Source: Phormidesmis priestleyi ULC007
Lineage (GTDB): Bacteria > Cyanobacteriota > Cyanobacteriia > Leptolyngbyales > Leptolyngbyaceae
Direction: 5' to 3'
NCBI RefSeq assembly: GCF_001895925.1
Contig: NZ_MPPI01000014.1
Coordinates: 62,001-126,000 of the forward strand
DNA length: 64,000 bases
Below the pieces are notes generated by a model that saw only the letters and a list, made by a program, of their open reading frames with translations, did not search any database and was not told the DNA's origin. The position numbers were made by a program, and so were the translations under genes. This document shows, in pieces, positions 1-64,000 of the stretch; position 1 is the first letter of the stretch; each line of letters begins with the position of its first letter.

Positions 1-389
1 CCGGAATAATCAACGGCGTTAATGCCCAGATAAACCGCTTCTGCATTTTTTGCCTCTGCAAGCGAAAGCGCGATTGCGATAAACACCGTGTTTCGTCCGG
101 GGACATAAGTAATAGGAATCACGTCAGACTGAGCGCCATTAGTAGGGACGGCGATCGCGGGATCGGTCAAAGCAGAACCGCCCCACTGCGCCAAATTCAC
201 CTGCATCACAAAATGGTCTTGAATCTTTAAGTGAGCAGCAACCTGGTTTGCAGCGAGTAGCTCTCGATCGTGTCGTTGACCATAATTTAATGACAGAGCA
301 ATCACGTCATAGCCATCGGCGATCGCTTGAGCGGCTGATGTTGCAGAATCTAACCCACCAGAGAGGAGGACGACGGCTTTAGGTTTCAT
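1..389 (-). CDS. queC: 7-cyano-7-deazaguanine synthase QueC (partial, C-terminus off window)
   Basis: Makes preQ0 from 7-carboxy-7-deazaguanine using ATP and ammonia, the last step before the queuosine branch. Translating the minus strand from the ATG at 389 gives [19 protein letters not shown], with the PP-loop ATP-binding motif SGGLDS, then [11 protein letters not shown] and [17 protein letters not shown], all typical of QueC. Only about 129 N-terminal residues are present; the rest lies left of position 1. Another queuosine-pathway gene, tgt, lies 2.8 kb away. The identification rests on these conserved blocks and is strong. Confidence 0.93.
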
Positions 390-456
390 GTTGACTTTTT
401 TAAGATCAGGGCGAGAAAAATTTAGGCGGTTTAGCGATCGTTTCCAAATCCCATTG

Positions 457-1689
457 TCATCTTTGAGCAAGTTTAGGAACGCGCCCCGTTAACCCGGTCA
501 TAAGTTTGAGCGCAAATGATTTGACTGGTAACACAGTTTGAAGAACCCATAAACCTGAGCGACGTAAAAGGATGATCGGAAGAATATTATTAGAAAAAGT
601 GCGATCGAGCAGATCGGTAAAGCCCAAAATAATCAGATTTTCCCACTTGCGCCAGCGTTCATAGCGTTTGAGAACTTTGAGGGTTGCAATGTCTTCGCCC
701 TGTTGGTGTGCGGTTTGCAAAACTTGCGCCAAAGCCGCCGCATCTCGAATTCCCATATTGATGCCCTGCCCGCCTACAGGGTGACAACAATGCGCCGCGT
801 CTCCAATTAGCGCTAATCGAGGCAACACATAACGAGTGCTATGCATTAGCTGAACCGGAAACACATAGCGATCGCCTTCAAGCGTGAGTTTGCCCATCTG
901 ATCGCCATAGCGACGGGTGAGTTCTTTTAAAAACTGATCATCGTCTAGAGCCACGATCGCCGCTGCCTCAGCGCGAGGAGCCGTCCAAACAATTCGACAT
1001 CGATGACTCGGCAAAGGCAGAATGGCAAACGGCCCGCTTGCCCAAAATCGCTCATAGGCTGTGTGATCGTGGGATTTTTCGGGCTTGATGGTGGCGACGA
1101 TGCAAGACTGCCAATATTGCCAGCCGTGAGTGCGAATTTTGGCTTGTTGACGGAGGGGCGATCGCGCTCCATCTGCGGCAACGATTAACCGAGTGCGAAT
1201 TGATTGAACTTTTCCGTTCACTAATACTTCTAGCGTTGCCTCGTCGGGTTGGCGATCGGTCTTCACTACCTTTGCAGGACACAGCCAAGTAATATGAGGA
1301 TTCTGCCGCAAAGAGTCTTGAAGTGCAGCGATTAAAACCTGATGCTCGGCAACATATCCCAAGGTTTGGGCACCTAAATCTTGAGGCGAAAACTGCACCA
1401 CATTGGGATAGTCGGCATCTGAGAGACGAATTTTAGTATAAGTTTCAAGCTGGAGGCGGATCTGGTTCCAAACGCCGATGCCATCAAGAATGCGGCTAGA
1501 GAGCGGAGAAATATTGTAGGCTTGCCCTCTGGCGCTTGCGATCGATTTTGCTTCGGCTTCGATCAACACCACGCTTAACCCGGAATCTTTTAAAGCACAG
1601 GCAAGGGTTGCCCCCACGACACCCCCGCCGACGATCGCCAAATCATAGTCATAGGTTGAGGAACTGAGTTGGGGTGTCGCGCTCGTCAT
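457..1689 (-). CDS. UbiH/COQ6-type FAD-dependent hydroxylase
   Basis: A 410-residue flavoprotein monooxygenase of the family that hydroxylates quinone precursors. An N-terminal Rossmann motif ([14 protein letters not shown], about residues 20-33) binds FAD. The DG motif ([12 protein letters not shown], about 170) and the second FAD motif ([22 protein letters not shown], written here as its two parts GDAAHCCHP and GGQGINMG, about 300-320) are intact. Length is normal for UbiH/UbiF/VisC proteins. In cyanobacteria such a protein may act in plastoquinone or another quinone pathway, but the substrate cannot be read from sequence. It ends shortly before queC on the same strand, with about 67 bases between. 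Confidence 0.85.
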
Positions 1690-1759
1690 CTTAGAAAACT
1701 GATAGGATACGAAACTTTACATCTATTGTTACAGAAAAAGACGGGAGACTGAAGAACCA

Positions 1760-2515
1760 CTAAAACACAGTTAGTAAACAAAGCAATAGGGCTTCTGTCC
1801 ATTCGACGATCGCTCCGTAAGTGTCTCCGGTCTGTCCGCCTAGTTTATGGTTAAACCACGCCCCGGTGAGAATTGCGATCGTGCTTCCTCCCACAATCAC
1901 TCCTGCTGCTAGAGAAGGACGATCGTGCCAAAAAGAGATTTCCAATCCAACCAACAGCAAAAGAGTGGGCAGCGCTTCCCAAAGAGATTGAATCGATGCT
2001 TTGTGAAATGCCCCTTTTCCAGTCGGCTTGAGATAAGGAAACCGAGCGATCGCCACGAGTTGCCCCCAGCGTCCCCAACCGGCCGCCGCCATTAACAAGA
2101 AGGCTCGATCGCTCTGTAATTCACTTAAAGCAGCGGTTTTAAGCAGTAACACCACGATTCCTGCCATCGCTCCAAAGGCTCCTGTCGCGCTATCTACCAT
2201 GACTTCGAGACGACGCTTTGGATCGGTCACAGCTAATCCATCGGCGCTATCCATTACGCCGTCTAGGTGTAAGCCTCCTGTGACGGCAACCCAAGCGGCA
2301 ACTACGATCGCGCTCCGAGTCAACGGGGGCATTCCTACCCAGCCCAACCCCCAATCTAAAATGCCTAAAAGTCCGCCGATTAGCAAGCCGACGATCGGCG
2401 CAATTCGACCGATGCCGCTAAATTCTAAAGCACAAGCTGTCGGAACGGGGAGACAGGTATAGAATGCAACGCCTGCGGCGATTTGCTGAAGTAGCAACTT
2501 GATCGCTGACCCCAT
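1760..2515 (-). CDS. cobS: Adenosylcobinamide-GDP ribazoletransferase (cobalamin synthase CobS)
   Basis: Joins adenosylcobinamide-GDP to alpha-ribazole in the last assembly stage of cobalamin, in the inner membrane. The protein has several hydrophobic helices and the family signature [16 protein letters not shown] with its acidic DxxD pattern. The frame stays open to an ATG at 2614, but the first 33 residues there are not CobS-like. The ATG at 2515 has GAGG upstream and gives [15 protein letters not shown] followed by the family's LPVP element, so I prefer it; ATGs at 2536 and 2524 are alternatives. No other cobalamin gene is nearby. Confidence 0.88.
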
Positions 2516-2645
2516 TTTTTCCATCCTCGACTTCATAGAACTTAAATTCTTCACACTCTGTTTAAAGCTGTAGATTGATTTTTCCAGCCATAATGACTGT
2601 AGAGAGTTCTCCACTCAGGGTCAGCAAAACTAAGGGCTTTCAGAT

Positions 2646-3095
2646 ATGAGTCACGACCATTCTTCCCGCGACATAAGGCTTCCAGCCCCTTGCATCATCG
2701 ACGTAGGCACGATCGTTGATAAGCGGGATATGCACCGCCTGCTGACCGATCTCAATCGGGTTCGCTACATCCACACCCAAGACGGTGTTGTTACGAGCCA
2801 GGGCGAAGGGTGCCTTTTAGAAGTCTTCGCCAACGCCCAACGAGCGACGCTAATTGCAAATCACGCGCTCTATATTAATGTTCATAGCTTTGATTATTTA
2901 GAGTTGAGCCAGTCGTCAGAGCAGGAGACTTATTTTGATTTAATTCAAGATAGCCGTCAACTGAGGCTGATTCCGCTCTCTAACCCGTTACAGCATCCGG
3001 GTCGCAGCATCAATGCCGCCGCGCTAGAGGCAATGGTTGCCGAAGTTCTCTCGGCCGGGTGGGATGTGCAGATTGATGACGATGACGCTTTCTAG
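2646..3095 (+). CDS. Conserved hypothetical cyanobacterial protein
   Basis: A 149-residue soluble protein with no signal peptide or membrane segment and no domain I can name. It has an acidic tail (DVQIDDDDAF) and a compact alpha/beta-looking core with GEGCLLEVFANAQRATLIANHALYIN. Codon use and HIP1-like CGATCG sites match the neighbours, so it is a resident gene. It is divergent from cobS and lies 71 bases upstream of tgt on the same strand, so co-transcription with tgt is possible. Function unknown. Confidence 0.75.
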   Translation: MSHDHSSRDIRLPAPCIIDVGTIVDKRDMHRLLTDLNRVRYIHTQDGVVTSQGEGCLLEVFANAQRATLIANHALYINVHSFDYLELSQSSEQETYFDLIQDSRQLRLIPLSNPLQHPGRSINAAALEAMVAEVLSAGWDVQIDDDDAF

Positions 3096-3136
3096 GACGA
3101 TCGCCGCTTCTATCGCGCCCCATCCCTCTAGAATAG

Positions 3137-4276
<1,140 letters not shown>

Positions 4277-4346
4277 TTTTGAGTGAGTCCGATCATGTTA
4301 AAATACTTGTCAATTATGAATTCTGTGTTGGAGAGGCAATCGATTC

Positions 4347-4484
4347 ATGGAAGCAGCACTGCTCTTGTCAAAACTGCCCGAAGCTTACGCCATCTTTGAT
4401 CCCCTGGTGGACGTTCTGCCCGTAATTCCCGTTTTCTTTCTGTTGCTCGCTTTTGTTTGGCAAGCATCGGTCGGTTTTAGATAG
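4347..4484 (+). CDS. psbK: Photosystem II reaction centre protein K
   Basis: A 45-residue thylakoid membrane subunit of photosystem II, which helps assemble the core and bind plastoquinone and carotenoid at the CP43 side. The translation starts [20 protein letters not shown], the cleaved leader plus the mature [20 protein letters not shown] start, and continues into one hydrophobic helix ending [10 protein letters not shown], the hallmark PsbK tail. GGAG lies 12 bases before the ATG. The gene is followed by an intrinsic terminator at 4511-4541. Confidence 0.97.
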
Positions 4485-4510
4485 TTTCATATCAAACAAA
4501 ATTTAATCAT

Positions 4511-4541
4511 AAAAAAGGGGTAGTCAACGCTGCCCCTTTTT
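4511..4541 (+). terminator. Rho-independent terminator after psbK
   Basis: The stem pairs AAAAAGGGGTAG with CTGCCCCTTTTT around a short loop (TCAACG), with one G-T pair, and ends in a T run. It sits 27 bases after the psbK stop on the same strand. Confidence 0.85.
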
Positions 4542-4625
4542 CATAGCGCTGTTGATGTGTGAACGATCGCACAAGCTAGGATGTTCATAGATCTTGAAAT
4601 TAAGAGATCTCCTATCGAAACTGCC

Positions 4626-5078
4626 ATGACTCCTCTAGAGACTGCTCTCAAAACCCAGTATGAAACCGATTACCTGAAATGGATCGAGACGACGCTAGAA
4701 AAACTGCGGAGTCGCGACTATGACAGTGTGGACTGGGAAAATCTGATCGAGGAAATCGAGGATATGGGCAGGAGTGAGCAAAGAAGCCTGAAGAGCAACC
4801 TAATTGTGGTGCTGGTTCATTTGCTCAAGTGGCAGTTTCAACCCGATCGCAGAAGTGGAAGTTGGGGAGGAAGCATAGTTGAGCATCGTAGACGCATTCA
4901 AGAAGCCGTAGACGACTCGCCTAGCCTGCGACCTTATCTTGAAAGTATTTTTGATGGATGTTATTTACAAGCGGTCAAGCAAGCAAAAGCAGAAACTGGG
5001 CTGTCGTCAGAAACCTTTCCTCAGCAGTGCCCTTATGAGTTGGTGGAGGTTATGAGCGATGAGTTTTTACCCCACTGA
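4626..5078 (+). CDS. DUF29 domain-containing protein
   Basis: A small mostly helical protein of the DUF29 family, widespread in cyanobacteria and of unknown function. Typical family blocks are YETDYLKWIETT, DWENLIEEIEDMGRSEQRSLKSNL, LLKWQFQPDRR and a C-terminal FPQQCPYELVEVM. An in-frame ATG at 4581 would add 15 residues. The family usually begins just before the YETDYLKW-like block, so ATG 4626 is preferred; neither site has a strong ribosome binding site. It stands alone between psbK and a convergent GST gene. Confidence 0.85.
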   Translation: MTPLETALKTQYETDYLKWIETTLEKLRSRDYDSVDWENLIEEIEDMGRSEQRSLKSNLIVVLVHLLKWQFQPDRRSGSWGGSIVEHRRRIQEAVDDSPSLRPYLESIFDGCYLQAVKQAKAETGLSSETFPQQCPYELVEVMSDEFLPH

Positions 5079-5100
5079 ATGCGATTAGCCTGTTAAACAA

Positions 5101-5658
5101 CTAACTGCGACCCCCGATCGCTTTCTCAAAAGCCAGACGCTCTGCCATCCGGTTCATGTAGGCTGTGACATTAGGGTATTCACTCAAGTCAAGCTTTAGC
5201 ATCATCGGAATGTAGGACAGCAGAGAACCCACTGCCACATCTGCAACACTAAACTGATCGCCTAAAACAAAAGGCTGACGTTCAAAAAGCTCATTTAAGG
5301 GCTTCATCAAACGCGGCATTTCTCGTGCTCGATTAGCTTCGACGAAAATGCCCGTTGCCAGCGTGGAGTTGGCGAACAAAACCCACTGCGCGATCGTCGC
5401 CCTCTTTTCTGTCGAATCCAATTCGTGACCGTACTTCTCAGCCAGATACATGAGAATCGCGCCTGACTCCCAGAGCGTGAAGTCACCATCGACGATCGCT
5501 GGAACTTTTGCAAAAGGATTAATTGCCAAAAACGTCGGCTGTGACAAATCTCCCGCTTGCAAATCTAACACGACGAATTCGTAAGGAATCGCTAATTCTT
5601 CTAAATACCACTGGACGATCGAGGCACGACTGCGCCCTACACCATAAAGCTTAAGCAT
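5101..5658 (-). CDS. Glutathione S-transferase family protein
   Basis: A cytosolic thiol-transferase-fold protein with an N-terminal thioredoxin-like GST domain (MLKLYGVGRSRASIVQWYLEE, then NPFAKVPAIVDGDFTLWESGAILMYLAEKYG in two pieces: NPFAKVPAIVD and ESGAILMYLAEKYG, the glutathione-binding turn) and a C-terminal helical domain (ERQPFVLGDQFSVADVAVGSLL). The open frame reaches an ATG at 5697, but the canonical fold starts at the ATG at 5658, giving 185 residues. Substrate unknown; it could serve stress detoxification. Confidence 0.87.
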   Translation of the reverse strand: MLKLYGVGRSRASIVQWYLEELAIPYEFVVLDLQAGDLSQPTFLAINPFAKVPAIVDGDFTLWESGAILMYLAEKYGHELDSTEKRATIAQWVLFANSTLATGIFVEANRAREMPRLMKPLNELFERQPFVLGDQFSVADVAVGSLLSYIPMMLKLDLSEYPNVTAYMNRMAERLAFEKAIGGRS

Positions 5659-5794
5659 ATCTGAATCCTCTAAAACAGATGATGAGTCTTGAACCATGAG
5701 TTGAAATTTAAGTACTTTTGTACTATTCTATAGGAGATGGAATTTTTTGGAGCTTGCATCGTGCCCAACTCACAATCCAAAACTCAAAATCCTT

Positions 5795-6259
5795 CTAGAG
5801 CACCTTATGAGTGTGTTCGTGTTGCTTGACGTTATCTTCAGTTCTGACAATGCGCTCTGAGTTTAAAACCCGCTTGCGCTCTGTGGAGTGGTTGAAGTCG
5901 CTGCGACTGGTGCCCACCGGAATATGAGTTTGAGCCACTGGCTTTACTTTATAAGTCCGGGCGGCAGCGGTGGCGCGATAGATAAAGTCGTCGCAGAATT
6001 GAGCCTCGATCGGAAACCCGTCCGGCAGTTGAGGTGTTTCTCCTACAATCACTGCGCCCATCGTGGTGGCGATCGCCTGTTCATAAGAGGTCGGAATGCC
6101 CTTGACGATCGCTTCTAATGCCGCCGATGGGATTGGCTCAATAATCTTGACTTGATGGACTTCACTATCTTCTTTGATAAAGCAAGTCGCCAGACCGACT
6201 ACTAAATAATCATCTGAAGACAAGTCGGCTGTGTTGGGGTAAGAAAATGTGGTCGTCAT
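5795..6259 (-). CDS. Conserved hypothetical protein
   Basis: A 154-residue protein without signal peptide or membrane helix. The N-terminal two thirds are ordered-looking (DDYLVVGLATCFIKEDSEVHQVKIIEPIPSAALEAI, broken here as DDYLVVGLATCFIKED and VHQVKIIEPIPSAALEA), and the C-terminus is charged and histidine-containing (KQHEHTHKVL). I do not recognise a domain. Codon use matches the neighbours. It is divergent from the TPR gene across a 424-base gap. Confidence 0.65.
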   Translation of the reverse strand: MTTTFSYPNTADLSSDDYLVVGLATCFIKEDSEVHQVKIIEPIPSAALEAIVKGIPTSYEQAIATTMGAVIVGETPQLPDGFPIEAQFCDDFIYRATAAARTYKVKPVAQTHIPVGTSRSDFNHSTERKRVLNSERIVRTEDNVKQHEHTHKVL

Positions 6260-6683
6260 AAGCCGTTTTTAGGAACCAGGTTGAAACTGGCACGATCGCT
6301 GAACAAGACTGAATTTTATCAATTTCTGAGGGATCACTGCCAAATGGCTTGATTTCTCTCAACAAATGCAGACAATTGTCGCTTGTTGTTTATCCCTCAA
6401 AAGAACTTTAATAATGTACAAAGATTTCGTGAAGTAATGACTCATTTTCGGATGGCTTGCGTCTACCTGTGAAAACCGTCCACGGTGAGTTTAAAGAATG
6501 CTCGATCGATGCCCGATTTTCAGAAATTTCTACTACTCGTCTTGAAGTGAATCTCATACAACCTGCTAACCTCGCCGACTCATCCAAAATCTAACCCCAG
6601 ACGTATTGGTTTATGACACGCAGGCAGAAAAACTTTAGTCAAAGAGTTTGTAAGTTTGAACCCACAAGCCCCGTGAGGATTGC
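6260..6683. other. Intergenic region between divergent genes
   Basis: This 424-base AT-rich stretch must carry the promoters of the hypothetical gene (minus) and the TPR gene (plus). I see no small gene, RNA motif or repeat. It ends with GTGAGG seven bases before the TPR gene's ATG, a plausible ribosome binding site. Confidence 0.5.
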
Positions 6684-7547
6684 ATGAACGCTCGTACTTC
6701 ATTAAGTCGCCCCAACCCATCTCTTCTCTTGCGTCCAAGCTATCTCAAGAGTGGAAGTGCTTATGTTCCTCGCCGCGAGTCTAAGAAAAGCTTGCCTCGC
6801 CCTGCTGAAGGAAGTTTGCGCCGCCGAGAGCAGACTCGCAGAAGTTCTCTAGCAACTCTAAAACTTAGCCAAGAGCCAGCCTGGTTAGAACCGACTGAGC
6901 AAGATCGGTTGCTGCGTCAGCGATCGCTCACCGAAGCTCGTCGTGGTAACTACCAAACCGCCATTGAAGGCTTAAATCTGCTGGTTGAACGCAACCCTCG
7001 CAACGCGATCGACTACAACAACCGCGGCTTAGTCTACTTTCAAAATGGGCAGTCCGCCGCCGCTTTAGCTGACTACAATCACGCCATCAAGCTCAACTCT
7101 AGACTGGCAAGTGCTTACAACAATCGGGCTAACTATTACGCCGCAAAAGGGCGATTAGCCGAAGCGATCGCAGATTATGAAACCGCGATCGACCTCGACC
7201 CCACAAACGTCAGAGCCTGGATTAATCAGGGTGTCACCTTCCGAGAACTAGAGATGTATCCGCAAGCGATCGAGAACTTTGATCACGCTTTACAAATTAC
7301 TCAATTTCTCTCGACTGGTGCAAACACAGCGACTTTAGAAGGTCATATCTATGCCGCAAGAGGACGCACTCACGATCTAGTCGGTGACTGGAACTATGCG
7401 ATCGCCGATTATCACCGCGCTCTAGAAAAGCTGGATCGTTTAGAGACGATCGAAACCTCTTTATCGTCTCATCGCGTCCAGTCTCAAGTCGAAAATTGGT
7501 TAACTCAGTTAATGCCGTCTTCGAGCGAACCAATGAATGATGAATGA
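6684..7547 (+). CDS. Tetratricopeptide repeat protein
   Basis: A 287-residue protein with a basic, arginine- and serine-rich N-terminal 60 residues, probably disordered, followed by at least four TPR units. Clear repeats are NAIDYNNRGLVYFQNGQ, RLASAYNNRANYYAAKGR, NVRAWINQGVTFRELEMY and IYAARGRTHDLVGDWNYA, with the usual small residues and A/Y pattern. There is no signal peptide. TPR proteins are interaction scaffolds; cyanobacteria use many in photosystem assembly, but the partner is not evident. It is convergent with the binding-protein gene (29 bases apart). Confidence 0.85.
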   Translation: MNARTSLSRPNPSLLLRPSYLKSGSAYVPRRESKKSLPRPAEGSLRRREQTRRSSLATLKLSQEPAWLEPTEQDRLLRQRSLTEARRGNYQTAIEGLNLLVERNPRNAIDYNNRGLVYFQNGQSAAALADYNHAIKLNSRLASAYNNRANYYAAKGRLAEAIADYETAIDLDPTNVRAWINQGVTFRELEMYPQAIENFDHALQITQFLSTGANTATLEGHIYAARGRTHDLVGDWNYAIADYHRALEKLDRLETIETSLSSHRVQSQVENWLTQLMPSSSEPMNDE

Positions 7548-7576
7548 GTTGCTTCGATTCATCATTCATCACGTCT

Positions 7577-8911
7577 TTATCGCGGACTCACCTTGCCGAT
7601 TACGCCTAGCGAACCGTCGTCCTTGACCGTCCAAACGTCATAGTTGCCCACCACATCACCGTTTTCGTCAATATCAACGTTGCCGCTTGCGCCTTGATAG
7701 TTAATCTTTTGACCTTTGCGAAGCAAGTCTAACCCCTGGCAGACATCAGTAACTTCAGTGCCGGGGGCGTTGGTGACTTCGCGCAGCTTACTCTTAATGC
7801 CATCTCCCGTATTAGCTTTTGCAGATTGGGCCGCTAAAACTAGGATCGCCGCCGCATCCCAAGAGTGAGCCGCGTAGGGCGCAAGTGGACGGTTTTGTTT
7901 CTCCTTCCAAAGTGTGGTGAATGCGTCGAGCGCTTTGCCATTCGCACCCGGAACGGTGCCGATCGCGCCCGCTAAAATCGATTTGCCGTCTCCAGTTTTG
8001 CCCACTTTAGCGACAAAATCAGGCGAATATACGCCATCGGTCAGCAGAAGTTGCGTACCTTTACTGGCTCCTTGCTCAAAGGCTGACTTCACAATCAAAC
8101 CGCCTGTTTCAGCATACAAAACTGCTGCGACGGCTTGAGGCTTGCCAGCAAATGCGGCACTTGCCTCTGTGGTAAAAGTGGTGGCTTTGGGATCATAGCG
8201 GGTTGGCTTATCCCTATTTGTGATCGTGCCACCCAGTTTCTCAAAAGCCTGCTTAAATTCTTTCTCAAACCCAACGCCATAGTCATTGTTGATGACCACT
8301 GTTCCTGCCGTTTTAAAGCCTCGTTCGGTTGCCAGTTTTGCCAGAGCTTGTGCCTGATAAGTGTCTGGCGGAGCCGTTCGTGCCCAATAGCCTTGAAACT
8401 TGCCTTCTTTTGCCTGTTGGGTGAAAACGGGGCTGGTGCTGCCCGGAGAAATTAGAACTACTTTGTTACGAATGGCGATCGGCAAGGCTGCGGTAGAAAC
8501 GCTACTCGCAAACGATCCAACAACCCCAGCGACTTTATCGACTTCTGCCAGTTTTGTCATGCCTTCAGTGCCCGCAGACGGCTCAGTCTGATCATCGACT
8601 GAAGATAACGTGACTGGCTCACCGTTAACGCCTCCACATTGATTCACCGTTTCGACGAGCAGCGGCACCGTTGCGATCATCTGCTGTCCGATCGAGCCTA
8701 AATCGCCCGTTGCTGGCAAGAGAGAACCCAGCTTTAAGCCTTTGGTATCAGTGGTAGCCGTCGTTGCAGCGCCCGGAGAAGCCCCTTGGGTGGCATTGGG
8801 TGGAGCGGCTTCTTGACAAGCAGCCGTCAGAAACCCGACCGCGATCGTGACAGTGGCTAGGGCGATCGCCGCGCCGGGATTTGGCTTCTTCGCTGAAGGC
8901 AATTTAGTCAT
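7577..8911 (-). CDS. Periplasmic ligand-binding lipoprotein (branched-chain amino acid type)
   Basis: A 444-residue type I periplasmic binding protein of the LivJ/LivK family. The N-terminus is a lipoprotein signal (hydrophobic AIALATVTIAVGF, lipobox LTAAC with Cys32), then a low-complexity Ala/Thr linker. The binding fold follows: LGSLLPATGDLGSIGQQM, VNQCGGVNGEPVTLSSVDDQ, GVVGSFASSVSTAALPIA, RTAPPDTYQAQALA, VVINNDYGVGFEKEF. It would capture amino acids or similar ligands for an ABC importer, but no permease or ATPase gene is adjacent, so it may serve a distant transporter or act as a sensor. Confidence 0.88.
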   Translation of the reverse strand: MTKLPSAKKPNPGAAIALATVTIAVGFLTAACQEAAPPNATQGASPGAATTATTDTKGLKLGSLLPATGDLGSIGQQMIATVPLLVETVNQCGGVNGEPVTLSSVDDQTEPSAGTEGMTKLAEVDKVAGVVGSFASSVSTAALPIAIRNKVVLISPGSTSPVFTQQAKEGKFQGYWARTAPPDTYQAQALAKLATERGFKTAGTVVINNDYGVGFEKEFKQAFEKLGGTITNRDKPTRYDPKATTFTTEASAAFAGKPQAVAAVLYAETGGLIVKSAFEQGASKGTQLLLTDGVYSPDFVAKVGKTGDGKSILAGAIGTVPGANGKALDAFTTLWKEKQNRPLAPYAAHSWDAAAILVLAAQSAKANTGDGIKSKLREVTNAPGTEVTDVCQGLDLLRKGQKINYQGASGNVDIDENGDVVGNYDVWTVKDDGSLGVIGKVSPR

Positions 8912-9050
8912 ATTGATTTAGCTTCCTCAACGTCTCGTTTGAAATGAGCCTCATTCTATAACCAATCGCTTGTGAATTAGGGGAATCTTTAAGGGTAATA
9001 AAAAATCGGCATCCGAGATTCGCGCCTCGAATGCCGACTAATGATTAAAA

Positions 9051-9139
9051 CGGAGAGAGAGGGATTCGAACCCTCGGATAGACCTAAATCCATCAACAGA
9101 TTAGCAATCTGCCGCTTTCGACCACTCAGCCATCTCTCC
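9051..9139 (-). tRNA. tRNA-Ser (anticodon GCU)
   Basis: The minus strand begins GGAGAGATGGCTGAGTGG and closes with TCTCTCC plus discriminator G, giving a perfect 7-bp acceptor stem. The anticodon loop reads TTGCTAA (GCU, serine AGC/AGU codons). A long variable arm follows, as in all class II serine tRNAs, then the T arm with GGTTCGAATCC. Length is 89 bases; CCA is not encoded. Confidence 0.96.
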
Positions 9140-9217
9140 GGGTGACGATTTACAATCTTATCAGAGTTCAGTGCGAAACGGTGAACGGGTTAAAAATTTG
9201 ATGAATCGTAGCTGAAA

Positions 9218-10312
9218 CTATCGAATGGTCAGGCTCAAAATGGCGAGAAGGGCAGCGATCGCATAAAACCAGCCAACGACCTGCGTTTCTGTCCAGCCTG
9301 TTAGCTCTAAATGATTGTGAAAGGGCGACATTTTGAACAGCCGTTTTCCGATCCCATTTGCATCTTTTGTGGCTTTGTAATAGCTGACCTGAGCAATCAC
9401 AGAAACGGTTTCTAAGAAAAACAATCCGCTTAAAATCAGCAGCGCGAATAGGGAATTTGTGATCAGAGCCACTGCCGCTAACCCGCCGCCTAGTGCTAAC
9501 GATCCGGTATCTCCCATAAACACACGAGCAGGATTGCGGTTGTGCAATAAAAATCCTAGGCAACCGCCGCTCATGGAGGCGCAGAAGATCATCAAATCGG
9601 GCGAGGTCTGTCCGATCAAAGCACCTAAACCGAGGAAAGCGATCGCAACCGTTCCACCCGCTAACCCATCCATGCCATCGGTCAGGTTGGTGGCGTTGCT
9701 CTCAGCGACCAGAGCGAAGGCAGCGAGAAGCCAAAATAAGACTCCGAGCGGCAGGGTTAAACCTAACGGAAGTGCCAGCGTTGTAATGCTTGCGGGATGG
9801 CTGATCGAGAGCCAGACGCAAAACGCGACTGCAAAAAAGATTTGTAGCCCCATTTTCAAGCGGGGAGAAATGCCTTTGTTGGACTTGTAGCGAATGATTT
9901 GCCAATCGTCTAGAAACCCGATCGCTGCATAAGTCAGAGTTAAACCCGACACAGCAACTACATCGACTGAAAACTTAGATAAAACTAGCGCAAAGGCAAC
10001 CGCGACGGGAACAAAAAAGGCTCCTCCCATCGTCGGGGTTCCTGCCTTCTTGAGATGAGACTGCGGGCCGTCTTCGCGAATCACTTGCCCTACTTTTAAG
10101 GCTCTCAGCAAAGGCACCGCCCAAAAACCAACGCCTGCCGTTGCGAGAGCGCTCATCCAGAGCGGTAAAGTTAGCGATGCCACCTGATTAAATGCTCGTC
10201 CTGCGATCGCGTCAAGGGCAAGCGCAGCACTCGTCAGTCCGATCATCAGAAACAGAAAAAGTCGCGTTCCTGAGAGACTGCTCGATTGATTTGTAAATAA
10301 TTTAGCGTCCAC
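9218..10312 (-). CDS. mraY: Phospho-N-acetylmuramoyl-pentapeptide-transferase
   Basis: Transfers phospho-MurNAc-pentapeptide to undecaprenyl phosphate, making lipid I on the cytoplasmic side of the membrane. The 364-residue polytopic protein has the diagnostic GTPTMGGAFF, the aspartate-rich FLDDW (Mg/catalytic region), NATNLTDGMDGLAGG, FMGDTGSLALGG and the C-terminal PFHNHLELTGWTE loop. Its N-terminal 40 residues are longer than in E. coli, as is usual in cyanobacteria. It stands alone rather than in a dcw cluster. Confidence 0.96.
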   Translation of the reverse strand: MDAKLFTNQSSSLSGTRLFLFLMIGLTSAALALDAIAGRAFNQVASLTLPLWMSALATAGVGFWAVPLLRALKVGQVIREDGPQSHLKKAGTPTMGGAFFVPVAVAFALVLSKFSVDVVAVSGLTLTYAAIGFLDDWQIIRYKSNKGISPRLKMGLQIFFAVAFCVWLSISHPASITTLALPLGLTLPLGVLFWLLAAFALVAESNATNLTDGMDGLAGGTVAIAFLGLGALIGQTSPDLMIFCASMSGGCLGFLLHNRNPARVFMGDTGSLALGGGLAAVALITNSLFALLILSGLFFLETVSVIAQVSYYKATKDANGIGKRLFKMSPFHNHLELTGWTETQVVGWFYAIAALLAILSLTIR

Positions 10313-10447
10313 GAGATTCTCACTTCACTCCGCACATTACACCACACCGGATTGGAAAGATTCTTCGGAAGAAAGTCAGATTCTTTGACAGAACTCTGTC
10401 TTTGTAAATAGAAGGCTTTCTCTTTCTACAAAGACTATCTGCTGACT

Positions 10448-10690
10448 CTAGTCTTCTAGCTCTAAATCGTCGCTATCATCGTCTAAATCAAAGGAGTTGT
10501 CATCTTCTGAAATGAACTGATTGATGTCGTCAACGTCTTCTGGTGCGCCAACTTCGACTTCTTGAACTTCACGAGCCAATAAGCGACCTGACTTTTCAAG
10601 CCAGTCAAGAATCGAAGACTCTTGCTGGACGGGAATCACAGCCGCTCGTTGATCACGAGGTTCTTCACGTAACGATGGATTATAAGTCAT
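10448..10690 (-). CDS. DUF3134 family small acidic protein
   Basis: An 80-residue protein with the cyanobacterial DUF3134 pattern: MTYNPSLREEPRDQ at the start, then ESSILDWLEKSGRLLARE, then a very acidic tail (DDNSFDLDDDSDDLELED). Soluble, no signal peptide. The role is unknown; the family appears restricted to cyanobacteria. Downstream on its strand, an imperfect hairpin around TCTTTGTA and TACAAAGA (10399-10434) could be a weak terminator. Confidence 0.82.
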   Translation of the reverse strand: MTYNPSLREEPRDQRAAVIPVQQESSILDWLEKSGRLLAREVQEVEVGAPEDVDDINQFISEDDNSFDLDDDSDDLELED

Positions 10691-10959
10691 GGAGCGATTA
10701 AATTCACAACAAAAATTAACGTGTCTTCTTAAAGTTTAGACCCAATGAAACAACCAGAGTCTACCACCGACTTAAGAAATTGGCGCAAAAAATTCTCATA
10801 TTTCTTTAGCGGTGTCAAGGTAGTTCTCTCAAGCTTATTGAATTAGCTGTGATTTTGCTCACTCAGATTCAAAAAAGTTTAGAGTAACCTGCCCCGATCG
10901 CCCGTCACGGCGAGTATCTTGAAGGCATTAGCTACCACTGTTTACGAGGGTAAGTGCAA

Positions 10960-11544
10960 ATGATCGGGAAATCGGCACTGTTAGAAACGATCGCGGGCAA
11001 AAATCGAGGATTGCTGGCAACCGAGCCAGAGAGACAAGCAATCTTATCGGCGATCGCTCAACTTGAAGATCGTAATCCGACTCCGCGACCGATCGAGGCG
11101 CTTGACCTCCTCGAAGGCGATTGGCGGCTGATTTACACCACCAGTCAAGGAATTTTAGGCATTGAGCAGGTGCCCTTTCTTAAATTAGGACAGGTTTATC
11201 AGTCGATTCGGGCGCTAGAAGCCAAAATCTATAACATTGCCGAAGTCTATGGCGTACCATTTCTGGAAGGCATTGTCAGCGTAGCAGCACGATTTAAGCC
11301 CGTCTCTGACAAGCGGGTTGATGTCAAATTTGAGCGATCGATCTTAGGGCTTCAGCGTTTGATCGGCTACCAAACGCCCGATCACTTTATTCATCAAATC
11401 GAATCGGGACAAAAATTTGCGGCGATCGATTTCAGCCTCGACAACCGCGATCAACAAGGCTGGCTCGATACGACCTATTTGGATGAAAACTTGCGGATCG
11501 GGCGAGGCAACGAGGGCAGCGTCTTTGTTTTAACGAAAGGATAA
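10960..11544 (+). CDS. PAP/fibrillin (plastid lipid-associated) family protein
   Basis: A 194-residue lipocalin-like protein of the fibrillin family, which in cyanobacteria and plastids associates with thylakoid lipids and quinones. Seen are LLEGDWRLIYTTSQGILG (the conserved GxWxLxYTT core), VPFLEGIVSVAARFKP and a C-terminal TTYLDENLRIGRGNEGSVFVL, the classic fibrillin end. GTG at 10954 is in frame two codons earlier, but GAGG at 10946-10949 is better spaced for the ATG at 10960. First gene of a run reading through to recJ. Confidence 0.88.
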   Translation: MIGKSALLETIAGKNRGLLATEPERQAILSAIAQLEDRNPTPRPIEALDLLEGDWRLIYTTSQGILGIEQVPFLKLGQVYQSIRALEAKIYNIAEVYGVPFLEGIVSVAARFKPVSDKRVDVKFERSILGLQRLIGYQTPDHFIHQIESGQKFAAIDFSLDNRDQQGWLDTTYLDENLRIGRGNEGSVFVLTKG

Positions 11545-11549
11545 AAATT

Positions 11550-12347
11550 ATGCGCCTCTCTCAAGGGCAGTTAAACCTCCTCGAAACCTGTCCCCGTAAG
11601 TTTCAGCACACTTATTTAGAACAGTTGGCATCGCCTACAACGCCAGAGCAGCAAGAACGCTTACGGTTGGGGAGTCGCTTTCACTTGTTGATGCAGCAGC
11701 GAGAAATGGGGCTGTCGATCGAGGCGTTTATTCAAGAAGACGATCAACTGCGGCAGTTAATCACTGCATTTGTGGAAGCCGCTCCCAAAATTCTGTCTTT
11801 GACTGACGCGAACCCAGTTTTGCGCCAGAGCGAACATCAGCGCACCCTGGAGTTTGAAGGACATCTGATTACGGTCGTCTATGACTTACTGATTTTGACA
11901 GAGCAACAGGCTCAGATTCTAGACTGGAAAACTTACCCAAAGCCTCAGAAGTCTAGACAGTTGGCAGAAAACTGGCAGACGAAACTCTATCGCTTTGTGC
12001 TGGCAGAAACGAGCCATTTTGACCCTGAGCAGATTTCGATGACCTACTGGTTTTTTCAATCCACAGAAGCGGATCAAACCGAACCCCAAAGCTTGCGGTT
12101 TGCTTATGACACTGCTCAACACAAAAAGATTGGGCAAGACCTAACTCAATTAGTTCATCAGTTGACTGAGTGGCTCGATCGCTACCAGACGATCGGAGAA
12201 GCCTTTCCTCAAATTCCTCAAACCTCAGCCTGTGAAGCGTGTGGATTTGCCCTGCGATGCCAGCGATCGCCAGAGCAACAGAATGAAGGAGCGCTCAACT
12301 CTACAACGCCTCTCAGTCTCGCTGACATTGCAGAAATTCCTCTTTGA
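11550..12347 (+). CDS. PD-(D/E)XK nuclease with Fe-S cysteine cluster (Cas4/AddB-like)
   Basis: A 265-residue RecB-family nuclease domain. Catalytic candidates are Asp112 (VVYDLLIL), and Asp125 and Lys127 in the motif ILDWKTY. One cysteine near the start (Cys14, ETCPRKF) and three near the end (Cys228, Cys231, Cys237 in CEACGFALRC) match the split four-cysteine pattern that holds a 4Fe-4S cluster in AddB and Cas4. No cas genes are present, so a repair role is likelier. It starts 5 bases after the fibrillin stop, so the two are probably co-transcribed; recJ is in the same run. Confidence 0.83.
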   Translation: MRLSQGQLNLLETCPRKFQHTYLEQLASPTTPEQQERLRLGSRFHLLMQQREMGLSIEAFIQEDDQLRQLITAFVEAAPKILSLTDANPVLRQSEHQRTLEFEGHLITVVYDLLILTEQQAQILDWKTYPKPQKSRQLAENWQTKLYRFVLAETSHFDPEQISMTYWFFQSTEADQTEPQSLRFAYDTAQHKKIGQDLTQLVHQLTEWLDRYQTIGEAFPQIPQTSACEACGFALRCQRSPEQQNEGALNSTTPLSLADIAEIPL

Positions 12348-12353
12348 GCGTTT

Positions 12354-12929
12354 ATGACGGACTTTTCAGATTTAGAACCCCATTCTTCTCAGCTTGATAT
12401 CCGAGATATGGAGATCGACGACCTTGCCAACGTCTATCATCTAGGCGAAGAATTGTTTACGAGCGATCTCTATCCCTACATCTATCGCACCTGGGATCAG
12501 TGGGAAGTCATCGGACTCTACAACACCGATCCAGAATATTGTTTGGTGGCTGAAATCGACGAACAGCTAGCCGGATTTGTGTTGGGCACCATTATTAATA
12601 AATCTACATTGGTCTATGGCTACATCATTTGGTTAGGCGTGGCCCCCAGCTTTCAACGGCGCGGCGTAGCAGACAAACTGGTCGATAAACTAGTAGAACG
12701 CATGATCGATGATGGGGCCCGATTTATGATGGTAGACACCGACCCCGAAAATCTTCCGGCGCTCCAGTTCTTCACGCGCAAAGGGTTTGGCAATATGCGG
12801 CAGCACGTCTTTCTGTCAATGAATCTGAGTGACCATGATTATTACGGCAGACTCATTGCCTATGAGCGAGAAAAAGCAGATCGGGCGATCTGGAAGCGTC
12901 CTCGTCGCCGTCCCAACGCAACATCGTGA
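12354..12929 (+). CDS. GNAT-family N-acetyltransferase
   Basis: A 191-residue acetyltransferase with the GNAT fold. The acetyl-CoA binding segment is LGVAPSFQRRGVADKLVDKL (motif A, Q-x-x-R-G-x-A), preceded by the beta-strand LAGFVLGTII and followed by NLPALQFFTRKGF (motif B). It resembles RimI-like or NAA60-type protein acetyltransferases more than aminoglycoside enzymes, but the substrate is unknown. It is 6 bases after the nuclease gene and 11 before recJ. Confidence 0.87.
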   Translation: MTDFSDLEPHSSQLDIRDMEIDDLANVYHLGEELFTSDLYPYIYRTWDQWEVIGLYNTDPEYCLVAEIDEQLAGFVLGTIINKSTLVYGYIIWLGVAPSFQRRGVADKLVDKLVERMIDDGARFMMVDTDPENLPALQFFTRKGFGNMRQHVFLSMNLSDHDYYGRLIAYEREKADRAIWKRPRRRPNATS

Positions 12930-12940
12930 AGGAATCCTAA

Positions 12941-15337
12941 ATGTCTGAGTTGACCGATCGGGCAAATTCTCTAAGACCTGCAAACCCGTGGGTGCTGCCT
13001 TCAGAGGTGCCGCCGAAAGAATTTGTAGCCGCGATCGTGAGCTTGGCGGAGCCGATCGCGTCGCATCTTCCTAAAATCAAAGGAGACTATATCGCTCAAC
13101 TGCTTTGGAGTCGAGGCATTCGAGATCTTGAACAGTTGGCGGGCTATCTAAATCCTGACGATTATCAGCCCGTCAGCCCCTTTGAGTTTGGGCAAGAAAT
13201 GCGCTGGGCAGTTGAGCGACTGCAATATGCCCATCAAACGGGAGAAACGATCGCCGTTTGGGGCGATTTTGATGCCGATGGAGTCACCGCGACCGCCGTT
13301 CTGTGGGATGGGCTAGGACAGTTTTTCACCCAAAATCAGCAGCTTTTTTATTACATTCCCAATCGGCTCACCGAGTCTCATGGCTTGTCTCATCAGGGAA
13401 TCTCGCGGTTAAATGAGAAAAATTGCCGCTTGATCGTGACCTGCGACACGGGCAGTACGAATCTTGATGAAATTGACTACGCCAACCGTCTGGGCATTGA
13501 TGTGATTGTCACCGATCACCATACGTTACCGATTCAGCGTCCTCCGGTGAAGGCGATCGTCAATTCGCGCTATTTTCCCAAAGATCATCCGCTTGCGAGT
13601 CTTTCGGGCGTTGCAGTCGCTTATAAACTCGTTGAGGCACTCTATGAGACTTTGCCAGAAGTGCCTCGTGAGCCGTTAAACCATTTGCTGGATTTGGTGG
13701 CGATCGGGCTAATTGCCGATCTGGTCGAACTCAAAGGCGATTGCCGCTATCTGGCACAAAAAGGAATTCAGCAGCTTCAAACCCATTCTCAGCGCCAACC
13801 CAGTGAGCAAACTCGCCCCGGCATCACCCGACTATTGGAATTGTGTAAGCGCACTGGCGATCGACCTACTGATATTTCCTTTGGTTTAGGCCCCCGAATT
13901 AACGCCGTCAGCCGTATTCAAGGCGATGCTCATTTTTGCGTAGAGTTGCTCACCAGTCGAGATATTCAACGCTGTCGAGAACTGGCTGAGGCAACCGAAC
14001 TCGCCAATTCTCGCCGCAAAGCGCTGCAAAAAGATGTTGCCCGACAAGTGGCTGATAAGCTGGCTCATCTCGACCTCTCCACGACAAACGTGATTGTCTT
14101 GTGGGATGAACAATGGAGTGCTGGCGTGTTAGGTCTAGTCGCCGGACAAATCGCTCAAGAATATGGGCGACCGACTATTTTGCTGACCACCGAGCAGAAC
14201 TCAACAGATTCAGTCCAAACGCCTGCCCTCGCTCGTGGATCTGCCCGATCGTTCAACCAGATCGACCTTTATCAACTCGTTAAAGATCAAGAACATCTTT
14301 TGCATCGATTTGGCGGGCATCCTTTCGCAGCCGGGTTGAGTCTTAACGTCGAAAACCTGCCGCTCTTTACGCAAGCGATTAACCAGCGATCGCGGCAGCA
14401 GATCGGCGGCGTTGAGAGGACTGCCCCTGCAATTCAGGCTGATCTAAAAGTCACGGTTCAAGAATTGGGCGCAGACCTTTATCGAGAACTTCGACTGATT
14501 GAGCCGTGTGGAATGGGCAACCCGATTCCTAGACTGCTGATTCAAAACTGTTGGTTTGAAGTTGGCAAACATCGCAACATTCAAGACTGGAAGGGGCAGA
14601 AAGTTAGCTACATTCAAACCAAATTCACAGTCCTGGATGATTCTGTATCGATCGGGTTTCCGGGGGTTTGGTGGGGCCACTACAGCTACGAAATTCCCCG
14701 CGGGCGATGTGACGCGATCGTCGAACTCGAAAACAACACCTATCGAAAGCAATATGAAGTCCGGTTAGTCGCCGTTCGCCCTTGTGTTAACTCGATTCAG
14801 AGCCGCACTCCTCAGATTGATTGGATTGTCGATCGGCGGCATGACAACTCCTCCGAACTTTCGGATTGTCTCAGCATTCAAACCTGCCCAACTAGCTGGA
14901 ATGAGCTACAAGCCTGGTTTCGACGGGCAATTCGAGAACAGAAAAGTTTGGCGATCGCCTATCCATCTCCTTCCCTAAAGCCGCCCGGTGAAATCTGGCA
15001 AACCCTGATTGGGATCGCCAAATATCTCAGCCGCACCGGAAAAACCGCCACGCGCCAGCAGCTCTATAAACAGCTAGAAGTTGGCGATCTAGCGTTAAAA
15101 AACGGGTTTCTTGCCCTGAAATTTCTCGGCTTTCGGGTGACTTATCCAGAACACAGCTTTCAGGTGACTTGGGAGGCTGTAGAAGACGCGATCGCATCAC
15201 AAGCTCAAGCTAAAAAAGCGATGCAGAATTTTTTTGCGGCAATTCAAGAAGAGCAATTTCAGCGTCAATATTTCTATCAAGTGCCGCTATCAACAATTCA
15301 AAACGTGGCATACCAAACAACTTTCAGAGATCAATAA
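12941..15337 (+). CDS. recJ: Single-stranded-DNA-specific exonuclease RecJ
   Basis: A 5'-3' ssDNA exonuclease of recombination and mismatch repair. The DHH phosphoesterase core is intact: WGDFDADGVTATAV (Asp109/111/113), TCDTGSTNLDEI, TDHHTLP (Asp192, His193, His194), LDLVAIGLIADLVEL. DHHA1 follows with RFGGHPFAAGLSL and an OB-fold domain with EPCGMGNPIPRLLI. At 798 residues it is longer than E. coli RecJ (577); a C-terminal extension of about 200 residues, including a helical end, is usual for cyanobacterial RecJ. AAGGA lies 8 bases before the ATG. Confidence 0.95.
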   Translation: MSELTDRANSLRPANPWVLPSEVPPKEFVAAIVSLAEPIASHLPKIKGDYIAQLLWSRGIRDLEQLAGYLNPDDYQPVSPFEFGQEMRWAVERLQYAHQTGETIAVWGDFDADGVTATAVLWDGLGQFFTQNQQLFYYIPNRLTESHGLSHQGISRLNEKNCRLIVTCDTGSTNLDEIDYANRLGIDVIVTDHHTLPIQRPPVKAIVNSRYFPKDHPLASLSGVAVAYKLVEALYETLPEVPREPLNHLLDLVAIGLIADLVELKGDCRYLAQKGIQQLQTHSQRQPSEQTRPGITRLLELCKRTGDRPTDISFGLGPRINAVSRIQGDAHFCVELLTSRDIQRCRELAEATELANSRRKALQKDVARQVADKLAHLDLSTTNVIVLWDEQWSAGVLGLVAGQIAQEYGRPTILLTTEQNSTDSVQTPALARGSARSFNQIDLYQLVKDQEHLLHRFGGHPFAAGLSLNVENLPLFTQAINQRSRQQIGGVERTAPAIQADLKVTVQELGADLYRELRLIEPCGMGNPIPRLLIQNCWFEVGKHRNIQDWKGQKVSYIQTKFTVLDDSVSIGFPGVWWGHYSYEIPRGRCDAIVELENNTYRKQYEVRLVAVRPCVNSIQSRTPQIDWIVDRRHDNSSELSDCLSIQTCPTSWNELQAWFRRAIREQKSLAIAYPSPSLKPPGEIWQTLIGIAKYLSRTGKTATRQQLYKQLEVGDLALKNGFLALKFLGFRVTYPEHSFQVTWEAVEDAIASQAQAKKAMQNFFAAIQEEQFQRQYFYQVPLSTIQNVAYQTTFRDQ

Positions 15338-15347
15338 GACTATCTGC

Positions 15348-15412
15348 GTACGGGCATGGCACTGCCGTGCCCATTATTATTGCAAGCAACCAACATAATT
15401 AATTCACGATCC
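15348..15412 (-). repeat. Small palindromic repeat, family A (copy 1)
   Basis: Reverse complement is almost identical to the copy at 22195-22260: GGATCGTGAATTAAT, then GGTTGCTTGCAATAATAATG, then the imperfect palindrome GGGCACGGCAGTGCCATGCCC. It sits between the convergent recJ and glycosyltransferase genes and could act as a bidirectional terminator. Confidence 0.75.
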
Positions 15413-16903
15413 TCAGCTAGCTTTGCGTAAAACTGCACGACTTGAAGCCGCCGTCGGCACAGCTTCTCTAAGCCCCCGACGTGTCACCACCCATTCAGTG
15501 TTTCCTAACAAGTGATCATAAATGGCGATGATAGCGATCACGTTCTTAAACACACAATAAAACGGGATAAACAAGCAGTAGAGAATAAAATCTCGAAACG
15601 GATTCTTCACGACTTTATTTCTGATTTGCCATGCCACCAGCGTTTGACAGGGGCCACTCAGCAGCGTCAACACTGTCGTTGCCCAAACATATTCTTGCGA
15701 AATCGCGGGCGGCTCTGTGTGAGTCAGCGCCAAGCTAAACAGCATTGGAAAGATTTGCAGCGCCACAAAATGAAACACCGCACTGTACATCAGCAGCATT
15801 GACCAATAGGTTTTTTGCCAGCCATCCAGCTTGTGAGACCGCAGCAGAGGAAGCTGATGTTTGAGCGTGACTTCTAGCCAACCCTGTGCCCAACGCTTGC
15901 GCTGAAACCAGAACGATCGCAGGTCGATCGGAGCCAGCTCTGTCGTGATAATTTCTGGATCGTGGACGATATTGTGCCCTCTGAGCAAAGTCCGCAGCGT
16001 CGCATCGATATCCTCAGTCATCATCGTGGGCGAGAAGCGAATCCGTCTCAGCACCGCCGTTCGCCAATAGCCATTTGAGCCACAAAACATCCCCGTGTCG
16101 GCTAACAGCGACTTGGCCGGGTGACTGACCCCATACATACACTCAAATTCCACCGCGATCATCCGCGTCAGAAAATTATTGCGGCTATTGCGAATCACAT
16201 TTCGACCCTGCACCACCGCATAGCGATTGCTAGCAAGCCAACCCCAAGCCCGATGAAAACAGTCAGCGTTAGGGCGATGGTCAGCATCTAAAATGCCCGT
16301 CACTTCACCCGTCACGATTTTTAGCGCGGCATTCAGGTTTTCTGCTTTAGAGCGGCTTTCTTCAACCGGAAGCAGCCGTAGCTCTGGATGCCGCTCTGCC
16401 AACCGTTCTAGCTCATCTTCAACGGGTAGCCGCATGGGGCTGTTGTAAGCCAAAATCACTTCTAGCCCCGCATCAGGGCGATCGACGTGATTGAGAATAT
16501 ATTTGAGAGTGCTGAGAATGATGTGCTGCTCGTTAGGCAAATAAGCCACCACAATCAGCGAGCATTTCGGTAGCGGACGATTTGGCTCAGATAGGTCATT
16601 CCTTTGCATTGCGTAAGTGCGCGGCATCCGCAAAAAACGTTGCAGTACCCCTAGTTTGGGCTTTTGTTTGCGCGGAGACGAGTAGGCGATCGCCGTTGAC
16701 ATTGCCTCACCAATCACCACCACCGAAGTCACAAAATAGAGAATCGGGATGAGGAGGTGTAGGGGGAGCAAGTTCCATCCACCCTTCAAGATGCAGTAGT
16801 AGACGATAGTCGGCAACCCGATCACTACCACATGGGTGAAGATAACCTTGTCAACAATAGAACCAAAAACAACGATGGGCTTGTGCAGCAGTCCCTTCCT
16901 CAT
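15413..16903 (-). CDS. Membrane family-2 processive glycosyltransferase
   Basis: A 496-residue inner-membrane glycosyltransferase of the cellulose/hyaluronan/poly-GlcNAc synthase type. Two N-terminal hydrophobic helices (about 20-40, 48-70) precede a GT-A domain with nucleotide contact (ILAYNSP), DADH (206-209, the DxD metal site), TEDID (296-300, catalytic base) and QRKRW (334-338, the Q-x-x-R-W motif of processive enzymes). Three or more helices follow. It probably makes an exopolysaccharide from a UDP-sugar; the sugar cannot be told from sequence. No partner polysaccharide genes are adjacent. Confidence 0.87.
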   Translation of the reverse strand: MRKGLLHKPIVVFGSIVDKVIFTHVVVIGLPTIVYYCILKGGWNLLPLHLLIPILYFVTSVVVIGEAMSTAIAYSSPRKQKPKLGVLQRFLRMPRTYAMQRNDLSEPNRPLPKCSLIVVAYLPNEQHIILSTLKYILNHVDRPDAGLEVILAYNSPMRLPVEDELERLAERHPELRLLPVEESRSKAENLNAALKIVTGEVTGILDADHRPNADCFHRAWGWLASNRYAVVQGRNVIRNSRNNFLTRMIAVEFECMYGVSHPAKSLLADTGMFCGSNGYWRTAVLRRIRFSPTMMTEDIDATLRTLLRGHNIVHDPEIITTELAPIDLRSFWFQRKRWAQGWLEVTLKHQLPLLRSHKLDGWQKTYWSMLLMYSAVFHFVALQIFPMLFSLALTHTEPPAISQEYVWATTVLTLLSGPCQTLVAWQIRNKVVKNPFRDFILYCLFIPFYCVFKNVIAIIAIYDHLLGNTEWVVTRRGLREAVPTAASSRAVLRKAS

Positions 16904-17165
16904 AATTTTTTAACGATTAACGAATCCATATAGATAGAAACCATGCACAAGCAGCCTTGTCAAACGTCGAGAGGCTATCGGGCAGCTAAGATCTGGGGTC
17001 TGAGCCTGTCAAATCCTTGTGTAGCATACCCCATAGCAGATGAGTAAGATCACCCAAGAATACAACAATCTTTGCTGATCCTTATCTGTTACAGAAAGCA
17101 ATATAAACGAGTTTCTGTCTAGCGATCGTCTTCAGTTTGATATAAATCAATTACGGAAATTTGTT
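16904..17165. other. Intergenic region upstream of the glycosyltransferase
   Basis: AT-rich spacer without a credible small gene. It must hold the promoter of the minus-strand glycosyltransferase. The adjoining terminator belongs to the FKBP gene. No repeat or RNA motif recognised. Confidence 0.4.
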
Positions 17166-17210
17166 AAAAAAATTGGCTTTGCGGTTTCGTAGATCACGAC
17201 CTGCAAAGCC
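17166..17210 (-). terminator. Rho-independent terminator of the FKBP gene
   Basis: On the minus strand GGCTTTGC and GCAAAGCC form a perfect 8-bp stem (17175-17182 with 17203-17210), followed after two bases by a run of seven T. It lies 27 bases after the FKBP stop codon. Confidence 0.88.
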
Positions 17211-17236
17211 TCGTTAAAGTTGCATAAGCCTGGATG

Positions 17237-17665
17237 TCAAGCAATCTCAACCAGTTGAATTTCAAAGACTAAATCTTCTCCAGCCAGAGGGTGATTGGCA
17301 TCGAGTGTAACTTCTGAGTCAGAAATGTCTGTAATCACAACTGGAATTGCTTCCCCTGAAGGCTGCTGAATTTGGAGTTGTTGCCCCACTTCTGGGGCTA
17401 ACTCGGCTGGCATTTGGGCACGATCGACCACCAGCACCATTTCTTCTCGATGTGGGCCGTAAGCCTGCTCGATCGGAATCGTCTCTGTTTTAGAATCACC
17501 CGGACTCATTCCCACCACGGCTATCTCAAAACCGGGAATAATATTTCCTTCTCCGATCGTAAACTCTAAGGGTTCGCCCTCAGTAGACGAATCAAACACG
17601 GTGCCATCATCTAACTTGCCTGTATAGTGAACTCGAACTTTGTCACCTTGCTGTGCGTGTGCCAT
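17237..17665 (-). CDS. SlyD-like FKBP-type peptidyl-prolyl isomerase
   Basis: A 142-residue cytosolic prolyl isomerase/chaperone. The FKBP part is [18 protein letters not shown] and [19 protein letters not shown], interrupted by the insert-in-flap (IF) domain ([15 protein letters not shown] to [11 protein letters not shown]), and resumes with [15 protein letters not shown] is the SlyD signature. The histidine-rich metal tail of E. coli SlyD is absent, as in many cyanobacterial forms. GGAGCG lies 5 bases before the start, and a strong terminator follows. Confidence 0.93.
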
Positions 17666-17876
17666 GCATTCGCTCCTGGAATGTTATTGCGGTTTGAATC
17701 ACTTTTTACTCTAGCGGTCGGGATGCAAAACAGCCATGATCTAAACATTTCTGTAATCTCACCGCTAAAACTTTTTACGCTAACTCGATCGTAGTCCTCC
17801 AACCAACTACCCAACTGCTTTAGCGACTGAGATAAAAGGCGTTAGGGTTGACTTTTGTGAATCGCGATCGTCGCTC

Positions 17877-18794
17877 ATGCCTCTCGATTTTTTTTCGTTC
17901 ATCTTCCTATTCAAAGGAGAGTTTGCGGCTCTTAGTGCTGCCCTGATCTGGGCAAGTGCTTCTGTGATTTACAGCAAAGTCGGACGGCAACTTTCTCCCC
18001 TAATTCTTAACTTGACAAAGGGATGGATTGCGATCGTCCTCATTGTCTTGACGCTGCTTTTGCGTGGGCAACTCATACCCTCGATTAGCGCGTCCCATTG
18101 GGGTCTGTTGCTCCTAAGCGGAATCTTAGGAATTGGCTTCGGAGACACGGCTTACTTTAATGCGCTTAACTGCATCGGGGCGAGACGAACGCTGTTACTC
18201 GAAACGCTAGCGCCTTCGCTGTCTGCCTTGCTCGCAATGCTATTTTTGCAAGAACATCTCTCCTCAGTTGCCTGGTGGGGAATCGGACTTACCCTAACTG
18301 GCGTGTTTTGGGTAGTGGCTGAACGGGTTCCTGAATCTGCTCAAACTCATTTCCGTCCCCTGCGAGGTCTTGGGTTTGGTTTTCTGGCCGCACTGGGGCA
18401 ATCGATCGGGGCAGTGCTTTCAAGAGCCGCTTTAAGTGGAACTGACATCGATCCACTTTTGAGTACGCTAATTCGGCTGATAGGAGGCACGATCGTGCTA
18501 CTGATGTGGGTCTTCATTCGGCCGCCCAGAGAGAAACTATTTAAACCTCTGTCATCTCAGCGCTTGTTCGTCACTGTTGCCGGAACTGCCTTCATCAGCA
18601 CTTACTTAGGAATTTGGTTACAGCAGATCTCTCTCAAATATGCAGCCACCGGAGTGGCACAAGCACTCACTAATACCAGCCCGCTTTTTATTCTGCCGAT
18701 CGCGCTATGGATGGGTGAAAAAGTCAGTCTCAGAGCCGTTTTGGGCGTTGCCGTTGCCTTAGCTGGAGTGTGGTTATTGTTTAACAAGGCATAG
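17877..18794 (+). CDS. EamA/DMT-family transporter
   Basis: A 305-residue inner-membrane protein with about ten hydrophobic helices in two EamA repeats. The first covers ALSAALIWASASVIYSKVG to GVFWVVAERV, the second GLGFGFLAALGQSIGAVLSRAAL to ALAGVWLLF (given as fragments). Each half ends in the typical glycine-rich helix with conserved proline (TNTSPLFILPIA). DMT transporters export metabolites or amino acids; the substrate is not predictable. Single-gene unit. Confidence 0.9.
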   Translation: MPLDFFSFIFLFKGEFAALSAALIWASASVIYSKVGRQLSPLILNLTKGWIAIVLIVLTLLLRGQLIPSISASHWGLLLLSGILGIGFGDTAYFNALNCIGARRTLLLETLAPSLSALLAMLFLQEHLSSVAWWGIGLTLTGVFWVVAERVPESAQTHFRPLRGLGFGFLAALGQSIGAVLSRAALSGTDIDPLLSTLIRLIGGTIVLLMWVFIRPPREKLFKPLSSQRLFVTVAGTAFISTYLGIWLQQISLKYAATGVAQALTNTSPLFILPIALWMGEKVSLRAVLGVAVALAGVWLLFNKA

Positions 18795-19232
18795 GTCATC
18801 TGTCACACTTCACTCTTCCAATGGCTAGACGACTGACGGCTGATCCCAGGATTAGATAGTAAAGTTAAGCACTCTTGCAGCATTATTTTCTCTAATTAGG
18901 AGATTTTAGAGCAAGTTAAAATGCAGATGTACTGTAAATAATGAGGAGCTAAAGCTTTGTCTTTGTAAGTCTCCGAACAGACCGAGCAGAGCTTGTTTTT
19001 GGGTGCAGCCCACAGCTACAGATCCCCTTGATCGGTACGTAGAACTACTTGTTCCTGAAACATCGTCCCTGCTGCTTCGGTATTCACGCTCATGGAATCC
19101 TACCTAATGACTGGTTTGATAGAGAGAGCGTTTCGGCTCAGGTTCGGGCTGGATTTATGAGCTAGAAGACCACCAGCTAGAAAAACGTGCACCCTCAGTG
19201 AGTCAAAAAGTTTATCAAGGAGCGTTGTTGCA
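18795..19232. other. Intergenic region / long leader of the small membrane protein gene
   Basis: A 438-base stretch with no convincing gene. It has local hairpin potential (GGGTGCAGCCC near 18999-19009, GTAGAACTAC near 19039-19048), so a structured 5' leader or small RNA is possible, but I could match it to no known RNA family. AAGGAG precedes the next start codon. Confidence 0.35.
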
Positions 19233-19505
19233 ATGCAGCCACTCTTACTATTATTCGTCGCCTTTTACAGTCTCTTAATGCCGATTTTGTTCATAAATTG
19301 GCTCGGTTTCTTTCGGGAAGATTTAAGTCTAACCAAAAGTGAAAAGCGCCTTTCGATCGTGGTGATTGCGATCGCAACACTCTTTTGGCCGATCGTGATT
19401 CCCTTTGCCTATCTAGAACTTCTAGGTAAGTTTCAAAGATCCGCAAGAACGACCCGTCTGTATAAGAAAATGTTAGAAACCACTGCCGATTCTCAACTCT
19501 GTTAA
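19233..19505 (+). CDS. Small conserved membrane protein
   Basis: A 90-residue protein with two hydrophobic helices: LLLLFVAFYSLLMPILFINWL (residues about 3-24) and IVVIAIATLFWPIVIPFAYL (about 43-62, given as 20 residues). A charged loop (REDLSLTKSEKR) separates them and a basic tail follows. AAGGAG sits 9 bases before the ATG. No catalytic motif; function unknown. It looks like a resident cyanobacterial gene judging by its CGATCG sites. Confidence 0.72.
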   Translation: MQPLLLLFVAFYSLLMPILFINWLGFFREDLSLTKSEKRLSIVVIAIATLFWPIVIPFAYLELLGKFQRSARTTRLYKKMLETTADSQLC

Positions 19506-19900
19506 TCTACAAAAATTTATGTAGAGTCTCTTAAACTCACTAAAGGTGCGAGACTCTGCACAGCTTTATTAAAACTATAAGAAATTGAAGTTACAAATTC
19601 TATCTTTAGAGAGATATCAAACTTGAGTGCTTCGTCAACCCTCTGCTAGAAGTGCTAGTTAGAAACTATTTTTGTGATTTCATATACATTTCTAAGGGAA
19701 CGTCCAGAGAGCTAATCGATACTGTTATAATTCTGGAGTTTGTTAGATTGGTCAAAGATCGATGACAAACCAAATTCACCTGTGATTTTGTCTTCAAAGT
19801 ATCAGAGATTTACGAATCAGCTATCGTAGATTAGTCACTGAAGAGTTTTGTGCCAGTCTATACTAGCTGGTAATTTCACAGTTGTGTACGTCATTCGAGT
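19506..19900. other. Intergenic region before the riboswitch
   Basis: An AT-rich 395-base spacer with no recognisable gene or repeat. The promoter of the c-di-AMP riboswitch transcript should lie in its last 100 bases, but I cannot place it with confidence. Confidence 0.4.
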
Positions 19901-20053
19901 GGGTAGCCTAATCTGAATGCAAGGTTGACCTGTTTAATCGGGTCGATTATTCCATTCAAAGCGGAGGAACCAACCTTATTTTGGGGCGAATCTCAGAGAG
20001 CTTGAGAGAGACACCTTCCAGTCTTAGCCCGTCAGCTAACTCCGTCGGCAATG
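19901..20053 (+). promoter_or_regulatory. c-di-AMP riboswitch (ydaO/yuaA class)
   Basis: The region carries, in order, the conserved elements of the ydaO-yuaA aptamer: GCCTAATCTGAA at the 5' end, CGGAGGAACCAA, TTGGGGCGAATCT, and CCCGTCAGCTAACTCCGTCGGC at the 3' end. The order and spacing match the Bacillus ydaO leader. This aptamer binds cyclic di-AMP and in known cases lowers expression when ligand is abundant. It is about 145 bases upstream of a universal stress protein gene. Ends are approximate. Confidence 0.9.
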
Positions 20054-20162
20054 GGAGGAGTGCCCAAGGCTCGCGCTTTTATGAGCAGCAGTCATTGGGG
20101 TCTCCTGGTTGATTTCCTAGCGTCGCTTACTCAAGAACCGCTAGGGGCAAAAACCCTGACCC

Positions 20163-20196
20163 ACCTCTCGCAAACCCTGATCCTGAGAGGTTTTTA
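20163..20196 (+). terminator. Riboswitch expression platform: terminator hairpin overlapping the Shine-Dalgarno
   Basis: ACCTCTC (20163-20169) pairs with GAGAGGT (20185-20191), followed by TTTT. The U tract ends 4 bases before the GTG start at 20199. GAGAGG in the 3' arm is also the only Shine-Dalgarno-like sequence for that gene, 8 bases upstream, so the hairpin may both end transcription and block ribosome binding. Confidence 0.72.
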
Positions 20197-20198
20197 CC

Positions 20199-20894
20199 GT
20201 GAATATCCTATCCATGCTGGTGCGTCTTCAAAGCACGCTAGGTCGCAGTGACTTAGTGAATAAAATGGTGCTTTTACCACAGGCACACTTGCTCCAGACC
20301 AGTTCTGATCAAGAAATTAATTTGGTTGTGGGTTATTCGAGTTCTCCCCGCAGTCAAACCGCGCTCGACCTGACATTATGGATTGCTCACCAAACCCGGT
20401 TAGCAACCGGAAAACAGGTCACTGTTCAAGTGGTCTATGTTGTCGATAACCGATCGAGTCAGAAGCGATCTGCTTTTGCTGGCACGATCGATTCAATGCA
20501 GCGATGGGCACGAGACCCGCAAGACTCGCTTGACCGCCTTTGTCTGGCTTCTAACGATCTCGTTCGTCCCGGAACAGCACTGGCAGAGTTGCCCGACTTT
20601 AATGAGCAAGGCAGTTCTAATCTTGAGATGGGCATGGCAGATGTGTTTGAACGCGCCGATCGGATTCTCTGGCAAGCTCGCTGTTTAGCCGATGAGTGGC
20701 GCGGTTCTCTTAAAACTCATCTTCGCTTTGGCTCGGTTGACGAAGAGTTAAGGAGCGTCGTTCAAGCTGAATCAGCATCTTTGCTAATTTTGGGCTGTGA
20801 ATCTGCCCAGCATCCTTTAGTGCAGCAATTAGGAAAAGCGTTTCCCTGCACTGTGTTGGGCATTCCTTCCGCGTTAGATGATGATGTGATTTAG
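20199..20894 (+). CDS. Universal stress protein (UspA family), riboswitch-controlled
   Basis: A 231-residue UspA-fold protein. The N-terminal strand-loop is NLVVGYSSSPRSQTALDLTL, the family's nucleotide-binding start, and the end is SLLILGCESAQHPLVQQLGKAFPCTVLGIP, here split as SLLILGCESAQHP and FPCTVLGIP, the C-terminal ligand-loop region. A long middle insert (about 75-155) enlarges it relative to the usual 140-160 residues. The start is GTG at 20199 with GAGAGG 8 bases before; ATG at 20214 is an alternative. The c-di-AMP riboswitch upstream suggests a role in osmotic or potassium-linked stress, an inference. Confidence 0.85.
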   Translation: MNILSMLVRLQSTLGRSDLVNKMVLLPQAHLLQTSSDQEINLVVGYSSSPRSQTALDLTLWIAHQTRLATGKQVTVQVVYVVDNRSSQKRSAFAGTIDSMQRWARDPQDSLDRLCLASNDLVRPGTALAELPDFNEQGSSNLEMGMADVFERADRILWQARCLADEWRGSLKTHLRFGSVDEELRSVVQAESASLLILGCESAQHPLVQQLGKAFPCTVLGIPSALDDDVI

Positions 20895-20937
20895 CGTCAG
20901 TTCGACAAGTTTTTTCGCTTCGTCACGTCGCGGCTTC

Positions 20938-21025
20938 TACCCCCTAAATCCCCCATTCTGAGGGACTTTGAACCGAAAACTTTGGCTTGAGGTTCCCCAA
21001 TTTGGTGGATTTAGGTAGCTCTCCC
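20938..21025. repeat. CCCCCTAAATCCCCC nested inverted repeat (degenerate copy)
   Basis: Left arm CCCCCTAAATCCCCCATTCT and a degraded right arm ending GGTGGATTTAGGTAGC surround a spacer with CTTTGAACCGAAAAC. It resembles the better preserved copies at 29003-29082 and 31314-31384. It lies between convergent usp and aroK. Confidence 0.7.
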
Positions 21026-21056
21026 GAATTCACACTGCCTTCGGTTCGCTGATTTT

Positions 21057-21650
21057 CTAAGGTTCGATCTGATAAGGAGTCTCTTGATTCATCAGTCTGA
21101 GGCGCTCGTTGATCTGTGATTTTTCCTGACATTTTTGAGCGATCGCGTCCATAACTCTTGCAGCAACCTGGGTAGCTGACTCGTCAGGCATCACGGTAAT
21201 CCGCAAATCTGCTTGAGCATAGAGTGACTGGCGTTGGTCTGAGAGTGCTTGCAGTTTTTCCTTGAGATTGGCCTTTTGATCTTGAAGAATTGGACGGCTT
21301 GTATCCTGCTGAAGACGTTGATGCAGTTGCTCGATCGGAACGTCAAGCCACACTACAACCCCGTGTCTTAAATAGCTCCAGTTTTCGCGCTTGAGAACAA
21401 TTCCGCCACCCGTAGCGATCACGAGTTGAGTGTAGGGCGATAACTGAGCTAAAACCTGAGTCTCTAGCTGCCGAAAAGCGGCTTCTCCAGATTCAGCAAA
21501 AATTTGTGTAATGGTTTGTGTAGCTGCTTGCTCAATCACGGCATCGGTGTCAAAAAATCGGTAGCTAAGGTGCTGTGCTAGCAAGCGCCCGATCGTGGTC
21601 TTCCCGGCTCCCATCATGCCGATGAGGTAAAGATTAACGCCTTTTAACAA
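21057..21650 (-). CDS. aroK: Shikimate kinase
   Basis: Phosphorylates shikimate at the 3-hydroxyl with ATP in the chorismate pathway. Walker A is GMMGAGKTT (residues 11-19), then DTDAVIE (shikimate-binding Asp), EAAFRQLE (Arg contact), ATGGGIVL (substrate-binding glycine loop) and the lid DTSRPILQ. Length 197 is slightly above the usual 170-190, from a C-terminal extension that runs to the repeat beyond the stop. Single gene. Confidence 0.95.
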   Translation of the reverse strand: MLKGVNLYLIGMMGAGKTTIGRLLAQHLSYRFFDTDAVIEQAATQTITQIFAESGEAAFRQLETQVLAQLSPYTQLVIATGGGIVLKRENWSYLRHGVVVWLDVPIEQLHQRLQQDTSRPILQDQKANLKEKLQALSDQRQSLYAQADLRITVMPDESATQVAARVMDAIAQKCQEKSQINERLRLMNQETPYQIEP

Positions 21651-21868
21651 GAAATGCTCCTAATTAACCTGACTAGACTTCCATCTCCACACTAGCGTTA
21701 AGCGGTTTCGCTGGGATGAAGTTTGGCAAAATCTGTATTCACGAAAATTAAGAAACTTTAATCAAAAATTAAGCTCATAAAGTAGCAATAAATACTGAAT
21801 TCCAGTGATGATTTCTTAACTTATCCAGGCTAGTTTGTGGAAAACCAAAGATCAGTCGGAGAGCGATC

Positions 21869-22192
21869 ATGATTTCGCGTTTACTTGTTATCTCTTTTCT
21901 CAGCCTCGGACTTTCCATGACTACGACAAGAGCGATCGCAACTATTCCTGCCCAAGAAGCTATAGCCTCAGTTGGACAACCCAATTTAAATCAAGATAGC
22001 CAGCCGCAGACGGATAATAGCGATGCTGCAAGCCAGCAAGTTTTTTTAGGAGTGCTAGCAATTTTCCTACTCGGAACGCCTGTATTAGGATGCGCGGTCT
22101 ATAAACAGCATCGTAGTTACCGCAAAGTTCTCCAGCGCAATAAAGTTGAAAGCCTGGAAAGAATTTGGAGACTACCCTCGAAAACTAGATAG
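21869..22192 (+). CDS. Small secreted/membrane protein, unknown function
   Basis: A 107-residue protein: an N-terminal signal-like segment (MISRLLVISFLSLGLSMTTT), a Gln/Asp/Ser-rich stretch, one strong membrane helix (VFLGVLAIFLLGTPVLGCAV, about 58-77), then a basic tail (KQHRSYRKVLQRNKVE). GGAGAG sits 7 bases before the ATG, supporting translation. I recognise no family. The basic tail beyond the helix predicts a cytoplasmic C-terminus. Confidence 0.58.
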   Translation: MISRLLVISFLSLGLSMTTTRAIATIPAQEAIASVGQPNLNQDSQPQTDNSDAASQQVFLGVLAIFLLGTPVLGCAVYKQHRSYRKVLQRNKVESLERIWRLPSKTR

Positions 22193-22194
22193 TC

Positions 22195-22260
22195 GATCGT
22201 GGATTAATAATGTCGGTTGCTTGCAATAATAATGGGCACGGCAGTGCCATGCCCGTACAC
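22195..22260 (+). repeat. Small palindromic repeat, family A (copy 2)
   Basis: GATCGTGGATTAATAATGTC, then GGTTGCTTGCAATAATAATG, then the GGGCACGGCAGTGCCATGCCC palindrome. Only a few mismatches separate it from the reverse complement of copy 1 at 15348-15412. It lies between convergent genes. Confidence 0.75.
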
Positions 22261-22272
22261 AAATGGAATCGG

Positions 22273-22875
22273 CTACTTGTCGAAATCGTCTTCAGTTGGG
22301 TTTCGGTCAAGATTGCGATAAGGTGGCACGATTACCCGAAAGTCAGCGTCTACAACTGATTCAGGTTTTTCGGTACTAGAATCCGATCGAGCCTCTGCCT
22401 GATAATCTGTTCGTCGTCGAGTGTCTGGCTCCCAATTTTTGGGGCGATCGTCTGCCTCGTCATCAAACCAATCTGAAGCGTCGTCTTCCCAATCAGAGCC
22501 GTCTTCGTCTTGTTTAACTGATGCAGATGGCGGCTTTGCTTGCCAAGCGGTACGAGTTTGGGCGGGTTCGGTTTCTTTAGGAGCCTGGTAAGCATAGCGA
22601 TTAGCAGGATTTTGAGCAAACGATGCGGGTTTGCGTCCTCGAACCTGTCGCTGTGCTGTGAACCCCGTCAAGCGGAAAAGCCCCGCAATCACCAAGGCGG
22701 TGAGAATGCCTGCCGCGATCGCGCCCAAAACCCACAAGGCTAATGGAAAAGCGGGCGATCGTATTCCCAAAAATACTAACTGCATGGAGGGAGTCCAGTT
22801 TTGCAACGCAAAGAGGAGCAGAGTTGCTGCAATTCCGAGCAGTAGTATCAGACGAATGATCGGCATCTTTGACAA
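22273..22875 (-). CDS. LapA-like (DUF1049-type) membrane protein
   Basis: A 200-residue protein with two N-terminal membrane helices, IIRLILLLGIAATLLLFALQ and ALWVLGAIAAGILTALVIAG, joined by a short loop containing QNWTPSMQLVFLG, the usual layout of LapA-domain proteins (a P-x-x-L-x-F-L-G-like loop). The rest is a hydrophilic, acidic cytoplasmic tail (SDWEDDASDWFDDEADD). The function is not established; the E. coli relative helps regulate LPS synthesis, which may not apply here. An ATG three codons in (22866) is an alternative start. Confidence 0.72.
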   Translation of the reverse strand: MSKMPIIRLILLLGIAATLLLFALQNWTPSMQLVFLGIRSPAFPLALWVLGAIAAGILTALVIAGLFRLTGFTAQRQVRGRKPASFAQNPANRYAYQAPKETEPAQTRTAWQAKPPSASVKQDEDGSDWEDDASDWFDDEADDRPKNWEPDTRRRTDYQAEARSDSSTEKPESVVDADFRVIVPPYRNLDRNPTEDDFDK

Positions 22876-22900
22876 AGAGGAAGTTTATTCAAATCTGATC

Positions 22901-23524
22901 CTATCCTTCTTTCCAGCGATCGAGCGGCACACAATCAATGTCTAGCTGATCTAAGGCGCGGGCGACCACAAAATCAACTAAGTCCTCAATGGTTTTGGGG
23001 TTGTGATACCAGGCAGGAATGGCAGGAACAATGCGAGTTCCGGCTTCTGCAAGCGCCGTTAGATTGCGGAGGTGAATCAAACTTAAGGGCGTTTCGCGAG
23101 GGACGATCACCAGTTTGCGACCTTCTTTTAGCTGCACGTCAGCCGCTCGTTCTAATAAATCAGAACTGAGTCCCGCCGCTAGCTTGCCCACGGTGCTCAT
23201 GCTGCACGGCATAATCAGCATCCCGATCGTCCGAAATGAGCCACTGGCAATGTTGGCACCTACATCTCCCCAAGGATGGCAGGTGAGTTTGCCCCCAGCT
23301 TCGACTCCGCACTGCTGCCGCCAAAACTTTTCTTGCTGCATCGGTTCTGGCGGCATTCGGATGCCTTCTTCGGCTTGCCACACGAGATAAGTCGATTTGG
23401 TAGCAACCAGTTCGATCGGGTAATCTGCCTCTAGCAAAAACTTCAGCGCCCGAACTGCATAGATTAGCCCAGAAGCGCCTGAGATCCCTAAAATTAGGGG
23501 ACGAGAGGCTTCGTTATTCCTCAC
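22901..23524 (-). CDS. ubiX: Flavin prenyltransferase UbiX
   Basis: Attaches dimethylallyl to FMN, making the prenylated cofactor for UbiD decarboxylases. Family blocks: LILGISGASGLIYAVRALKF (FMN site), IMPCSMSTVGKLAAG (the conserved Ser loop), RKLVIVPRETPLSLIHLRN, PAWYHNPKTIEDLVDFVVAR (each within the family norm). The open frame runs far upstream, inside rnr. The likely start is GTG at 23524, which overlaps the end of rnr and has GGAG upstream, giving 207 residues. The overlap implies translational coupling with rnr. Confidence 0.9.
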   Translation of the reverse strand: MRNNEASRPLILGISGASGLIYAVRALKFLLEADYPIELVATKSTYLVWQAEEGIRMPPEPMQQEKFWRQQCGVEAGGKLTCHPWGDVGANIASGSFRTIGMLIMPCSMSTVGKLAAGLSSDLLERAADVQLKEGRKLVIVPRETPLSLIHLRNLTALAEAGTRIVPAIPAWYHNPKTIEDLVDFVVARALDQLDIDCVPLDRWKEG

Positions 23525-25856
23525 CCTCAAACTCCTGGTCGGGCAGAGCATCTTCATTTGCCAGGTCTTCTTCGGTCGCTTCGCTGCCACCACCGACGGC
23601 AATTAGGTCAATTTGCTGACGATAGTAATCGACGCTCTTCACTTGAACTTCGATGCGATCGCCCAACCGATATTGTTTGCGGTTTTTGCGCCCCACCAGC
23701 GTTTGCTGACGAGAACGGAATTCATACCAATCATCTTTGAGAGAACTGACGTGCACCAGTCCTTCAACGAGCAGTTCTTCAATCTCCACAAACAGACCGT
23801 AGGACTGCACTCCTGTGATCAGACCGTGAAAGACTTCACCCGTGCGTTCTTTCATCAGTTCGGCTTTTTTCAGCCCTTCTAAATCGTTTTCGGCATCTTG
23901 GGCAAGTTTTTCTCGCTCACTCAGATGAACCACTACGGCGCTAAAGTGATTTTCTAGCTCCTGCTGAATTTCGGGGGGCAACACATTCCAGGTGACTTGA
24001 CCGTGAGCCGAACTGTGGCGCAGGTTGACGCTTTCTTTGGCGCGAGTTGAGCGACGATCGCGTCCTTCTTCAAACAGCGCGTGAAGTGCCCGATGCACCA
24101 ACAAATCAGGGTAGCGGCGCACCGGAGACGTAAAGTGAGTATAGCCCTGCTCTAACGCCAGACCAAAGTGTGATTTTGGCGTGGTGCTATAAAAAGCAGG
24201 CTTGAGCGTAGACAGCAGCAAATAGGTCAAAACTCGCTCAGAGTCAGATTCAGCGAACTTATGAGTGAAATTTTGGTAATCTTGAGCGCGAACGACATCT
24301 TCCTGTTCTAGCTTGAGTTCGATGCCCATGCTCACCGCGAGTTTGATCAACTCCTGCACGTCATCAGGGTCAGGCGTAGGGTGAACGCGATAGACCGCTG
24401 GAATCTCTAAGGATTGCAGGTGTGTGGCAACGGTTTGATTTGCCAGCAGCATCAACTCCACAATCATCGAGTGAATCGGTAGCGTTGAAGACACGACCAC
24501 CGCACCCAGAGCGCCCTCATCGTCGTAGTGAAATTTGCTGAACGTGTATTTACCAACTTCTTCAGGCGATTCTGACCCGTCCGATCGCGCAAAAATCTTT
24601 TCTGGCAGGTTCAGTTCAAACGCCCCTCGCTGACGGCGTTGCTCTTTGATCGCATGACTGAGCGCATCGAGTTGAGTCATCATCGCAAACACAGGCTCAA
24701 AGGCTTTCACCTCTTCAGTGTGCTGATTTGCCAGAATGAGTTCTGCTTGCTGATAGCTGAGTTGATAGTTAACCTGAATGACGCTGGGCTGAATCTCAAA
24801 CTCGACAACCTGTCCCTGATCATTCAAAATCAGCAAAACGGAGATCGCGAGACGGTCTTTCTCGGTTTGAAGTGAGCAGAGCTGATCGGTGATTTGCTCT
24901 GGCAACATCGGCAACACCAGATCACCTAAATAGACTGAAACTCCCCGCTTTTGCGCCTCTCGGTCTAATGCAGAACCCGCTTCGACATAGTGAGCCACGT
25001 CAGCGATGTGAATGCCTAACTGCCAGTGCCCGTCTTCTGTGCGATCGAGGGTAATGGCATCGTCAGCGCTGTCAGTCGCGTGAGATTTAATGGTGAGCGT
25101 GGTCAACTCGCGCAGGTCTAAGCGCTTTTTGAGTTCGACTTTGGTAATTTTGTTAGACAGTCCTTTAGCGGCGGTTAATACTGCCTCAGAGAAGCCGCGA
25201 GGCAAGTCATGCTTGCAGCAAACAATATCTACATCTGCCGCTTCTGAATCGGTGCCGAGAATTTTGGCAACTTTTCCCAGCGGGGCGTGCTGCCCTAGCG
25301 GATAGCGCTCTACCTCGACGTGAACGAGATGATCGATCGCGTCCTCTAGCGCTTTGCCGTTCTCATGTAGACTTAGCTCAAACAGCAAGCGATCGTCTAA
25401 AGGCACTGCCCGAAAATCACCCGTTTCTGCTTTTTTGATCCGCGCTAACACTGAGGGGTTTGAGCGCTCTAAAATCAGCCGAACTTCTCCTTCAGGGCTG
25501 CGGCGGCGACTGCCTTCTTTGGTGACGCGGACTAGCACACGATCGCCGTTCCAGGCATGGCTGAGTTGACTTTCGCGAATGTAAATATCTTCCGAGCCTT
25601 CTATATCTTGAATCGCGAAACAAAAGCCCTTGCTCGAACAGCGCAGTCTTCCTTCGACCACGCTCTCTTCTGCAACCCGACGATACTTGCCCCGCTCTTT
25701 GACCAAGATGCCCACCTTTTCTAAGGCATCGATCGCGATTTGCAGCTTCCGAAGACTGGCTTCGTCATAGCACTCTAACTTTTTCTCTAGAGCCTTCGGT
25801 GCAACTAGTTTGTCATCTATAAAATTTGCCAGTAGGTCGGCGATCGAGAATTCCAT
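23514..25856 (-). CDS. rnr: Ribonuclease R/II family exoribonuclease
   Basis: A 3'-5' processive exoribonuclease. The cold-shock-like N-terminal domains (GRLRCSSKGFCFAIQD) precede the RNB core: DDAITLDRTEDGHWQLGIHIADVAHYVEAG (broken here as DDAITLDRTEDG and HIADVAHYVEAG, with the catalytic aspartates), YLGDLVLPMLPEQI, FTSPVRRYPDLLVHRAL. A C-terminal S1 domain follows (GEVFHGLITGVQSYGLFVEI) and an acidic tail. ATG at 25856 (MEFSIADLLANF) is a better start than the ATG at 25907, whose 17 extra residues look random. It overlaps ubiX by 11 bases. Confidence 0.93.
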   Translation of the reverse strand: MEFSIADLLANFIDDKLVAPKALEKKLECYDEASLRKLQIAIDALEKVGILVKERGKYRRVAEESVVEGRLRCSSKGFCFAIQDIEGSEDIYIRESQLSHAWNGDRVLVRVTKEGSRRRSPEGEVRLILERSNPSVLARIKKAETGDFRAVPLDDRLLFELSLHENGKALEDAIDHLVHVEVERYPLGQHAPLGKVAKILGTDSEAADVDIVCCKHDLPRGFSEAVLTAAKGLSNKITKVELKKRLDLRELTTLTIKSHATDSADDAITLDRTEDGHWQLGIHIADVAHYVEAGSALDREAQKRGVSVYLGDLVLPMLPEQITDQLCSLQTEKDRLAISVLLILNDQGQVVEFEIQPSVIQVNYQLSYQQAELILANQHTEEVKAFEPVFAMMTQLDALSHAIKEQRRQRGAFELNLPEKIFARSDGSESPEEVGKYTFSKFHYDDEGALGAVVVSSTLPIHSMIVELMLLANQTVATHLQSLEIPAVYRVHPTPDPDDVQELIKLAVSMGIELKLEQEDVVRAQDYQNFTHKFAESDSERVLTYLLLSTLKPAFYSTTPKSHFGLALEQGYTHFTSPVRRYPDLLVHRALHALFEEGRDRRSTRAKESVNLRHSSAHGQVTWNVLPPEIQQELENHFSAVVVHLSEREKLAQDAENDLEGLKKAELMKERTGEVFHGLITGVQSYGLFVEIEELLVEGLVHVSSLKDDWYEFRSRQQTLVGRKNRKQYRLGDRIEVQVKSVDYYRQQIDLIAVGGGSEATEEDLANEDALPDQEFEGEE

Positions 25857-26340
25857 GCAGCGATATGTCCTCGTATGTCTTCGTTCTGTCGTTTGATGCG
25901 TTGTCACGTCACAGCGCTTGTATTAACCCCGTCTAACGCGAAGGTCAAACGGCACCAGCCTGTAAGTTTTCCCATTTCAACAGTTGGGAGTCTGTAAGCA
26001 ATGCAGTTTCAACCTCTAAATCTCTCAAAGGTTGAACTTGACGTAACGCTACCGTCTGCTTAGTTGCCCAAAGTCACTCTCTAAAACTCATCTTCCAAAC
26101 GCTTACCGGATGGTCTTATCGAATGTCTTAAACCAGGTAGCTCAACCGCAATCTTAATCACTCTAAGCTGACCTAAAGGTCATTCCTACGATCGTTGCTT
26201 AAAGGTTCTAAAAGTGGGTTGCCTTTCAATCTTGTCATGAAAGGTAACGGGTTGGCAAAATTCCTATAAAAATGACATTAGGAATCGGTGACCAATACCA
26301 TTTGATCTAGACGGCGTGTGAATTAATTTTAGCTAGACGA
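25857..26340. other. Intergenic region between rnr and phoU
   Basis: About 480 bases with no gene found. A short stem (CCTTTCA pairing with TGAAAGG, 26222-26246) lacks a T run. The rnr promoter should lie within the first 200 bases. No known repeat seen. Confidence 0.4.
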
Positions 26341-27012
26341 TCAGCGTTGCCCGGTGACAATATAGGCGACTCGCTTACCAATATTTGTCGCGTGGTCAGC
26401 CATGCGTTCTAAATGACGAATTAGGAGAACTAGCAGCACGATCGGTTCGACGACTCCTGGCACATCAGATTGCTGAGTCAGCAGCGTGTAAAGAGTTTCA
26501 TAATCTAAATCGACCGCATCGTCTTTATCGCGTACTTCTAGCCCAGATGCGGCATCGAGATTCGATAGAGACACCAGACTCATTGCTAACATGGCGCGAC
26601 AGCGATCGAACATCAGTCGCACTTGCCCCATGTAAGGAGAAACGGGATAGGGAAACAACCGCACCGCCACTTCTCCCAGGTTTTTAGCATAGTCGCCAAT
26701 TCTCTCTAAGTCGCGCACTAGCTGCATCAGAGCGCTGAGAAGCCGCAGATCTTGAGCGACCGGAGATTGCAGGGCGATCAAGTTGACGCAATCTATCTCG
26801 ATTTGTTTATAGAGGCGATCGATTTGCTTATCTTGAAAGATAATCTGGTCGGGTGCCTCCAAATCTCCCTCAAACAATGCCTGTCGTGCCATATTGCAAG
26901 AACTTTCAACCAGGGCACCCATTCGCAAGACATCTCGCTGGATGCGCTTGAGTTGTCGCTCAAAGTTGATGCGGAGCGGTTCTTGACCTTCTAAAGACAC
27001 AGATTTATACAT
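26341..27012 (-). CDS. phoU: Phosphate signalling complex protein PhoU
   Basis: A 223-residue all-helical protein with two PhoU repeats, each with the metal-binding E/DxxxD pattern: DLRLLSALMQLVRDLERIGDYAKNLGEVA (given as LMQLVRDLERIGDYAKN) and VLLIRHLERMADHATNIGKR. PhoU links the Pst phosphate importer to the SphS/SphR-type two-component system and represses phosphate uptake when phosphate is ample. No pst or sph genes are adjacent, so it acts in trans. Length is normal. Confidence 0.94.
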   Translation of the reverse strand: MYKSVSLEGQEPLRINFERQLKRIQRDVLRMGALVESSCNMARQALFEGDLEAPDQIIFQDKQIDRLYKQIEIDCVNLIALQSPVAQDLRLLSALMQLVRDLERIGDYAKNLGEVAVRLFPYPVSPYMGQVRLMFDRCRAMLAMSLVSLSNLDAASGLEVRDKDDAVDLDYETLYTLLTQQSDVPGVVEPIVLLVLLIRHLERMADHATNIGKRVAYIVTGQR

Positions 27013-27256
27013 TTCTGAGTATTTGGCTGTATTAAAGTTCTATATCTTAGAGCGTTTAACTATAGCAACTAGGCGAGAGGAGTGCTGGTATCGTGAAAAA
27101 CCTTTTGGATGATTTCAATGACGAAACGCTCAAAGTCTGATATATTCTCTGATTTTAGACTGTTTCAGATTGAGTCAGCCACGATCGTCACTCTTGCGGT
27201 AGATTGCCAGTAGGCAGTCATCTGTAAAAGTACTGCTTTCCCTACCACTTCCTAGA

Positions 27257-28198
27257 ATGAACATGAATGCAACCCATCTCACGCTGAACAATTCTCGTTT
27301 TGCCATGTCTGATGATCTGACTCCTGCTTCGCTGTTTGCCGTTCGCGAATCGCCCTTAAGCGCGGGTGCGCCGACCCAATCCACGAGTCACAGCCTGTTT
27401 GCTCAACTCCGCAGTCAATATCCAACTGGGGCGCTGACTTCTGAACTCGTGCAGATTCACGACGGACAGTTTGTGGTGCGCGCCTTGGTGCAGGTTGGGA
27501 ATGCCATTTTAGCAACGGGAATGGCTGCCGCCGATCGGATTGAAATCGCCGAAGATTGCGCCAGAATCCGGGCGATGGAGGTGTTGGGCATTGCGCCGAC
27601 GGTTCCTTCTGCTTACGGAGTTCAGGCGCAGCTAGTGACAGAGGCTCCGAGAGAGCCAGAGTTTTCGGCTGCGTCGTTAAATGCGCTGAAAGATGCTAAA
27701 CTTCCAACGTTTGAGAGCCAGGAGATTGAAGAGATTGCGCCTCCTAAAGCCATCAGGGGCGGTGAGAAAAAAGAGTTTTCTGAGAAGCCCGCATCCGTGA
27801 GTAGCGGCTCAGACGACTTCCTCTCTACATTCCCTGGGTTAGACCTGCCCGAAGCGGTGCAAGCCCCTGCTGAGGCTGAATATGATTACAGCCAGGATGT
27901 TGAAGCAGATTTGCCTGAAGAGACGATCGCGCCTCAAGAAATGGAGGCGGTGAAAGTCAGTGTTCCTGATGTGGAATTTTCTAGCGACCCGATCGACCTC
28001 TCAGACGCGATCGCTCAAATCGGCACTGAGATCGAACGCATTGGCTGGACTAAAAAGCAAGGCAGCACCTATCTGCAAAAAACCTACAGCAAGAAAACCC
28101 GTGCCGAGCTGACAGAAGACGAGTTGCTAGAGTTCTTGCACTACTTGAAAGCGCTTCCCTCAAAAGGACAGCCTTCGCTGAGTCAAATTCCGTTCTAA
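27257..28198 (+). CDS. Conserved cyanobacterial protein with N- and C-terminal conserved blocks
   Basis: A 313-residue soluble protein. The N-terminal block (PTGALTSELVQIHDGQFVVR, then ATGMAAADRIEIAEDCARIRAMEVLG) resembles the tail of Rad52/dsRBD-like single-strand annealing folds, where a helix containing AEDxA.xRA is typical; this is a weak match by eye. A linker of about 110 acidic residues follows. The C-terminal block (IERIGWTKKQGSTYLQKTYS, ELTEDELLEFLHYL) looks like a small helical domain. ATGs at 27263 and 27305 are alternative starts. Function unknown. Confidence 0.68.
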   Translation: MNMNATHLTLNNSRFAMSDDLTPASLFAVRESPLSAGAPTQSTSHSLFAQLRSQYPTGALTSELVQIHDGQFVVRALVQVGNAILATGMAAADRIEIAEDCARIRAMEVLGIAPTVPSAYGVQAQLVTEAPREPEFSAASLNALKDAKLPTFESQEIEEIAPPKAIRGGEKKEFSEKPASVSSGSDDFLSTFPGLDLPEAVQAPAEAEYDYSQDVEADLPEETIAPQEMEAVKVSVPDVEFSSDPIDLSDAIAQIGTEIERIGWTKKQGSTYLQKTYSKKTRAELTEDELLEFLHYLKALPSKGQPSLSQIPF

Positions 28199-28212
28199 TC
28201 GTCTACAAAAGA

Positions 28213-28240
28213 GTAGAGACGTGAAATTTCACGTCTCTAC
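28213..28240. terminator. Perfect 28-base palindrome between convergent genes
   Basis: GTAGAGACGTGAAA is followed directly by its exact reverse complement TTTCACGTCTCTAC. It lies 14 bases after one stop codon and 23 before the opposing clpP stop, so it probably works as a bidirectional terminator. Similar GTAGAGAC palindromes are dispersed in many cyanobacterial genomes. Confidence 0.75.
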
Positions 28241-28263
28241 CAATGATGGTTTGATTGATTTTT

Positions 28264-28869
28264 CTATTTCACAACTGCGGGTCTGAGTGCCGAGGGGCGA
28301 CGATCGATGACTTGATCAATCAGTCCGTAGTCTCTGGCTTCTTCGGCAGACATAAAGAAGTCGCGTTCGGTGTCTTCTTGAATCTGCTCTAACGGTTTGC
28401 CCGTGTTGTCTGCCAAAATCTCGTTTAAGCGCTGCTTAATGTAGAGAATCTCTCGCGCCTGAATTTCGATGTCAGTGGCTTGACCTTGGGCACCGCCGAG
28501 GGGCTGGTGAATCATGATCCGCGAGTGAGGCAGGCTCATGCGCTTGCCTTTGGTGCCCGCACTGAGCAAAAATGCGCCCATGCTAGCGGCAAAACCGACG
28601 CAAATGGTGCAGACATCAGGACGGATTTGCTTAATCGTGTCGTAGATGCCCATCCCTGCCGAGACAGATCCGCCCGGTGAGTTGACATAGAGGTAGATGT
28701 CTTTTTCGGGGTCTTCAGAGTCGAGGAAAAGCAGTTGAGCGACGACCAGGTTTGCCACCTCAGCGTTGATCTCAGATCCCATAAAGATGATTCGCTCTCG
28801 CAGTAGACGAGAGTAAATATCAAAGGCGCGTTCGCCTCTACCCGACGTTTCAATAACGGTAGGAATCAT
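28264..28869 (-). CDS. clpP: ATP-dependent Clp protease proteolytic subunit
   Basis: A serine protease that forms the Clp barrel with a ClpC/ClpX ATPase. The triad is complete: Ser96 (GFAASMGAF), His121 (MIHQPLGG) and Asp170 (TERDFFMS), at the usual spacing. Other family blocks are [29 protein letters not shown]. Length 201 is standard. Cyanobacteria carry several ClpP paralogues plus ClpR; the intact triad shows this one is a catalytic ClpP. No clpX follows on the same strand. Confidence 0.96.
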
Positions 28870-29002
28870 GGAGTCTTCCTGTCCTTGATAATTTTTTCTA
28901 TTCTAACGAGTTAACGAGCAAGACTGATCGTACGGCTAACTCACCCTTGACAGCTACTGTGTTCACACAAGTCTCTCGATTGGTCATTGCTGAGATCTTC
29001 GC

Positions 29003-29082
29003 CCCCTAAATCCCCCAAAATGGGGGACTTTGAATCGGAGGTTTGGGCTTAAAGTCCCCCAGAATGGGGGATTTAGGGGGCT
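29003..29082. repeat. CCCCCTAAATCCCCC nested inverted repeat (intact copy)
   Basis: Left arm GCCCCCTAAATCCCCCAAAA with TGGGGGACTTT, right arm AAAGTCCCCCAGAATGGGGG and ATTTAGGGGGC, around a short spacer. The long arms could form a cruciform or a strong RNA hairpin. It lies upstream of both the clpP and DUF255 genes. Related copies are at 20938-21025 and 31314-31384. Confidence 0.82.
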
Positions 29083-29193
29083 GAAAGGACTAGAACGCAG
29101 CAACAAAGACTTGTGTGTACATAGTAGCCCTTGAAAGAGAGTGCCTTAACTAATCCGCGATAAACTCATCGTCATAGAGTTTTAGTCGCTGCC

Positions 29194-31269
29194 ATGACGA
29201 ATCGCCTTGCCCAAGCCCAGAGTCTCTACCTTCGCAAACACGCCGAAAACCCGATCGAGTGGTGGACTTGGTGTGATGAAGCGCTAGAAACGGCGAGGCG
29301 AAATGATAAACCGATTTTTCTTTCGGTTGGTTATTCTAGCTGTCACTGGTGCACTGTCATGGAAGGCGAGGCGTTTTCAGATCCGACGATCGCCGAGTAT
29401 ATGAATGCCAACTTTTTGCCGATCAAGGTCGATCGAGAAGAACGTCCCGACCTGGACAGCATTTATATGCAAGCGCTGCAAATGATGGTGGGTCAAGGAG
29501 GCTGGCCGCTTAACATCTTTCTCGCACCCGACGATTTGGTGCCCTTTTACGGCGGGACTTATTTTCCGGTAGACCCTCGCTATGGGCGACCTGGCTTCTT
29601 GCAGGTGCTTCAAGCCATCCGTCACTACTACGATTCTGAAAAAGGCAAACTCGATGGCATCAAAGCCGAAATTCTGAATAATCTACAAAATTCTGTGGCG
29701 CTGCAACCTGCTTCAGACTTGGGCGCAGGTCTACTAAAAGAGGGCTTAGAATCGAGCGCCGGGGTTCTCTCCTCAAAAGCACCCGGACCCAGTTTTCCGA
29801 TGATTCCCTACTCAGAAGCAGCGCTGCGGATGGTTCGATTTAATGGGGAATCACGCTACGACGCGAGAGAATTGACCACTCAACGCGGCTTAGATTTAGC
29901 GCTTGGCGGAATTTTTGACCATGTAGGCGGCGGCTTTCATCGCTACACGGTTGACCCGACTTGGACGGTGCCTCACTTTGAGAAAATGCTCTACGACAAT
30001 GGGCAGATTGTGGAGTATCTCGCGAATCTGTGGGGAATGGGAGTTGAGGAGCCAGCTTTTGAGCGATCGATATCCCTGACCGTGCAGTGGCTCAAACGCG
30101 AAATGACGGCCCCTCAAGGCTATTTTTACGCGGCTCAAGATGCGGATAGTTTCACCACTTCTGACGAGGCAGAACCCGAAGAAGGCGCGTTTTATGTGTG
30201 GAGTTTTGACGAGCTTCAGACCGCACTCTCTGTTGAAGAATTGACTGAACTAAGTGGACAATTCACCGTCACCGAAAAAGGGAATTTTGAAAGGCTAAAC
30301 GTTCTTCAGCGTCGGCATTCTGGCAAACTTTCGGATTGCGTGGAAGGGGCGATCGCTAAACTATTTCTGCTCCGCTATGGTGCCTCTGCGGATGAGTTAA
30401 CTACTTTTCCCCCCGCTCGAAACAATCAAGAAGCTAAAACGACTGCTTGGTCAGGTCGCATTCCAGCGGTGACTGATACTAAAATGATCGTCGCCTGGAA
30501 TAGCCTGATGATTTCTGGCTTGGCGCGATCGTATGCCGTGTTTCGAGAATTGGAGTATTTGGAATTGGCGAGTCAAGCAGCCGATTTTATCTTGCAAAAT
30601 CAGTGGATTGATGGACGCTTTCATCGCGTGAATTATGAAGGTAATGTAGAAGTGTTGGCACAATCTGAAGACTATGCGCTGTTCATCAAAGCGTTGTTGG
30701 ATTTGCATCAAGTGACTCGCAGCATCCGACCAGCCGCACCCGAAAATCAAACCGACTGGTTAGAGCAAGCAATTCGAGTTCAAGCAGAGTTTGACGAGTT
30801 TCTGTGGAGTATCGAAATGGGCGGCTATTACAACACTGCCAAGGATGCGAGTCGAGATTTATTGGTGCGAGAGCGGAGTTATGTCGATAATGCGACTCCT
30901 GCGGCAAATGGGGTGGCGATCGCCAATCTTGTCCGTTTTGCCCTGCTCACTAAAGATCTCGATTACTTCGACAAAGCTGAACAAACGTTGCAGGCATTTG
31001 GCAGCATTATGCAGGAGTCGCCCACAGCTTGTCCTAGTTTATTTGTGGCGTTAGATTGGCTTCGCAACTGCACGTTAGTGCGATCGAGCGCTGATCAGAT
31101 TGCTTTACTAGAAACTCAATACCTACCGACTGCCGTTTTTGCACTAGAGGCGAACTTGCCTGAAGGAGTCGTCGGTTTGGTCTGTCAGGCGCTCAGTTGC
31201 AAAGATCCTGCGCGGAGCTTGGAGCATTTACGATCGCAGTTAAAGCAGAGTTTAGTTAGGCAACAATAG
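29194..31269 (+). CDS. DUF255/YyaL-family thioredoxin-fold protein
   Basis: A 691-residue protein of the YyaL/spermatogenesis-associated-20 family. The N-terminal thioredoxin-like domain has the active CxxC motif in SSCHWCTVMEGEAF (Cys50, Cys53) plus NFLPIKVDREERPDLD and GGWPLNIFLAPD. The remainder is an (alpha/alpha)6 glycosidase-like barrel (GGGFHRYTVDPTWTVPHFEK, YVDNATPAANGVAIANLVR). The biochemical role is not settled. The stop codon TAG is the first three bases of a MITE-like element (31267-31410), so the natural C-terminus may have been changed. Confidence 0.88.
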   Translation: MTNRLAQAQSLYLRKHAENPIEWWTWCDEALETARRNDKPIFLSVGYSSCHWCTVMEGEAFSDPTIAEYMNANFLPIKVDREERPDLDSIYMQALQMMVGQGGWPLNIFLAPDDLVPFYGGTYFPVDPRYGRPGFLQVLQAIRHYYDSEKGKLDGIKAEILNNLQNSVALQPASDLGAGLLKEGLESSAGVLSSKAPGPSFPMIPYSEAALRMVRFNGESRYDARELTTQRGLDLALGGIFDHVGGGFHRYTVDPTWTVPHFEKMLYDNGQIVEYLANLWGMGVEEPAFERSISLTVQWLKREMTAPQGYFYAAQDADSFTTSDEAEPEEGAFYVWSFDELQTALSVEELTELSGQFTVTEKGNFERLNVLQRRHSGKLSDCVEGAIAKLFLLRYGASADELTTFPPARNNQEAKTTAWSGRIPAVTDTKMIVAWNSLMISGLARSYAVFRELEYLELASQAADFILQNQWIDGRFHRVNYEGNVEVLAQSEDYALFIKALLDLHQVTRSIRPAAPENQTDWLEQAIRVQAEFDEFLWSIEMGGYYNTAKDASRDLLVRERSYVDNATPAANGVAIANLVRFALLTKDLDYFDKAEQTLQAFGSIMQESPTACPSLFVALDWLRNCTLVRSSADQIALLETQYLPTAVFALEANLPEGVVGLVCQALSCKDPARSLEHLRSQLKQSLVRQQ

Positions 31270-31410
31270 ACCTCCTGCATGAATAAAATTCTCGACGTAA
31301 ACCATCCTGCGATCTCGCCCCCTAACCCCCAATTCTGGGGGAACCGGAGTTCAAAGTCCCCCAGAATTGGGGGATTTAGGGGGCGTTCCCGGATTTGTGC
31401 AGGAGGTCTA
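31267..31410. mobile_element. MITE-like element with 13-bp terminal inverted repeats
   Basis: TAGACCTCCTGCA (31267-31279) and its exact reverse complement TGCAGGAGGTCTA (31398-31410) enclose 118 bases that contain the nested CCCCCTAA.. inverted repeat at 31314-31384. No coding capacity. The left end supplies the stop codon of the DUF255 gene. No clear target duplication is visible. Confidence 0.72.
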
Positions 31411-31507
31411 ATAAAACTCTAATTCCTTGCCAGGAGTGATATCTTTTGTGGATAGATTTCACTCAGAGTGTAGTCAGAACATCTGATCTACACTCTACAA
31501 TCAAGGC

Positions 31508-34267
31508 ATGGAAATTCTCTCGGTTAGCCTCAAAAACTTCAAATCTCACAGCGATCGCCACTTCCCGTTTCAACCGGGCACCAACGCTATCTGTGGTGAA
31601 AATGGTGCCGGAAAGACGAGCATTTTAGAAGCGATCGCGTGGGTGCTTTTTGACCACAAAGGCGACTATAAAGTCGAAGATTTGATTCGTAACGGGACGG
31701 CGAGTGCCCAGGCAACAGTTGTATTCATCTCCAGCCACGACCAGCGAACCTACAAGATTCAGCGCTGCACTCGATTGGGCTACACGATTTTTGACCCTCA
31801 GCTTGGAGAAAAGCTCGCCTACACCCGCATTCGAGAAGAAGTGTTGCCCTGGCTAAGACAACATTTGGGCGTGGCATCGGGGACTGATTTAGCCAAACTG
31901 TTTTCTAATACGATCGGAGTTCCTCAAGGCACATTCACCGCTGATTTTTTGCAAACTGCCGAAAGACGTAAGCCGATTTTTGACGCGATTCTCAAAGTCG
32001 AAGAATATCGTCAGGCAAACCAGCAAATGCTGACGTTAGAAAAATATGCGAAATCTGAGTCAGAGAGTTTAGAACGCACGATCGCTCACTACGACGAAGC
32101 GCTTGAGGAGTGGGAAATCATCACCGATAAACAGCAAACCATTCGCCAAGAAATTGCAGAACTCAACGCTGAACTCGCTCAGTGTCAGCAGCGCTTTAAC
32201 GAACTGCAAGCCGAGCAAGCCCAACTCAGCACCCAAGCCGCACAGATGCAGCAGTTGACCCGTGAGTTAGAGAAATTATCGGCTCAAATTCAGTCTAAAA
32301 AACTAGAGGTCGATCGCCTGACGCTAGAGTTTCAACAAGCCGAACAATCCGTTGAGATTTGCACGACTCATCGCACAAGTTATCAAACCTTTTTGCAAAC
32401 CGAAACAACGCTACAGGAGTTAGAGAAAAATCGCGGGACGCAACAGTCTTTAATGCAACAGCGTCAAGGATTGGTAAAACAGGAAAGCGATCGTCAAACT
32501 AAATTCGCCACCATCACTCAGCAATTAGAACGACGATCGCAGATAGAAACAGAAATTCAACGCCTTGAGCCTTTAATTCAACATCAAATTAAATTAGACC
32601 AGCAGCAGCAAGAACTTAATCAACAGCTTCAAACCTGTCATAGCTGGCGACAAACGATTAGCCGCGATCAAAAACGGCTGGCTCAACTCGAAGCGCGTCG
32701 CAAACAGCTAGGGCAAGAAATCGAAGATCTAGAGGCATTTGGCGCGATCGTTCAAAAGATTCCCCAACTCGAAGCACAGCAGCAGCGCTATCAGCAACAA
32801 CTCAGCCGCATTGATGCTGCGACTCAGTTTGAGGCTGACCTGCGGCAGATTGTCACCCAGGCTCAAACCCGCGAAGGCATCTACTCTCATCACCTCCAAT
32901 CCGCCACCGTCAGGCTCAAAGAGCTTCAGCAAGCGGCTCCAATGTGGGCACCTCACTTGACCGAAGTATTGGCAACTTTGGGCAGCGGAGCCAAACTGCA
33001 AGGTCAACTAATGACTGACCTGCAAGGCATTTTAGAAGATTTATCTGAGCAACTGCTTGCCGATCGCTTAAAGCAACACCTCCAACAAGTTCAAACCCAA
33101 CTGCAAACGGCACGTCAACAGCAAATCCAGTTCCTTAACCTCGATACTAAGCTAGATGCCGAAGAAGCCTTAGCTGCCGAAATTGAAGAAGTGCGATCGC
33201 AGATTCTTAACGGTCAAACCCAACTCACCCACGAGCCAGAATTAAAGCAACAACTAGCGCACCTCAACGAGCAACTTCAAGACCTGAATGATCCCCGTGG
33301 AAAAACTCGGTTATTACAGCAAGAATTGCAGCAGCAGACAAATTTAGAGGTTCAGCAACGCAAACTTCAAAGTGCTTTATTAGAGATTCAGAACGCAATC
33401 GCCCAAGTCGATACCCAACTCGCAGACTTTGCGAATCTTGCCGAACAGATTCGTGAACAGCAAATCTTACGTGACGAACATCGTCCCAGCTATCAGCTTT
33501 ATCTAGAACATCAGCAGTCTGCAAACAGCTATCGAGGTCGAAAACAGCAGCTAGAAGAAGTGATCGAGCAGACGCAAGCACACCAGGAACGCAGCACAGA
33601 GCTTGTCACACAGCAGGCGCAGTTAGCAGAGACGTTTGACCCAGTGCGAGTGGCGATCGTGCAAACTGCCTATCAAGAAGCGAGAGACAAGCAAACTCAA
33701 CTCACTGCCCAACTGCCCGAAAAAGTCAAACGCCTTGAGGAATACGAAGTCCAGATCTCAAAACTGCAAGCGATCCAAGAAAAGCGAGATCACGCCCAAA
33801 CGGAAGCAAAACGCAAACAGAAAGTCGAACGCTTCATCAAATTTGCGCGCAAGGCGTACAAAGATGCCGGGCCGCGCATTACCGAACGCTATGTACAAAA
33901 CATCTCTCGCGAGGCAGATAAGCTATTTCGAGAATTGCTCAACCGTCCAAATGTGGCGCTAGAGTGGACGCGAGACTATGAGATTGTCGTGCAAGAAGGA
34001 GCACATCCTCGCCGTTTGATCAATCTTTCTGGCGGTGAACAAATGTGTGCGGCGTTGGCGGTTCGGCTGGCGTTGCTCAAGGTGCTGGCGGATATCAATA
34101 TTGCTTTCTTTGATGAGCCAACCACCAATATGGATAAAGCTAGACGAGAGAGTTTAGCCGAAGCGATCGCCAACATCAAAACCTTCCGTCAGCTATTTGT
34201 GATCAGCCACGATGATACCTTCGAGAAAGTCACCGAAAATGTCATTCTAGTCGAACGCGAACTTTAG
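31508..34267 (+). CDS. SbcC/Rad50-like SMC-family ATPase
   Basis: A 919-residue ABC ATPase. The N-terminal Walker A is CGENGAGKTSILEAIAW (GENGAGKT 30-37), with the Q-loop FSNTIGVPQGTF. A glutamine-rich antiparallel coiled coil covers about 200-730, and the C-terminal lobe has signature LSGGEQMCAALAVRLAL and Walker B IAFFDEPTTNMD plus VISHDDTFEKVTENVI. It probably tethers DNA ends in double-strand break repair. No CxxC zinc hook exists: the six cysteines seen are isolated. An SbcD/Mre11 partner gene is not adjacent. The start is an ATG at 31508. Confidence 0.88.
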   Translation: MEILSVSLKNFKSHSDRHFPFQPGTNAICGENGAGKTSILEAIAWVLFDHKGDYKVEDLIRNGTASAQATVVFISSHDQRTYKIQRCTRLGYTIFDPQLGEKLAYTRIREEVLPWLRQHLGVASGTDLAKLFSNTIGVPQGTFTADFLQTAERRKPIFDAILKVEEYRQANQQMLTLEKYAKSESESLERTIAHYDEALEEWEIITDKQQTIRQEIAELNAELAQCQQRFNELQAEQAQLSTQAAQMQQLTRELEKLSAQIQSKKLEVDRLTLEFQQAEQSVEICTTHRTSYQTFLQTETTLQELEKNRGTQQSLMQQRQGLVKQESDRQTKFATITQQLERRSQIETEIQRLEPLIQHQIKLDQQQQELNQQLQTCHSWRQTISRDQKRLAQLEARRKQLGQEIEDLEAFGAIVQKIPQLEAQQQRYQQQLSRIDAATQFEADLRQIVTQAQTREGIYSHHLQSATVRLKELQQAAPMWAPHLTEVLATLGSGAKLQGQLMTDLQGILEDLSEQLLADRLKQHLQQVQTQLQTARQQQIQFLNLDTKLDAEEALAAEIEEVRSQILNGQTQLTHEPELKQQLAHLNEQLQDLNDPRGKTRLLQQELQQQTNLEVQQRKLQSALLEIQNAIAQVDTQLADFANLAEQIREQQILRDEHRPSYQLYLEHQQSANSYRGRKQQLEEVIEQTQAHQERSTELVTQQAQLAETFDPVRVAIVQTAYQEARDKQTQLTAQLPEKVKRLEEYEVQISKLQAIQEKRDHAQTEAKRKQKVERFIKFARKAYKDAGPRITERYVQNISREADKLFRELLNRPNVALEWTRDYEIVVQEGAHPRRLINLSGGEQMCAALAVRLALLKVLADINIAFFDEPTTNMDKARRESLAEAIANIKTFRQLFVISHDDTFEKVTENVILVEREL

Positions 34268-34508
34268 AGTAGGTTTCGGAGGATTGTAAATTCAGTCGGA
34301 CTCGTTACCCCGGAAGCCCACCCGGAACTCAAGTTCCGGGCTGATAGTGGAAGTCCATTGAAATGGACTAAAACTCTGATTCAGCGCTCTTCAGAGCACT
34401 TTTGCTATGAGCCGGAAATTTATTTCCTGGTGGACTGAACCGAAGCGATATGACACAAAATATCGGACATACTCAGCCTCAAAGAGTAGGTTTCAGTCTG
34501 ACGTTTGG
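34268..34508. repeat. Hairpin-cluster repeat flanked by 12-bp direct repeats
   Basis: AGAGTAGGTTTC occurs at 34266-34277 and again at 34483-34494. Between them are consecutive small palindromes: CCCGGAACTCAAGTTCCGGG, GTCCATTGAAATGGAC and a GAGCGCTCTTC-type stem. Similar strings of short hairpins are dispersed in cyanobacterial genomes. No coding sense. The direct repeats may be a target duplication of an old insertion. Confidence 0.6.
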
Positions 34509-35057
34509 TTATTTCCAGACGCGTTGCTGATAGTTTTGCTTGCAGACATCGAGAATGCGTCGATCGTTCTCACTCAGCGTGGTCAATGGCTCAAATCCTT
34601 CTAAACTGATCTGCTTCAATGCAGGATTTCCGCGAGTGGCAACTGAGGCAGTTCTCTCCAGGGCGATCGCGTAAGGATTTTCTGATTTGTCGTAACTGTC
34701 AACCACTGTTAGAGCAACGCGATCGGGCTGAAACGTTCCATAGGCACAATCAAACGAAGAACGGGGCATAAACAAAGCGCCGACTACATTTCCTTGACGC
34801 ACCTCAAAGACAAAATAAGCTTTCCCGATCTGATTGGGCTGGCTAGACTGTCCGTAAAGATAGACCCCATCTACCAGCGGGGAGGAATTGACCGCCGTGC
34901 TAGCTGGCTTTTGAGGAGTGGCTTGAGCGCTAGACGCGAGTGTGGGTAGCCCGATCGATAGCAGCCCGACCATAAATGACGCACCTGCAACGAGCCGAGT
35001 TAGATTTTTTAGAGGTGCAACGGTTGAAGAAAATAAAGGAGAAAATTGCGGCTTCAT
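34509..35057 (-). CDS. Secreted conserved hypothetical protein
   Basis: A 182-residue exported protein. After a basic start comes a hydrophobic signal (LVAGASFMVGLLSIGLPTLA) and probable cleavage after ASSAQA. The mature part has GVYLYGQSSQPNQIGKAYFV, FEVRQGNVVGALFMPRSSFDC and two cysteines (in SFDCAYG and LDVCKQNY) that could form a disulphide. I do not recognise a domain. It stands alone. Confidence 0.68.
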   Translation of the reverse strand: MKPQFSPLFSSTVAPLKNLTRLVAGASFMVGLLSIGLPTLASSAQATPQKPASTAVNSSPLVDGVYLYGQSSQPNQIGKAYFVFEVRQGNVVGALFMPRSSFDCAYGTFQPDRVALTVVDSYDKSENPYAIALERTASVATRGNPALKQISLEGFEPLTTLSENDRRILDVCKQNYQQRVWK

Positions 35058-35544
35058 CGGTGTGCCCTCACATTAAACTTATGTAAATTTATTGAAAACG
35101 ATCCTGGGATCGTAAAATAACCAGCGAATGACTAGAAGAGAAGTTGCTCACTTTAGAGAAATTACAAATTTCTTCAGTGCTTCACTCAGTCAGCAGATAT
35201 AGGTCAGTTTGAGAGCGCTACTGCAAAGCCCAAGTGCGAAGGGGAATTGCCTGGGACAGTAGTGAACTTTTCCTTATGACTTATCAAATCATCTTGTCAG
35301 ATTTGTTTCACTGCCCTCGGTGCCAGTGAACATACTGACCACTGTTAGACGGCTTTAACTCAGCTTGATAAATCGCTGAAATATTTACCAGAACTTAACA
35401 GAGACTTTGATTTGCGTAATACTTATTTTTAAGCTAGCACACAGAAAGCACCCAACAAATCACTTGCCTTAAATAGTAATAAGAAGTTAACGTCTGCACA
35501 TCTATTCATTGGTAGATACGGATGGAAGCTGCCACTTATGCACA
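35058..35544. other. Intergenic region
   Basis: An AT-rich gap of about 490 bases with no gene, repeat or RNA motif I can support. The promoter of the secreted protein gene should lie at its left end. Confidence 0.4.
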
Positions 35545-35576
35545 TTAAAAATGGGGAAGCTCGATCGAACTTCCCC
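35545..35576 (-). terminator. Rho-independent terminator of the sigma factor gene
   Basis: On the minus strand GGGGAAG pairs with CTTCCCC around GTTCGATCGAGC-like loop sequence, followed by ATTTTTAA. It lies 50 bases after the sigma factor stop codon. Confidence 0.8.
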
Positions 35577-35625
35577 CCTCAATTAAGCATAACTAAAACC
35601 TGTATCGAATAGAACGATCGGTCAA

Positions 35626-36609
35626 CTAGCTAGCGATATACTCTCGCACATTCGCTTTGCGACGACGCAGGTGATCGAGCGCTTGCCGCTCTAGCTGACG
35701 TACCCGCTCACGACTGAGGTTAAGCCGTTCGCCCACTTTTGCAAGGGATAGCTCATAGCCGTCATCTAACCCATAGCGCAAGGTTAAGACTTCTCGCTGC
35801 TGAGGCGTTAGCTCGGTCAAAAGCGTGTTCAGGTCATTTCGCAGCGACTCTTGAGTCATATAGCTTTCAGGCGAAGGCCCGTCATCTTCAAGCAGGTCTT
35901 GCAGCTCGGTGTCTTGATTGTCACCGACGCGCAAATCAAGAGAGACAGGCTGACGAGACAAGATCAAAAACTCACGAATCTGCTCTGGCTCAAGCTCAAG
36001 CTCTAGAGCGATCTCAGTTGCCGACGGGCTGCGACCTAGCTTTTGAGATAGCTCACGCTGCACCCGCTTGATCTTGTTCAGCTTTTCGGTGATGTGAATC
36101 GGCAGACGAATCGTGCGGGCTTGTTGAGCGATCGCACGAGTGATCGCTTGACGAATCCACCAGTAGGCGTAGGTCGAAAACTTATAGCCGCGAGTCGGGT
36201 CAAACTTTTCAACGCCGCGCTCTAAACCCAGAGATCCTTCTTGAATCAGATCTAAAAACTCAAGATTGCGCTTCTGGTATTTTTTAGCGATCGACACCAC
36301 CAGCCGCAAATTGGCTTCGATCATCTTTTGCTTGGCACGACGACCCCGATGCAGAATGCTGGTCAACTCGGCTTCGCTGATCTCAACGTGATCAGCAAGC
36401 TCTTGAGGAGTTGGCTCGTGGTCTAGCTTTTTGGCAAGAGCGTCCTTTTTCTCCTGCAACGTCATCATTTGCTGCACTTGCTTGCCCAAAACGATCTCTT
36501 GCTCATGGGTCAGCATGGGCACACGACCAATTTCGTGCAAGTAAGTCCGCACCATATCTGCCGTGAAGGGGGACTTAGTAGTCTTTTCTTTAGAGTTGGC
36601 AGTAGCCAT
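35626..36609 (-). CDS. Group-2 RNA polymerase sigma-70 factor
   Basis: A 327-residue sigma factor. Region 1.2 is [19 protein letters not shown]. Region 2 has [33 protein letters not shown] and [20 protein letters not shown] (core and -10 binding). Region 3 is [20 protein letters not shown]. Region 4 has [15 protein letters not shown] and [20 protein letters not shown] (-35 helix-turn-helix). It is too short for the principal SigA and resembles group-2 sigmas such as SigB/SigD, which handle stress, light and nutrient shifts. ATG 36609 has GGAG upstream; an ATG at 36648 is less likely. Confidence 0.92.
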
Positions 36610-37406
36610 GGTTGCAGTGAACTCCGTGAATAAAAATCTGTGGGGCAAGGCAGTGGAAACTTGAAGAGGGTGCCCTAGCTCACTTACGCAGGTTAGCTAG
36701 GGTGGAAAAAACTTTCATCTCTCGATGTATGGATACAGAGGCGTTGAGAGAGCGATCAAAGAATGACACTTGATGAAGAGATCAGGTGAACGATCAAACC
36801 GAAGGGTTGGGGGCTGTGACAATCAATGAGGGGAGAATCGCTTACTTGAAGTCAGTCCGAGTTCGATTTCTACATGTTATTACAAATAATGTCTAGAGTA
36901 AAGGGGAAAACCGTCCTTCAATTGGGTGAGTTTTGAGAGATTCGCTTCAGGAACTCTTCTAAACCTGCTCCAAGTCGGACGCAGGTCAGATAGTGAGTGG
37001 GCAAACACTGGGCTAATTCATCTATAATGCCTGATCAACCACAGATTTAATAGTGTAATAAATTGAGGATAACCGAACCTTTTTGGGCTATGAAGTGAGG
37101 AAGACTGAACAAATTATGAAAAAATCATGAAATGCTCTTTAAGCTTTACCCATTAAGAGTTTTATCAACTTTGTTAGGATGCGAAAGGTATTAAAATCAG
37201 TTTGGCTACGTTCTCCTATACGAATAGTTTTAGTAGAGATACAAGAGAGATATGACAGAAGTGTGTCGTTCAGTTAAAGAGTCAATTACTAAAGGGCTTG
37301 TGCAAAGAATACCGCTGAAAACTAATCAATTGTTAAGCAGCGCGGACATTGCTGAGTTGCTGATTGAATGAATCCTACAGTTCGTAGCAAGACAGGGTGA
37401 GTTGTC
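36610..37406. other. Long intergenic region upstream of the sigma factor
   Basis: About 800 bases that must contain the sigma gene's promoter, possibly several, as is common for group-2 sigmas. A 39-codon open frame at 37252-37371 (MTEVCRSVKESITKGLVQ) has only a weak AGAGAG close to its ATG; it may be a small protein but I cannot support it. No repeat or known RNA seen. Confidence 0.4.
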
Positions 37407-39137
37407 TCAAAATCCCAAGTCAGCCTTTGCCACTTCTGCTGCCTTGAAAACCTTGTCGTCGGGCATTTCTTCCCAGGCGACATCTCCAATTTCGGTGTAA
37501 AAGGTTTCGTCGTAGGGGCGAGTGCGGATCACCACAGGCATCGGGACGGCGTGACCGAGGATTAGAGCTTGCTGCTTAGAGTCAAGTTTTGAGAGCACCG
37601 ATCGTAAACTCTGAGCGCCCGAAACCCCTGTAAAAATTGCGTCGATGTCTTTCTCATCGTTCAGCAGGGCGGTGATGCGAGTCCCAATTTGAGACATGAC
37701 TTCGTTATCGATGCCAGACGGACGTTGATCAACCACAAGCAGCGTCACAAAATATTTCCGCATTTCACGGGCGATCGTGCCAAAAATGGTCTGTCCAACG
37801 GTGGCGGGGTCGAGAAAGCGGTGCGCTTCTTCGATCGTGATCACGAGTTGACGAGGACGATCGCTGACATTTTTAGTTTGCAAAAACTTCTCAGCTTTGC
37901 GGACATAAGCCTGGTGGATGCGCCGCGCAATGATATTTGTTGCCAGCATATAAGAGAGCAGATTCGACTGAGAGCCGAATTCTACGACGACGTGCTTGCC
38001 GTTTTCTAAACATTCCAGAACTTGATCGACGTAGTTGTGAGGGCAACTGTTCCGAATATATTTCAGGTCATCGAGTCGATTTAGCTTGCGTTGCAGTGCC
38101 ATGATCGATGACTTGCTGCCCATTTTCGTTTCGCAAAATTCTTGAATTTCGCCGTTGCTCATCGTCATGAGGCGATTGATCCAAGCTTTGCCAAACTCGT
38201 TGCGGAGAATGACGGCGTTTTCTAGGCTGGCTTCTGAGAGATTGAGTTCTCCGCGCACTAGCATCAGATCTTCGACTTCAAGCTGGTCATAGCCGATGTA
38301 GAGTTCTTGAGCATCGCGAACGCCTCTGCGCTTGGTCGAATCGGGATCGAGAGTGAAGATTTGCACCTGTCCGGGGAAGAGTTGCCGCAGTCCTTTAACA
38401 GTGCTGAAATGCTTGCCTTCGCGGGTGGCTTCCCAACCATATTCAGAGTGCATATCAAAGATCAGATTGACAGCAGCCTGTTTGCGAATAATGCCAGACA
38501 ATAGCAATCGCGTTAGGAATGATTTCCCGGTTCCTGACTTGCCAAACACGCCGTTACTGCGTTCGACAAAGCGATCGAGGTCAATGCAAATCGGCACTTC
38601 CATATCGATCGGTTGTCCGATCGCAAAGTTGCGCCGAGTCGGGTCATCTTCCCAGCCAAAGACGGCACGAAAGTCTCGATCGCTGGCATCAAACACTTGA
38701 CTGAAGTGGCTCGGAATTGTCTTGACGGGCAGCAGTTCAATATTGGCGCTTGAGTTGGGTTCGTAAGATGCGGCGGCGGTTTTTGATTTTGATTTTTTCT
38801 TTGAAGCATTGTTGGCGGCTTGCGCCTCGCTCATCGCCTCTTCGGGCGTAAACATCAGCATGGGCGTGAGGTCGATCGTGCCATAAGTCCCACTGCCTGC
38901 GAGGACTTCTTGCATGAAGGTGTTGCTCGGATCAGGAGGATTTGCCACGATGCGGGGGCTGCTCGTTCCCAGAGACACGTCGGTGAGCATGCAGAAAAAG
39001 CGCGATCTTACCCCTTGCACGACCAAAAATTTCCCGACTCGCATCTCTTCAACCGAGACATCGGGATGCAGGCGCACTTCTAACCCTTGGCTCAACGAAC
39101 CTTGGATCACGGAACCTAACGGCTTTTCTGGATTCAT
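37407..39137 (-). CDS. HerA-like (DUF87) ATPase
   Basis: A 576-residue FtsK/HerA-superfamily motor ATPase. An N-terminal HAS-barrel-like domain (1-100) precedes an Ala/Lys linker. Walker A is FGKSGTGKSFLTRLLLSG (GKSGTGKS 199-206), Walker B is QLVITIEEAHRFLDP, and the sensor region is LLVVDQRPSGIDNEVMSQIG. HerA usually works with the NurA nuclease in DNA end resection or with SIR2/DUF4297 partners in phage defence. Neither is adjacent, so this is probably the chromosomal cyanobacterial form with a housekeeping role. Confidence 0.87.
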   Translation of the reverse strand: MNPEKPLGSVIQGSLSQGLEVRLHPDVSVEEMRVGKFLVVQGVRSRFFCMLTDVSLGTSSPRIVANPPDPSNTFMQEVLAGSGTYGTIDLTPMLMFTPEEAMSEAQAANNASKKKSKSKTAAASYEPNSSANIELLPVKTIPSHFSQVFDASDRDFRAVFGWEDDPTRRNFAIGQPIDMEVPICIDLDRFVERSNGVFGKSGTGKSFLTRLLLSGIIRKQAAVNLIFDMHSEYGWEATREGKHFSTVKGLRQLFPGQVQIFTLDPDSTKRRGVRDAQELYIGYDQLEVEDLMLVRGELNLSEASLENAVILRNEFGKAWINRLMTMSNGEIQEFCETKMGSKSSIMALQRKLNRLDDLKYIRNSCPHNYVDQVLECLENGKHVVVEFGSQSNLLSYMLATNIIARRIHQAYVRKAEKFLQTKNVSDRPRQLVITIEEAHRFLDPATVGQTIFGTIAREMRKYFVTLLVVDQRPSGIDNEVMSQIGTRITALLNDEKDIDAIFTGVSGAQSLRSVLSKLDSKQQALILGHAVPMPVVIRTRPYDETFYTEIGDVAWEEMPDDKVFKAAEVAKADLGF

Positions 39138-39335
39138 GACGAGCCTCGATCGACCTTCTGGTTTATCGTACCGCGATTTTAGGAGGTCAATACAAGCGTT
39201 CTATATTTGAGAATGTGAGCGATCGCAGAACAGAAGTAATATTTTTTGAACACAGGGCGATAAAATGGTTGCGAAATCTTCGTTCCACGAGACGCATTTT
39301 CAGTTTTTGTGAACCCTAGTAGAGATTTGTCGCTT

Positions 39336-39434
39336 AGGATCGTGGCTTAAGTAATGTCGGTTACTTGTAACGTCAATGGGCACGACAGCGCCATGCCCTT
39401 ACACAGATTTCTGCTTTATTTAATTCACGATCCT
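39336..39434. mobile_element. Family A repeat with terminal inverted repeats (complete copy)
   Basis: AGGATCGTGGCTTAA (39336-39350) and TTAATTCACGATCCT (39420-39434) are near-perfect inverted ends (two mismatches) of a 99-base non-coding element containing the GGGCACGACAGCGCCATGCCC palindrome. The other three copies share only one end. It ends 23 bases before the likely DUF4230 start codon. Confidence 0.72.
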
Positions 39435-39457
39435 TGAGAGCGCCAGGAGAAACTTTA

Positions 39458-40117
39458 GTGAACACAGCCAATCTTTTCCAGACTGCTATCCAATCGACGG
39501 CTAATAAACTCAACAGACAAATTGGGCTAATTGGGGTTAGCGCGTTAGTTGCCATTATGGTGCTCTGGTTTGTTTTTGCCAAGCCTGTTTCTATTGATAA
39601 AACTTGGGTTAGAAACCTGATTTTTAGTGGGGTTCAAGATGCCAGTGAGTTTGTTACAGCTACTGTAGATGGCAAAGTGGCAGTGACTTTGGAGGAAACA
39701 ACAAAGAAACTGAAATATTTTCCAGTTGGAAAGACTCATCTTGTTTATGAAGGAGTCGGCAAAGTGCAGGCAGGGTTAGATCTGACAAAGTTAGAAGTAT
39801 TAGAATTCGACTCTAGTCAACACTCTATTCGCATCTCGCTTCCCGCTGCTCATATTGTTGCGGTCAATCTCGATCTCGATCGCTCGTCAACCCTGGCAAG
39901 CTACCGCGAATATTTTGGGGCAAAAGCGGGAGCGGAAGAGTATGAGAAGGTTCAACGTCAGGCGATCGATGTCATCCGCAAGGAAGCCTGCGAGAGTAAA
40001 ATTTTGAAAGCCGCAAGCAACAACGCCACTCAACAGTTGGAAGTTATCTTGACGAAAGCAGGGTTTGAGAAGATCAAAATTGACACCCGTTTCGATTCCC
40101 CCAAGTGTAACCTGTGA
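39458..40117 (+). CDS. DUF4230 domain-containing membrane-anchored protein
   Basis: A 219-residue protein with one N-terminal membrane helix (IGLIGVSALVAIMVLWFVFA) and an extracytoplasmic DUF4230 domain: GKTHLVYEGVGKVQAGLDLT, IRISLPAAHIVAVNLDLDRS, a helical part and ILTKAGFEKIKIDTRF at the end. Function unknown. The frame extends to a TTG at 39434, inside the repeat element, but GTG at 39458 has AGGAGA 7 bases upstream and is the better start. Confidence 0.82.
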   Translation: MNTANLFQTAIQSTANKLNRQIGLIGVSALVAIMVLWFVFAKPVSIDKTWVRNLIFSGVQDASEFVTATVDGKVAVTLEETTKKLKYFPVGKTHLVYEGVGKVQAGLDLTKLEVLEFDSSQHSIRISLPAAHIVAVNLDLDRSSTLASYREYFGAKAGAEEYEKVQRQAIDVIRKEACESKILKAASNNATQQLEVILTKAGFEKIKIDTRFDSPKCNL

Positions 40118-40271
40118 ATTTACATAAACCCGATGATGCTTCACCATAACTTCATTGTGCTCGTGTAAAGATTGACCCAGAATGCTCTCTTGATACCAAC
40201 TTGGGAAAAACGATCGCAAATCCAAATGGTGTAGCTAGGTGCATGAAGACCAATATTTGAGGGGTTTGATT

Positions 40272-41219
40272 GTGAACGATCGGAAATTAGATGCCGTAAT
40301 TCCTCTGACGCTCAAGGATTATCCAAGATTTGAGATTTTGCACACATCCTTAAAGCTTTTCTTCAAAGATTTGGGCAAATGCTGGATTGTTACTCCTGAT
40401 CATGAATTCGAGCAAATTAAGTCGCTGATTTCAGACGAGCAATATTGTGTGATTCCAGAATCGAGCTTGGTGCCTGAGTTCAAAATCTTTCGATCGTCCA
40501 ATCGATTTAGCATTTTTAAATCGGTGCCAGGGTGGTTTAAGCAGCAGATTATTAAGATTGCGATCGCGGACAAAATAGAAACCGATTTTTACCTCACGCT
40601 AGATGCAGATGTGATCTGTACAAAACCTGTCTACTTTGAAGATTTAATTAAAGACGGACGGGCAGTTTGTTACATTCATCAAACGCACACTCATCATGAT
40701 TGGTACGGCTGGGCAGAAGAAGTCCTCAAAATGACTGCCAGGAGCCGCGAACTATTGCACAACGTGACTCCAGCCGTGCTAAGTAAGCAAGCAATGCTGG
40801 AATTGCAAACCTATTTGACGCAGGTTTACCATAAGACAAAATTCCCACTCAGACGAAGAGATCTGAAAGTCGTTGCTTTGAAGTTTCTAACTACATTTTT
40901 ACCCAAAAAATCAACGCTTCGTCATCAGTTATTAAGCTGGAGATCTTATCTATCAGTCTGCACGCCGTGGACAGAATACGGTCTTTATTATATTTTCTTA
41001 GAAGAGACAAACCGATTCGACAAATATCACATTGAAGTCACAGACCCCATTTACACAAACGATGATTCTGTTTGGTATAAAGAAACCTTTGAATCTTGGG
41101 ATGTTGAGAAAGTATTTAGCCCTGAAAGCAGCCACTTTTTTGTCATTGTTCAAGGTTGGCTAGATCTCGATATTCAAGAAGTTTGGCAGAAAGTTGATCA
41201 GTATTTGAACAAGAGCTAA
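40272..41219 (+). CDS. DUF6492-type putative glycosyltransferase
   Basis: A roughly 315-residue protein. It begins with DAVIPLTLKDYPRFEILHTS, a GT-A-like first strand, and later has FYLTLDADVICTKPVYFEDL with a DAD motif that could bind metal and nucleotide sugar, as in family-2/8 transferases. Aromatic-rich segments follow (THHDWYGWAEEVL, TPWTEYGLYYIF). I place it in DUF6492 from these blocks; the substrate is unknown. GTG at 40272 with GAGGGG 7 bases before is preferred to the GTG at 40239. Confidence 0.72.
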   Translation: MNDRKLDAVIPLTLKDYPRFEILHTSLKLFFKDLGKCWIVTPDHEFEQIKSLISDEQYCVIPESSLVPEFKIFRSSNRFSIFKSVPGWFKQQIIKIAIADKIETDFYLTLDADVICTKPVYFEDLIKDGRAVCYIHQTHTHHDWYGWAEEVLKMTARSRELLHNVTPAVLSKQAMLELQTYLTQVYHKTKFPLRRRDLKVVALKFLTTFLPKKSTLRHQLLSWRSYLSVCTPWTEYGLYYIFLEETNRFDKYHIEVTDPIYTNDDSVWYKETFESWDVEKVFSPESSHFFVIVQGWLDLDIQEVWQKVDQYLNKS

Positions 41220-41241
41220 ATAATTCTAAGCAGGTGAATCA

Positions 41242-41268
41242 GTGGGACAGGCAAGATGCCCATCCCAC
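41242..41268. terminator. Stem-loop between convergent genes
   Basis: GTGGGACAGGCAAGATGCC continues to CATCCCAC: outer stem GTGGGA/TCCCAC and inner stem GGCA/TGCC. It lies in the 60-base gap between two opposing stop codons, so it could end transcription from both sides. Similar GTGGGACAGGC repeats are common in cyanobacteria. Confidence 0.65.
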
Positions 41269-41279
41269 AAAATAACTCA

Positions 41280-42065
41280 CTAGTCAATATCGATCGAGGT
41301 CGGTGAAGAACCCGATGGAGTTGCAAACGGCGAAGACTTGCGGAAGTCAGCATAGAGCTTGTCGCGCCAAGTGAAGAACGGCTCAAACGTGCCAACGTCT
41401 GCGATTCCAGAAATGCCTTGACCTTTGAGCGCCTCAGGGATATTCAAATAAGAACCCGTGGGAAATTTGACATACATCGTTAAACCTGCGACGGCAAAGT
41501 CTGCCAGCGTTGGCGTATCTCCCAGCAAATAGGGTTGCTCCAGCAGAATGAAGCAGAGGGCCGTTAAGTCACGCTTGAGAGCAGCTTGAGCATCTTTAAC
41601 GGCATCGGCTCCCATGCCCATACCCAGAAAGCCAAATAGCTCTTGGGGAATGGCACCCACCAGGTTCTTAAAGACATCAGGAACCGAGTTGGGCAGCAAA
41701 GCCGTGCGGAAATTTTGATTAGAGCCGATCGAGCCAATTAACCCTTTACGAGCATTGAGGCCGATCGATTCGTCTGCCCATTGCTCGATCAGCAAACATA
41801 ACCCCTTCTGTTTTGGCTCAGAGGGAATGATCGGCTTTTCGGGATATTTTTTGTCTAGATATTCTGCGATCGCCGTTGAGTCTGCAATAATCTCGCTGCC
41901 ATCTTTGAGGACGGGCACCTGTCGTTGTCCAGACAGTTGATAAAGCTCAATTTGTCCAACGCCGGGAGTGACTTCAATCTTGCGATATTCCAGACCCTTA
42001 TAGTCTAAAATCAGCCGAACTTTTTCAGCGTAGTGAGACATCTCAAATTGATATAACTCCAGCAT
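41280..42065 (-). CDS. Glutathione S-transferase family protein
   Basis: A 261-residue GST. The N-terminal thioredoxin-like domain is MLELYQFEMSHYAEKVRLIL, with VPVLKDGSEIIADSTAIAEYL as the glutathione-binding turn (given as VPVLKDGSEIIADS). The helical C-terminal domain has QPYLLGDTPTLADFAVAGLT. It is longer than the GST at 5101 and shares little with it. The initial SHYAEKVR pattern (Ser/Tyr in place of a CxxC) resembles Mia40-less omega-type GSTs only loosely. Substrate unknown. Confidence 0.85.
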   Translation of the reverse strand: MLELYQFEMSHYAEKVRLILDYKGLEYRKIEVTPGVGQIELYQLSGQRQVPVLKDGSEIIADSTAIAEYLDKKYPEKPIIPSEPKQKGLCLLIEQWADESIGLNARKGLIGSIGSNQNFRTALLPNSVPDVFKNLVGAIPQELFGFLGMGMGADAVKDAQAALKRDLTALCFILLEQPYLLGDTPTLADFAVAGLTMYVKFPTGSYLNIPEALKGQGISGIADVGTFEPFFTWRDKLYADFRKSSPFATPSGSSPTSIDID

Positions 42066-42349
42066 AATCAGCCTCCAGTTTACGATTAAGAAAGTAGCGC
42101 TATTTCGTTCCTGATCAACGCTTCTAGAACAATTTTAGTGTGGTTACAGAAAACCATACTCTAGCGTTAAAGCGCTCATTCTGTATCTGGCGTGGGAGCG
42201 AATTTCAGAATCTATACGTTCTTTTAAGACCTCTGCTCAAATCTCACCCTAGACAGAACTCCATCAACTCCTAATGACAGAGAACACAATCATGCTCGTC
42301 TCCTAAAGTTTGAAAGGTATATAAAGCTACATTTTTTGGAGCGTATTTC

Positions 42350-42865
42350 ATGAACTCATTCAGTCACGATCGTTTAATCAAGCGCATGATTGCTCTGCTA
42401 GGTGCGACCGGACTCGCTGCCTTTTCTGGGCTACCTGCTTTCGCTCAAGTCAACCCCAATAACCGATCGGTAGATTGCTCGGCTTATGTCAATGGGGGTA
42501 TTGGTGGCCCAATGAATAATTCAGGTCAGTCGAGCTATGACACTGCAACGGTTCCTCAAAATCGCTCAAATGCGATGAATCAATCGGACAACTCATCTAA
42601 CAGCTACAACTCCTATGGAATGAGCCGTGATGGTCAGTTTTCGGCTAGAAACCCCAATGCAGCAATTCCGTTTCGCAGCAACGGGCCGGCGGGCACGTCT
42701 GGCGGAGAATCGAACCTGAATTTACAGGCGTATAGTGCAGATCGGGGAGCTTCATTCAACCGCGCTTATTCTACTCCAGATCGGTCTAGTGCAAATCCGA
42801 TTCCGCGGTCTAGTGCAAATCCGATTCCGGTAGAGTGTCTACCTGGTGGCGTTAACAATCGATAA
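42350..42865 (+). CDS. Secreted low-complexity protein, unknown function
   Basis: A 171-residue exported protein with a signal peptide (MIALLGATGLAAFSGLPAFA, cleavage after AFA). The mature part is rich in Asn, Ser and Gly (SGQSSYDTATVPQNRSNAMN) and likely disordered. Near the C-terminus an 8-residue unit, RSSANPIP, is directly repeated, encoded by a 24-base tandem duplication around 42784-42830. Cysteines in VDCSAY and VECLPG could pair. No recognised family. Confidence 0.65.
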   Translation: MNSFSHDRLIKRMIALLGATGLAAFSGLPAFAQVNPNNRSVDCSAYVNGGIGGPMNNSGQSSYDTATVPQNRSNAMNQSDNSSNSYNSYGMSRDGQFSARNPNAAIPFRSNGPAGTSGGESNLNLQAYSADRGASFNRAYSTPDRSSANPIPRSSANPIPVECLPGGVNNR

Positions 42866-42897
42866 ACCAGCGTTAGCAACGCATTGATTAACAGAGT

Positions 42898-42934
42898 TAG
42901 CGGATGAGTGATCTAACAGATTGTTCATCCGCTA
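42898..42934. terminator. Stem-loop terminator between convergent genes
   Basis: TAGCGGATGA (42898-42907) pairs perfectly with TCATCCGCTA (42925-42934). It lies between the stop codons of the secreted protein and the ABC permease, and may serve both. Confidence 0.7.
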
Positions 42935-42935
42935 T

Positions 42936-43958
42936 TTAGTATCGAATGCGGGGATCGATGTAGGCGTTGATTACGTCGATCGCGATGCTTGACAACGCCA
43001 CGATCGCTGCAAAAAATACAACAATTCCCTGCACGGTGGGATAGTCACGCTGCGCGATCGCGCGATATAAGCGGTTAGCGAGTCCGGGCCACGAGAATGT
43101 AACTTCTGTCAAAATTGCGCCACCTAGCATTGACGCTAGCGTTAACCCCAAGATTGTAATCACTGGAATCATCGCATTCTTAAGCGCATGATTAACAAGG
43201 ATTTTTCGTTCGGGGATGCCTCTGGCTCTGGCAGCTTCTACATAGTCGGCTTGGAGCGTTTGCTTGAGATTAACGCGCACAATACGCTCGAAGATGCCAC
43301 TGACTAAAACTCCCAGTGTGAGTGAGGGCAGCGCCAGATAGTATAAGGCGATGAAGAACTGATTGAGATTGCCCTTGAGAAGGCTATCGATCGTATACAG
43401 TCCGGTAATGCCTTGAGGTGCAGGAACCGTGACTGGGAAGCGGGTGCCCAACGGGAACCAACCGAGTTGCACTGAAAAAATTAACTGCAACAGCATTCCT
43501 AGCCAGAATAGCGGAATGGAATAAGTGATAATGCCAAACAACCGACCGCCGACATCGATCGCGCTATTGGGGCGAGAGGCAGAAATTACGCCAACGCCAA
43601 TGCCAACGATCAGCGCGATCGCCATGCTGACGATCGCCAGTTCAACCGTTGCCGGAAAAAACTTGCCAATAATCTCCCACACCGATTCCTTACTGGTGAG
43701 TGATTTACCTAAATCTAGACGCAGCAAAGCGCCCATATAGTCGAGATATTGCAAAAATAGTGGCTTTCCCAAGCCCAACTGAGCGCGTAAAGCTTCCTTT
43801 GCGGCTTCGGGGGCACGCGGGCCTAACAGCGCATCGATCGGGTCTCCGGGCGTGGCTCGCAGCAGCAAGAAAACCAGGCTTGTGATCAGCCACAGCATTA
43901 CAGGGGCAAGCAAGACCCGCGACAAAATGTAGTAACGCAGAGAACTCGATCGAGACAT
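42936..43958 (-). CDS. Peptide/nickel-type ABC transporter permease (DppB family)
   Basis: A 340-residue inner-membrane permease with the N-terminal TM_PBP1-like segment (LLRATPGDPIDALLGPRAP), six helices, and the cytoplasmic EAA loop YVEAARARGIPERKILVNHA that docks the ATPase. The end PTVQGIVVFFAAIVALSSIA is typical of DppB/OppB. It lies 81 bases after the substrate-binding gene and is probably co-transcribed. The DppC-like second permease and both ATPases are not in the window, so the importer must be completed elsewhere. Confidence 0.92.
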   Translation of the reverse strand: MSRSSSLRYYILSRVLLAPVMLWLITSLVFLLLRATPGDPIDALLGPRAPEAAKEALRAQLGLGKPLFLQYLDYMGALLRLDLGKSLTSKESVWEIIGKFFPATVELAIVSMAIALIVGIGVGVISASRPNSAIDVGGRLFGIITYSIPLFWLGMLLQLIFSVQLGWFPLGTRFPVTVPAPQGITGLYTIDSLLKGNLNQFFIALYYLALPSLTLGVLVSGIFERIVRVNLKQTLQADYVEAARARGIPERKILVNHALKNAMIPVITILGLTLASMLGGAILTEVTFSWPGLANRLYRAIAQRDYPTVQGIVVFFAAIVALSSIAIDVINAYIDPRIRY

Positions 43959-44039
43959 GGGTCAGTTCAAAAAGAGACGTTTAATGATTGTCTTTTAGTT
44001 TGGCAGTTGCGATCGGCTTTTGATTCAAGTCTTCCTGAT

Positions 44040-45650
44040 TTAGGACTTACGCATTTCCCCAAAGGGAACTTTTTGAGTCACTTCTAAATGAGCGCCTTGA
44101 ATTCCTTTTTGAGCGAATAGATAATCTTTGTTTTGCCAAAGGGGAATAAATGGAACATCTTGAGCCGAGACCTCTTGCAATTCAGCAAAGATCTTTTTGC
44201 GAGTTTCGGGGTTGAGTTCTTGACGACTGCGATCGATTAACTGATTGGCTCGATCGCTATAGTAAAATGACCCTTGAGCAAAACTCTGTCCTTCTTCGCA
44301 TCCCGCTTTCACACTACCTTTAGAGCATTCTAGAAACGGATAAATGTAGTTATCTGCGTCAAGAAAATCAGGAGTCCAGTCTAATAAGAAAATGGGATAA
44401 ACGCCTTTGTCTAAGTTTTTATAAGCTGCGGTAGATTCAATGCTGTTTAAGTCGATTTGCATCAATCCACCAAGCTCTTTTTGAACAATCGCTCTTAGCG
44501 TTAACGCTGCCATCTGATCGTTGCTTAAATTAGAACGATACCAAAGCTCAACTTTGAGAGGATTCTGGACTGAATAGCCTACTTTTTGCAAAAGCTCTGT
44601 CGCTTTGTTGACGTTGCGATCACCATAGACTTCAAACACAGGTTTCTGCACCGCTAACGTTGCCGGAATCAAACTATAAAGTGGTTCAATCTGTCCTTGA
44701 AACACGCGACTTTGTAGAAGCGGACGATCAATGATGGACGCGATCGCTTGCCGCACTTCTAACTTATCCAATGGCGGCGAATTGATATTTAAGGTGAGAT
44801 AATTAATGCCGCTCCCAGATTCCTCAATAATCTGCCAGCCTGCACTTGCTTTTTTCTCCTGCAACGCCCGAATTTGATCTAACGCGAGGCTTTGATAAGC
44901 AACGTCGATCGCGCCAGTCCGAAAGGCGTTAAACAGATTGGCAGGACTGGAGAAAAATTGAATATCAACGCCCTTGTTAGCGGGTTTTTTGCCCCAATAG
45001 CGATCGAACGCTTCTAACTGCATTGAGTCGGTGCCATATCTCACCAGTTTGTAAGCACCTGTGCCCACAAATTGATCCGACTTAAACGACCCTTCTTTGA
45101 TTTCATAAGCGTTTGGAGAAACCGCACACGCACCCGAAAACGCCAACAGTGAAGGAAATGCGGCAAACGGCTTTTTGAGTTTGATCGTTAGCTCATAGTC
45201 TGCCGATGGCGTAATCGAGTCAACACTATCAGAAATCAAGAACGAGGGTGCGCCGCCATTTTGAATAAATCGCTGAAGCGAAAACGTCATCGCTTTGGCA
45301 TTAAACGCAGCCCCGTCATGAAACACAACACCGCGACGTAAAGGAATTTTATACGTTAATCCATCCTTGCTGACGATCGGCAGAGCCGTTGCCAGTTGAG
45401 GTTCAAGTTCGCTAGTGCCCAGCTTATAGGTATAGAGCCGATCGCCCAAGTTATAGAGCAAATTGCCAGAAAAGATATTGTAAGCATCTGCGGGGTCGAT
45501 CGTGCTCACTGTCGCAGTTGTGCCTAGCGTAATTCGTCCACTGTTGAGGTTGGGTGAATCTAGCGTAGAGTGATTGCAACTCACTGCCAAAATGCAGCAC
45601 AGACAGAATAACACCAACGATCTGAGGCGCTGCCGCAACTGGTTAGCCAT
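44040..45650 (-). CDS. Family-5 ABC substrate-binding lipoprotein (peptide/opine type)
   Basis: A 536-residue binding protein. A lipoprotein signal (SLVLFCLCCILAVSC, lipidated Cys25) precedes the SBP_bac_5 fold: ATVSTIDPADAYNIFSGNLL, LEPQLATALP, YKIPLRRGVVFHDGAAFNAK, QFVGTGAYKLVRY. Many members bind di- or oligopeptides. The frame stays open to an ATG at 45806, but this upstream part runs through a dispersed repeat (45712-45752), so ATG 45650 is chosen. Paired with the DppB-like permease downstream. Confidence 0.9.
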   Translation of the reverse strand: MANQLRQRLRSLVLFCLCCILAVSCNHSTLDSPNLNSGRITLGTTATVSTIDPADAYNIFSGNLLYNLGDRLYTYKLGTSELEPQLATALPIVSKDGLTYKIPLRRGVVFHDGAAFNAKAMTFSLQRFIQNGGAPSFLISDSVDSITPSADYELTIKLKKPFAAFPSLLAFSGACAVSPNAYEIKEGSFKSDQFVGTGAYKLVRYGTDSMQLEAFDRYWGKKPANKGVDIQFFSSPANLFNAFRTGAIDVAYQSLALDQIRALQEKKASAGWQIIEESGSGINYLTLNINSPPLDKLEVRQAIASIIDRPLLQSRVFQGQIEPLYSLIPATLAVQKPVFEVYGDRNVNKATELLQKVGYSVQNPLKVELWYRSNLSNDQMAALTLRAIVQKELGGLMQIDLNSIESTAAYKNLDKGVYPIFLLDWTPDFLDADNYIYPFLECSKGSVKAGCEEGQSFAQGSFYYSDRANQLIDRSRQELNPETRKKIFAELQEVSAQDVPFIPLWQNKDYLFAQKGIQGAHLEVTQKVPFGEMRKS

Positions 45651-45711
45651 AAAACCGGGGGCTTCTAAAATAAGGTATAGCCAGTCTATACCAGTTGAAC
45701 GCGCTAAATTT

Positions 45712-45752
45712 GCCCTCACCCTAGCCCTCTCCCGCAGGAGAGGGAACAGGAG
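45712..45752. repeat. CCCTCTCCC/GGAGAGGG dispersed hairpin
   Basis: CCCTAGCCCTCTCCCGCAGG followed by AGAGGGAACAGGAG. The CCCTCTCC/GGAGAGGG stem with a short loop is a REP-like motif found in many bacteria. It lies between two genes on the minus strand and may act as a terminator of the upstream gene. Confidence 0.6.
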
Positions 45753-45768
45753 ATCGAAATGAGAATGG

Positions 45769-47259
45769 CTACTGCGCTGTCTGTTTGCGTTTGAGTCCAA
45801 ATGCACCGACTGCGATTAGTGCAAGCCCGATCGCTGATGCAGGTTCGGGAACTTTAGCTGGAGGCACAAAGCCTTTTAACTCTGCACCGCTTGCTTTAAA
45901 TGAGTAGAGATAAGTCGGAATTAGCGTTGATCCGGCTGGGCAACCGCTTCCCAACGGAATCGAGATACCATTGGTACACACATCAAACTGAACGTTACTG
46001 CCGTTTTGGGTGACGCTAAAGTCGTTATCGGTGCCAATCAGCAGTGCATAAGAGCCATCTGTTAGCTGAGGCCCGATCGCCAGCCCTTCTAGCTTTTCGG
46101 GGATTTTTTGACCTGATGCTTTGAGCGCATCAGCAATGTCTAAAAAGAGCGATTTGCTGACGGCATTGATGCCCACCGGAAGCGCATTCGTGCCAGCCAG
46201 ACTGGTATCACTCACATTAGTTGCCCCATTCAGGCTGATTTTATAAACCCGTTTGCTGCCGATCGGGTTAGTGCCCGCTGGGTCATCAACGCCAACGCCC
46301 CGGTTATCCCGTTCTAAAACCAGAAACTCGCTGTTGTTGAGGGCGGTAATCGCACTAATGCCAATATTGCGCCCCTGCTGAGTCGCCGTAAAGTCATCGG
46401 CGGTGCCAGGAATGCGATCGTTAATCGTGCTGATGTCTTCTAGCTGATAAATATACTGTCCGGTGTTTTTCCCGGTTTTTGTGTCAAATTCTACGAGTCG
46501 CAAATTTCGACTGCGGCGACCATCGGGGCTGGCTGGGGTGCCTCCCTCATTCACGAGTGGGCCTTGCAGCAGCGCAAATAGCTTTGAGCCATCAGGACTC
46601 AAAGTCACGCCTTCAAAGCCGCGATTGTCTTGACGACCGCTAATCAAAGTCGGGCGACCAGCCACAAAATTTAGCCCAGTTGCATCTTTAGGCAGCAGAT
46701 TGCTGGGTGTGGCAAACGATCGAACTAATGAACCGTTCGCACTAAATTCGTTAATCGAAGGGCCATATTCGTCAGCGATGTAGAAATTGCCATTTGGTGC
46801 GATCGCAAAGCCTTCTGGATCGAGACTCAAGCCCAACTTGCTAGCATCACCATTCAATAGTTTTGGATTCAAGCCGTTGTAATTGCTACCCGCATTAGTG
46901 AGCAAGATAGTGTCGAGAAGTTTGAAGCCTGCGATCGCGCCTGTCTTGGCATCAACATCCAGCGAAAACTTTTCAACTCTGGTGTTATAAGAAATCGTGC
47001 CGCCGCCAGGGCCGCGATCGACGAGTCCGTAGTAAAGGTTTTGATAGCGATCGTAATACAAGTCTGAAAAGAAGCCGCCTAGCCGATTGGCGTTGGCTCC
47101 ACTCCCTGCTGCGAGGTCGGTGCTTTCTCCCGGAATCACCAAGTTATTCACCAGAGATGCCCCTTGAGCAGAGCGAACACCGTGAATGTTGCCAGCGATC
47201 GACATCAGCAAAGAGCAACTCAATAACGAAATCCAATACTTTGTTCTCAGCATGATCAA
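45769..47259 (-). CDS. Phytase-like esterase domain protein with PEP-CTERM anchor
   Basis: A 496-residue secreted protein. The signal peptide is near residues 10-34 (SLLSCSLLMSIAGNIHGV). The body is the phytase-family beta-propeller with esterase-like annotation: RLGGFFSDLYYDRYQNLYYG, LSLDPEGFAIAPNGNFYIAD, GFEGVTLSPDGSKLFALLQG. The C-terminus is VPEPASAIGLALIAVGAFGL then KRKQ, a PEP-CTERM sorting signal processed by exosortase. Substrate unknown; the phosphatase name is inherited from the family. Confidence 0.85.
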   Translation of the reverse strand: MIMLRTKYWISLLSCSLLMSIAGNIHGVRSAQGASLVNNLVIPGESTDLAAGSGANANRLGGFFSDLYYDRYQNLYYGLVDRGPGGGTISYNTRVEKFSLDVDAKTGAIAGFKLLDTILLTNAGSNYNGLNPKLLNGDASKLGLSLDPEGFAIAPNGNFYIADEYGPSINEFSANGSLVRSFATPSNLLPKDATGLNFVAGRPTLISGRQDNRGFEGVTLSPDGSKLFALLQGPLVNEGGTPASPDGRRSRNLRLVEFDTKTGKNTGQYIYQLEDISTINDRIPGTADDFTATQQGRNIGISAITALNNSEFLVLERDNRGVGVDDPAGTNPIGSKRVYKISLNGATNVSDTSLAGTNALPVGINAVSKSLFLDIADALKASGQKIPEKLEGLAIGPQLTDGSYALLIGTDNDFSVTQNGSNVQFDVCTNGISIPLGSGCPAGSTLIPTYLYSFKASGAELKGFVPPAKVPEPASAIGLALIAVGAFGLKRKQTAQ

Positions 47260-47549
47260 CGAGTAAAAATAGCGACATCTATAACATCCAATATTTTCTT
47301 TAAGAAGACGTTCAGAAAACGTTAAGTGATCACACTGGGTTGGTGATTATAAAAAGTATCTTAATGATTTTCTAATTCGTTGCCGATCAGTCGAGAAATG
47401 CTATGTGTAACGCTTCAGTGAACGGTAGAACTTATGAGATGAAGATGGGATGAAGTTTTAAGTTCTAGGTTGCTAATCTCTATCACTAGCAACTTCTTGC
47501 ACATCCTTTTAGAATTAGCGTAAAGTTTCAAGGCTTTGATCGTGACCCT

Positions 47550-48872
47550 ATGGTAGATCTGACTCAGGCGGTGGTTGTGGGTGGTAGCATTGCCGGACTT
47601 TTGACCGCACGTGTCTTAACTGACTTTTTCGATGTGGTGATCGTGGTCGAACGCGATCGCTTGCCTGCTCATCCCGAAAGCCGCAAGGGAGTGCCGCAAT
47701 CTCCTCAACCTCACGTCTTATTTACGCGAGGCTATCAAATCTTAGAAGAGCTATTTCCTGGCATTGGTGACGATTTGCGGCAGACGGGCGCGATTCCGAT
47801 CGACTGGGCGCGAGAGTTTCACTATTTCAACGAAGGAGCCTGGAATTGCCGCACTGATCAGCCGACTCATATTGCTTCTTTTACGTGTTCACGTCCGTTG
47901 CTAGAATGGACAATTCGTCAAAAACTCGCAGCATTTCCTCAAGTCAAGTTTGTCGATCGTCATCGCGTCGTTAACCTGTTGTCAAAAAACGGGAAGATTA
48001 CGGGCGTTGAGTTAGAGTCTCTGCCTGAGAGAGGGCGATCGACGATCGCGACAGCGCTAGTAGTCGATGCGAGTGGTCGCGGGTCTGCTGCTCCCAAATG
48101 GTTAGAGAACGCAGGATTTAAAGCGCCCTCAGAAACCGTAGTCAACCCATTTTTGGGCTATGCCACTCGTCGATATTCTGCACCTAAAAACGTCACATTC
48201 GACTGGAAGGTGATGTTGATTTCTCAGCAGCCTCCTGATGCGACGCGATTAGGCTATCTGGCAAAAATTGAAGACGGACAGTGGATTGCAACCTTGGGCG
48301 GATATGGGCGAGACTTTCCGCCGATCAACGAACCCGGCTTTTTAGAGTTTGCCCGCAGTCTCCCAAGTTCGGAATTCTACGACGCGATCATCACCGCAAA
48401 ACCTGTTTCTGCGATTTATGCTCATCGTGCAACGGCAAATCGTTGGCGACATTACGAAAAGATCAAGCCTCCTGACGGCTTTGTGGCGTTAGGGGATGCG
48501 GTGTGCGCCTTGTGCCCAGTGTATGGACAAGGAATGACGATTAGTGCCCTGTCTGCCCTAGTGCTGCGAGATTGGCTAGCGCGCAGCAGTCGTCATTCTG
48601 CTGACTTTCAGCGCCAGCTTGCCCAAAGCAATCGCTTTCCGTGGATGCTGGCAGTCGGGCAAGACTCGCGCTTTTTAACCACTGAAGGACGATCGCGCTC
48701 CAACTGGGCTGAGAATTTGCTAAGTGGATATGTCAAACAACTGATGAAACAGACTAGCTCTGACTCAGAAACGAACACGCTGTTTATGGAAATTGCTCAT
48801 CTGTTAAAATCGCCTGCGGCTTTCTATCAGCCCAAAATTGTGTGGCAGGTAATCAGAGATTGGAATGAATAA
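47550..48872 (+). CDS. FAD-dependent oxidoreductase / monooxygenase-like protein
   Basis: A 440-residue flavoprotein. The start VVVGGSIAGLLTARVLTDFF is a Rossmann FAD site with VIVVERD (ribose-binding acid). A DG-like segment is VVDASGRGSAAPKWL and the second FAD motif is GDAVCALCPVYGQGMTISAL. It falls in the geranylgeranyl reductase/halogenase-like group of group-A flavoenzymes, of unknown substrate. No neighbouring pathway genes help. Confidence 0.82.
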   Translation: MVDLTQAVVVGGSIAGLLTARVLTDFFDVVIVVERDRLPAHPESRKGVPQSPQPHVLFTRGYQILEELFPGIGDDLRQTGAIPIDWAREFHYFNEGAWNCRTDQPTHIASFTCSRPLLEWTIRQKLAAFPQVKFVDRHRVVNLLSKNGKITGVELESLPERGRSTIATALVVDASGRGSAAPKWLENAGFKAPSETVVNPFLGYATRRYSAPKNVTFDWKVMLISQQPPDATRLGYLAKIEDGQWIATLGGYGRDFPPINEPGFLEFARSLPSSEFYDAIITAKPVSAIYAHRATANRWRHYEKIKPPDGFVALGDAVCALCPVYGQGMTISALSALVLRDWLARSSRHSADFQRQLAQSNRFPWMLAVGQDSRFLTTEGRSRSNWAENLLSGYVKQLMKQTSSDSETNTLFMEIAHLLKSPAAFYQPKIVWQVIRDWNE

Positions 48873-48889
48873 GAATCTTTGATGATTAC

Positions 48890-49330
48890 TACAGCAAAAA
48901 CTTCTAGAAATCTTGCCTTGAACTCTCCCCTTTTGAAAAAGGAGGATTCTAAGCGGATATTGCTACGCGGGCTAAAAGCACCGCTTCGCAATGGCTTGCC
49001 GTCTGATTTTTCAAGCGGCTTGGCAGGTTCAAAGCTGCCCTATCGGACTCGGCTAGAACGATGCCTAGCTGTGCCGTTACTTTTAGAGCGAGTGTTTGCA
49101 TGGTCTTCAGCCCCTGTGTCGCTCTTGGCAAACGATAGGACGTACTCAAGGGATTGCAATCATTTTAGCAGCCCGGACGCACAGCAGGCTAAAGCCTGTA
49201 GTTAGCTTTCACCTCTCGGTTAGAAACCGAAGGCTCTCAGCATAGTTTAACCTGAGTTCGGGTTAAGCCAAAGGCTAAAACCCACATTGTAACTAGCTTT
49301 AGCCAATTAACCAGCTAGTAAGCTTTTCTC
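48890..49330. other. Hairpin-rich non-coding region, possible IS200/IS605 remnant
   Basis: The gap holds several short stems: CGGTTAGAAACCG, TAACCTGAGTTCGGGTTA and GGCTAAA../TTTAGCC. The open frame here gives a protein (SPLLKKEDSKRILLRGLK) with no family character. The arrangement suggests a decayed insertion-element end or a repeat cluster like that at 34268. I cannot prove a transposase remnant. Confidence 0.35.
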
Positions 49331-49457
49331 AATAAGACCTACTATTAAGAATATTCTCAACTGCAAGGATTATTGACAAGAGCTTGATTTAGATCAGGGC
49401 AGCAAGCCACGGAAAATCAGGAGTTCTGGCGATTTCTTATCCCGAACTGACGTTAAG

Positions 49458-50954
49458 CTAACTTTCACTCTTCGCATCTGCTTTCCGCCCATGCAGATCG
49501 AGCTTGGCGCGTAACTCATCTTTGATGCGATTGAGAATTGACGCTTCATCCAGAGAAGATAAAATCCGGTTCACTACAGCTCTGGGCCCGTCCGGGCCCC
49601 AAGCCGCACCGTTTGCGAGATAGGCTTTAGTCACTTGCCCGATTCCATAAGATGAAACACCTGCGACCCCGGCTTGCGTCAATGCAACCGAAAAGTAGGG
49701 TGCAAGCGCGAGTCCGCCCGTTGCCGGAGTTGCTAAACCCAGCAAACCTTTAAGAGAACTCAGCCCTAAGTTTGCCAAGAGTTCGCTGGCAGTGATGCCG
49801 CCCATCGTAATCGCGATTTTCTTTAACAGCCCGATCGCGCCCTGCTGCGTCATATTGATTCCATAGAGTTTTGATAGCGCGAGAATCATCGCCACATCGA
49901 TCGCTGCACTGCTGAGAATGTCTAACACTGTGATGGGGTTGAGCGCGATCGCGACGGCTTTCGTAATTACGCCATTCCAAATAATCCGATTGGCGGTTTG
50001 CTCTCGAATCATCATTTTGCGCTGCACCAATTGCTCATTCACATCGTCGGCGTAGAGCATCGTGTTCAGTGCAACTAGCGATTTTCCTTCGCGGTGCAAG
50101 ACTTCTAAGATTTTTAGCTTCAGGTCTTCTACTTGCGGTTCTCCAGCGCTCAACTGCACCGACGTTCGACCATCAGGACGCTTCACCGCTCTGGCAATTA
50201 ACGGAGATGCTGCCGCCATCACAATTTCGTCGGGCGAAAGCAATTCTTTCACCCGCTCATCTCGAATTTTTTCGTAGACGCTGACGCGATCGGCATCAGG
50301 ATATTGATCGATCTTGTTTAAGACCAAAATCATCGGCTTGCCAACCTCTCGCAGCTCTGAGAGCGCTTGAAACTCTACCTTCGTCATGTCGCCCGAAATG
50401 ATGAACAGCAGCAAGTCTACGTGTTTTGCCACCTGACGCGCCAAAGCTTCCCGCGCTTCTCCATCTACTTCATCAATGCCGGGTGTGTCAATGAGTTCGA
50501 CATGAGATTGATTAATGCCGGGTAGAGAAACGCGCAGAATATCGCGATCGCTGCCCTCGATCGCTTCTCGCGTCAGGCTCCAGTTTGCTGACTGCTGACT
50601 CTGAGTTACCCCATGAATCGGGCCGGTTTCAAAAACCTTTTGCCCTAAAAGAGCATTTAATATCGATGATTTTCCCCGCCCCACCATGCCAAACGCTGCG
50701 ATGTGCACGACCAAGCGATCCAGCTTATCCAGCATGGTTTCTAGCCCGTTGATCTCTGGTTCTAAACCCGATCGCTCTTGAGGAGTCAAGTCTAAATTTT
50801 CGACCAGATCTCGCAGGGCAGTCTGAGCTTGCCTATAGTTGAGTTCCGTCTGAATTTCATCAAAGCTGAGAATGGCTTCATCTAAGTCTTGATTCAGCGT
50901 GGTTTGGCGTGGGGCAGAGAACAAATCGTCCGAATCTGTGGCTGGGTTTGACAT
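49458..50954 (-). CDS. Era-like GTPase with DUF697 domain
   Basis: A 498-residue GTP-binding protein. Motifs: G1 GMVGRGKS (89-96), a G2-like threonine in HGVTQSQQS, G3 IDTPGIDEVDG, G4 LNKIDQ. The DUF697 domain follows (NPITVLDILSSAAIDVAMIL, ITMGGITASELLANLGLSSL), hydrophobic and likely membrane associated. Members in cyanobacteria may act in membrane or photosynthetic assembly, but no role is proven. A C-terminal basic tail ends DLHGRKADAK. Confidence 0.85.
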   Translation of the reverse strand: MSNPATDSDDLFSAPRQTTLNQDLDEAILSFDEIQTELNYRQAQTALRDLVENLDLTPQERSGLEPEINGLETMLDKLDRLVVHIAAFGMVGRGKSSILNALLGQKVFETGPIHGVTQSQQSANWSLTREAIEGSDRDILRVSLPGINQSHVELIDTPGIDEVDGEAREALARQVAKHVDLLLFIISGDMTKVEFQALSELREVGKPMILVLNKIDQYPDADRVSVYEKIRDERVKELLSPDEIVMAAASPLIARAVKRPDGRTSVQLSAGEPQVEDLKLKILEVLHREGKSLVALNTMLYADDVNEQLVQRKMMIREQTANRIIWNGVITKAVAIALNPITVLDILSSAAIDVAMILALSKLYGINMTQQGAIGLLKKIAITMGGITASELLANLGLSSLKGLLGLATPATGGLALAPYFSVALTQAGVAGVSSYGIGQVTKAYLANGAAWGPDGPRAVVNRILSSLDEASILNRIKDELRAKLDLHGRKADAKSES

Positions 50955-51062
50955 CGGTTTTGAGAATTAATGCGGCTGGAACAAGAACGATATCAACAGA
51001 AGGCAGCGCACGAGCGAGGAACTCAGACTGCCACTCATCTTTTCTTGATCCTAACAGCCGCT

Positions 51063-51242
51063 TTAACGATAGCGCTGAGTTCGACGGGCGACGACTTCTT
51101 TGCGCTTGCGTTTCTCGATCGGAGTTTCAAAGTGGCGATGGGATCTCACGTCTGCTAGAATCCCTGCCTTGGAGACTTGCCGCTTAAATCGGCGTAACGC
51201 TGAGTCAATACCTTCGTTTTCACCTAAAACTACTTGAGTCAT
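51063..51242 (-). CDS. rpsU: 30S ribosomal protein S21
   Basis: A 59-residue basic protein of the small subunit platform near the anti-Shine-Dalgarno end of 16S rRNA. The minus strand translates as [20 protein letters not shown], then [19 protein letters not shown], ending [19 protein letters not shown]. Both the [15 protein letters not shown] start and the TPxEKRKRK stretch are family hallmarks. It sits between the DUF697 GTPase and the 436-residue hypothetical gene, on the same strand as both. Confidence 0.97.
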
Positions 51243-51480
51243 TTTCCAGATTATTCCTCAAACTTTTCGTTAAATAGTATAGACTGTGGACAAGTTGGCA
51301 GGCACTACGAACTTGTGCCATCTTTCAGGTTGACCACAATACTACTTTAAACGAAACGCTTAACCTGCAAATCGGTTTAATTCAACGTCAGTTCGACAAC
51401 AGTCGTTCGCTTCGGTGATGAATTCGGGAAGCCGTTGAGAACGAAGCGAAAAAACTCTCGAACTCACGTTAATTTACGAT

Positions 51481-52791
51481 CTAAACTAGCTGATTCACAA
51501 AGCAGAGATTGAGGGTGCTGAAGTTTATGCTCAGGGCAACGTGAAGATTTTCCATCGCCGCGATCAGCCAGTCAACGCAGTTGCGTGTGTGAGACTCGTA
51601 GTGGCTAAACAAAATTGAGAAGCGTTTTTCTAAATAGGGCTTGACTTTGCGACAGAGCAGCACAATCTTGAGCAACAGGCTCGTCGTCAGCGTCGGGCCC
51701 AAATTTGAAAGCAGATCCACAAAGACGAAATGCTGAGGCTGTTGTGGACTTTCGACCACCAAGAAGTTGAGTAACTGGCTACAAGTCCTGACAATTAGAA
51801 AATCATTTAATGGCTGAAAATCGCTCTCAGGCAGCGTGGCTTGCAGGTGAGCATAAAGCTGTTTGTTAAACTGCCGCTTGCCATATTCAGAGTCGATCGA
51901 GGCGGTGATGTACTGATAGAGATCGTCTTTAAATGCTTTAAAAGATTTCGTGTCGCTGGCATGGTTCAGAAATCGTTGAGCGATATCTCGGTGGGTGTAA
52001 GCTCCCTCGATTTTGCCCGCAAACTGCTGCAACGCAAATCGCAGATCGCGATCGTCAAGCAAAGTCGGATTTTTAACGGGAGTGATCAATCGAGTAGGGA
52101 CTTGAGCAGACGCAATAAGGGGCGATGCTAGAGGCGTTTCACGAAGCTCAAACGATCGTCTGACCTGATAGGTTACATACTGCGACAGGTCAATCTCATA
52201 TTGTCTCTGCACCTGGGTTTGAATTTGTCGAATCGATTCTTGGTGTTCATCGGGGCTGCCCTCACTCACCAGGCAATGCTCATAAAGATAAGGATAGCGA
52301 CGGATCAGAGTTCCTAGTTGCGAGGTTTCGGCGCTGTGGGTTTCGGCTCCCTGAATCATCAGTTGAGATAAACGGCGCAGCGTCAGATATTGCTCAGTCT
52401 CAAGAAACTGCCTGACGAGTTCTCGCAGTTGCTTGACGGTGCGGGTGCGAGAATGCTCCATTACCGGGCGGGTAGGCAGCGATGACAGCAGCGCGACTAA
52501 CTCAACGATCGCTCTCTGTGCTTGAGGTCGGGCTTGCCAACGGTTGATCAAAATGTGGCAGCAACGGTTCAGAACAAACTTAAATTCTTGATCGGCGACT
52601 TTCGACGCGACGACTTTATCTAAATCTGCCATAACATGAGGATCGTAGCTGGTGCCCTCAATAAACAGAGATCGGAAGCGATCGATCAATTGTCTGGGTG
52701 ACTCATAGGGCACTCGATCGAGAAAATGGTTATAGAGTCTCTGCTCTTCTTGAGTGATTTCACGATTGCGATACGTGGTCCATGTGCTCAT
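51481..52791 (-). CDS. Conserved cyanobacterial protein of unknown function
   Basis: A 436-residue soluble, mostly helical protein with no recognised domain, signal peptide or membrane segment. Distinct segments: YESPRQLIDRFRSLFIEGTS, FVLNRCCHILINRWQARPQA, GTLIRRYPYLYEHCLVSEGS, PQHFVFVDLLSNLGPTLTTS and the C-terminal LEKRFSILFSHYESHTRNCV. Arg/Gln/Leu rich; codon use and CGATCG sites are like the neighbours. It is upstream of rpsU on the same strand (about 240 bases between). Function unknown. Confidence 0.68.
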   Translation of the reverse strand: MSTWTTYRNREITQEEQRLYNHFLDRVPYESPRQLIDRFRSLFIEGTSYDPHVMADLDKVVASKVADQEFKFVLNRCCHILINRWQARPQAQRAIVELVALLSSLPTRPVMEHSRTRTVKQLRELVRQFLETEQYLTLRRLSQLMIQGAETHSAETSQLGTLIRRYPYLYEHCLVSEGSPDEHQESIRQIQTQVQRQYEIDLSQYVTYQVRRSFELRETPLASPLIASAQVPTRLITPVKNPTLLDDRDLRFALQQFAGKIEGAYTHRDIAQRFLNHASDTKSFKAFKDDLYQYITASIDSEYGKRQFNKQLYAHLQATLPESDFQPLNDFLIVRTCSQLLNFLVVESPQQPQHFVFVDLLSNLGPTLTTSLLLKIVLLCRKVKPYLEKRFSILFSHYESHTRNCVDWLIAAMENLHVALSINFSTLNLCFVNQLV

Positions 52792-53291
52792 TTGATGGAG
52801 ACTCCTATACGCAGATATTGGAGTTTAACAAGGGCGCTCTCGTCATCGCCAGGTGCTTCTTGAGAGATAGAGACTGGACGATCGTTTTCATATAAATTTA
52901 AATTCATAAGTCGTCTGAGTATCAATACCCAACCCCAGACTATTAGAAGCTATAGCTAACGCTAATATTAACCGAGATAGGGGGCTTTTCAGTGTAATTA
53001 GAGTCACTTAATCAAAACTAAATACAGTTACCCCGACTTACTTGACCACAGCTTCATCTTTCCTTTATGTAGATCCGTAACTTTGATGATTGACAGAGAT
53101 AATCTACTAGGTTGTTCCTACAGCATTGTAGGCTCAATTGAAACGACGATCGCTTAAGTTACTTTAAGCACGTCGTAATCTAGACTGGGAAGAGCGTATT
53201 TGTTGATACAGGCGGTAGAAACCATATTCCGCACTCAGCCCTCAAGTCCGGAAAATTTGTAGGAACTGGCTTGAGGAAAGGGCAGAGTTGG
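52792..53291. other. Intergenic region between the 436-residue gene and rel
   Basis: A 500-base gap with no gene. An imperfect inverted repeat at 53143-53176 (ACGACG..GCTTAA with TTAAGC..CGTCGT) could be a terminator stem or operator. A second short stem (CCTCAAG with CTTGAGG, 53238-53278) lies just beyond the rel stop. The promoter of the minus-strand gene should be at the left. Confidence 0.4.
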
Positions 53292-55565
53292 CTATTCTTC
53301 AACCTGGTTGACGCGGCGCAGATTTAAAACGTCAGTCATTTTTCTGACTTGGGCGAAGGTGCGCTCTAGCTGGGTGTGATCACAAATGTCGATGCCCAAA
53401 TCGATGACGGCAGTTTGATCGGGGAAGGTTTTGACTTGAGCGTTGCGGACGTTAATATTGTGGTCGGTCAAGCGAGACAGAATATCTTTGAGCACCCCGA
53501 CTCGATCGATGACATCAATCTGAATGCAAACGGGATAGGTTTGCGGTCTTCCGCCATTCTGACTGGTAGGGTTCCAACTCACCGGAACTAAGCGATCGCC
53601 GTCAACCTGCTCTAAGTTGCTACAGCCTTGACGGTGAATTGAAATGCCGCGATTGCTGCGGGTAACTACTCCAATAATCGCTTCACCGGGCACAGGGTTG
53701 CAGCAGCCCGCGAGGTGATAGAGCAAGCCCTCAACCCCCGCGATCGGAGATTTTGTAGAAGTCGCAGGCGGTAGAGAACGCAGCGTCGGAGCGGCGGTCA
53801 ACAAGAGTTGGGGATCAGTCAAAATGCTGCCAGCATCAGAGATTTTGGCGAGCGGCTGCTGGGCTTTGACAGCTTCTCGAATGCGGTTAAGCGCCAGGTT
53901 GAGGGTCATCTCTCCATAGCCAACCGCAGCCAGCAGATCTTCAACGCTGTGATAGTTACACCGTTCGGCGGCGACTTGCATCGGTGCAGACTTGAGCAGC
54001 GCTTCAAAGCCTTTCTTGCCCAGTTCTTTTTCTAGCATTTCTCGCCCGCGCAAGATATTTTCGTCTCGGTGCGATCGCTTATACCACTGCCGAATTCGAT
54101 TTCGGGCCCCAGAGGTCACTACAAAATTCAGCCAGTCTAAGCTGGGGTGAGAATTTTTCTGCGTAATAATCTCCACAATGTCGCCGTTGTGTAGCGTCGT
54201 ATCGAGGGTGACAATGCGCCCATTGACTCTGGCACCTGCACAGTGATTGCCTACCTCGGTATGAATGCGGTAGGCAAAATCGACGGGAGTCGATCGAGAA
54301 CTCAGCGAAACCACTTCTCCGCGTGGCGTAAAGACAAAGACATCGCCGTCAAACAGATTGTCTTTGATGCTTTCTAAATATTCTTGAGCATCTTTGAGGT
54401 CATTTTGCCAGTCAAGTAATTGCCGCAACCAGGTGAATTTTTCATCGGTTGTCGTCATCTGCTGAGCGCTAGAACTCCCGGCTTCTTTATACTTCCAATG
54501 AGCGGCGATGCCATATTCAGCGACGTGATGCATTTCTAAAGTGCGAATCTGCACTTCTAAGGGGCGACCCGTCGTGCCAATCACCACGGTGTGCAGTGAC
54601 TGATAGCGATTGGATTTAGGCAGCCCAATATAATCTTTAAAGCGTCCGGGAATAGGACGGAACATATCATGAACCACCGCTAAGGCTCGATAGCATTCGT
54701 CGTTTGTGGTGACGATAATGCGAATCGCGGCAACATCATAGATTTGCTCATAATCTTTCTGCTGACGCTGCATCTTTTGGTAAATGCCATACAGATGTTT
54801 CGGGCGACCGCTCACCTCAACGCAGTGAACTCCTAGCTGAGTCATGCGCTCTTTAAACGTTTGAGCAACCTCGGTAAGCTGGCTTTCACGATCGCCCCGC
54901 TTTTCTGCCACCCGTTGCTTAATATCTTGATAAGCGTCGGTTTCGAGATACTTAAATGCGAGGTCTTCTAGCTCCCATTTGAGGTTGCCAATGCCGAGAC
55001 GATTGGCGAGTGGAGCAAAGATTTCTCGTGTTTCTAGGGCAATGCGGCACTGTTTTTCGTGGGACAGATGCTCTAGCGTTCGCATGTTGTGGAGGCGATC
55101 GGCCAGCTTGACCACGATCACTCGAATATCTTGCGCCATTGCCAAAAACATACGGCGAAAGTTTTCTGCCTGACGCTCAGTTTTGCTAGAAAAGTTAAAC
55201 TTAGAAAGTTTTGTAACTCCTTCAACAAGACAGCGCACTTCAGAACCAAATCGCTGCTCAATTTCGTCGGAGGTGACATCCGTGTCTTCAACCACATCAT
55301 GCAAGAAGCCTGCCGCAATCATGATGCTGCTGCCGCCCAGATCGCGCAGCAAACCCGCAACTGCTACCGGATGAGCGATGTAGGGTTCTCCAGATGCCCG
55401 ATATTGCCCTTCGTGAAGCTGATAGGCAAACTCAAATGCTCGACAAATCAGGTCATTGTCTTTAGAAGCCTTGGGGTTGTCTGGCTGCGATCGCTCATTC
55501 AAGCAATCGCGCAACCAATCAGGAAGCGTAATATCTTTGGTGGGAATGGAAAGTGCTACGTTCAT
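53292..55565 (-). CDS. Bifunctional (p)ppGpp synthetase/hydrolase (Rel/SpoT)
   Basis: A 757-residue long RSH protein of the stringent response. The HD hydrolase domain has AYQLHEGQYRASGEPYIAHP and GFLHDVVEDTDV (His89-Asp90) with KLADRLHNMRTLEHL, all intact, so hydrolase activity is likely. The synthetase has RIIVTTNDECYRALAVVHDM and RFKDYIGLPKSNRYQSLHTV. TGS (DVFVFTPRGEVVSLSSRSTP), helical and C-terminal ACT domains (VCIQIDVIDRVGVLKDILSR) complete it. Cyanobacteria usually have one such enzyme. Confidence 0.95.
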   Translation of the reverse strand: MNVALSIPTKDITLPDWLRDCLNERSQPDNPKASKDNDLICRAFEFAYQLHEGQYRASGEPYIAHPVAVAGLLRDLGGSSIMIAAGFLHDVVEDTDVTSDEIEQRFGSEVRCLVEGVTKLSKFNFSSKTERQAENFRRMFLAMAQDIRVIVVKLADRLHNMRTLEHLSHEKQCRIALETREIFAPLANRLGIGNLKWELEDLAFKYLETDAYQDIKQRVAEKRGDRESQLTEVAQTFKERMTQLGVHCVEVSGRPKHLYGIYQKMQRQQKDYEQIYDVAAIRIIVTTNDECYRALAVVHDMFRPIPGRFKDYIGLPKSNRYQSLHTVVIGTTGRPLEVQIRTLEMHHVAEYGIAAHWKYKEAGSSSAQQMTTTDEKFTWLRQLLDWQNDLKDAQEYLESIKDNLFDGDVFVFTPRGEVVSLSSRSTPVDFAYRIHTEVGNHCAGARVNGRIVTLDTTLHNGDIVEIITQKNSHPSLDWLNFVVTSGARNRIRQWYKRSHRDENILRGREMLEKELGKKGFEALLKSAPMQVAAERCNYHSVEDLLAAVGYGEMTLNLALNRIREAVKAQQPLAKISDAGSILTDPQLLLTAAPTLRSLPPATSTKSPIAGVEGLLYHLAGCCNPVPGEAIIGVVTRSNRGISIHRQGCSNLEQVDGDRLVPVSWNPTSQNGGRPQTYPVCIQIDVIDRVGVLKDILSRLTDHNINVRNAQVKTFPDQTAVIDLGIDICDHTQLERTFAQVRKMTDVLNLRRVNQVEE

Positions 55566-56016
55566 GCTGTCTTGCTCGGAGGGTTGGCGGGGCAGGAACT
55601 GAGAGATAACGACTGATTCTACTGCAATCGTGTATTTACGTATACCAATCGATCAATGAATAAGCGATATGTCTAGCAGAGAGATTAGCTGCTAGACAAA
55701 AAAATCACTAATAATTCGCGATACTGCAAGCCTGTAGGACTAATCACATCCTAGAAAAACCTGACCGATATCTCGCTAAAGACTGAGATTTTTAACCGAT
55801 TTTGAGGAGCTTAAGACTATATTTATGCTTATTCTACCAATGGGATCACGTTTCTTAACACGAATTTTGGCGGGTAAGCCGAATTTTGACAGGCGAGAAT
55901 CACGAACTATTTTTTGAGTAACTTGAAGAGTAGTTCGGAATTTCTGCCTCTTTGAGGAGGGCACGATCGGGCTTCTCGTCTAGGTTAAGTTCATCACAAT
56001 TTTGGGAGCCGATGAG
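55566..56016. other. Intergenic region upstream of rel and the AADC-like gene
   Basis: A divergent 450-base region that should carry the rel promoter (minus) and the promoter of the gene at 56017. No small gene or repeat identified; GGGAG precedes the ATG at 56017 by 8 bases. Confidence 0.4.
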
Positions 56017-56643
56017 ATGAGCTATCCTCAAGCACCCTGGACACTGAAGGGGTTTGCGTTTCAAACGCTGCATTTAATTGATATCGCCAAAGCATCGCCG
56101 TTTATTCCGCCAGAGTTGGCGATCGTGTCGGCTGCCCCTGACAAAACGCTGGGAGGTGTTTATTTCTCGCAATATGGGACTGGCTCTAGCCTGGAATATA
56201 ACGAGCTAATTGTGGTAGCTGGCGTGGTAAGGCGAGAGCAAACGATCGGCGCTTGGGTGTCTCATATTTATGTTGACAATCCCGATTCGGTGGCTGGCGG
56301 TCGAGAAATTTGGGGAATGCCAAAGGAGTTGGCTACGTTTGACTGGCAAGCAGGAGCGCAGCGAGTTGTCGTTCAACAAGACGATCGGGTGCTGTGTTCT
56401 TTGAGTTCTAGCTGGCGAGTGAGTCTTGTAAGGCAAGCGATCGCGTTTCCAGTCTATAGTTTGTTGAACTCTAATTTTCTGCGGTTTAATGCGACGGCTT
56501 CAGCTAATTTTGGTTGGATTGGAGCCAAATTAGAGGTGCCAGAGGTTTCTCCGTTTGCGAGTGTGATTGACACGATGCCGATTTCCGCGTTCAGTGCAGA
56601 CTCATTAGAATTAAGAGTTGATGGGCCGAGGGTTGTTGCTTAG
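56017..56643 (+). CDS. Acetoacetate decarboxylase family protein
   Basis: A 208-residue protein with the ADC fold: YPQAPWTLKGFAFQTLHLID, a beta-rich centre with YNELIVVAGVV, and GREIWGMPKELATFDW, where the lysine in MPKE aligns with the Schiff-base lysine region of ADC. Related proteins act on other keto acids or are non-catalytic, so decarboxylation is not proven. The frame reaches a TTG at 56002, but ATG 56017 has GGGAG properly spaced. Confidence 0.8.
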   Translation: MSYPQAPWTLKGFAFQTLHLIDIAKASPFIPPELAIVSAAPDKTLGGVYFSQYGTGSSLEYNELIVVAGVVRREQTIGAWVSHIYVDNPDSVAGGREIWGMPKELATFDWQAGAQRVVVQQDDRVLCSLSSSWRVSLVRQAIAFPVYSLLNSNFLRFNATASANFGWIGAKLEVPEVSPFASVIDTMPISAFSADSLELRVDGPRVVA

Positions 56644-56656
56644 ATTGTATTTGAGC

Positions 56657-56722
56657 AAGGATCGTGGATTAAATACGGTTACTTGTAATGGTAACGGGCA
56701 CTGCCATGCCCTTGCAAGACCC
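56657..56722 (+). repeat. Small palindromic repeat, family A (copy 4)
   Basis: AAGGATCGTGGATTAAATAC, GGTTACTTGTAATGGTAACG, then a shortened GGGCACTGCCATGCCC palindrome. It follows the AADC-like gene and lies just beyond the end of the Rpn-like pseudogene. Compared with copies 1-3 the palindrome has lost about 5 bases. Confidence 0.68.
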
Positions 56723-56726
56723 AAGT

Positions 56727-57052
56727 TTAAGCTTTTGGAGACTTACCCACCTGCTGCTGAAGTTGTGGGACTTGCTCGATCGATAAACCCGTAGAAGAGG
56801 CAATAATGTCGATCGCGATGCCTCTGCGTAGAAGATTGATCGCGATTTCTCGTTGTTTTCTTTCTTCCCCCTTGGTTTCTCCCTCTGCCAGGATCGAACG
56901 ATAAACGGTGGATTCCTGCATGATGTCTCTCCGCAATACACGAGAAATGACTTCATCTTCTAAATTGCAGAGGCGGCAATTAGATTCGCTTGCGTCATGG
57001 GATCTGAGATTTGATTGACTGCTTGAGCGACCTACCGCAGCATTGGGCTGCC
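56727..57052 (-). pseudogene. Remnant of an Rpn/PD-(D/E)XK transposase-family gene
   Basis: Only the C-terminal part of this family is recognisable. Reading the minus strand: SPMLR, a stop (TAG at 57034), VAQAVNQISDPMTQANLIAA, then SAI and a frame break near 56960, then LEDEVISRVLRRDIMQESTV, YRSILAEGETKGEERKQ, INLLRRGIAIDIIASSTGLS, IEQVPQLQQQV. A nonsense codon and a small deletion have inactivated it, and the N-terminal nuclease part is missing. It abuts the restriction-modification cassette. Confidence 0.75.
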
Positions 57053-57187
57053 GTGTTTGCAGATGTATGTTAATTACTCAGAGTCTTATCTCAACAAAAT
57101 TCAGAAATTACGAGCATCCTGGAAATAGTCGAAATTGGACTATTCCAAAATAGACTTTACCCTTCTGCAAGAGAACAGGAGGGGGTT

Positions 57188-57442
57188 ATGAAAAAATCTC
57201 TCTTTTCAGAAGATTACAAGTGCTTCCTCAAACTGCTGCGTGAAGTACGAGAGCGTGCTGGACTTACCCAAGAACAAATTGCAGAAAGGCTTGAAACCAC
57301 TCAATCCATCATTAGTAAATGTGAGCGAGGTGAGCGGAGACTTGACGTTGTTGAGTTGAAAGCCTGGTGTCAAGCACTCGATCGCCCCCTTCCTGTTTTT
57401 ATTGCTGAGTTTGAAAAAGCTCTAACTGAGGGGGGTAAGTAA
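57188..57442 (+). CDS. XRE-family helix-turn-helix regulator (C protein-like)
   Basis: An 84-residue DNA-binding protein: LREVRERAGLTQEQIAERLE, then TTQSIISKCERGERRLDVVE is the HTH_3 fold with recognition helix around residues 36-47. Small XRE proteins beside restriction genes often act as controller proteins that delay nuclease expression. It ends 2 bases before the GTG of the nuclease gene, so the two are surely co-transcribed. GGAGGGGG lies right before the ATG. Confidence 0.85.
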   Translation: MKKSLFSEDYKCFLKLLREVRERAGLTQEQIAERLETTQSIISKCERGERRLDVVELKAWCQALDRPLPVFIAEFEKALTEGGK

Positions 57443-57444
57443 CT

Positions 57445-58527
57445 GTGCAGAAAATCATAGATCAACTCATTGCATCTGACCGTTTTAGTATGAAATTGCT
57501 TTATGATAGCGCTTGGTCAATTTTTTCTACTAACAAAGCAACCTCTGACAGCATCAATATTCTGAGGAATGACTTCAGTAACAACAAATACAAACAGATT
57601 GCCTTCGGAATCCTTCGACATGCTTTTTTGATTGAGTTAGTGAAGATTCCAGGTATTGAAACAACTAAGTTTCGCACTCGTTGGTACTCACAACTTAGCG
57701 GAGATCCAAGAGAATGCTCTTTTAATGAGTGTGTGGAAATTGCTCAGGATCTTGTTTTCACTCTTACAGGCGTTTGGCTCAAGAATTCTGAAAATCTTGA
57801 GGTGCTGACTCTATTTCTTGAGCATGGTATCCTTCCCTACGAATTACCGATTGACTATGTAGAACGACCTGCCATTAATGATATGGCTACTAAAATCCAC
57901 AGAAAAGGAAATGTTGTATGGATTGTTGATGAAAATGTCATTAGAACTCTTAAACTGCGACAGTATCTCACTAATCCTCAAACCAGTCCTGATGCTGTGT
58001 TCTTCAAGAAAGTACTTGATGACAAAATCAAGATAAAAACGTACCTGACGGATCGAGTACTAACTGGACTCTATAAGACAAATCGAGAAAAACGATGGGA
58101 AGTCCATCCTCGCTCAGTTCATTTTTCCCTTAGACGGGTATGTATAGCAATTGAATATGAGCTTATTACACAGCTTTGTGCGTTTGAGGGCTTTCCTGAA
58201 AATTTTCGAGAAATGCTCCAAGAGCAAGAAATTCTTCCACAAGCGATGGAAATATCTCGCTGTCCCATAACGCTGGAACCACTTGTATTTCAAAAGTTTA
58301 GAGAAGAATTAATGAACCCTACGCATGGGAAATCAAATTTCCAAGTCGGGCATCTCAACCCTCTCAAGCTTGACGACCCAAATAGTCTTATTGCTGGACA
58401 TACACCAGGAAATATAAGTTGGATCTCTGCCAATGGAAATAGAATTCAGGGCAGCATGAGTCTTGAAGAAGTACGAAACTTACTTAAACAAATCACTCAT
58501 AACTATGAAAATGAGGGCTTGGCATAG
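57445..58527 (+). CDS. Putative HNH-family restriction endonuclease
   Basis: A 360-residue protein. The first 270 residues match nothing I know. The C-terminus has a metal-finger (HNH/beta-beta-alpha) pattern: Cys273 in RCPITLEPLV, the catalytic-histidine candidate His303 in FQVGHLNPL, His319 in AGHTPGNISWIS (Asn323) and Asn332/Arg333 in NGNRIQG. Its position after a C-like protein and opposite a methyltransferase argues that it is the nuclease of the cassette. GTG start with GGGGG 9 bases upstream. Base composition is AT-rich relative to neighbours. Cleavage activity is inferred, not shown. Confidence 0.7.
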   Translation: MQKIIDQLIASDRFSMKLLYDSAWSIFSTNKATSDSINILRNDFSNNKYKQIAFGILRHAFLIELVKIPGIETTKFRTRWYSQLSGDPRECSFNECVEIAQDLVFTLTGVWLKNSENLEVLTLFLEHGILPYELPIDYVERPAINDMATKIHRKGNVVWIVDENVIRTLKLRQYLTNPQTSPDAVFFKKVLDDKIKIKTYLTDRVLTGLYKTNREKRWEVHPRSVHFSLRRVCIAIEYELITQLCAFEGFPENFREMLQEQEILPQAMEISRCPITLEPLVFQKFREELMNPTHGKSNFQVGHLNPLKLDDPNSLIAGHTPGNISWISANGNRIQGSMSLEEVRNLLKQITHNYENEGLA

Positions 58528-58530
58528 CGA

Positions 58531-60522
58531 CTATGAACCAGCCACCGCTAATCTAGCTTTCTTCGCCAGTTCCCTGGCTTCAACACGGTCATTGATAGAG
58601 GTTCTGACCATTTCTGTAATCTCGTGACGTAGTTGCTCAGATTTTGGGATAGGTAGAACGAGTTCATTGATTCTTTCACCAAGACTATCAATAATATCTT
58701 GTGTGAACTGTTTAGATTTTACCTGACGCTGAACAACTGGTGAACTTAAAACAGCGAGTAGGAGAAACGGATTCAGGTCTAAGCTGTTAGGCATTACACG
58801 AACCTTATACAAATGGCTCTGATAAATGATCTTGCAATCATATTCCGTTACTATCGCGCAAGTTCCAATTAAATATGTACCATCTTTAACCATCAAGATG
58901 TCATTAGCCTGAATATCTTGTTTCTTCCTCAGAGATTCAAAAATTTGATGAGCAACACCATGTTTGGGATCAGCTTTTAGTTCCCAGTTGCTAATGTCCG
59001 ACGTTCTTATAAATGGAATATCTCCAGTACCATACGCAAGCTTACCTAATTCATCTCCTGTAGAAACTTTTAGCACTCCGTCTTTAACAAGTTGACCGAA
59101 GTCAAGCAAGGCATGAGTATTTTCTAAGGAAATTAAGTTTTCGTTAACTTGAGGATCATAATATCTGGGACACAGTACTTTCGATTGCACTGAATCAATA
59201 TCAACTAAAAAGCCAAGGCTAGATTGATCAAAAGCTTCATTGTTTTTTGCAAGTTTCAAATGCTTTCCTATCTTTGGTAAATCATTATTGTCAATGATTC
59301 GAGCACGAGAGTCTTGACCACACCATTTAGCCTCAGCCATGAATATTGTAGATTTCTCTTTTGAACTTTCTCCTTTCTTTTCAGCCACTAGAAGGCAAGT
59401 TTTTGTGTGTGTACCGCCTTTTCCAGAGGTTTTAAACAATGCTTCAGGCATACCAATCACAGCTTGGATATTGCTTTTTTCTAAAAGATATTCAACAACA
59501 TATCTATAGGATTTATTCGATAAAATGCTTTCTGGAAGAACAATTCCCATTCTTCCGCCAACCTTTAACAAAGAGAGACATCGTTCAACAAAGAGAATCT
59601 GTGGAGATACTTGGTTTCTTACTTCTGATGTTGGACTCCACTTGTCAAGTGCGGGATAAAATTTCCATTTACGAGCTAACTGAAACTTATCTAATACTTC
59701 AGGTCTAGCTGCAACAATATTAACGCCAAAAGGTGGATTGGCTAGAAGTACATCAAAACCCTCGGCATCAGCTTTTTCTCGAACGGATAAAAGACCATCC
59801 TGTAACGCCAGGCTATCACCGCATAGAATACTCGGATGTCCACCTGTTAGAAGTGAAACATGGAGTTTTGCAAGATTAACCAGATAATCATCTTTGTCGA
59901 TGCCAAAGAAGGTATCAGTAGCGAACTTGGAAATTTCTTGTGCAGAAAATCCTTCTTCAATCCAATAACGGGAAACTGAAGTTAAAAATCCCCCAGCACC
60001 ACAAGCAGGATCAATAATTGACTCGCCAGGTCTTGGATCAACTGCCTTAACCAGCAAATCAGTAACAGAACGAGGCGTAAAAAATTGACCGGAACGACTT
60101 CGGGATTCACTACCAACGAAAACTTCAAAGGCATCACCAATCGGATCGCTCGTCGCATCAATTAGCGAAAAAGAACAATCAGTCATAACCTTATAAATCG
60201 TTTCAGGATCTAGAAGAATTTCAGATTGTGAATTATAAATATCTGGAAAACCTTCTCGGACTTTTGCAAATACGCTCCGAATTGTCTTTGAGAGATCTAT
60301 TGAAGTCGCCTCTATTTCGAGGGGTGGAACAAGCTTTAGCTCAACATAGAGCTTGCAAAATAGACATTTAAGAAGCTCATCTAATAATGTTTCATCACGA
60401 GTCGCACCAACAAACTGTCCAGCCAAATAATTGCGGAGGTTTCTGAAAATCTCCTTGGGTGTGCCTAATCCTTGAATCAGTGCTAGTTGCCTAACATCAG
60501 ACTTTTCTGAACGCTTTGGCAT
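58531..60522 (-). CDS. N6-adenine DNA methyltransferase fused to an HsdS-like recognition half
   Basis: A 663-residue fusion. The N-terminal HsdM_N-like helices are about 20-120; the catalytic domain has SGQFFTPRSVTDLLVKA (144-160), the AdoMet motif DPACGAGGFL (171-180) and the catalytic NPPF (262-265). From about 440 comes a single target-recognition-like region (GELGKLAYGTGDIPFIRTSD-type start, here GDIPFIRTSDISNW, then KKQDIQANDILMVKDGTYLI and PIPKSEQLRHEI), as half an HsdS subunit. It ends 3 bases from the nuclease gene, reading the opposite way. It would mark adenines in the target, protecting host DNA. Confidence 0.87.
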   Translation of the reverse strand: MPKRSEKSDVRQLALIQGLGTPKEIFRNLRNYLAGQFVGATRDETLLDELLKCLFCKLYVELKLVPPLEIEATSIDLSKTIRSVFAKVREGFPDIYNSQSEILLDPETIYKVMTDCSFSLIDATSDPIGDAFEVFVGSESRSRSGQFFTPRSVTDLLVKAVDPRPGESIIDPACGAGGFLTSVSRYWIEEGFSAQEISKFATDTFFGIDKDDYLVNLAKLHVSLLTGGHPSILCGDSLALQDGLLSVREKADAEGFDVLLANPPFGVNIVAARPEVLDKFQLARKWKFYPALDKWSPTSEVRNQVSPQILFVERCLSLLKVGGRMGIVLPESILSNKSYRYVVEYLLEKSNIQAVIGMPEALFKTSGKGGTHTKTCLLVAEKKGESSKEKSTIFMAEAKWCGQDSRARIIDNNDLPKIGKHLKLAKNNEAFDQSSLGFLVDIDSVQSKVLCPRYYDPQVNENLISLENTHALLDFGQLVKDGVLKVSTGDELGKLAYGTGDIPFIRTSDISNWELKADPKHGVAHQIFESLRKKQDIQANDILMVKDGTYLIGTCAIVTEYDCKIIYQSHLYKVRVMPNSLDLNPFLLLAVLSSPVVQRQVKSKQFTQDIIDSLGERINELVLPIPKSEQLRHEITEMVRTSINDRVEARELAKKARLAVAGS

Positions 60523-60594
60523 AGTATCTCTACATCATCTGTTTTTGATTGAAAGCAAAACATATCGTGTATGCGACAAAAGAGCAAGCGTAAT

Positions 60595-60760
60595 TCATGT
60601 AGTTTCGTTCAATTGAGCGATCAAATCGGGAGGTAGTGAAAGCCAGCCATTGAAGCCTGTATCCACGATCGCGTCTTGTGTGTAAACCTTTCCATCGGAG
60701 CCACAAACTGAAAATGGAATAATCGGCTCAAAATCCGCGTTTGACGACCCCGGTGATCAT
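60595..60760 (-). pseudogene. Truncated, frameshifted retropepsin-like aspartyl protease
   Basis: The ATG at 60760 overlaps the stop of the upstream gene by ATGA. It reads MITGVVK, then the frame breaks (an extra base in AAACGCG), after which the other frame gives DFEPIIPFSVCGSDGKVYTQ and DAIVDTGFNGWLSLPPDLIA. VDTG is the catalytic Asp-Thr-Gly motif of clan AA proteases. It stops at QLNETT, about half the usual length. The missing end lies where the restriction-modification cassette begins. Confidence 0.72.
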
Positions 60761-61029
60761 ACGGCTCTCTTCGTCCGTCCGCCAAATCGACGCACATGGC
60801 GGGAACCGATGCGGACAATCCAGATTTGAGCGTCTGAGTGACGGGCTTCGAGGCGATCGCAAGCAGCAATTTCACTTGCGTCAACTTCAAAGTCTCCGGT
60901 CTCCAGATCGATCGCCACAATTTTACCGTGATTGCCTTCTTCAACTTGCGATCGCACTTGAGATTCATAAATCTCATCACCACGTCGAGCAAATTCTTCT
61001 TTGCTGTAGCGGGGTTGTCGGACAATCAT
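60757..61029 (-). CDS. Small antitoxin-like conserved cyanobacterial protein
   Basis: A 90-residue protein: MIVRQPRYSKEEFARRGDEI, then YESQVRSQVEEGNHGKIVAI, DLETGDFEVDAS, and an RHSDAQIWIVRIGSRHVRRF end. It belongs to a common cyanobacterial family usually found as the first gene of a pair with a retropepsin-like protease, as here (ATGA overlap). Role unknown; an antitoxin function is only an inference from the pairing. GTG at 61038 is three codons upstream; ATG 61029 is the better start. Confidence 0.75.
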   Translation of the reverse strand: MIVRQPRYSKEEFARRGDEIYESQVRSQVEEGNHGKIVAIDLETGDFEVDASEIAACDRLEARHSDAQIWIVRIGSRHVRRFGGRTKRAV

Positions 61030-61057
61030 AGTGTTCACCTATTGCTGTTCTCCCATT

Positions 61058-62551
61058 TTAATGAATGTCTTGACTCTCAAAAAATCCCGTCAGCCATTCT
61101 TTGATGTGATAGGTTGCGCGGCAATCGTCTTCGTTATAAATCACGATCGAGTCCAAAAACGCCCGATCGCCCGTCGCCAGCCATTGAGCATACCAATAAA
61201 TCGATTGGGCACCGTTGGCGCTAGAATCTCGCCAATCAAACCCTAACCATCGCGCAATGTGCTTTAACGCATAGCTCTCGACGGGCAGCGTTACCGATTT
61301 TGTGACTCGCTCATGCAAATCGACAAAGCGCGCTAACAAAGGCGTAATTTGTTCTCTGGGAGTGCCATACAATTCGGCAAGCTGTCCAACGGTTTGCACT
61401 TCAAAGAGGCAAAAATGAAAAATGGGCGCATCTGGATACGCCCACACAAGGTCAAGAAATTCTTGCCAGATTTTTGATTCGTCTTCAGGTTTTTCTGCTA
61501 GCAGTGAATGAAAAACTTCGGTTTGTTTCTGGCGATCGACGACCAGCACGCCATGCAGATAAATCAGATTTAGCGACGGCTCGGCTTCGATGTCAAAATA
61601 AAGCTCGATCGGTGCAGTCGGAATGGAGGAATCGTAGCTGCGATGGATCGGTTTGTGTCCGTTTTGCGGTTCTGTATCGGGTAGAGCGGCGTAACTTTCT
61701 CCTAACAGGGCGCGATTTTGAACTGTGGATTGAGCCTGACGGACTAACTTTCGAGCCGCCTCACCGCCAAATCCTGGTAGGAGTTCTAGCTTGTTTGGGT
61801 GAAGATCTGCCAGCGATTCTAGCGTCGTCAGATTGAGTGCTTGGAGTTGAAGATAGCGACTGGGCGTAACACCCGGCAGCAGGGAAAGATGTTGGTCAGC
61901 TTTGGCGATCGCATAACAGTGCCCATACCAATGACAGAGGCTACAGCGACTGCGCGAGATAAACACCTCTGGCTCTTGGTCAGCCTTTAAAGTGGCGAGA
62001 CACTCGTCTAAAATCATCTCCATGCGAGGAATCGCCTCCCACAAATCGACCTCATAAAAGCCTTTGCCGCGCAGCAGTAGCCAAGCCGACTCGCACCAAG
62101 CCTCCTGCACGGCTGCCAACACTTTCACATGGTAGGCAACGATAATTTGATATTCTTGCTTGGGGCGTTTGCTCAACTTAATCTCAGTTGGCACATAGAT
62201 CCAGTCGCCAAACACCGACTCTCCGGGCTGTTTGGTCAACAGATCAGGAACGCTGATCAGCGTCACACCCGCTTGCTCTGAGCGTAAAACAGGCTGATAG
62301 ATCTGATCGACTCCCTGGCGCATCAGTTCTAGTGTTGCGTCTGCCCCGGCTGCCCAATCTCCCGATCGATAGCTGGGCTTTTGATAGGTTTCGCCCGTCA
62401 ATATCTCCCGATGATTGGCGATGCTGTCTTGAATTAATTTCAGCAAATAGTCATTGGGAGCATCTCGTTGAGTGAGATCTCCATGGCGATCGAGAAACGC
62501 TCGACGGCTACACCGTTGATAATTAAGCAGAAGGTCGGCAGTCAGCAACAT
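61058..62551 (-). CDS. TM0106-family RecB-like nuclease
   Basis: A 497-residue protein with two nuclease-like domains. N-terminally, a RecB-type PD-(D/E)XK core (VPTEIKLSKRPKQEYQIIVA, with the ExK pair) and a cysteine set (CSRRAF near 15; CSLCHWYGHC about 204-213) fit a 4Fe-4S nuclease. A helix-hairpin-helix (LEQ-like LLPGFGGEAARKLV) follows. C-terminally, an RNase H-like fold has YFDIEAEPSLNLIYLHGVLV and IYNEDDCRATYHIKEWL, the acidic residues of DnaQ-type exonucleases. The role is unknown; DNA repair is likely. Confidence 0.85.
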   Translation of the reverse strand: MLLTADLLLNYQRCSRRAFLDRHGDLTQRDAPNDYLLKLIQDSIANHREILTGETYQKPSYRSGDWAAGADATLELMRQGVDQIYQPVLRSEQAGVTLISVPDLLTKQPGESVFGDWIYVPTEIKLSKRPKQEYQIIVAYHVKVLAAVQEAWCESAWLLLRGKGFYEVDLWEAIPRMEMILDECLATLKADQEPEVFISRSRCSLCHWYGHCYAIAKADQHLSLLPGVTPSRYLQLQALNLTTLESLADLHPNKLELLPGFGGEAARKLVRQAQSTVQNRALLGESYAALPDTEPQNGHKPIHRSYDSSIPTAPIELYFDIEAEPSLNLIYLHGVLVVDRQKQTEVFHSLLAEKPEDESKIWQEFLDLVWAYPDAPIFHFCLFEVQTVGQLAELYGTPREQITPLLARFVDLHERVTKSVTLPVESYALKHIARWLGFDWRDSSANGAQSIYWYAQWLATGDRAFLDSIVIYNEDDCRATYHIKEWLTGFFESQDIH

Positions 62552-62678
62552 AGCTATACGCTAACAAGAAATTGGACTAGCTGCATTACCATTATTTGTC
62601 ATCTGTCAAGCGTAATCTTCTTTTAGGCTTCACTCACGACACCTTTCGATTCACCATTAGTTTAAATCGGGACAGCGT

Positions 62679-63857
62679 ATGGTCAGCCTTTCTACGACAA
62701 AATTAGAACAGTATCGGCAACACTTTCCTTATCTAGAAAATGCTGCCTACTTCAACTACGGTGGGCAAGGGCCGATGCCGCGATCGGCGATCGATGCCAT
62801 CAACCAGGCTCAAGAGTCATTGCAAAAAATGGGGCCGTTTTCGAGCGCGGTCAACGTTTGGATGGGAGAAGAAGCGAAACAGACGAGACGGGCGATCGCC
62901 GCAGAATTAAATATCCCTGCTGAAACCATGACTCTGACAGAAGATGTCTCAGTTGGCTGCAATATTGCCCTCTGGGGCATTGATTGGAACGCCGGAGATC
63001 ACTTGTTACTAACTGACTGCGAGCATCCCGGCATTGTGGCGGCGGCTTACGAGATTCAGCGTCGATTTAAGATTGAAGTGTCGATGTGTCCGTTAAAGGC
63101 GACTCTGAATGAAGGCGATCCGGTGGCGGTGATCAATGAGCATTTGCGTCCTCAGACTCGCCTTGTCGTCCTCAGCCACATTCTTTGGAATACGGGACAA
63201 GTTTTGCCATTAGCGGCGATCATGTCTGCCTGTCAAGGCTATCCCAGTCACCATCCCATCAGAATTCTCGTCGATGCCGCTCAATCGGTGGGTGTGTTAC
63301 CCCTGAATCTCACCGACTTGGGAGCCGACTTCTACGCCTTCACGGGTCACAAATGGTGGTGTGGCCCGGCAGGGGTAGGTGGACTTTATGTGCGTCCAGA
63401 AGCACGAGAAAGTTTGTCTCCGACCTTTATTGGCTGGCGCAGCATCACCACCAATTCATCTGGCACACCGACCGGATGGCAACCCGACGGACGACGCTAT
63501 GAGATCGCAACGTCAGCCGTGCCACTTTATGCAGGATTAAGAGACGCGATCGCGCTTCAATCAACCTACGGCACGATCGCAGAGCGCTATCAGCAAGTGT
63601 GCGATCGCAGCGCAGATTTGTGGCAGCGTTTAAGAGCAGTGCCGACTGTGAAATGCCTGCGATCAACTCCTCCAGAAGCGGGTTTAGTCTCATTTCAGCT
63701 AGAAGGCGGCAAGCATAGTTCACTCGTTCAAGCTTTAGAAAGCAAAGGCATCTTTGTGCGTACTATTCTTGATCCCGATTGCGTTCGCGCTTGCGTTCAC
63801 TATCTCACTACCGACTCAGAGATCAATCGATTAGTGGAAGCGATTAAGGAGTTTTGA
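62679..63857 (+). CDS. PLP-dependent class V aminotransferase, cysteine lyase (C-DES)-like
   Basis: A 392-residue pyridoxal-phosphate enzyme. Conserved: YFNYGGQGPMPRSAIDAI at the start, TDCEHPGIVAAAYEI (His117), RILVDAAQSVGVLPLN (Asp199), and FTGHKWWCGPAGVGGLYV with the PLP-binding Lys225. The FNYGGQGPMP start resembles the Synechocystis L-cysteine/cystine C-S lyase C-DES, which supplies sulphur for Fe-S cluster assembly. An epimerase-type role in the same family cannot be excluded. Single gene. Confidence 0.85.
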   Translation: MVSLSTTKLEQYRQHFPYLENAAYFNYGGQGPMPRSAIDAINQAQESLQKMGPFSSAVNVWMGEEAKQTRRAIAAELNIPAETMTLTEDVSVGCNIALWGIDWNAGDHLLLTDCEHPGIVAAAYEIQRRFKIEVSMCPLKATLNEGDPVAVINEHLRPQTRLVVLSHILWNTGQVLPLAAIMSACQGYPSHHPIRILVDAAQSVGVLPLNLTDLGADFYAFTGHKWWCGPAGVGGLYVRPEARESLSPTFIGWRSITTNSSGTPTGWQPDGRRYEIATSAVPLYAGLRDAIALQSTYGTIAERYQQVCDRSADLWQRLRAVPTVKCLRSTPPEAGLVSFQLEGGKHSSLVQALESKGIFVRTILDPDCVRACVHYLTTDSEINRLVEAIKEF

Positions 63858-63912
63858 AGAGAATTGAGGCAAGCCCTTACAATAGAATCTAAGCGATATT
63901 CTGCTTTACACT

Positions 63913-64000
63913 ATGGTCTTCATCAGCCCCAAAACTGACTTTGCGTTCAAAAAGATCTTTGGCTCTAAAAAAAGCAAAGACATTTTGGTCAGTTTTCTCA
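63913..64000 (+). CDS. Rpn family recombination-promoting nuclease / putative transposase (partial, N-terminus only)
   Basis: The first 29 codons read MVFISPKTDFAFKKIFGSKK then SKDILVSFL, the hallmark start of the Rpn/PD-(D/E)XK transposase family (SPKTDFAFKKIFG). The rest is beyond the window. The same family is represented by the pseudogene at 56727-57052, which keeps the C-terminal part. Confidence 0.85.
   Translation, partial: MVFISPKTDFAFKKIFGSKKSKDILVSFL

What the first reader, a model, noticed from the sequence alone, without database searches (positions are those of the whole stretch)
57188..60522. Accessory restriction-modification cassette with an unusual gene layout
Three genes form a unit: an XRE regulator, a 360-residue protein with a C-terminal HNH-type metal finger, and convergently a 663-residue methyltransferase fused to one HsdS-like recognition half. 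A separate HNH nuclease paired with a fused M-S polypeptide and a C-like regulator does not match the classic type I (R, M, S separate) or the common type II (single-domain M) layouts I know. The nuclease N-terminus (about 270 residues) has no recognised relative. A half-HsdS implies either an asymmetric site or a dimer reading a palindromic, bipartite site.
Basis: partly seen in the sequence, partly recalled or inferred. Interest (0 to 1): 0.72.

Follow-up and report, generated by a model that had tools for sequence, protein, structure and literature searches.

The report
DraIII-like restriction-modification system, zinc-free branch
This is a complete bacterial restriction-modification system (a regulator, a DNA-cutting enzyme and a fused DNA-marking enzyme); its layout is a known one, but its cutting enzyme belongs to an unnamed, widespread branch of relatives of the enzyme DraIII that has lost the zinc sites DraIII needs.

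Summary
The three ORFs exist as described. The 360-aa protein is an HNH nuclease: its AlphaFold model (pLDDT 91.9) matches the solved restriction enzyme DraIII (CACNNNGTG) over residues 116-345 (VIA Z 10.4; next row 4.5), and a profile of 28 relatives finds a bona fide DraIII (34.3 bits, E 6.9e-9) while no decoy among 9,393 was listed. Catalytic H303 and N332 are kept in every row that covers them; three of four C-terminal zinc ligands are replaced, and about 115 N-terminal residues are added. The 663-aa partner is a gamma-class N6-adenine methyltransferase fused to one recognition domain (TRD), the published homodimeric M~S kind (M.XmnI, M.DrdI, M.XcmI). So the layout is not unusual; a Phaeobacter plasmid has C + DraIII + fused M~S. 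R adjoins M~S in 28 of 31 genome loci (one only remnants; the other three lie at contig ends). A conserved C-box lies upstream of the regulator. The TRD is more conserved than the catalytic domain (274 of 276 pairs), so specificity seems frozen. The recognition sequence is unknown; a site-avoidance test was inconclusive. Verdict: Type II (probably IIP) R-M system, new variant of a known kind. REBASE could not be consulted.

The parts
57127..57156 (.). Putative C-box operator: AGTC-N7-GACT-N11-GACT, 31 bp upstream of the C start
   Evidence: A 20-base pattern taken from two other loci (L007, L030) matches here twice with at most 3 mismatches, expected 0.00 in 100 shuffles
57188..57442 (+). C (controller) protein, XRE-type HTH, 84 aa
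57445..58527 (+). R: HNH restriction endonuclease, 360 aa, DraIII-like
57445..57789 (+). R residues 1-115: added N-terminal part, outside the DraIII-aligned range
57790..58479 (+). R residues 116-345: range aligned to DraIII chain residues 1-223
58051..58098 (+). R residues 203-218, DR..TG....NR..RW, invariant motif shared in part with DraIII (TTG...NR..RW)
58261..58452 (+). R residues 273-336: HNH (beta-beta-alpha-metal) core with H303 and N332
58531..60522 (-). M~S: gamma-class N6-adenine methyltransferase fused to one S half, 663 aa
59728..59739 (-). NPPF catalytic motif (residues 262-265)
58768..59085 (-). Central recognition domain (TRD), residues 480-585

Best explanation
A mobile Type II (probably IIP) restriction-modification system. 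The fused M~S protein pairs with a second copy in opposite orientation and methylates an adenine in each half of a gapped palindrome. The 360-aa R, probably a homodimer like DraIII, reads the same unmodified site on its own and cuts it with an HNH site that uses H303 as general base and N332 as metal ligand. The C protein binds a C-box upstream of the C-R operon and delays and limits R until host DNA is methylated. Shown here: the genes, the sequence and fold relationship, the kept catalytic residues, the conserved operator-like sequence, the conserved neighbourhood. Inferred: activity, dimer states, the methylated base, the regulation. Unknown: the recognition sequence.
For: R is related to DraIII by fold and by sequence profile. 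Catalytic residues kept. M~S is gamma-class with one TRD. The same layout occurs with a bona fide DraIII. R adjoins M~S in 28 of 31 genome-contig loci, one of them (L028) with M~S remnants only; in the other 3 (L011, L034, L035) R ends within 140 bases of a contig end. The pair is on viral contigs too (L046, L047; short-R forms L064-L066) and on two Acinetobacter plasmids. C-box; C-box use by C proteins: PMC4824078 and PMC3758141 passages. TRD conserved beyond the M domain. Absent from same-genus genome G001, whose matching flanks lie on two contigs.
Against: No activity is shown. Alanine changes at any of DraIII's eight zinc ligands made it inactive and this family lacks most of them, so its fold must be held otherwise. 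C is found next to R in only 10 of 31 genome loci (in L020, L024 and L025 the upstream side is cut by the contig end). The inverted repeat alone is weak: 207 of 1000 shuffles of the upstream stretch score as well. Site avoidance did not separate carriers from a non-carrier. Pfam's DraIII model does not match the window protein.
Confidence: 0.8

Rival explanations
1. The enzyme works through a Type I-like complex: R docks on the M~S dimer and takes its specificity from it, rather than reading DNA alone.
For: One TRD type (64-75% identical to the window in several loci) serves two differently built nucleases, the long R here and the short R of viral contigs L064-L066; the added N-terminal part has no known role.
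Against: DraIII acts without its methyltransferase (PMC3996161 passages); R is free-standing and has its own invariant DR..TG....NR..RW motif; long and short R are related, so both could read the same site.
Confidence: 0.08
2. R is a modification-dependent (Type IV-like) nuclease or a homing-type HNH endonuclease that merely lies beside a methyltransferase.
For: HNH domains are common in both kinds (paper listings); some copies lie in phage gene clusters.
Against: R adjoins M~S in 28 of 31 genome loci in three gene orders; closest fold is an orthodox Type IIP enzyme; C protein and C-box.
Confidence: 0.06
3. The unit is decayed or silent in this genome: only the methyltransferase acts.
For: Some relatives are broken: R is frameshifted in L036 and G187 (L044), truncated in L011 and L016; only M~S remnants in L028.
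Against: In the window all three frames are intact and the catalytic residues are present.
Confidence: 0.06

Closest known systems
DraIII R-M system (R.DraIII, CACNNNGTG; PDB 4L0K; PMC3996161)
   Same: HNH core with general base H183 and metal ligand N202 (here H303, N332); a TG...NR..R motif; fold match over nearly all of DraIII. A Phaeobacter DraIII relative (Pfam E 9.2e-77) has C + R + convergent fused M~S.
   Different: About 15% identity in the structural alignment; zinc ligands C160, H198 and C201 are replaced by T276, S328 and G331 and no N-terminal zinc site is seen; about 115 extra N-terminal residues; TRD 38% identical to the DraIII-linked one. The gene layout of DraIII's own methyltransferase was not seen.
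Homodimeric gamma-class M~S methyltransferases (M.XmnI, M.DrdI, M.XcmI; PMC3874165 Table 3)
   Same: Gamma NPPF domain plus one C-terminal TRD in one chain with a long terminal helix; partner of a separate Type II R.
   Different: Specificity unknown. Their sequences were not compared, since REBASE is not held.
Type IIH ('Type 1 1/2') AhdI system (PMC4081073, PMC3874165)
   Same: Gamma M, half-S, separate Type II R; C-controlled (PMC4824078 passages).
   Different: AhdI has separate M and S proteins; here they are one chain.
C-protein controlled R-M systems (Esp1396I, PvuII, AhdI)
   Same: HTH protein just upstream of R; GAC/GTC half-sites in the operator.
   Different: AGTC-N7-GACT-N11-GACT here, not the classical GACT-tat-AGTC pair.

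Membership tests
DraIII-type HNH restriction enzymes | Pfam PF21586 at its cut-off (27 bits) | tested here: not met
   No PF21586 match of the window protein at E<=1; 2 of 28 family members match at E<=0.1, best 0.0011
DraIII-type HNH restriction enzymes | DraIII fold | tested here: met
   Foldseek ranks 1-4 are the four 4l0k chains (E 1.4e-3 to 5.5e-3, prob 1.00; rank 5 E 0.39; none reached E<=0.001); VIA Z 10.4, rmsd 5.0, 154 aligned
DraIII-type HNH restriction enzymes | Catalytic His and Asn (H183, N202) | tested here: met
   H303 in 28 of 28 rows, N332 in 26 of 26 rows with that column, 2 rows truncated; alignment, DraIII residues
DraIII-type HNH restriction enzymes | Two zinc sites (C4 C22 H28 C32; C157 C160 H198 C201) | tested here: not met
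   C273 and T276 in 28 of 28, S328 in 24 and T in 2 of 26, G331 in 26 of 26; window R has no Cys between residues 97 and 232
DraIII-type HNH restriction enzymes | Cuts CACNNNGTG | not testable with these tools
   Avoidance scan inconclusive
Homodimeric gamma-class M~S methyltransferases | N6_Mtase domain with NPP[FYW] | tested here: met
   PF02384 E 2.2e-37; NPP in 24 of 24 rows, F in 23 and H in 1 (L020)
Homodimeric gamma-class M~S methyltransferases | One TRD fused at the C-terminus | tested here: met
   AF2 model ends in helix 629-661
Homodimeric gamma-class M~S methyltransferases | Acts as a dimer on a gapped palindrome | not testable with these tools
   inferred from the family
C-protein controlled Type II R-M | C gene upstream of R with a C-box | tested here: met
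   binding not tested
C-protein controlled Type II R-M | C activates, then represses, its operon | not testable with these tools
   needs expression data
Type I R-M | HsdR translocase with the M and S genes | tested here: not met
   No such ORF in 54000-64000; flanking genes are ADC, RNase_H_2 and Aminotran_5 by Pfam. The rest of the genome was not searched for HsdR
Type IIG/IIB | Nuclease domain fused to M | tested here: not met
   Nuclease is a separate ORF; the M chain gives methyltransferase and S matches
Type IIH (AhdI) | Separate M and S proteins | tested here: not met
   One ORF

The most novel reading that the evidence does not exclude
A zinc-free HNH branch whose added N-terminal part lets R share the specificity of the M~S dimer: one frozen recognition domain, found from an archaeal bin to phage-like contigs, serves two differently built nucleases, so a Type II layout would work through a Type I-like complex.
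Probability: 0.08. Interest if true: 0.65.

Novelty: new variant of a known kind. Interest (0 to 1): 0.4.

Why it matters
It gives a name-worthy HNH restriction enzyme family, unlabelled in the libraries searched, with a solved relative, so it can be annotated and assayed. DraIII loses activity when any zinc ligand is changed, whereas this branch lives without them: a natural zinc-free DraIII-like scaffold. A recognition domain more conserved than the catalytic domain is the reverse of the shuffling TRDs of Type I systems and predicts that one methylation motif determined in any carrier will hold for most of the family.

Tried and rejected
Unusual layout: rejected on literature and on the Phaeobacter comparison.

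No known fold for the nuclease: rejected. Single-sequence searches had found nothing useful for R in Pfam, PADLOC, NCBIfam or PDB; only the family profile and the fold did. PHROGs was not searched; NCBIfam was searched with the window proteins only. Over the 28 family members PADLOC gave four weak unrelated matches, best E 0.0026.

Predicting the recognition sequence by avoidance of gapped palindromes. In 461 kb of the host, GAC N3 GTC is seen 0 times for 84 expected, CAC N5 GTG 27/77, CAC N3 GTG 29/77, CAC N6 GTG 32/77, GCC N5 GGC 33/115. But G001, same genus without the system, shows the same or more (GAC N3 GTC 5/81, CAC N5 GTG 8/68, CAC N3 GTG 31/68), carrier G005 differs (17/46, 52/57, 26/57) and carrier Chitinibacter G457 shows no clear CAC avoidance (N3 75/93, N5 75/93). 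The motifs low in all three carriers (GGG N1 CCC, GGG N2 CCC and others) are low in G001 too. No inference drawn.

Recognition domain against PDB: one weak match, an unrelated protein, E 0.065. Searching 398 genomes of another phylum-level draw for DraIII (PF21586) found none, and the controls did not ring either, so it shows nothing; 0 of 6 carrier genomes hold one. A DraIII scan of viral contigs found no relative. The C-box pattern gave no exact match in viral contigs. The phage record collection holds no R relative. Searches for print on AleI, MslI, OliI and DraIII relatives found nothing relevant (listings only). The three matches of VIA below DraIII are Cas9 HNH domains, Z 4.5 or less, taken as the common HNH core.

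Full report
What is there. One search gives three intact ORFs at the reported places: an 84-aa XRE protein (57188-57442 +), a 360-aa protein (57445-58527 +) and a 663-aa protein (58531-60522 -). Neighbours are unrelated: ADC-like, RNase_H_2 and class V aminotransferase genes by Pfam.

The nuclease. Alone, the 360-aa protein has no meaningful match in Pfam, PADLOC, NCBIfam or PDB sequences. A scan of 84,980 species genomes with a three-sequence alignment gave 31 loci that encode a relative at 32-57% identity, in records titled as Nostoc, Komarekiella, Azoarcus, Methylobacter, Chitinibacter, Larkinella, Edaphocola, Chloroflexi, Planctomycetota, Oscillospiraceae and one archaeal bin (Candidatus Sifarchaeum); most are bins from metagenomes, whose names may be wrong. 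Of these 31 loci, 26 (27 rows) plus the window make alignment A3; L025, L028, L034, L035 and L036 were left out as near-duplicate, partial or split.

The AlphaFold model from A3 has mean pLDDT 91.9 and pTM 0.91. Foldseek puts the four chains of DraIII (4l0k) at ranks 1-4 (E 1.4e-3 to 5.5e-3, probability 1.00; rank 5 is E 0.39), none below 0.001. VIA-align gives Z 10.4, rmsd 5.0 over 154 residues, model 116-345 against DraIII 1-223; the next rows are Cas9 HNH domains at Z 4.5 or less. By sequence, the profile gives only E 0.81 against 4l0k in the PDB, PF21586 rings in 2 of 28 members at best E 0.0011, but against a Phaeobacter DraIII (itself E 2.5e-66 to 4l0k) the profile scores 34.3 bits, E 6.9e-9, with none of 9,393 six-frame decoys listed at E<=100 under HMMER's default filters. 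The alignment puts the DraIII general base H183 on H303 and the metal ligand N202 on N332 (roles from PMC3996161, abstract and passages). H303 is present in 28 of 28 rows and N332 in 26 of 26 rows that reach it. Of the C-terminal zinc ligands C157, C160, H198 and C201 only the first has a Cys (C273); the others are T276, S328 (T in 2 of 26) and G331. The window protein has no Cys between residues 97 and 232. So this branch seems to be zinc-free there, and carries about 115 further N-terminal residues. Shorter relatives lacking that part exist: about 226 aa next to M~S on viral contigs L065 and L066 (97 and 96-97 bits), 271 aa in L003 (36 bits).

The methyltransferase. N6_Mtase E 2.2e-37, NPP invariant in 24 of 24 relatives, one S repeat at the C-terminus. 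The model (pLDDT 83.6, pTM 0.82) ends in a long helix 629-661 and matches Type I M subunits, BsaXI, PacII and CamA structures (Z 23-28). PMC3874165 (passages) tabulates this build as homodimeric gamma-MTases, M.XmnI, M.DrdI, M.XcmI, which likely act as pairs on gapped palindromes. The reported novelty of the layout therefore falls. A direct parallel is Phaeobacter plasmid pP129_f: a C-like HTH gene, a DraIII gene and a convergent fused M~S that is 34% identical to the window's over 624 columns.

Pairing. In the 31 genome loci R adjoins M~S in 28: 19 convergent, 6 with M~S upstream and divergent, 2 in the same direction, 1 (L028) with remnants; in the other 3 R ends within 140 bases of a contig end (my count). 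A C-like gene lies next to R in 10 of 31, and also in the window, L002, L003, L005/L006 and L039. Among relatives of the host it is rare: 3 of 97 genomes including itself, 2 of 386 in a phylum-wide draw including itself.

The operator. Upstream of C, the window and four loci (L007, L008, L010, L030) share AGTC-N7-GACT-N11-GACT; L007 (Nostoc) and L030 (Xanthobacteraceae bin) are identical over 20 bases, and that 20-mer finds the window's site twice within 3 mismatches, expected 0.00. Seven other upstream stretches looked at do not carry it; several show, by eye only, a classical-looking GTC-TGT-GAC box. The inverted repeat by itself is not significant (207 of 1000 shuffles).

Frozen recognition. 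Over 24 M~S proteins the TRD (residues 480-585) averages 67% pairwise identity and the M domain 49%; the TRD is the more conserved in 274 of 276 pairs. Short-R viral systems keep the TRD (64-65%), the DraIII-linked one has 38%, L003 21%. This fits a Type II system, where R and M must keep one site, and predicts one motif for the family. Ascertainment: the set was gathered by R similarity, so loci with other TRDs and other R proteins are not counted.

Mobility. Same-genus genome G001 lacks R; it matches the window up to 56640 on one contig and from 61058 on another, so the unit sits at a synteny break. Relatives lie on two Acinetobacter plasmids and on phage-like contigs.

Limits. No activity, methylation motif or REBASE comparison is available; the avoidance test was inconclusive. 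Classification as Type IIP rather than another Type II subtype is an inference.

Noticed in passing
L065 1651-6408; L066 2400-6537: On viral contigs a short-R version of this R-M pair lies between a lambda-type portal gene (PF05136 E 2.5e-103) and a terminase gpA gene (PF20454 E 1.3e-45), i.e. inside the phage packaging genes (L065; in L066 the portal side was seen only by eye).
   Followed up: partly
L047 3304-7955; L033 3736-7036: The R-M pair lies just after a phage endolysin-like gene (Glyco_hydro_19 E 1.9e-10; Phage_lysozyme E 5.9e-30).
   Followed up: partly
G000 stretches L068-L087 and window: GAC N3 GTC occurs 0 times in 461 kb where 84 are expected, 5 of 81 in G001: strong avoidance of this and other gapped palindromes in the genus, cause unknown.
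   Followed up: partly
L031 4318-5466 and 5814-6962: Chitinibacter carries two R paralogues beside one M~S gene.
   Followed up: no
L038 5947-6630: A Pseudomonas amygdali plasmid holds a lone S/TRD-like gene, 53% identical to the window's, between IS5- and IS110-family transposase genes.
   Followed up: no
L036 4423-5483; L044 1471-2558: R is split by a frameshift in these two relatives; described only.
   Followed up: no
BFVD Q58MT7: Foldseek's best viral match of the R model is an uncharacterised 293-aa protein of Prochlorococcus phage P-SSM2 (E 3.5e-4).
   Followed up: no
window 56641-61057: Synteny with G001 breaks on both sides of the unit; the flanks lie on two G001 contigs.
   Followed up: partly
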